From a virus: a stretch of 22,056 nucleotides of DNA. The position numbers and the translations under genes were made by a program. How positions within the stretch are numbered: position 1 is the stretch's first letter; every line of letters starts with the position of its first letter. The stretch spans positions 1-22,056 of the IMG/VR virus record IMGVR_UViG_3300009428_003824, one strand, 5' to 3'. Positions 1-22,056 of the stretch are shown in pieces. Under the pieces are notes generated by a model. The model saw only the letters and a list, made by a program, of their open reading frames with translations. It made no database searches and was not told where the DNA came from.

Positions 1-30
1 TATTTTTTTATGGGAGCTGTGGCCCCACAA

Positions 31-62
31 TTTGGATTTCTAATATATTTTTCGTATATTTA
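31..62 (+). promoter_or_regulatory. Putative Bacteroidota-type promoter before the oxidoreductase gene
   Basis: TTTG at 31-34 is followed, 20 bases later, by TATATTTA at 55-62. This resembles the Bacteroidota consensus of a -33 TTG and a -7 TAnnTTTG. The start codon at 83 would leave a leader of about 14 bases. The 13 bases TTTCGTATATTTA (50-62) recur exactly at 1448-1460, which supports a functional site. No transcript data were available. Confidence 0.45.
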
Positions 63-82
63 GGGGTTAAAAATAAAAGTAA

Positions 83-1423
83 ATGGCAGAGAAATTAGTA
101 ATCGTAGGTGCTGGTGTTGCAGGTGTTAATACTGCTACCAAACTCATAGACAACGGCTTCCCAGGAGAAAACATTACAATTATTGATATGGGTAAAGATC
201 CATATAATAGACCTTATTCAGAGGTAATGACTGGATTTTTAGGTGCTGGTGGTTGGAGTGATGGTAAATTAACTTACCACACAGCAATTGGAGGTCATAT
301 GGCTAAATATTGTGGTGAAGAAAAAGCAATGGAATTGTTTGATGAGGTAATTAGTAACTTTAAACGTTTCCATCCTAAACCAGAAGAAGTACAATGTTCA
401 GATCCTCAAGCAGAACCAGACTTTATTAAACCATATTTTGGTCTACGTTTATTCCCAGTATGGCATGTTGGTACAGATTACCTACATGAGATTGGTAAAA
501 ATTGGTATAATTTTTTAGTTGAAAATGGTGTTAAATTCCATTGGGAAACTAAAGTAGATGAAATTTGGTTTGAAGACGATAAACTAATGGCAGATAATGG
601 TTCAAACCCATATTTTATAAATTATGATCGTTTAATGTTTGCTGTTGGTAAATCAGGTATTGATTTTGGTAAAAAATTAGCAGATAAATACTCATTACCT
701 ACTGAACCAAAACCAGTACAAGTTGGTATTCGATTTGAAGCTCCCCAAAAACACTTCCAAAAACTAATTGATATTAGTTATGACTTTAAATTATATAGAA
801 AATTCGAGGAAGGAGTATCGCTTCGTTCATTCTGTACTAACAATAATGCCGCTTACGTTGCAGTTGAAGAAACGTATGGAGATCACAGTTACAACGGACA
901 TGCTAAAAAAGATGAAGCATTTAGGAATGATATGACTAATTTTGGTATTTTAATGGAAATACCAGGTATTGAAGAACCATTTGCTTGGTCTAGAGAATTA
1001 GTATCTAAGGTAAATAAGGATGGTACTGGTTTATATTATAGTCCTACACGTAGCCCATCTACAACATCTGAAGGTGAAGATGTAAGTGCGGTTGTAATTG
1101 ATAGTACACAAATGGATGAAGTAAGAGATGCATTCCATGGTTACTATAAATACATTGATGATTTTATTGATGATATGAAAAAAGTATTCCCAACATTAGG
1201 TGATGATTGGGGTGTTTATGTACCTGAAGTTAAATATCTTTCTCCAGAACCACTTGTAGATTATAATACATTATCATTAAATGATTATTCTAATATTCAT
1301 TTTGTAGGTGATGCATTAAGTGCAAGAGGAATTACAGTATCAGGGGCACAAGGAATTTATGTTGCTGAATCTATTTTAAAATTTGATCAAAAAGAATACC
1401 CAGATTTTCACGAACATTTTTAA
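83..1423 (+). CDS. FAD-dependent dehydrogenase/oxidoreductase (COG2509-like)
   Basis: This 446-residue protein starts with a Rossmann dinucleotide-binding motif (VGAGVAG, residues 8-14) that would bind the ADP part of FAD. Residues about 53-63 (LGAGGWSDGKL) match the G-G-x-x-SDGKL signature I remember from COG2509 'uncharacterised FAD-dependent dehydrogenases'. A second FAD-contact region lies near the C-terminus (VGDALSARG 408-416, then SGAQGIYVAESIL). Bacterial relatives, as I recall them, are often longer at the N-terminus; this one begins directly at the FAD motif. The ATG follows an A-rich stretch with no Shine-Dalgarno. It is the first gene of an accessory cassette upstream of the head genes and has its own promoter-like element. 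The substrate is unknown. The flavoprotein call is firm, the subfamily less so. It is probably a host-derived auxiliary metabolic gene. Confidence 0.8.
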   Translation: MAEKLVIVGAGVAGVNTATKLIDNGFPGENITIIDMGKDPYNRPYSEVMTGFLGAGGWSDGKLTYHTAIGGHMAKYCGEEKAMELFDEVISNFKRFHPKPEEVQCSDPQAEPDFIKPYFGLRLFPVWHVGTDYLHEIGKNWYNFLVENGVKFHWETKVDEIWFEDDKLMADNGSNPYFINYDRLMFAVGKSGIDFGKKLADKYSLPTEPKPVQVGIRFEAPQKHFQKLIDISYDFKLYRKFEEGVSLRSFCTNNNAAYVAVEETYGDHSYNGHAKKDEAFRNDMTNFGILMEIPGIEEPFAWSRELVSKVNKDGTGLYYSPTRSPSTTSEGEDVSAVVIDSTQMDEVRDAFHGYYKYIDDFIDDMKKVFPTLGDDWGVYVPEVKYLSPEPLVDYNTLSLNDYSNIHFVGDALSARGITVSGAQGIYVAESILKFDQKEYPDFHEHF

Positions 1424-1447
1424 AAAAACTAGGATTCCCAAAATTTC

Positions 1448-1460
1448 TTTCGTATATTTA
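1448..1460 (+). promoter_or_regulatory. Putative promoter element, repeat of the 50-62 motif
   Basis: The 13-base string TTTCGTATATTTA is identical to the one at 50-62. It lies in the 79-base gap between the oxidoreductase gene and the next gene, 42 bases before the ATG at 1503. No clear TTG is seen at the -33 distance, so the evidence is the exact repeat and its intergenic position. Confidence 0.4.
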
Positions 1461-1502
1461 CATAAATAAGAGTTATATAATAATACAAATATTTAAATAG
1501 TT

Positions 1503-1778
1503 ATGGCAAAAAAGGCAAAAGTTTATGAAGTAAGACGCATGCGTAATAGTGGAGCATATCACCACTTCTTTAGAGAATCAGGAACTACAGCATGGAAATA
1601 CCATAATTGGGATGGTCCTTCAATTGAACCTATTGAAGGTGAAATCACTGAATTAAAAAAATCCTATTTTCTATATGGTATAGAAATGACTAAAGATGAA
1701 TGGATGGAAACTCGTTCTGAAAGAGAAGGTCTTCCGTGGTATAAAAGTGCTGCCTTACGAGGTACAGCACGTATGTAA
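1503..1778 (+). CDS. Small protein with DGP(A/S)-type repeat motif, function unknown
   Basis: This 91-residue protein is rich in aromatic and charged residues. Residues 37-43 (DGPSIEP) and 55-67 (YFLYGIEMTKDEW) resemble one degenerate unit of the phage and bacterial repeats that read roughly 'DGPAiEw..G...yyLnGk...eeew'. The function of those repeat proteins is not established, and this is a family resemblance by eye. The ATG follows an AT-rich leader with no Shine-Dalgarno. The stop at 1776-1778 is one base before the cupin ATG, so the two genes are probably translated from one message. No membrane segment or catalytic motif is visible. Confidence 0.65.
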   Translation: MAKKAKVYEVRRMRNSGAYHHFFRESGTTAWKYHNWDGPSIEPIEGEITELKKSYFLYGIEMTKDEWMETRSEREGLPWYKSAALRGTARM

Positions 1779-1779
1779 T

Positions 1780-2175
1780 ATGGAAAAACCTATTGTAATT
1801 AATGCTAAAGAATGCCCTGAATGTAATGTTCCTAAAGGATGGGGACATGAAATTATATTTGAGAATAATGAGCTTTACTGTGGTAAGTTGCTTGTGTTTA
1901 AAGAAGGCTGTAATTTTAGTATGCACTATCATTTAGAAAAAGATGAAACTTGGTATGTACAAGAAGGCGAATTTATATATCGTTGGATTGATACTGAAAC
2001 AGGTAAAGTCCATGAGCAACACTTAATTGAAGGTGATAGTGTAAGACAATACCCAGGACAACCACATCAAGTTAAAGCATTAACAGATGGTATATTATTT
2101 GAAGTAAGCACAGAACACTTTGATAGTGATAGTTATCGTGTATATCGTAAATGGTTAGATAATAAAGACGTATGA
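1780..2175 (+). CDS. Cupin-domain metal-binding protein
   Basis: This is a 131-residue single-domain cupin. Motif 1 fits the family pattern G-x5-H-x-H-x4-E-x6-G: G43, H49, H51, E56 and G63. Motif 2 contains G85 and P92-G-Q-P-H96. H49, H51, E56 and H96 are the expected metal ligands. A CxxC pair (C12, C15) lies near the N-terminus. The N-terminal half (KGWGHEIIFENNELYCGKLL) is like phage and sugar-pathway cupins related to mannose-6-phosphate isomerase C-terminal domains. The frame is open upstream to an ATG at 1696, but that start would overlap the preceding gene by 83 bases. The ATG at 1780, right after the upstream stop, gives a complete cupin and was chosen. It overlaps the next gene by 4 bases, next to a glycosyltransferase. 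A role in sugar metabolism is inference. Confidence 0.82.
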   Translation: MEKPIVINAKECPECNVPKGWGHEIIFENNELYCGKLLVFKEGCNFSMHYHLEKDETWYVQEGEFIYRWIDTETGKVHEQHLIEGDSVRQYPGQPHQVKALTDGILFEVSTEHFDSDSYRVYRKWLDNKDV

Positions 2176-2732
2176 ATATAGTATTTTGTCTCCCTGGTAG
2201 AGAATTTTCAAATAAATTTTTAAATAGTTGGACTAGTTTAATTCATAATATCCCTAAAGATTGGAGATGGGCTCATGTTACAGGTTATGTTCCTAACATT
2301 ACTTATAGTAGGCAATCTTTATTAGATCGAGCTAAAATGTTTAAACCAACTCACTATATGTGGATTGATAGTGATCAAGTATTTAACTCAAACCAATTCC
2401 TTCAATTAACTACTCATGACCTACCCATTATTTCAGGTTTATATAAAAAAGAAAATTTGCCTGACCAATTTGCTGGTTGTAAATTAAACGGAGAAACATT
2501 AACTGTTAGTGATATAGAAGGTGCTGATAAGCCAATTGAAGTATTAGCTAATGGTATGGGTTTTATGTTAGTTAAAAGGGAAGTATTTGATTTAATAGAA
2601 AAACCATTTGAGTTTTTAAATGAGCATCAATGGGAAGATTTTGGTTTTGCTGATAAAGCTAGAAAATTAGGATTTAAATCTTATATTGATCCTGCTATTA
2701 TAGTTGGACATGAAAAAAAAGTAGTAATATGA
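2172..2732 (+). CDS. Small GT-A-like glycosyltransferase (GT2-like)
   Basis: This 186-residue protein has the marks of a compact GT-A glycosyltransferase. WIDSDQVF (64-71) gives the DxD metal and nucleotide-sugar site, D66 and D68. NGMGFMLVKREVF (127-139) and EDFGFADKARKLG (155-167) match the acceptor-side and catalytic Asp/Glu region of GT2-type enzymes. H180 is a plausible third metal ligand. It is shorter than typical GT2 enzymes (about 230-300 residues), as is common in phages. The start overlaps the cupin stop as ATGA, indicating translational coupling. Likely targets are host surface glycan, phage DNA or a virion protein; the sequence does not say which. Confidence 0.72.
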   Translation: MNIVFCLPGREFSNKFLNSWTSLIHNIPKDWRWAHVTGYVPNITYSRQSLLDRAKMFKPTHYMWIDSDQVFNSNQFLQLTTHDLPIISGLYKKENLPDQFAGCKLNGETLTVSDIEGADKPIEVLANGMGFMLVKREVFDLIEKPFEFLNEHQWEDFGFADKARKLGFKSYIDPAIIVGHEKKVVI

Positions 2733-3259
2733 AAATAGGTTTATGTGGTACTATGAGTGTAGGAAAAACTACACTTGTTAATGCTCTTCAAGAGTTAGAT
2801 TATTTTAAAGATTATAGTTTTAGAACAGAGCGTTCTAAGGAACTAATGGCACAAGGTATTCCATTAAATACTGATTCAACATTATTGGGTCAAACTGTTT
2901 TTTTAGCTGAACGTGCCAGTGAATTAATGCAGGAAAACATTATCACAGATAGAACTGTTATTGATGTGATTGCGTTTGCTCGTGCTTCTAAATCTATGAA
3001 TTATGTAGATAAAGAAGATTTTACAGATTACGCTAAACATTTAATTAGAGAGTATGATTATATTTTTTATGTGTCTCCTGAAGGTGTAGAAATTGAGGAT
3101 AATGGTATTAGAGAAACTGATGCTGAATATAGAAAAGAAATAGATATGATTATTGATCATACAATTATGAGAAATCGTCATAGAATTAAAAATCTAATTA
3201 AAATCAGTGGTTCTACAGAAGAACGAATATCTAAGATTATAAGTAGTATTAATTCTTAA
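2729..3259 (+). CDS. P-loop NTPase, nucleoside/nucleotide kinase-like (AAA_28/NadR-like)
   Basis: This 176-residue protein has a Walker A loop at residues 7-15 (GTMSVGKTT). A later segment, TDRTVIDV (73-80), matches the 'DR..xD' substrate and Mg site of P-loop nucleoside and nucleotide kinases. The order, with YIFYVSPEG near 111-119 and an Arg-rich lid-like region (IRNRHRIK-like stretch late in the protein), resembles the AAA_28 group, which includes the ribosylnicotinamide kinase part of NadR. The substrate cannot be told from sequence. It overlaps the glycosyltransferase stop by 4 bases and is the last gene of the coupled set. It could act on NAD precursors, deoxynucleotides or another small molecule. 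Confidence 0.7.
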   Translation: MKIGLCGTMSVGKTTLVNALQELDYFKDYSFRTERSKELMAQGIPLNTDSTLLGQTVFLAERASELMQENIITDRTVIDVIAFARASKSMNYVDKEDFTDYAKHLIREYDYIFYVSPEGVEIEDNGIRETDAEYRKEIDMIIDHTIMRNRHRIKNLIKISGSTEERISKIISSINS

Positions 3260-3260
3260 C

Positions 3261-3270
3261 ATATTTATAA
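3261..3270 (+). promoter_or_regulatory. Late-promoter-like motif ATATTTATAA (site 1)
   Basis: Exact copy of the recurring 10-mer, directly after the stop of the NTPase gene and 15 bases before the ATG at 3286. It marks the change from the accessory cassette to the packaging genes. Confidence 0.5.
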
Positions 3271-3285
3271 CAAAACATAAATATA

Positions 3286-3639
3286 ATGAAACGTTCAGAA
3301 TTAGCCTCTCAAATTAAAGAAATGATTGTAGGTGTACTACAAGAAGTATCTCAAGACGATGTTGCTGCAGCTCAAGCTTATAATGCCGAATTAGAAAAAA
3401 CCAAAGCACTTAGCTCAGATTTAGGTTTAACTGAAGAAGATGAAGCAGAGCCAACATCGAACGATATTAAAAAAAATGATTCAATATCTACCATTTCTCG
3501 TAAACTACAAGACACTAATAAAGAAATGAAATCTGTAGTTAACAAGTGGAAAAAATCTGAAGGTGAAGATAAAGAACGTTTATTAGCTCGTTTGAAAGAT
3601 TTAACTAAAATTAAAAAAGAACTTGAAGGATTGGTTTAA
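3286..3639 (+). CDS. Small charged coiled-coil protein, function unknown (weak candidate for small terminase)
   Basis: This 117-residue protein has an N-terminal amphipathic helix (SELASQIKEMIVGVLQE), an acidic linker (about residues 48-58) and a Lys/Glu-rich C-terminal half with coiled-coil-like heptads (about 70-116). There is no catalytic motif. In T4 the small terminase gp16 lies just before gp17 and is a helical oligomer. This protein is two genes upstream of the gp17-like gene and has a similar helical character, but I see no direct sequence match. Alternatives are a head-core or assembly factor. It is preceded by the ATATTTATAA motif, and its last 17 bases overlap the next gene. Confidence 0.6.
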   Translation: MKRSELASQIKEMIVGVLQEVSQDDVAAAQAYNAELEKTKALSSDLGLTEEDEAEPTSNDIKKNDSISTISRKLQDTNKEMKSVVNKWKKSEGEDKERLLARLKDLTKIKKELEGLV

Positions 3640-4219
3640 AAATATTCAAACTCTACTAATTGTAGCATTAGCAGCACTTTTGTTTTTTCAAAGAAGCTGC
3701 TCTTCTACATCTTCGGTAGAACCACAAGTTATTACAAAAGTAATAACTAAATGGGATACTTTAAAAGTTGAAACAAAAGAATATATACCTAAATATATTC
3801 GAAAAACAGTAGTAGACATTGATACCTTTCAAATGCCAATTGATACTATTTCTATTTTAAAAGATTATTATGCTAAGTATTTTTATACTGATACAATTAA
3901 GGTTGATAGTCTAGGTTTTATAGTAATAAATGATACAGTTACTCGTAATTTAATATCAAAACGAGATGTTCAATCCAACATATTCATCCCAACAACAACA
4001 ATTACTAATACTATTTACCTCAACAAACGTGAATTGTATGGGGGTGTTTCGGTAAGTGGAATGATTAATCCTGTTTACAATGAATCTCCAATTAAATACA
4101 TTAGTGGAGAATTGTTATATAAAAACAAAAAGAAACAAATATACGGTTTTGGTTTAGGCATAGATGAAGATTTCTTACCTATAGTTTCAGGCCGTATGTA
4201 CTGGAAGATAGGTAAATGA
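3623..4219 (+). CDS. Membrane-anchored envelope protein with TTG start, spanin-like architecture possible
   Basis: This 198-residue protein has an N-terminal hydrophobic segment (about residues 8-22) followed by QRSC and a Ser/Thr-rich linker, so it is probably anchored in the inner membrane with the rest outside the cytoplasm. The middle (about 35-125) is rich in Thr, Val and Ile, with repeated 'DT' steps. The end (about 135-198) is made of short strands with alternating Gly and aromatic residues (YGGVSVSGMI, YGFGLGIDEDF), like outer-membrane hairpins. This layout recalls proteins I know from Bacteroidota phages. The reading frame opens after a stop at 3602-3604, and the only usable start is TTG at 3623, overlapping the preceding gene by 17 bases. 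It overlaps the terminase start by 4 bases. A lysis (spanin) role is a guess. Confidence 0.65.
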   Translation: MKDWFKNIQTLLIVALAALLFFQRSCSSTSSVEPQVITKVITKWDTLKVETKEYIPKYIRKTVVDIDTFQMPIDTISILKDYYAKYFYTDTIKVDSLGFIVINDTVTRNLISKRDVQSNIFIPTTTITNTIYLNKRELYGGVSVSGMINPVYNESPIKYISGELLYKNKKKQIYGFGLGIDEDFLPIVSGRMYWKIGK

Positions 4220-5793
4220 GTCAAGATTTAAGAAAAATAATACAATCCGAATACATTAAGTGTGCAGCTGACCCTATACACTTTATGAAAAAGTACTGTA
4301 TGATTCAACACCCTCAGCGTGGGCGTATTCCTTTTCATTTATATCCGTTCCAAGAAAAAGTATTAAAATTATTTCAAGAAAATCCTTATTCAATAATACT
4401 TAAATCTAGACAGTTAGGTATTTCTACTTTAGGTGCTGGTTATTCTTTATGGTTAATGTTATTCCATAAGGATAAAAACGTACTTTGTATTGCAACAAAG
4501 CAGGATACAGCTAAAAACATGGTTACGAAGGTTAAATTCATGTATGAAAATTTACCTTCATGGCTTAAAATAGATGCACCCGAAAATAACAAATTAACAT
4601 TACGATTAAGTAATGGATCACAAATCAAAGCAACATCAGCATCAAGTGATGCAGGTAGATCAGAAGCCGTTTCTTTATTATTAATTGATGAAGCAGCTTT
4701 TATTGATAATATTGGTGAAATTTGGGCTTCAGCTCAACAAACATTAGCAACTGGTGGTGGGTGTATAGCATTATCTACTCCTTATGGTACAGGTAACTGG
4801 TTTCATCAAACTTGGGTTAGAGCAGAAAATGCTGAAAATGATTTTTTACCTATTAAACTACCTTGGTATTGCCACCCTGAACGTGATCAAAAATGGCGAG
4901 ATAGACAAGATGAGTTATTAGGTGATCCTAGAATGGCGGCACAAGAATGTGATTGTGATTTTAGCACATCAGGTGATACTGTATTCTATGCTGAATATTT
5001 AGAATTTTATGAACAAACCTATATTAAGGACCCACTTGAAAAGCGTGGCGCTGACCAAAATCTATGGATTTGGGAACCTGCCGATTACTCAAGATCCTAC
5101 CTTGTTGTTGCTGACGTTGCTCGTGGTGATGGTAAAGACTACTCTGCGTTTCATGTTATCGACATTGAAACAAACACTCAAGTTGCTGAATACAAAGGCC
5201 AACTTGGTACTAAAGAATATGGCCATTTATTAGTAGGAATAGCTACTGAGTATAATGAAGCCCTACTTGTAATTGAAAATGCGTCCATTGGTTGGGCAAC
5301 TATCCAAACAGTAATAGAAAGAGGATATAATAATCTATTCTATTCAAGTAAGAGTGATTCCTCAATGAGTGATTCGTATTTTGACAGATATATGGATACA
5401 TCAAAAATGGTAGCTGGTTTTACAACAACATCTAGAAATAGACCTATGGTAGTAGGTAAGTTTCAAGAGTATGTTAATGGTAAAGATGTTACAATTCAAT
5501 CAAAACGTTTGATTGAAGAAATGAAAGTATTTATGTGGAAAAACGGACGACCAGAAGCTCAACAAGGTTATAATGATGACTTAGTTATGGCATTTGGTAT
5601 TGCTATGTTTATGAGAGATACTTCATTTAAATTTAGACAAAATGCTTTAGAATCATCTAAAGCTACCCTAAATAGCATATCAAGGAATACAACTCCATTT
5701 GTTGGGGGTTATGGTAACAATAATGAGGTTCCAAACCCTTATGAAATAGATAACCCATATGGTGGGAAAGAAGATATTAGTTGGCTTCTATAA
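4216..5793 (+). CDS. 17: Terminase large subunit (T4 gp17-like)
   Basis: This 525-residue packaging motor combines an ATPase and a nuclease and translocates DNA into the prohead. The ATPase half shows Walker A at 63-71 (KSRQLGIST, T4-type), Walker B at 154-159 (LLLIDE) and a coupling motif (LSTPYGTG, 186-193). The nuclease half shows the three acidic metal ligands of the RNase H-like fold: D300 (VVAD), E354 (VIENAS) and D454/D455 (YNDDL). A Cys-containing stretch (ECDCDF, 244-249) lies between the two domains. T4 gp17 is 610 residues, so this version is shorter, mainly at the N-terminus. The ATG overlaps the preceding stop (ATGA). The portal gene follows after a 32-base gap with its own promoter-like motif. 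Confidence 0.97.
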   Translation: MSQDLRKIIQSEYIKCAADPIHFMKKYCMIQHPQRGRIPFHLYPFQEKVLKLFQENPYSIILKSRQLGISTLGAGYSLWLMLFHKDKNVLCIATKQDTAKNMVTKVKFMYENLPSWLKIDAPENNKLTLRLSNGSQIKATSASSDAGRSEAVSLLLIDEAAFIDNIGEIWASAQQTLATGGGCIALSTPYGTGNWFHQTWVRAENAENDFLPIKLPWYCHPERDQKWRDRQDELLGDPRMAAQECDCDFSTSGDTVFYAEYLEFYEQTYIKDPLEKRGADQNLWIWEPADYSRSYLVVADVARGDGKDYSAFHVIDIETNTQVAEYKGQLGTKEYGHLLVGIATEYNEALLVIENASIGWATIQTVIERGYNNLFYSSKSDSSMSDSYFDRYMDTSKMVAGFTTTSRNRPMVVGKFQEYVNGKDVTIQSKRLIEEMKVFMWKNGRPEAQQGYNDDLVMAFGIAMFMRDTSFKFRQNALESSKATLNSISRNTTPFVGGYGNNNEVPNPYEIDNPYGGKEDISWLL

Positions 5794-5801
5794 ATTAGAT
5801 A

Positions 5802-5811
5802 ATATTTATAA
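5802..5811 (+). promoter_or_regulatory. Late-promoter-like motif ATATTTATAA (site 2)
   Basis: Exact copy of the 10-mer in the 32-base gap between terminase and portal genes, 14 bases before the portal ATG at 5826. Confidence 0.5.
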
Positions 5812-5825
5812 CAATACATAAACTC

Positions 5826-7697
5826 ATGGCTGATAAAAGCTTATTTAAAAGATTACAAAGATTATTCGCTTCCGATGTAGTAATTCGAAACGTAGGGGGT
5901 AATCAACTTAAAGTAGTCGATACAGATCACATCCAAACTTCTGGAGAATTTGAAACCAATGCTTTAATGGATCGATTCTCAGGAATCTATCAAAACCCAG
6001 CATCAACTTCTCTATATGGAGCTCAGTTCAATATGAACTATCAGTATCTGAGAACTTTTATTTACTCAGATTATGATTTAATGGATACAGATGCTATTAT
6101 AGCTTCTGCTCTTGATATTGTTGCTGATGAATGTACTCTTAAAAATGATATGGGAGAAATCCTTCAAATTAAATCATCTGATGAAGACATTCAGAAAATT
6201 TTATATAACTTATTTTATGATGTATTAAACATTGAGTTTAATCTTTGGTCTTGGACTCGTCAAATGTGTAAGTATGGTGATTTTTTCTTAAAATTAGAAA
6301 TTTCAGAAGAATTTGGTGTATTTAATGTAATACCATATTCAGCATACCATATTGAAAGACAAGAGAACTTTGATCCTAAAGCACCATCTAAAATACAATT
6401 TAATTATAACCCAGAAGGTATTTATGGTGGTTCTTCTTCTGGTTACTATGCAGGTCCTAGCAACGCACAAGATAGTGCTAGTACTATAACATTTGATAAC
6501 TACGAAATAGCCCACTTTAGATTATTATCAGATGTAAATTATCTTCCATATGGTCGTTCATATATTGAACCCGCTCGTAAATTGTATAAGCAATACGCAT
6601 TAATGGAAGATGCAATGTTAATCCATAGGATTGTTCGTGCACCTGAAAAACGTATTTTTTATATAAATGTAGGTGCAATTCCACCTAATGAAGTAGAAAA
6701 TTTCATGCAGAAAACCATTTCTACAATGAAACGTACTCCATTAATGGATCAGAAAACAGGTGAATACAACCTAAAATACAACATGCAAAACGTAATGGAG
6801 GATTTTTATATCCCTATTAGAGGTAATGATCAAGCAACAAAAATTGATACTACTAAAGGTTTAGAGTATGCTGCAATTGAAGATGTTGAATACTTAAGAG
6901 AAAAATTATTTGCTGCTCTTAAAGTGCCTAAAGCATTTATGGGATATGATGAAAACTTATCAGGTAAAGCTACATTAGCAGCTGAAGATATTCGTTTTGG
7001 TCGTACAATTGATAGATTACAACGTATATTACTATCTGAATTATATAAAATTGCATTAGTTCACTTATATGCTCAAGGGTATAGAGATGAGCAAATGACA
7101 AACTTTGAGTTAGGTTTAACTACTCCATCTATTATCTATGATCAAGAAAAGATTGCATTGATGAAAGAAAAAGTAGACTTAGCTTCTCAAATCATGGAAA
7201 ACAAATTACTTCCAACGGATTGGATTTATGATCATATCTTCCACTTTAGCGAAGACGAATATGAAGAGTATAGAGACTTAATAGCTCAAGATCAAAAACG
7301 TCAATTCCGTATGAATCAAATTGAAGCTGAAGGTAATGATCCACTTACAACAGGTCGTTCATATGGTACACCACATGATTTAGCCTCACTATATGGTCAA
7401 GGTAGAATGGAAAATGATCCTGCTAATGTACCTGATGGTTATTCCCCAAATGATAAAAAACCATTAGGTCGTCCTGAAGAAAAAGTATCTAATATTAATA
7501 CTCAAGACAATGCATTTGGTAAAGATAGATTAGGTAGAAAAGAAATGAAAGTAGACGATCAACCTGGTTTTAATGAATCGGCTAGTAAAAATTATGCTAA
7601 AAATCGTTCATTACTTGAAGCTATGAGTAAAGAATTAGTCTTTACATCAGATAAGAAAAAAGAATCATTATTAGATGAATCAAATATTAAAGAGTAA
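5826..7697 (+). CDS. 20: Portal protein (T4 gp20-like)
   Basis: This 623-residue protein forms the dodecameric ring at one capsid vertex, through which the terminase pumps DNA. The core matches T4 gp20: an N-terminal region leading to DADAIIASALDIVADE-like helices, the strongly conserved PEKRIFYINVGAIPP (273-287), a following segment with MEDFYIPIRG, and FMGYDENLSGKATLAAED (371-388) before the crown helices. T4 gp20 is 524 residues; the extra length is mostly a hydrophilic C-terminal tail (about 490-623) rich in Gly, Asp, Asn and Lys. A Gly/Ser-rich insertion near 200-220 (YGGSSSGYYAG) looks like a surface loop. The start is preceded by ATATTTATAA and an A-rich leader. Confidence 0.95.
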   Translation: MADKSLFKRLQRLFASDVVIRNVGGNQLKVVDTDHIQTSGEFETNALMDRFSGIYQNPASTSLYGAQFNMNYQYLRTFIYSDYDLMDTDAIIASALDIVADECTLKNDMGEILQIKSSDEDIQKILYNLFYDVLNIEFNLWSWTRQMCKYGDFFLKLEISEEFGVFNVIPYSAYHIERQENFDPKAPSKIQFNYNPEGIYGGSSSGYYAGPSNAQDSASTITFDNYEIAHFRLLSDVNYLPYGRSYIEPARKLYKQYALMEDAMLIHRIVRAPEKRIFYINVGAIPPNEVENFMQKTISTMKRTPLMDQKTGEYNLKYNMQNVMEDFYIPIRGNDQATKIDTTKGLEYAAIEDVEYLREKLFAALKVPKAFMGYDENLSGKATLAAEDIRFGRTIDRLQRILLSELYKIALVHLYAQGYRDEQMTNFELGLTTPSIIYDQEKIALMKEKVDLASQIMENKLLPTDWIYDHIFHFSEDEYEEYRDLIAQDQKRQFRMNQIEAEGNDPLTTGRSYGTPHDLASLYGQGRMENDPANVPDGYSPNDKKPLGRPEEKVSNINTQDNAFGKDRLGRKEMKVDDQPGFNESASKNYAKNRSLLEAMSKELVFTSDKKKESLLDESNIKE

Positions 7698-7708
7698 TAT
7701 CTCCTTAT

Positions 7709-7718
7709 ATATTTATAA
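7709..7718 (+). promoter_or_regulatory. Late-promoter-like motif ATATTTATAA (site 3)
   Basis: Exact copy 15 bases before the ATG at 7734. The wider stretch 7697-7720 matches 11617-11640 at 20 of 24 positions (both begin ATATCTCC), so the element may be longer than the core 10-mer. Confidence 0.5.
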
Positions 7719-7733
7719 TAAATCCTATTAGGA

Positions 7734-8591
7734 ATGAATATTAAACATTCAAAATACAAAAATACTGGTATTTTATTTGAACTATTGGTTCGTCGAGTAA
7801 CGGCAGATACCCTTAATGGTGAAGACTCAGAGTCTTTAAAACTTATCCAAGAACACTTTATTAAAAGTGAACTCGGGAAAGAGTATAAATTATATGAAAC
7901 TCTTACTAAAAACACCTCTTTAACTGAATCTAAAGCTAATGTAATGGTACAAACATTACTTGAAGCTTCTAAAAAGTTAAATCGTAGTGCGCTTAAGAGA
8001 GAAAAATATAATCTCATTAATGAAATTAAAAAGCATTATAATATAGAAGATTTTTTTAAGACAAAACTTTCACACTATAAAACACATGCTGCTTTTTATA
8101 TGTTAAATGAAATTCAAAACACTGAAGCTTTAGTAGACACAGATGTTATTATTAGTAACAAAATGACTCTCCTAGAGCACCTTTCAACCTCTGAAATCAG
8201 TACTGAAAAAGTTGAAGCTGAAATACTACAAGAATTTCAAACATACGATAAAGATACTCGTATGCTTACTTATAGGATTTTAATGGAAAAATTCAATGGT
8301 AAGTATAATGGCTTACATGATAGTCAAAAAGAAGTATTAAGACAGTATGTCAATTCAGTAGATTCAACTCCAGTATTAAAAGAATTTTATAATAGTGAAG
8401 TATCTAAGATTAAATCTCAATTAAATGAGTTAATGTCTAAAATTACTGATAAAACAGTTCAAATTAAAATTAATGAAATATCTAGCTTAATTGAAGAGTT
8501 AGATAAAACATCTAAAGTTACAAGTGAAAACATTGTAAATATTCTTCAATACTTAGAATTGGTAGAAGAATTAAAAACTGCTCATGCGTAA
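7734..8591 (+). CDS. Conserved T4-like head-region protein, function unknown
   Basis: This 285-residue protein is almost all helical by composition and rich in Lys, Glu and Leu. Its first 25 residues (KHSKYKNTGILFELLVRRV) resemble proteins I remember from the structural block of marine T4-like phages, between portal and protease; no function is established there. The C-terminal part (about 225-285) has coiled-coil-like heptads. No enzyme motif, signal or membrane segment is visible. Its position between portal and prohead protease fits a prohead core or assembly role, similar in place to T4 gp67/gp68. It overlaps the next gene by 8 bases. Confidence 0.75.
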   Translation: MNIKHSKYKNTGILFELLVRRVTADTLNGEDSESLKLIQEHFIKSELGKEYKLYETLTKNTSLTESKANVMVQTLLEASKKLNRSALKREKYNLINEIKKHYNIEDFFKTKLSHYKTHAAFYMLNEIQNTEALVDTDVIISNKMTLLEHLSTSEISTEKVEAEILQEFQTYDKDTRMLTYRILMEKFNGKYNGLHDSQKEVLRQYVNSVDSTPVLKEFYNSEVSKIKSQLNELMSKITDKTVQIKINEISSLIEELDKTSKVTSENIVNILQYLELVEELKTAHA

Positions 8592-9120
8592 AGTTGGTGA
8601 TATTAAAGTAGATAGTGGTATAATAACTACTGTAACGGATATCAATTCAGAAACAGGCCAAATCTCTTGGGATGTTGATTATGCTGCGGATTATAAAAAA
8701 TTATTTAATGATATAACTGATTTAATGGATACGGCTAAGGAGATAGCAGATATTACTGAAGAGCCTTTTTTTAGAGATCATTATTTAGATATTAAAAAAC
8801 GTAGAAATGAGTTAAGAACTTATTTACGTAATAATAAAGCTAAAGAATATGCTCGTATTAAAGGTTTAGATGAAATGAGTGGAACAGGTGGTGGTGCTTC
8901 ATTTTCTACAGGCACAGGTGCTCAATATGCAACCCCCTTTGCATTCAAAAAAAAGAAAAAAATTAAAGAATCAAATCCTGGTTCAACTTTAGGTAAAGGA
9001 CCAAAAGCTGGACCTGAAGGAGTTACAGATAATTATTATTATAAATTAGGATATAAACTTGCAGCTAAACCCCACTCTACAAAAGCTATAGATGTTCGAT
9101 ATTTATGGGGGAAGAAATAA
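8584..9120 (+). CDS. Head-region protein with Gly/Thr-rich linker, function unknown
   Basis: This 178-residue protein has three parts. Residues 1-38 look like a small beta region, with a VDSGIITTVTDI stretch. Residues about 38-95 are a charged helical region. The C-terminal part begins with a Gly/Thr-rich linker (GTGGGASFSTGTGAQYATP, about 100-118), then a run of lysines (FKKKKKIKES) and a conserved-looking end (about 160-178). Such 'GTGG..F..G.G.QYATP' linkers are common in head-region proteins of marine T4-like phages. The ATG lies inside the end of the preceding gene (8-base overlap), which suggests coupled translation. The function is unknown; a prohead core or virion-internal role is inferred from position only. 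Confidence 0.72.
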   Translation: MRKVGDIKVDSGIITTVTDINSETGQISWDVDYAADYKKLFNDITDLMDTAKEIADITEEPFFRDHYLDIKKRRNELRTYLRNNKAKEYARIKGLDEMSGTGGGASFSTGTGAQYATPFAFKKKKKIKESNPGSTLGKGPKAGPEGVTDNYYYKLGYKLAAKPHSTKAIDVRYLWGKK

Positions 9121-9121
9121 T

Positions 9122-9367
9122 ATGTATAAGTATAAATTAAACCTAAAAGAACAAGACGCTGATAGAGTAACATTTCAAGAAACACGAATTGCTGCTTTTA
9201 AAGATATTGAATCTCGTTTAAATGCTTTATATCCTATGATAGACAAGGCAAAAGATGAAACAATAGCTTATTATCAAGATAAACCCGAATCATATTCTGT
9301 AGTTATGCCTACAGATTTAGTTTTAGATTATATAAAAGATATTGAAAAATTATTAATGGATAAGTAA
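9122..9367 (+). CDS. Small helical protein, function unknown
   Basis: This 81-residue protein is mainly helical and acidic (DIESRLNALYPMIDKAKDE; C-terminal YIKDIEKLLMDK). The frame also has an upstream ATG at 9092 inside the preceding gene. The ATG at 9122, one base after that gene's stop, was chosen because this phage packs genes with little overlap. T4 gp67 is a small acidic core protein (80 residues) at a similar map position, but no specific sequence match is seen. The next gene starts immediately after this stop, so these genes are one translation unit. Confidence 0.6.
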   Translation: MYKYKLNLKEQDADRVTFQETRIAAFKDIESRLNALYPMIDKAKDETIAYYQDKPESYSVVMPTDLVLDYIKDIEKLLMDK

Positions 9368-9709
9368 ATGGCAAACACAGATTTTAACACAAGTGCAATC
9401 CTAGTAAACGGAACTCAAACCCCAATTGCGGGTACAGTAACTACAGTTACAGGATCATTTTCAGGCTTTACAATACTTTCAGGTTCTGTAAATTTTACCA
9501 ATTTAGTAGATAATTTTGGGAACGAATTAGCTAGTGCTAAATGGACTTCAGTTCCAGATGGTACAACAATTCCATTGTTTGTAAGTTCATCAACAGTTGC
9601 TTCAGGCTCAGTACTATTTTACGCTATATCAACTCATATCCCAACAGAAACACCTAACGCCCCAGCTTCATATAATTATGCTACTTGGGTAACTAAATCA
9701 CTTCCATAA
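9368..9709 (+). CDS. Small Ser/Thr-rich beta protein, possible virion surface protein
   Basis: This 113-residue protein is rich in Ser, Thr, Val and Gly with alternating patterns (TVTTVTGSFSGFTILSGSV), consistent with a beta-sandwich and typical of virion surface or decoration proteins. There is no Cys and no membrane segment. Its composition differs sharply from the charged helical proteins on both sides, so it may be an exposed head component encoded among core genes. It starts on the base after the preceding stop and ends two bases before the next ATG. I do not recognise the family. Confidence 0.65.
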   Translation: MANTDFNTSAILVNGTQTPIAGTVTTVTGSFSGFTILSGSVNFTNLVDNFGNELASAKWTSVPDGTTIPLFVSSSTVASGSVLFYAISTHIPTETPNAPASYNYATWVTKSLP

Positions 9710-9710
9710 T

Positions 9711-10949
9711 ATGAAAACTTTACAAGAACAATATAATTTATTAAATGAAGGAAAGGGACACAAAAATGTGTTTATGAAATCTGCTCGTAGCTTATTTCCA
9801 AATCTTTTTAATAACTTTACTAATTATAGCACAGCAATAAAAGTCTTAAAAGATAAAAATATTATTTCAGAGGCTGTAGGTGGTGTAGTTACTGGAGGAA
9901 ATACATCTCCAAACTGGTTTAAAGTGTTTGATAAAAACATGGAAGTTATTTCTGAAGAAGAAGCTAAGGCTATTGAGAAAAAAACAACCAAAGCAGTATC
10001 AGATTTAGAAACTGCAGGGTATGATTATAAAGATCCTAAAAACAGCAACAATCTTAATTTTGAAGAAATGTTAAGAGGTTATTATGCTGAAATGAAGGCT
10101 CCTAAAAATGCTGATAAGACAGAAGATCAGTTGAAAGAAATGGTAGCTAAAAATTTATCAGGTGACCCAACTTATTATACTACTAATCAAGCATTTGGTA
10201 TAATGGGTATTGGCTATACAGAAGACGCACCAGGTTTAGGAAGTCCTAAAGAAATTAAAGGTGAATATAAAGGTTCTGGATATGGTGAAAGCACAAACAA
10301 AGACATTCCTGAAGGAGAAGTAGGGACTGGATATAATTATTTAAAAGAAGGTAAAATGGTTAAGTTAACAGATTTAATTAACGAAGCTATTGGTGGTTAC
10401 ATCGATTTACGTCCTGCAGGACAAATGGCTCCAGTACAAGAAGATGCTCGTACTGATGCTGAAGAAGAAGGCTATAAGGATGGTATGCGTGATGAAAAAA
10501 GGGATTTAGAATATAAGCCTAAAAAGAAAAAAGTAAGAAAAGAAACAATTGATACTAAATTAGCTGAAATTGAAAATGCAGGTAGAATTACTACTTTAGA
10601 AGCTCAAATTGAAGCAGTAAATGAATTAATTGAAACTAAAAATCAAAGAATTTCTATGGTTACTGAAGATGATAATTTATCTGAATTAGTAGATAAGAAA
10701 AAAATGAAAGAAATGCAACGTGAGGTAAAACTTCTTGAAAAGAAGAAAACCACCATGGAAAAATTGTATGAAAAATTAGCTGGTGAATCTTATAAGATGG
10801 ATATGCCATTAGACGAAACTGAAGAAATAAAAGAAGATTTTGATGATGTAGTTGATGGTATAATGAAGCAAGGTAAATCAAGAAAAGAAGCTGAAAAAAT
10901 TGCAGGAGCTATTAATGCTAAGTATGTAGGAAATTACAGAAATGAGTAA
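9711..10949 (+). CDS. Large acidic/helical prohead-region protein sharing a module with gp22
   Basis: This 412-residue protein is strongly charged. Residues 1-230 are a mixed region containing a helix and linker (KLTDLINEAIGGYIDLRP, about 218-235). Residues 244-259 (EDARTDAEEEGYKDGM) are identical to residues 115-130 of the gp22-like scaffold encoded further on. Residues about 275-365 form a long coiled coil rich in Lys and Glu (TLEAQIEAVNELIETKNQR). The C-terminus (GKSRKEAEKIAGAINAKY) is a basic amphipathic helix. Its place between portal and protease, plus the module shared with the scaffold, suggests a prohead core protein. It overlaps the protease start by 8 bases. The function is inferred, not recognised. 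Confidence 0.75.
   Translation: MKTLQEQYNLLNEGKGHKNVFMKSARSLFPNLFNNFTNYSTAIKVLKDKNIISEAVGGVVTGGNTSPNWFKVFDKNMEVISEEEAKAIEKKTTKAVSDLETAGYDYKDPKNSNNLNFEEMLRGYYAEMKAPKNADKTEDQLKEMVAKNLSGDPTYYTTNQAFGIMGIGYTEDAPGLGSPKEIKGEYKGSGYGESTNKDIPEGEVGTGYNYLKEGKMVKLTDLINEAIGGYIDLRPAGQMAPVQEDARTDAEEEGYKDGMRDEKRDLEYKPKKKKVRKETIDTKLAEIENAGRITTLEAQIEAVNELIETKNQRISMVTEDDNLSELVDKKKMKEMQREVKLLEKKKTTMEKLYEKLAGESYKMDMPLDETEEIKEDFDDVVDGIMKQGKSRKEAEKIAGAINAKYVGNYRNE
10440..10487 (+). repeat. Copy 1 of a 48-base coding module shared with gp22
   Basis: Encodes EDARTDAEEEGYKDGM, identical at protein level to 12086-12133. The DNA differs at several third positions (for example GCT CGT against GCT AGA), so the match is kept at protein level and is not a recent DNA copy. 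Confidence 0.85.
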
Positions 10950-11547
10950 GCAAGTACTAATAGAAACCCAAACATTTAAGGTTTCACCAGTTCAACTATT
11001 AGAAGGAGTCAAAGCTCCTTCTGGTAATCCACTGGTAGAAGGGATTTTAGCGACTGCCGAAATTAAAAATGGTAATGGTCGTTATTATTCTAAAGACCTA
11101 TGGGAAAGAGAAATTAATAAGTACAGAAAGGTTGTAGAAGAAAATAGAGCAACAGGTGAATTAGACCATCCTGAATCTTCTATTATTAATCTTAAAAATG
11201 TATCTCATATTATTAGAGATATGTGGTGGGATGGAGATGATGTAATAGGTAAAATTGAAATCCTCCCTACAGCATCAGGTAATATTTTAAGAGCTTTAGT
11301 TGAAAATAACGTACAAGTAGGTGTTTCATCTCGTGGTATGGGTTCACTTGAAGATAGAGGTGGTGTATTAGAAGTACAAAGTGATTTTGAATTATTATGT
11401 TGGGATTTTGTTTCAACACCTTCTAACCCAGGTTCATATATGCATAATATTAATGAAGGGATGGAAAATCAAATAAATCCTTACAATAAAGTAAATAATA
11501 TTATTACTGAAATTTTATGTTCTAATGGAACATGTCCAGTATTTTAA
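10942..11547 (+). CDS. 21: Prohead core protease (T4 gp21-like, S78-type)
   Basis: This 201-residue serine protease would cleave scaffold, core proteins and the capsid N-terminus during head maturation. The catalytic His lies in GELDHPE (H76) and the nucleophile in VGVSSRGMGS (S129 or S130). An acidic residue in DFELLCWDFVSTPSNP (D148 or D155) completes the site. NGNGRYY (43-49) and the STPSNPGSY ending of the core are typical of phage prohead proteases. The length is close to T4 gp21 (212 residues). The ATG overlaps the preceding stop by 8 bases. A strong terminator follows 38 bases after the stop. The C-terminus carries a short Cys pair (CSNGTC, about 194-199), not usual in the family as I know it. 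Confidence 0.93.
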   Translation: MSKQVLIETQTFKVSPVQLLEGVKAPSGNPLVEGILATAEIKNGNGRYYSKDLWEREINKYRKVVEENRATGELDHPESSIINLKNVSHIIRDMWWDGDDVIGKIEILPTASGNILRALVENNVQVGVSSRGMGSLEDRGGVLEVQSDFELLCWDFVSTPSNPGSYMHNINEGMENQINPYNKVNNIITEILCSNGTCPVF

Positions 11548-11585
11548 GAAGCCTGCTACCTTAGGCAAATGGCTTTTAAAGCCTT

Positions 11586-11616
11586 AAAACGCTCCCCTAA
11601 AAAGGAGCGTTTTTTT
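11586..11616 (+). terminator. Rho-independent terminator after the protease gene
   Basis: AAAACGCTCC (11586-11595) pairs with GGAGCGTTTT (11604-11613), with an 8-base loop and a run of T. It closes the portal-to-protease gene group and separates it from the scaffold/capsid unit. Confidence 0.9.
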
Positions 11617-11640
11617 ATATCTCCCTATATATGTATCATG
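11617..11640 (+). promoter_or_regulatory. Late-promoter-like element for gp22-gp23 (variant ATATGTATCA)
   Basis: ATATCTCC at 11617-11624 and the core variant at 11629-11638 match the site-3 region (7697-7720) at 20 of 24 positions. The element begins directly after the terminator T run. It would drive the scaffold and capsid genes. Confidence 0.45.
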
Positions 11641-11743
11641 GTAATGTGAACAATATACTATGATCTTATATAGTATTCACTCAACTAAATTCGAATTACA
11701 GTTCCTAATAACTGTACTCCACAAACTTAAATTTTGAGGTAAA
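11641..11743 (+). promoter_or_regulatory. Unusually long leader of the gp22 gene with inverted repeats and a Shine-Dalgarno-like site
   Basis: About 100 bases separate the promoter-like element from the ATG at 11744, against 9-15 bases at six other sites. The leader holds a perfect inverted repeat (ACAGTT-cctaat-AACTGT, 11698-11715) and a weaker one (TACTAT / ATAGTA, around 11657-11675). GAGG at 11736-11739 lies four bases before the start codon, one of the few Shine-Dalgarno-like sites in the window. A very short open frame (ATG GTA ATG TGA) lies at 11638-11649. The role is not known. Confidence 0.4.
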
Positions 11744-13138
11744 ATGGCAAACAGAGATCTGCTTAAAGAAGCAATCGCTGACGCAAAAGCACTTAAAGAA
11801 ACTGCTATTGCTAACGCAAAAGCTGCTTTAGAAGAGGCTTTCGAACCACGTTTAAAATCTATGCTTTCTGCAAAGTTGCAAGAGATGGATGACGAGGATG
11901 AGAAAAATTCAACTGAAGAAGCAAAAATGACAGAAGCTAAAAAAGAGTATAAGGACGATGACCGAAAGGACGGAGGCAGAAGCAAAGAAACTAAACGTAC
12001 AGAAAAAATGAAGTACGGAAAAGACTTAGCTGAAGGCGAAGAAATGGACGAAATGGACTTAGACGAAATTTTAGCTGAACTCGATGAGGACGCTAGAACT
12101 GACGCTGAAGAAGAAGGCTACAAGGACGGCATGGAAGATGAAAAAGAAGATATGGACGACATGGAAGATGAAGACATCGACCTAGAAGACATGTCAGAAG
12201 ATGATCTTAAATCCTTTATCGAAGACGTAATCGCTGATATGGTTACAGCTGGTGAATTAGAAGCAGGCGAAGATTTTGAAACAGAAGACGAAGATGAAAT
12301 CGACGTTGAAGATGATGATGATATCGATGTAGAAGATGACACAGAGGTAGACGTAGAAGTGAACGAAGAGATGCGTAAAGACGACATGGATGAAACCCAC
12401 ACAGCAATGCATGGGAAAGATGACATGGACGAAGAAATGCGTAAAGATGATATGGACGAAGGAATTATGGACAGACTTAAAGCTGCTTATAATGACAAAG
12501 AACTTATGTCTAAAATCGTTACCGTAGATGGTAAAAAAGTATCAATGAAAGATCTCCTTTCTTTGGCAGGTTCAGGTGCAACCGCTGGTATGGCTCGTTC
12601 GGGCGCTGGTAGAGATGTAACTGAAGAAAAAGAAGATATGGATGAGAAGCAAGGATACGATGCTAAATTGGACGATGCAGAAGGTGCTCGACATGGTAAG
12701 AAAAAGCAAGACATGAAACAACGTCGTGCTGATTCTGAAAACATGGAGAAAGCTGCTGGTAAAAGAAAATTTGCAGGTGATAAAGATATGGATAAAATGA
12801 ATGAAGAACTTAAGGAATTAAGATCTGATCTTCAAGAAACTAATCTTTTAAACGCTAAGCTACTCTACACAAATAAAATTTTCAGAGCTAAAAACTTAAA
12901 AGAAGCTCAGAAAGTTAAGGTTCTAGAAGCATTTGACAAAGCGTCGAATGTTAAAGAAGTAAAACTTATTTTTGAAACTTTAAATGAAGGTATGGCAGCT
13001 AAAACAGCTACTAAATCATCAATTAGAGAAAATTTAGGTAGTGCTTCAAAAGCAGCTGGTGTAGCGCAACATAGAAAGCCAATCGTAGAAATCGATTCGC
13101 AAGTTTCTAGGTGGCAAAAACTAGCTGGAATCAAGTAA
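11744..13138 (+). CDS. 22: Prohead scaffold/core protein (T4 gp22-like)
   Basis: This 464-residue protein is extremely acidic through its first half. The N-terminus (ANRDLLKEAIADAKALKE) and the C-terminal helix (NLLNAKLLYTNKIFRAKNL) fit the gp22 scaffold type found in marine T4-like phages. Residues 115-130 repeat the module seen in the protein encoded at 9711-10949. EEMRKDDMDE occurs twice (208-217 and 230-239), a small internal duplication. T4 gp22 is 269 residues; the extra length is mainly the Asp/Glu/Met-rich middle (about 95-245). The protein would fill the prohead, then be cut up by the gp21-type protease. It lies directly before the capsid gene, as in T4, in a unit bounded by terminators. 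The name rests on position, composition and the C-terminal helix. Confidence 0.82.
   Translation: MANRDLLKEAIADAKALKETAIANAKAALEEAFEPRLKSMLSAKLQEMDDEDEKNSTEEAKMTEAKKEYKDDDRKDGGRSKETKRTEKMKYGKDLAEGEEMDEMDLDEILAELDEDARTDAEEEGYKDGMEDEKEDMDDMEDEDIDLEDMSEDDLKSFIEDVIADMVTAGELEAGEDFETEDEDEIDVEDDDDIDVEDDTEVDVEVNEEMRKDDMDETHTAMHGKDDMDEEMRKDDMDEGIMDRLKAAYNDKELMSKIVTVDGKKVSMKDLLSLAGSGATAGMARSGAGRDVTEEKEDMDEKQGYDAKLDDAEGARHGKKKQDMKQRRADSENMEKAAGKRKFAGDKDMDKMNEELKELRSDLQETNLLNAKLLYTNKIFRAKNLKEAQKVKVLEAFDKASNVKEVKLIFETLNEGMAAKTATKSSIRENLGSASKAAGVAQHRKPIVEIDSQVSRWQKLAGIK
12086..12133 (+). repeat. Copy 2 of the 48-base coding module (in gp22)
   Basis: Encodes EDARTDAEEEGYKDGM, the same 16 residues as 10440-10487, followed by a similar E/D-E-K-x-D context in both proteins. 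Confidence 0.85.
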
Positions 13139-13169
13139 TTTTATATTAATTAAATACATTTAAAACAAA

Positions 13170-15041
13170 ATGTCACAAATTCAATCCCTTTTAGAAGACG
13201 CAGGGCAAGGCTGGAAAAGCATGCAAGGCGACGCTGCTAGATTGGCTTCAAAGTGGAACAAAACAGGCTTGTTAGAAGGTCTTGCTAGTGAGCAAGATAA
13301 GAATAACATGTCTTTGATCCTCGAGAACCAAGCTAAGCAATTAGTAACGGAGGTTTCTGCTAACCCAGGTGGTGGTGCAAACAACGGTGCTGGTGCTTTC
13401 GCAGTAGGAACAGGTGCTGAGTGGGCGGGTATCGCTCTCCCATTAGTACGTAAGGTATTTGGTCAGATAGCTGCTAAGGAATTCGTTTCCGTACAGCCTA
13501 TGAACCTACCTTCAGGTCTAGTATTTTATCTAGATTTCCAATACGGTGATAATAAGCCATCTTTCCAAGTTGGTGAGTCACTTTATGGTACTTCAAACGC
13601 AGGTACTTTCCCATTCTCCACTCCAACAACCAACTTACAGTTGAACAATGCTAGTGGATCAATTGCAGGTGCTCAAGGTTTGTACGGTGCAGGTAAGTTC
13701 GCTTACTCAACCAACCAATTTTCACAATCTGTAGGTACATTAGCACTCCCAGTTGTTTCAGGATCTTTAGCTTCAAGCGGTATCGCTAAAGCTACATGGT
13801 CTGAACTTAACTATGACGGAAGATTGTCTCAATCTATCTCTAATGGTGAGATCTGGAGAGTTTCTCTTTCTCAATCAGTTATTGCTGGTGGAGCTGCTCA
13901 GGTTGGTGATCTAGATCTTGAGGCAGTAAGAGCATTCGTTGCTATTTCTGCTTCTGCTGCTGGTGTAGTTGCTGGTAGAACTACATCATCATTATCTGCT
14001 GGTGGGTTACTTCCTGCATTTACAAAAGCTGAAACTAGAAACGTTGTTGCTGCTACAGGAGTAGGTACTGCATTTATATCTTTCTTCTACACAGCATCAG
14101 GTAATACTGCTGACGTCGCCCAAAATGGTGGTCCAGGTGGAGCAGTTTCATCTTCAACTTTCAACGTATTCTATAACAAGCGTACTACAATGTCTCCTTA
14201 TCAAATTGGTGATTTTGAAGCTGGTAACACATATGCTGTTCCTAACGCTTTGAATGCTACAGAAATTGATATTCCAGAGATTAACATCCAGATGCGTTCT
14301 GATTCTATCGTTGCTAAAACGAAGAAATTGAAAGCAGTATGGACTCCAGAATTTGCTCAAGATTTGAATGCATATCAAGCTCTTGATGCTGAAGCTGAAG
14401 TAACTAACATTATGAGTGAATACATTTCATTGGAAATCGATTTAGAGATCCTTGATATGTTGATCCAAGATGCAGCTGCTGGTACTGAGTACTGGACTGC
14501 TGAGAATAATGGTGTCTTCAATAATTCAGCAAATGGATTTGCATTCCCTACAGCAACTAGTCAGACTGGTTTCTATAACACTCAAGGACAGTGGTTCCAA
14601 ACTTTAGGAACTAAAATGCAGAAATTAAGCAACAAAATCCACCAGTTAACTCTACGTGGAGGTGCTAATTTCTTAGTTTGTTCTCCAGTTGTAGCTACTA
14701 TCATCGAATCAATCCCAGGATTTGCTTCGAACTCTGATGGAGATGTTTCGAAAATGGAGTATGCCTTTGGTGTGCAGAAAGCAGGTACGATGAATAGTCG
14801 TTACACAGTTTATAAGAACCCTTACATGAACGAAAATACCATCTTGATGGGATTCCGTGGAGGTCAATTCTTAGAAGCAGGTGCTGTATTCGCCCCTTAC
14901 ATTCCGTTAATCATGACTCCTCTTATCTACGATCCAACTACCTTCACTCCGCGTAAAGGATTGTTGACTCGTTATGCTAAGAAGATGATTCGTCCGGAAT
15001 TCTATGGTAAGATCTTTGTTGGAGGACTTCAAACCCTTTAA
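13170..15041 (+). CDS. 23: Major capsid protein (T4 gp23-like)
   Basis: This 623-residue HK97-fold capsid protein matches T4 gp23 in three places. The N-terminal segment contains LILENQAKQLVTE. Residues 92-116 contain VRKVFGQIAAKEFVSVQPMN. The axial region contains SIVAKTKKLKAVWTPEFAQD followed by AYQALDAEAEVTNIMSEYI. The C-terminus ends in GKIFVGGL. T4 gp23 loses 65 residues to gp21; here the matching cut would fall after E61 (QLVTE), followed by a Gly/Asn/Ala-rich stretch. The protein is about 100 residues longer than T4 gp23; the extra sequence is a Ser/Ala/Gly-rich insertion (about 138-345), likely a surface domain. Codons favour C at third positions more than neighbouring genes, as expected for the most abundant virion protein. 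Confidence 0.96.
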   Translation: MSQIQSLLEDAGQGWKSMQGDAARLASKWNKTGLLEGLASEQDKNNMSLILENQAKQLVTEVSANPGGGANNGAGAFAVGTGAEWAGIALPLVRKVFGQIAAKEFVSVQPMNLPSGLVFYLDFQYGDNKPSFQVGESLYGTSNAGTFPFSTPTTNLQLNNASGSIAGAQGLYGAGKFAYSTNQFSQSVGTLALPVVSGSLASSGIAKATWSELNYDGRLSQSISNGEIWRVSLSQSVIAGGAAQVGDLDLEAVRAFVAISASAAGVVAGRTTSSLSAGGLLPAFTKAETRNVVAATGVGTAFISFFYTASGNTADVAQNGGPGGAVSSSTFNVFYNKRTTMSPYQIGDFEAGNTYAVPNALNATEIDIPEINIQMRSDSIVAKTKKLKAVWTPEFAQDLNAYQALDAEAEVTNIMSEYISLEIDLEILDMLIQDAAAGTEYWTAENNGVFNNSANGFAFPTATSQTGFYNTQGQWFQTLGTKMQKLSNKIHQLTLRGGANFLVCSPVVATIIESIPGFASNSDGDVSKMEYAFGVQKAGTMNSRYTVYKNPYMNENTILMGFRGGQFLEAGAVFAPYIPLIMTPLIYDPTTFTPRKGLLTRYAKKMIRPEFYGKIFVGGLQTL

Positions 15042-15067
15042 TCTAGAAATACTTTAGAGTAAAGATT

Positions 15068-15096
15068 GAGCCCCGCGAAAGCGGGGCTCTTTTTTT
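15068..15096 (+). terminator. Rho-independent terminator after the capsid gene
   Basis: GAGCCCCGC (15068-15076) pairs perfectly with GCGGGGCTC (15081-15089) around a GAAA tetraloop, followed by a run of T to 15096. It is the strongest hairpin in the window. Confidence 0.95.
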
Positions 15097-15106
15097 ATAT
15101 GTATAA
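15097..15106 (+). promoter_or_regulatory. Late-promoter-like motif variant ATATGTATAA before phoH
   Basis: One mismatch to the ATATTTATAA core, followed by TAAA as at other sites. It lies directly after the terminator T run and 23 bases before the ATG at 15130. Confidence 0.4.
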
Positions 15107-15129
15107 TAAACAACTAAAGTTCTTATTTT

Positions 15130-15861
15130 ATGGCATCTAACCATCATAATGATGAGGTTTTTAAACAAAAAAGAAAACCTAAAACACCAATTAAGTTTAA
15201 AGTAACTCTTAATGAAGAACAAAAAATAGCTAAAGCAAAAATTTTAGCAAATACAGTTACTTTATTAGCGGGTTCCGCAGGTTCAGGAAAAACATTTCTA
15301 GCGTGTCAAATTGCGCTTGAAAAATTATTCATGAAAGAATGCGATAAAATAATCATAACGCGACCTACTGTGAGCAAGGAGGAAATCGGCTTCTTACCGG
15401 GTGATCTCCGCGAAAAAATGGACCCATGGGTGCAACCTATATATCAAAATATGTATGCCCTATATGATAAAGTTAAAATTGAAGCTCTTATACAAGAGGG
15501 CAAAATTGAAATTGTCCCTGTATCATTTATGCGTGGTAGAACCTTTTTAGACAGCGTTGTAATTGTTGATGAAGCTCAGAATGTAACACACCAACAAATG
15601 CAAATGATTGTTACTCGATTAGGACTTCGTTCTAAAATGATTATATGTGGTGATGACCATCAAGTAGATTTAAAATCAAAGAAAGATTCTGGGTTTAGAT
15701 TTTTATACGCATCTTCTCGTAAAATAAAAAATATGTGTGGTATTTCTTTATTAACAAATCATAGAGATTCTATTGTAGAAGATTTAATTAATTTGTATGA
15801 TGAAGCCGAATCAAATGGAATTAACCTAGGTACATCAGGTTCTAGTGGAAAATATAAATAA
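15130..15861 (+). CDS. phoH: PhoH-family ATPase
   Basis: This 243-residue protein is a single PhoH-type P-loop domain. Walker A is GSAGSGKT (48-55), Walker B is VVIVDEAQ (143-150), and TRPTVSKEEIGFLPGD (77-92) is a hallmark stretch of the family. PhoH proteins are frequent in marine T4-like phages; ATPase activity is predicted, and roles in RNA handling or phosphate stress have been proposed but not settled. The basic N-terminus (residues 9-19, EVFKQKRKPKT) may bind nucleic acid. It lies between capsid and fibre genes, with its own promoter-like site right after the capsid terminator. The end of the gene contains TATAAATA by chance of coding (YK-stop). Confidence 0.93.
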   Translation: MASNHHNDEVFKQKRKPKTPIKFKVTLNEEQKIAKAKILANTVTLLAGSAGSGKTFLACQIALEKLFMKECDKIIITRPTVSKEEIGFLPGDLREKMDPWVQPIYQNMYALYDKVKIEALIQEGKIEIVPVSFMRGRTFLDSVVIVDEAQNVTHQQMQMIVTRLGLRSKMIICGDDHQVDLKSKKDSGFRFLYASSRKIKNMCGISLLTNHRDSIVEDLINLYDEAESNGINLGTSGSSGKYK

Positions 15862-15875
15862 TAATATTTTTTCTA

Positions 15876-15885
15876 ATATTTATAA
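15876..15885 (+). promoter_or_regulatory. Late-promoter-like motif ATATTTATAA (site 4)
   Basis: Exact copy in the 36-base gap after phoH, 12 bases before the ATG at 15898, followed by CTAAAA. Confidence 0.5.
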
Positions 15886-15897
15886 CTAAAACTACAC

Positions 15898-16434
15898 ATG
15901 GCATATTGTCCTCCTAAAACTCCAGCTACTGGTTGTTTAGATGTAATTATACAAGAATCTATTATTCTTCCTAATTTTAATCGGCAACAATCCTATAATG
16001 AATTCACAGTATGTGGAATTAATAACTACGTTACAAGAACAGAAATTATTGATTCTAGATGGAGTGGTTCAGGAATTGGTATTATAGATTTTGTAGGTTC
16101 TCCTTCAGAACAAACTCCTGGATCATTTGTTAATTCAGATGTAAAGTATATTAGAATTACTAATATACCTACCAGTCCAACATTTGCTAGTATTTATATT
16201 ATTAAAACAAATAAAGAATCAGCTTTATTTAAAATAGAACCAGGTAGATCATTAGTATTAAGTAGTGATGAATTTGATGCTTCTTCAACAGCAGATTATG
16301 TAGATGAAACTTATGCTGATAAACAATATTTTGACGATTTCCTTTATATGAGTGAGATTAAAGCAAAAGCAGGTGACACTAACGGAACATTTACAGGTTC
16401 TATCAAAATTGAATATGTAGTAGCTTCGGCTTAA
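15898..16434 (+). CDS. Structural-looking protein, function unknown
   Basis: This 178-residue protein has a beta-rich composition, with many Ile, Thr, Ser and Tyr residues and few long helices. The N-terminus contains a Cys/Pro group (CPPKTPATGC, 4-13). Middle strands such as YIRITNIPTSPTFASIYII (about 84-102) and the closing GSIKIEYVVAS suggest a small sandwich domain. It carries no enzyme motif, signal peptide or membrane segment. Context, directly before fibre-like and neck genes and with a promoter-like site of its own, suggests a virion protein such as a fibre, neck whisker or decoration protein. I do not recognise the family. The next gene follows after 10 bases. Confidence 0.68.
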   Translation: MAYCPPKTPATGCLDVIIQESIILPNFNRQQSYNEFTVCGINNYVTRTEIIDSRWSGSGIGIIDFVGSPSEQTPGSFVNSDVKYIRITNIPTSPTFASIYIIKTNKESALFKIEPGRSLVLSSDEFDASSTADYVDETYADKQYFDDFLYMSEIKAKAGDTNGTFTGSIKIEYVVASA

Positions 16435-16444
16435 AATAATAATT

Positions 16445-16524
16445 ATGGCTTTAACATACAGACAAACAAAAGGATCAGCATTAACCATACAAGAGTTAGA
16501 TGCTAACTTTGCATTTTTTACAGG
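16445..16524 (+). repeat. Duplicated 80-base 5' segment, copy A
   Basis: Identical to 16938-17017 except for one base (AAC against AAT, position 63 of the gene, silent). It starts exactly at the ATG; upstream sequences do not match. Confidence 0.95.
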
Positions 16525-16915
16525 TTCACAATCCATCTCAGGATCCACAGTAATTAGTGGTTCACTTACAGTTGATGGGCCCTTATATGTAACAGGTTCA
16601 TCAGTAATATTTGATACAGATAATGGTGCTTATATTCAATTCCAAGTTTCGGGTACAGCTGATTTTTCAAGAGATGTAATAGTTCGAGATGATTTATTTG
16701 TATATGATGATTTTATTGCTTCAGGATCTGATAATCAAATAGGTAATGCAGCTGGTAATGCTTTATTACAAGTAACAGGCTCTTTGTCAACATCTGGATC
16801 AGTAATATTTACAGTTTTACCTACAACAGAACCAACAACAACTGGTACCATATGGATATCAGGTAGTAGCCTCAACCACCCTAACTCTGGGTATTTAATG
16901 ATTAAGAAAGCATAA
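16445..16915 (+). CDS. Fibre-like structural protein with 'LTxxELDANF' head motif (copy A)
   Basis: This 156-residue protein starts with a segment ending in LTIQELDANFAFF (about 13-25). This type of motif begins many T4-like fibre or fibre-attachment proteins ('TkgspLT..ELDnNF'). It is followed by repeated GS-turn strands (SISGS, ISGSLTVDG, VTGSS, VTGSLSTSGS), typical of beta-helical trimeric fibres. The first 80 bases of the gene match those of the next gene with one silent difference. It lies 10 bases after the preceding gene and probably shares its message. The likely role is a short tail or head fibre, or an adaptor for one. Confidence 0.72.
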   Translation: MALTYRQTKGSALTIQELDANFAFFTGSQSISGSTVISGSLTVDGPLYVTGSSVIFDTDNGAYIQFQVSGTADFSRDVIVRDDLFVYDDFIASGSDNQIGNAAGNALLQVTGSLSTSGSVIFTVLPTTEPTTTGTIWISGSSLNHPNSGYLMIKKA

Positions 16916-16925
16916 ATATTTATAA
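16916..16925 (+). promoter_or_regulatory. Late-promoter-like motif ATATTTATAA (site 5)
   Basis: Exact copy in the 22-base gap between the two fibre-like genes, 12 bases before the ATG at 16938, beginning three bases after the TAA of copy A (16913-16915 is the stop). Confidence 0.5.
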
Positions 16926-16937
16926 TAAAACACACTC

Positions 16938-17017
16938 ATGGCTTTAACATACAGACAAACAAAAGGATCAGCATTAACCATACAAGAGTTAGATGCTAAT
17001 TTTGCATTTTTTACAGG
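16938..17017 (+). repeat. Duplicated 80-base 5' segment, copy B
   Basis: Partner of 16445-16524 with one silent difference. Confidence 0.95.
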
Positions 17018-17234
17018 ATCTCACTCTATTTCCGGGTCTTCAACCTTACCAGTAATAATAAGTGGTTCATTAGAAGTAACAGGTTCTTTTGGTGTTAATT
17101 CGGGTCCAGTTAATATGACTGGAACTTCATTTATAATTACTGGATTACCAACATCAGAACCAGCAACATCAGGTTCACTATGGTTATCTACAGCAACGGG
17201 AGCAGGTTCAAGATTACTAGCAGTTAAAGTTTAA
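16938..17234 (+). CDS. Fibre-like structural protein with 'LTxxELDANF' head motif (copy B)
   Basis: This 98-residue protein is a shorter partner of the preceding gene. Residues 1-27 are identical between the two proteins, and then the sequences diverge. The remainder repeats the GS-turn pattern (SISGSS, ISGSLEVTGS) and ends with LPTSEPATSGSLWLS, which parallels LPTTEPTTTGTIWIS in copy A. The two proteins therefore share both ends and differ by a middle deletion or insertion. The probable role is a short fibre or adaptor subunit. A terminator follows 21 bases after the stop. Confidence 0.72.
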   Translation: MALTYRQTKGSALTIQELDANFAFFTGSHSISGSSTLPVIISGSLEVTGSFGVNSGPVNMTGTSFIITGLPTSEPATSGSLWLSTATGAGSRLLAVKV

Positions 17235-17255
17235 ATAAAAGTACATACTAAATTT

Positions 17256-17285
17256 AAGGGGCTCTTAATTGGAGCCCCTTTTTTT
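17256..17285 (+). terminator. Rho-independent terminator after the fibre-like pair
   Basis: AAGGGGCTC (17256-17264) pairs with GAGCCCCTT (17272-17280) around a loop of about seven bases, followed by T to 17285. Confidence 0.92.
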
Positions 17286-17286
17286 A

Positions 17287-17296
17287 ATATTTATAA
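17287..17296 (+). promoter_or_regulatory. Late-promoter-like motif ATATTTATAA (site 6)
   Basis: Exact copy starting two bases after the terminator T run and 9 bases before the ATG at 17306. It would drive the neck and fibre genes that follow. Confidence 0.5.
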
Positions 17297-17305
17297 CTAA
17301 AAGAC

Positions 17306-18469
17306 ATGGCAAACATTCCTATTTGGCCAGGATCATCATCTTTTCACCCTGGAGATACTCCATTTGGTTTTTATGATTTTAATCCTGACTTTCAAAGAGA
17401 CGCAGATAGAGTAGCAAAATTTTGTGCTTTAAGATTAGGTTATCCTATTGAAAATGTTGAATTACAAGATATAAACTTTTATGCTGCTTTTGAAGAAGCA
17501 GTAACAGTATACTCTAATGAATTATTTGCATATTTACAAAGAGAAAATTATCTTTCTGTAGAAGGTTCTCCTTATTCTTATCAAGAAACTGAAGTAAATT
17601 TTCAAGATGCAGTAATTACTCCTAATTTAGGACCTATTATTGAATTAGCTCAACAATATGGTACTGAAGCTGGAGTTGGTGGTAATGTTGATTGGAACAT
17701 GGGAAATGTTGTATTAACTGCTAGTATACAAGATTATGATTTAGATGCTTGGGCCAAAAATCTTGGAATATCAGGTAGTGATTTAGAAATCACGAGAGTA
17801 TTTTATGAAGGAGTTCCAGCATCAGCAGAAGTTTATGGTGGATTTGCAGGTGGAGCAAGTGGTATGGGAGCTTTAGCTGGTGGTGGTTTAGCTGGTTATG
17901 GAGCAAATGCATTTATGATGTATCCTTTAAACTACGATATAGCATTAATGCAAGAAATTGAGTTATATAAAGAAACTTTATTTCCTAATTTTTCATTTCA
18001 ATTAATTAATAATAAACTTAGAATATTCCCAGTACCAACTGTATCTGAGAATGGTTCTAATCTATGGTTTGAATACATACTTAAATCTGATAGATTTTGT
18101 GTTTCAATTGATATTGATAAAGAAAAAATAGGTAACATATCACAAATGCCCTTTAGAAATGTTGATTATGATACAATAAATTCTGTAGGTAGAAGTTGGA
18201 TATTTGAATATACTTTAGCTTTAGTTAAAGAAATTTTAGGGTATGTAAGAGGTAAATACACTCAGGTTCCAATTCCAGGAGCTGAAGTAACTCTTAACCA
18301 AGCAGATTTATTAGCATCATCAACAGCAGATAAAAATGCATTAATTGATAGATTAAGAGCATATCTTGATGATACATCCAGACAAAAATTATTAGAAAGA
18401 AAATTGGCAGAATCTAATGCTGTAATGAGTGAGTTAGATAAAGTACCAATGACAATCTTTATAGGATAA
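17306..18469 (+). CDS. 13: Neck protein (T4 gp13-like)
   Basis: This 387-residue protein matches the gp13 neck (head-completion) type of T4-like marine phages. Residues 25-80 form the helical start (RDADRVAKFCALRLGYPIEN). Residues about 208-245 contain YPLNYDIALMQEIELYKETL and an RIFPVPT strand. Residues 302-318 (YTLALVKEILGYVRGKY) precede the IPIPG step and a closing helical region that includes RQKLLERKLAESNAVMSELD. A Gly-rich loop at 178-200 looks like an insertion. T4 gp13 is 309 residues. The gene is followed after 4 bases by a gp14-like gene, the order expected for 13-14. gp13 and gp14 seal the filled head at the portal. The name is based on remembered motifs and gene order. Confidence 0.75.
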   Translation: MANIPIWPGSSSFHPGDTPFGFYDFNPDFQRDADRVAKFCALRLGYPIENVELQDINFYAAFEEAVTVYSNELFAYLQRENYLSVEGSPYSYQETEVNFQDAVITPNLGPIIELAQQYGTEAGVGGNVDWNMGNVVLTASIQDYDLDAWAKNLGISGSDLEITRVFYEGVPASAEVYGGFAGGASGMGALAGGGLAGYGANAFMMYPLNYDIALMQEIELYKETLFPNFSFQLINNKLRIFPVPTVSENGSNLWFEYILKSDRFCVSIDIDKEKIGNISQMPFRNVDYDTINSVGRSWIFEYTLALVKEILGYVRGKYTQVPIPGAEVTLNQADLLASSTADKNALIDRLRAYLDDTSRQKLLERKLAESNAVMSELDKVPMTIFIG

Positions 18470-18473
18470 CAAT

Positions 18474-19055
18474 ATGGCTTTATACGGCGAAGCAAGAGAC
18501 ATAAGTATGTTTAGACATATTAATAGGGAAATAATGCACAACATTATATCTCAACAATGTGTCTTATACAAATATGATATTGCAGAAACCAAAGTAAATA
18601 TTTACGGAGAAGGTGCAGAACAAGTTTTCTATCACCCTCCAGTATTACTTTATTGTTTAATTGATATACCTAAACAAGGTTTTCCTACTTCTGATATGGG
18701 AGTTAATTTTAATTGGAAACCAACATTTCAATTTTTAAGAGATGATTTGTTACCTGAAACAGCAACAGAAGCATCAGCACTATGTTGCCCAACAATAAAC
18801 GATAATCCAAAAGGAGCTAATATCGTCCCACAACCAGGAGATATTATTATGTATCAAAAAGGTTACTATGAAGTTGATACAGCGGATCAATCAGAATTTT
18901 TTGTAGGTAAAGACCCAGCTTACCCATTTAAAGATGATAATGGTAATAATCCATTAGAAACAGATTTAAATAGATTTGGATATAATATTGCACTTACTTG
19001 TCAAACCCATTATGTACCAGCTGATAAGGTACAAATACAACTTGAGAGATTCTAA
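18474..19055 (+). CDS. 14: Neck protein (T4 gp14-like)
   Basis: This 193-residue protein shows features of the gp14 neck type: INREIMHNIISQQCVLYKY (16-34), a TKVNIYGE step (39-46), GDIIMYQKGYYEVD (122-135), FFVGKDPAYPF (142-152) and HYVPADKVQ (179-187). T4 gp14 is 256 residues, so this one is shorter. It starts 4 bases after the gp13-like gene, and its stop overlaps the next ATG by one base (TAATG). The three genes are one translational unit. It probably joins gp13 on the portal ring to form the head-tail connector. Confidence 0.72.
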   Translation: MALYGEARDISMFRHINREIMHNIISQQCVLYKYDIAETKVNIYGEGAEQVFYHPPVLLYCLIDIPKQGFPTSDMGVNFNWKPTFQFLRDDLLPETATEASALCCPTINDNPKGANIVPQPGDIIMYQKGYYEVDTADQSEFFVGKDPAYPFKDDNGNNPLETDLNRFGYNIALTCQTHYVPADKVQIQLERF

Positions 19056-20023
19056 TGCCAGATTATAGAAAACCAATACCAAAATCTCAAAAAGAGATAT
19101 CTAATAGTTTACAGGTACCTACAGATGCTACTGCAGGTAATCCTAATCCTACTAATGAATACTCTCAATTCCCAGATGTAAATCAATCTGGGATTCCTTT
19201 TAATCGTTCTGAACAAATGTCTCGTAAAGGAGATACTTATAAAGACTTTACAGTAGGTTTAAGAGATATTGATGAAGCTATTTTTTATTATTTTGAAAAT
19301 GTAATTCGTCCTTTTGTAATTCAAAATGGAGAAAGAAGAGCAGTTCCTATTATTTATGGTTCTCCTGAAAGATGGAAATCATTTCAAAAAGATGGATATT
19401 ATCGGGATTTAAAAGGAGCTATTATGTCTCCTATAATCATGTTTAAAAGAGATAGTATAACTAAAAATAGAAAAATAGCAAATAAATTAGATGCTAATAT
19501 GCCTAATTTATATACATCTTGGCAAAAATCTTGGAATAGTAAAAACTTTTACTCTAATTTTAATTTATTAAATAATAGAGTCCAATCTAAACAATTTGTA
19601 GCTAATGTAGTCCCAGATTATGTTAACTTATCATATAGTGTAGTTATACAAACTTATTATGTTGAACAATTAAACAAAATAATTGAAGCATGTGAATACG
19701 CATCAGATGCGTACTGGGGTAACCCTCAAAGGTATCAATTTATGGCTCAAATAGATAGTTTTAATTCTGTAAATGAATTACCACAAGATGAAATGAGAGT
19801 TGTAAGTAGTACATTTAATATTAATATGTATGGTTATATAATTCCGGACACAGTACAAAAACAACTGAGTTCAGTAAAAAAATATAATTCAAAATCAAAA
19901 ATTATAATTTCTATGGAAACCACATCTTCACCAGAAATATTTGAGCCTAACGTACAAATAACGCCTGATAATAGAAGAAGAGTTGATCCTAGCGAACGTA
20001 GAAGAAGTAATGCAGACGAATAA
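19055..20023 (+). CDS. Probable tail-completion/sheath-terminator protein (gp15-like by position)
   Basis: This 322-residue protein contains stretches I have seen in structural genes of environmental T4-like phages: VPIIYGSPERWKS (97-109), SPIIMFKRDSITKNR (125-139), PDYVNLSYSVVIQTYYVEQLNKI (187-209) and SDAYWGNPQRYQF (217-229). The first 60 residues and the last 30 (RRRVDPSERRRS) are polar and probably disordered or used for contacts. It follows gp13-like and gp14-like genes directly, where T4 has gp15 (272 residues), which caps the tail tube and sheath. The assignment to gp15 rests on order and size more than on a sequence signature; another tail-completion protein is possible. Confidence 0.6.
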   Translation: MPDYRKPIPKSQKEISNSLQVPTDATAGNPNPTNEYSQFPDVNQSGIPFNRSEQMSRKGDTYKDFTVGLRDIDEAIFYYFENVIRPFVIQNGERRAVPIIYGSPERWKSFQKDGYYRDLKGAIMSPIIMFKRDSITKNRKIANKLDANMPNLYTSWQKSWNSKNFYSNFNLLNNRVQSKQFVANVVPDYVNLSYSVVIQTYYVEQLNKIIEACEYASDAYWGNPQRYQFMAQIDSFNSVNELPQDEMRVVSSTFNINMYGYIIPDTVQKQLSSVKKYNSKSKIIISMETTSSPEIFEPNVQITPDNRRRVDPSERRRSNADE

Positions 20024-20039
20024 AAAAGTATAATTAAAG

Positions 20040-21764
20040 ATGAGTAACGTAAGATTTTTAGATCAAGTCCCTATAGGTTCATTTAATGGAACTGGAAGTG
20101 GAGGCGGCGGTGCAGGACCTACAGGTGCACAAGGTGCTCCAGGTTCAAGTGGTTCTTCTGGTTCATCAGGTTCATCAGGTGCTTCAGGTTCCCAAGGTGC
20201 TCAAGGTGTTGCTGGTTCTTCTGGTTCATCCGGTGCTTCAGGATCATCTGGTTCATCAGGTGCTACAGGTGCTCAAGGTGCATCAGGTCCTTCAGGTGGT
20301 GGAGGTTCTTCAGGTTCATCAGGTTTATCTGGTTCATCGGGTTCAAGTGGTTCTTCTGGTTCATCCGGTGCTGCTGGTTCATCAGGTTCATCAGGTGCTA
20401 CAGGTGCTCAAGGAGATGCAGGTCCTTCAGGTGGTGGAGGTTCTTCAGGTTCATCAGGTTTATCTGGTTCATCAGGTTCAAGTGGTGCTAGTGGTTCATC
20501 AGGTTCTTCAGGATCAACTGGAGCTCAAGGAGACGCAGGCTCATCAGGTTCATCAGGTGCTACAGGTGCTCAAGGAGATGCAGGTCCTTCAGGTGGTGGA
20601 GGTTCTTCAGGTTCATCAGGTTTATCGGGCTCATCAGGTTCAAGTGGTGCTTCAGGATCCTCTGGTTCATCAGGTGCTACAGGTGCTCAAGGTGCATCAG
20701 GTCCTTCAGGTGGTGGAGGTTCTTCAGGTTCAAGTGGTGCCTCAGGATCATCAGGTTCATCAGGTGCTACAGGTGCTCAAGGAAACGCAGGCTCATCAGG
20801 TTCAAGTGGTGCTTCAGGATCATCAGGTTCATCAGGTGCTGCAGGTGCTGCAGGTGCTCAAGGAGACGCAGGCTCATCAGGTTCAAGTGGTGCTAGTGGT
20901 TCATCAGGTTCATCCGGTATTTCTACTGGTACTTATACTAATGCAACAGCTACTCCAATAAATTTCCCAAGTGATGATGACCCAAATATCCCTGCAGGAA
21001 CTACATTTAATCTCAAGACTTTTCCTGAAATGATGGATTTAATGTTATATCCGGAATTAAATCCATCATTAACAAACCCATCAAATGGACTTAGCATATC
21101 TCCTTCAGGTCTTAGAGAAATTGGAGAAGTAATAACTACAATTACATTAAGCGCTACTTTTAATAAAGGATCTATTAGTCCTGCTTATGGTACTACTGGA
21201 TTTAGAAGTGGTAATCCAAATCTTTATGTTTATACAGGAACAGATGCTACAAACAATCCTAGTACTGCATTAACAAATACAGAAACTATTTCTGATTACA
21301 CATTACTTCAAGGATCTAATTCATGGACAGGAGCAGTATCTTTTGATGTAGGTCCTCAACCACTTACGAGTAAAGGTAATAACTTTAGTAGCCCATTATC
21401 AGCGGGAACTACAGGTGTTATTACACGAACTATAACAGGTGTGTACCCAACATTTGCTACAACTGTAGCCATTGGTACCCTAACGAAACAATCGTTACAA
21501 TCCATGAGTACTTTAATTCAGGTATCATTAGTAGCTGAAACAGGAAACGGAGATAAACAAACAGTAGATATCCCAAATGCTTTTTCTACAATAACAGGAT
21601 TACAACAATTTAATACACTTAGTAGTACTTATGATGATATTTTATTATCTACATTTACTACAAGTGCTGTTACACAAACTATACAGGGTATTAGTGTTAA
21701 TTACACAAGGTATACGTATAATGGCGCCACAATAGGTGCAAGAATATTAAGATTTACAGTATAA
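20040..21764 (+). CDS. Collagen-like (Gly-X-X) fibre protein
   Basis: This 574-residue protein has three parts: a short N-terminal segment (1-25, MSNVRFLDQVPIGSF then a Gly run), about 90 Gly-X-X triplets without a visible break (26-295), and a C-terminal domain of about 275 residues. The X and Y positions are almost all Ser, Ala, Thr and Gln (GSS, GAS, GAT, GAQ), with few Pro, unlike animal collagen. Such GSS-rich fibres are common in environmental T4-like phages and probably form a rigid triple helix. The C-terminal domain (from about GTYTNATATPINF) is Thr/Ser-rich and beta-like and may be the trimerising or receptor-binding tip. It follows the neck genes; a second fibre gene starts 4 bases after its stop. 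Confidence 0.85.
   Translation: MSNVRFLDQVPIGSFNGTGSGGGGAGPTGAQGAPGSSGSSGSSGSSGASGSQGAQGVAGSSGSSGASGSSGSSGATGAQGASGPSGGGGSSGSSGLSGSSGSSGSSGSSGAAGSSGSSGATGAQGDAGPSGGGGSSGSSGLSGSSGSSGASGSSGSSGSTGAQGDAGSSGSSGATGAQGDAGPSGGGGSSGSSGLSGSSGSSGASGSSGSSGATGAQGASGPSGGGGSSGSSGASGSSGSSGATGAQGNAGSSGSSGASGSSGSSGAAGAAGAQGDAGSSGSSGASGSSGSSGISTGTYTNATATPINFPSDDDPNIPAGTTFNLKTFPEMMDLMLYPELNPSLTNPSNGLSISPSGLREIGEVITTITLSATFNKGSISPAYGTTGFRSGNPNLYVYTGTDATNNPSTALTNTETISDYTLLQGSNSWTGAVSFDVGPQPLTSKGNNFSSPLSAGTTGVITRTITGVYPTFATTVAIGTLTKQSLQSMSTLIQVSLVAETGNGDKQTVDIPNAFSTITGLQQFNTLSSTYDDILLSTFTTSAVTQTIQGISVNYTRYTYNGATIGARILRFTV
20115..20924 (+). repeat. Gly-X-X coding repeat with longer sub-repeats
   Basis: Nine-base triplet units (GGT TCA/TCT TCA) run for 810 bases. 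A longer block beginning GGTCCTTCAGGTGGTGGAGG recurs at 20286, 20421, 20583 and 20700, spaced 135, 162 and 117 bases. All spacings are multiples of nine, so copy-number changes keep the frame and the triple-helix register. Confidence 0.9.
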
Positions 21765-21768
21765 AACC

Positions 21769-22056
21769 ATGGCAAGAGACAAAGGATCCTTAGGAATATC
21801 AGCAAATTTTGAACCACAGATTGCAGCATCATTTGATGCTAGAGCAAACATCCCAACAAAAGCAGATTTAATAGTTGCTTCTAATTGGGTTGCATTAGAT
21901 GGTAACACTTATGCATATAATGGTATGACTGTTACTGTAGCTGAAGATTCAACCCCTTCACTAAATGGTATTTACGTATTAACCGATGCTACTGATGTTA
22001 CAGATCCTGCCAATTGGTTATTTGTAGGTTCTAGTGCAGCAGGTTCTTCAGGTTCA
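21769..22056 (+). CDS. Second fibre gene, 5' part only (cut by window end)
   Basis: The frame is open from ATG at 21769 to the last base (96 codons), so it is partial and lacks its stop. The N-terminal domain has stretches such as FDARANIPTKADLIVAS, YAYNGMTVTVAED and GIYVLTDATD followed by NWLFVG. This 'AR..i.TKADL ... GM.V.V ... YVL.d ... NW..vG' pattern is common in T4-like phage structural and fibre proteins as I remember them. The last residues (AGSSGS) begin a Gly-Ser-Ser repeat like that of the preceding gene, so it is probably another collagen-like fibre with a different head. The ATG follows the preceding stop by 4 bases. Confidence 0.75.
   Translation, partial: MARDKGSLGISANFEPQIAASFDARANIPTKADLIVASNWVALDGNTYAYNGMTVTVAEDSTPSLNGIYVLTDATDVTDPANWLFVGSSAAGSSGS

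Follow-up and report, generated by a model that had tools for sequence, protein, structure and literature searches.

The window analysed here, the whole 22,056-nucleotide stretch of IMG/VR record IMGVR_UViG_3300009428_003824, belongs to an uncultured T4-like marine phage. An uninterrupted open reading frame with an ATG start (positions 83-1423, + strand) encodes a predicted 446-aa FAD-dependent oxidoreductase of the COG2509/VP0956 type (OX). On the same strand, this gene encodes the GxGxxG motif of the first FAD-contact region (GAGVAG, residues 9-14, positions 107-124), of which G9 and G11 are kept in nearly all relatives, the family signature GAGGWSDGKL (residues 54-63, positions 242-271), an RSFC motif (positions 824-835), and FVGD in the second FAD-contact region (residues 407-410, positions 1301-1312). 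In 44 sequences, G54, G56, S59, D60 and K62 of the signature, R248, F250 and C251 of RSFC, and G409 and D410 of FVGD are invariant, while G9, G11, S59, D60, K62, G409 and D410 are invariant or nearly so across the aligned phage and cellular relatives. The original prediction that both FAD-contact regions and the SDGKL signature are kept agrees with these alignments, and C251 is a candidate active-site residue.

A promoter-like element belonging to OX itself had also been proposed. Exact matches to the motif TTTCGTATATTTA lie upstream of OX (positions 50-62, + strand) and, as a second copy, upstream of the next gene, g91 (positions 1448-1460, + strand). Within the window alone, matches to TTTCGTATATTTA with up to 2 mismatches are not significantly enriched (4 vs 2.0 expected); across phage loci, the motif TTTCGTATATTWA precedes OX, 10-29 nt 5' of its start, in 99 of 163 cases, against 2 of 163 once the upstream stretches are shuffled. 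A conserved promoter-like motif thus stands about 20 nt from the OX start. In G001, a 166-kb relative, 14 copies of TTCGTATATT lie on one strand against a single copy on the opposite strand, the pattern expected of a phage promoter.

Downstream of OX, the + strand encodes g91 (positions 1503-1778), a 91-aa protein linked to OX that accompanies it, together with NK, in all 14 terL-anchored OX loci; a cupin protein (positions 1780-2175; Pfam Cupin_2, phrog_7851), which is optional in the interval and part of some loci only; a protein matching phrog_1574 (positions 2172-2732), mostly absent from relatives and possibly glycosyltransferase-like, judging from a DSD motif; and NK (positions 2729-3259; AAA_28, phrog_2107), a P-loop protein resembling deoxynucleoside kinases or the NadR kinase. 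The best PDB matches of an NK profile are deoxyguanosine kinase (E 1e-6) and NadR (E 2.7e-6). For g91, searches of Pfam, PHROG and NCBIfam gave no matches, and its predicted model is poor (pLDDT 59). The terL gene (4216) lies 2.8 kb downstream of OX, and after it come the genes for the portal, a protease, a scaffold-like protein and the major head protein, confirming the placement of OX ahead of the head genes.

Other features of the window include a PhoH-like ATPase (positions 15130-15861; Pfam PhoH, E 1.4e-61) between the major head protein and the tail-region genes, two adjacent ORFs (positions 16445-16915 and 16938-17234) with the common N-terminus MALTYRQTKGSALTIQELDANFAFFTGS, probably a structural gene duplicated in tandem, and a 574-aa protein (positions 20040-21764) with a long collagen-like Gly-Ser-Ser repeat region.

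Family and fold

COG2509 membership of OX was tested via PDB 3NLC (VP0956), a COG2509-type structure. 3NLC is the top PDB match for OX, both with the single sequence (E 3e-7) and with the 44-sequence profile (E 6.5e-46). The AlphaFold model of OX is confident (mean pLDDT 91) and aligns with 3NLC at Z 32.2 over 388 residues (2.8 A, model range 1-440), the next fold scoring Z 19.6; the 3NLC fold is matched at full length, the N-terminal part of 3NLC aside. The N-terminal dinucleotide-binding part of OX passes the Pfam Pyr_redox_2 cutoff, and the phrog_12409 'dehydrogenase' profile also matches OX (E 3.2e-21, best stretch residues 4-266). OX has no match to PF21688 (FAD-depend_C) at E 1, whereas several cellular relatives do match it; in the region covered by PF21688, OX and 3NLC still have the modelled fold in common. 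The HI0933-like profile (PF03486) gives 13.8 bits, below its cutoff of 50. Viral predicted structures with the OX fold include a 'COG2509' uncultured-phage protein (43% identity), a Campylobacter phage protein (22%) and a Terrestrivirus giant-virus protein (18%).

Together with the FAD-contact motifs and SDGK signature of the COG2509/VP0956 type, the profile matches and the model identify OX as a predicted new member of a known, uncharacterised family, as had been proposed. The two outcomes named beforehand as counting against the assignment, best matches to an unrelated flavoprotein family and loss of key FAD residues, did not occur. The literature searched contained no role for this family in phages, in keeping with the original statement.

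Conservation, linkage and descent of the gene

OX relatives are encoded on at least 597 viral contigs, the best 80 of which are 75-100% identical to OX over the best segment. Across the 115 loci that contain both OX and terL, identity to the window averages 75.7% (OX), 74.6% (terL), 70.2% (portal) and 66.7% (NK), and OX exceeds terL in 63 of 115 loci and portal in 82 of 106, most of the 115 having been retrieved by OX similarity, which somewhat favours OX. Conservation at the level of the terminase argues that the reaction matters during infection. Pairwise dN/dS of OX is 0.13-0.20 in nine of ten relatives and 0.37 in L231, the most divergent one, for which synonymous changes may have reached saturation; these estimates indicate purifying selection.

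Anchoring on terL removes the retrieval bias toward OX. Of the 15 terL-anchored loci whose upstream sequence extends beyond 5.5 kb, 14 contain OX, g91 and NK together and one (L344) contains none of them. Instead of the lone gene of one phage envisaged originally, OX is a near-universal gene of a large uncultured marine phage group. The kept gene order is OX, g91, (cupin), (phrog_1574), NK, g117, spanin-like, terL and portal, with local variations. L343 has an insertion of related genes that separates OX from g91; given this insertion, the contig L301 probably ends before OX, and it was rejected as a case of OX loss. L263 encodes a 535-aa OX-g91 fusion at a poly-A run, which may be a frameshift artefact. 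In L204, L238 and L239, a 42-43% identical variant fills the place of OX, and in L204 a 58-aa piece resembling the usual OX (positions 437-613) lies upstream of the divergent full-length gene (positions 1571-2881, 43% identity), an apparent replacement in place.

By terL, the nearest cultured phages are Flavobacterium phage immuto (59.7%) and Microcystis phage Mel-JY01 (52.5%), which makes a Bacteroidota host likely; a profile search detected OX in neither. A tree with Bacteroidota homologues had been suggested; OX is not close to the sampled copies from Labilibaculum and Marinifilum, and no cellular protein among the nearest ones retrieved exceeds 29% identity. In a tree of 114 rows, a branch with support 99 divides the marine and Campylobacter phage sequences, all on one side, from every other sequence. 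With no fixed root, a very long Campylobacter branch (6.0) and cellular sampling confined to the nearest 80, a single clade of phage OX copies is supported by the sequences, short of proven. A CxxC-containing Cys insert before SDGK is found in 74 of 80 cellular copies, in 0 of 174 marine phage copies and in 0 of 7 Campylobacter phage copies; it is also missing from 3NLC and a few cellular copies. Unannotated human-gut 'Bacteriophage sp.' records (L083-L088) also contain OX-like genes; where placed in the tree, these genes lie among Bacillota and have the CxxC motif. The records are probably bacterial contigs and were not counted as phage homologues.

Large relatives contain further genes of interest. 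FolE, QueD, QueE, QueC and a phrog_19058 protein (L351-L352, L363-L364, L379-L384, L186) occur in large OX-bearing marine phages and in immuto, and phage CP220 also has QueC, QueE, FolE and phrog_19058; the marine OX-bearing phages may have 7-deazaguanine DNA. In the 166-kb relative, locus L177 has a NodU-like carbamoyltransferase match (positions 6477-8686) and a second FAD-type protein, halogenase-like by eye (positions 13280-14494).

Candidate roles

With the fold, FAD regions, purifying selection and linkage of OX demonstrated by modelling and sequence comparison, our leading guess, put forward tentatively, is a purine-deoxynucleotide oxidoreductase; a host-redox enzyme is equally open. 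As a purine enzyme, OX would be expressed from its own promoter within the linked set of OX, g91 and the kinase NK, and would use FAD, possibly with the invariant Cys251, to reduce or oxidise a purine base or (deoxy)nucleotide in a two-electron step. NK would then feed the nucleoside, or the reaction product, to the dNTP pool, and the benefit would be guanine-type nucleotides supplied or altered for phage DNA. Among the roles originally floated, a nucleotide one has the most circumstantial support, from three weak leads: the linked deoxynucleoside-kinase-like NK, the Campylobacter phages with deoxyinosine and the purA neighbours of cellular copies, while nothing was found for action on a lipid, pigment or tRNA. 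Against a purine role, NK matches NadR almost as well as deoxyguanosine kinase, the Campylobacter phage copies lack a detected g91 or NK homologue beside them, and the relatives immuto and L344 live without OX.

The purA lead comes from six cellular OX copies (Caldisericota, several Bacillota) that lie directly or up to two genes upstream of a sequence-recognisable purA, the largest family (n=6) in an analysis that took in all neighbour families. The order rplI-dnaB-purA is common in Bacillota, and the adjacency may reflect it. The distribution lead comes from OX homologues in 40 Campylobacter phage records, including NCTC12673 and F336. Deoxyinosine is reported in the DNA of NCTC12673, NCTC12669 and F336, and full replacement of dG by dADG in CP220 and CPt10 (PMC8306585); a profile search detected no OX homologue in CP220. 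A gene-content comparison of four marine records (some incomplete), one Fletchervirus, one Firehammervirus and immuto, conceived after the Campylobacter matches and hence a lead and not a test, gave 74 families common to at least three of the four large marine OX-bearing records. Nine of these occur in PC14, CP220 and immuto alike, and only OX and a weak clamp-loader-like match are found in PC14 yet in neither CP220 nor immuto. As one genus is set against one other, the deoxyinosine correlation is a single evolutionary contrast, noticed after the fact. A specific version, in which OX would be a flavin-dependent reductase removing or altering the 2-amino group of a guanine (deoxy)nucleotide, e.g. 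dGMP to dIMP with Cys251 and FAD, and would lie behind the deoxyinosine DNA of the Campylobacter Fletcherviruses, is very unlikely; if true, marine phage DNA would also have altered guanine. Thymidylate synthase co-occurs with OX in 5 of 10 cases, which is uninformative.

That OX is an auxiliary metabolic enzyme altering host redox or central metabolism, acting on a quinone, ferredoxin or small organic substrate, is a possibility we hold as tentatively as the purine one. The OX fold is common to many dehydrogenases and reductases, cellular copies are found in many anaerobes, and the OX sequence shows no obvious separate NAD(P)H-binding domain, making another electron partner plausible; however, phage OX copies appear to form a clade of their own, strongly conserved and linked to g91 and to a kinase of nucleotides or nucleosides, and OX is no recent host gene, unlike many auxiliary metabolic genes. 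Were NK a nicotinamide riboside kinase, the linked genes could instead be a salvage set in which OX acts on, or together with, the pool of nicotinamide or flavin cofactors. This is rather unlikely: the NadR match of NK (E 2.7e-6) argues for it, as does a nucleotidyltransferase-like protein, encoded between g91 and NK, whose matches are of the NadR and FAD-synthase types, but deoxyguanosine kinase slightly outscores NadR, and the nucleotidyltransferase is present in just three of 64 loci examined.

Less probable again is a step of preQ0/7-deazaguanine DNA modification on a deazaguanine nucleotide, to which the frequency of QueE (8/10), QueC (7/10) and FolE (7/10) in large OX-bearing records would point. 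These genes do not track OX, since preQ0 genes are present in immuto and CP220, which lack OX, and QueC, QueE and FolE are absent from PC14, which has it, and the pathway was rejected as the main explanation. For TGT/DpdA, Pfam PF01702 matched in 0 of 13 records, a profile that a divergent DpdA could escape. An RNA-modifying flavoprotein of the MnmG or TrmFO kind is slightly more improbable than even the dGMP-to-dIMP proposal: some cellular relatives are weakly similar to Pfam GIDA, but OX itself scores 10.2 bits against MnmG/GidA (PF01134), below the GIDA cutoff of 22.1, and the window has no tRNA gene. The constant position upstream of terL and portal could suggest that OX has been recruited to packaging or head assembly in a non-catalytic role; with the FAD and signature residues kept, terL and portal retained without OX in immuto and L344, and the Fletchervirus copy near dUTPase and endolysin, this is the least probable of the readings weighed here.

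Comparison with known flavoproteins and phages

A COG2509/VP0956-type flavoenzyme is near-core in a large uncultured marine phage group and recurs in Campylobacter phages. The deoxyinosine-DNA correlation offers a concrete, testable substrate class, and the OX substrate, once solved, would give a function to a family of many bacterial phyla. 3NLC and the cellular COG2509-type proteins have the GxGxxG, GAGxxSDGK, HxGT, RxFC and GD positions in common with OX, whose N-terminus is about 100 residues shorter than that of 3NLC and which lacks the CxxC-containing Cys insert of most cellular copies. The HI0933/BaiN-like and aminoacetone-oxidase flavoproteins (2GQF, 2I0Z, 4CNJ) have a related FAD fold (Z about 19.5), but their alignments with OX cover just 224-264 residues. 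The best viral predicted structure is UniProt A0A6J5M0P4, annotated 'COG2509', from an uncultured Caudovirales phage (TM-score 0.88, 43% identity to OX); it is less than half identical to the main OX group and is probably the divergent OX variant of L204 and L238. The 'dehydrogenase' of Campylobacter Fletcherviruses, a genus that includes PC14 and NCTC12673 (NCTC12673 gp008, PC14 gp065; phrog_12409), belongs to the same family at 24% identity to OX, and resembles marine OX in lacking the Cys insert and falling on the same side of the tree. Its neighbourhood differs: no g91 or NK homologues were detected beside the Campylobacter phage copies, and the Fletchervirus gene lies two genes away from a dUTPase and near endolysin.
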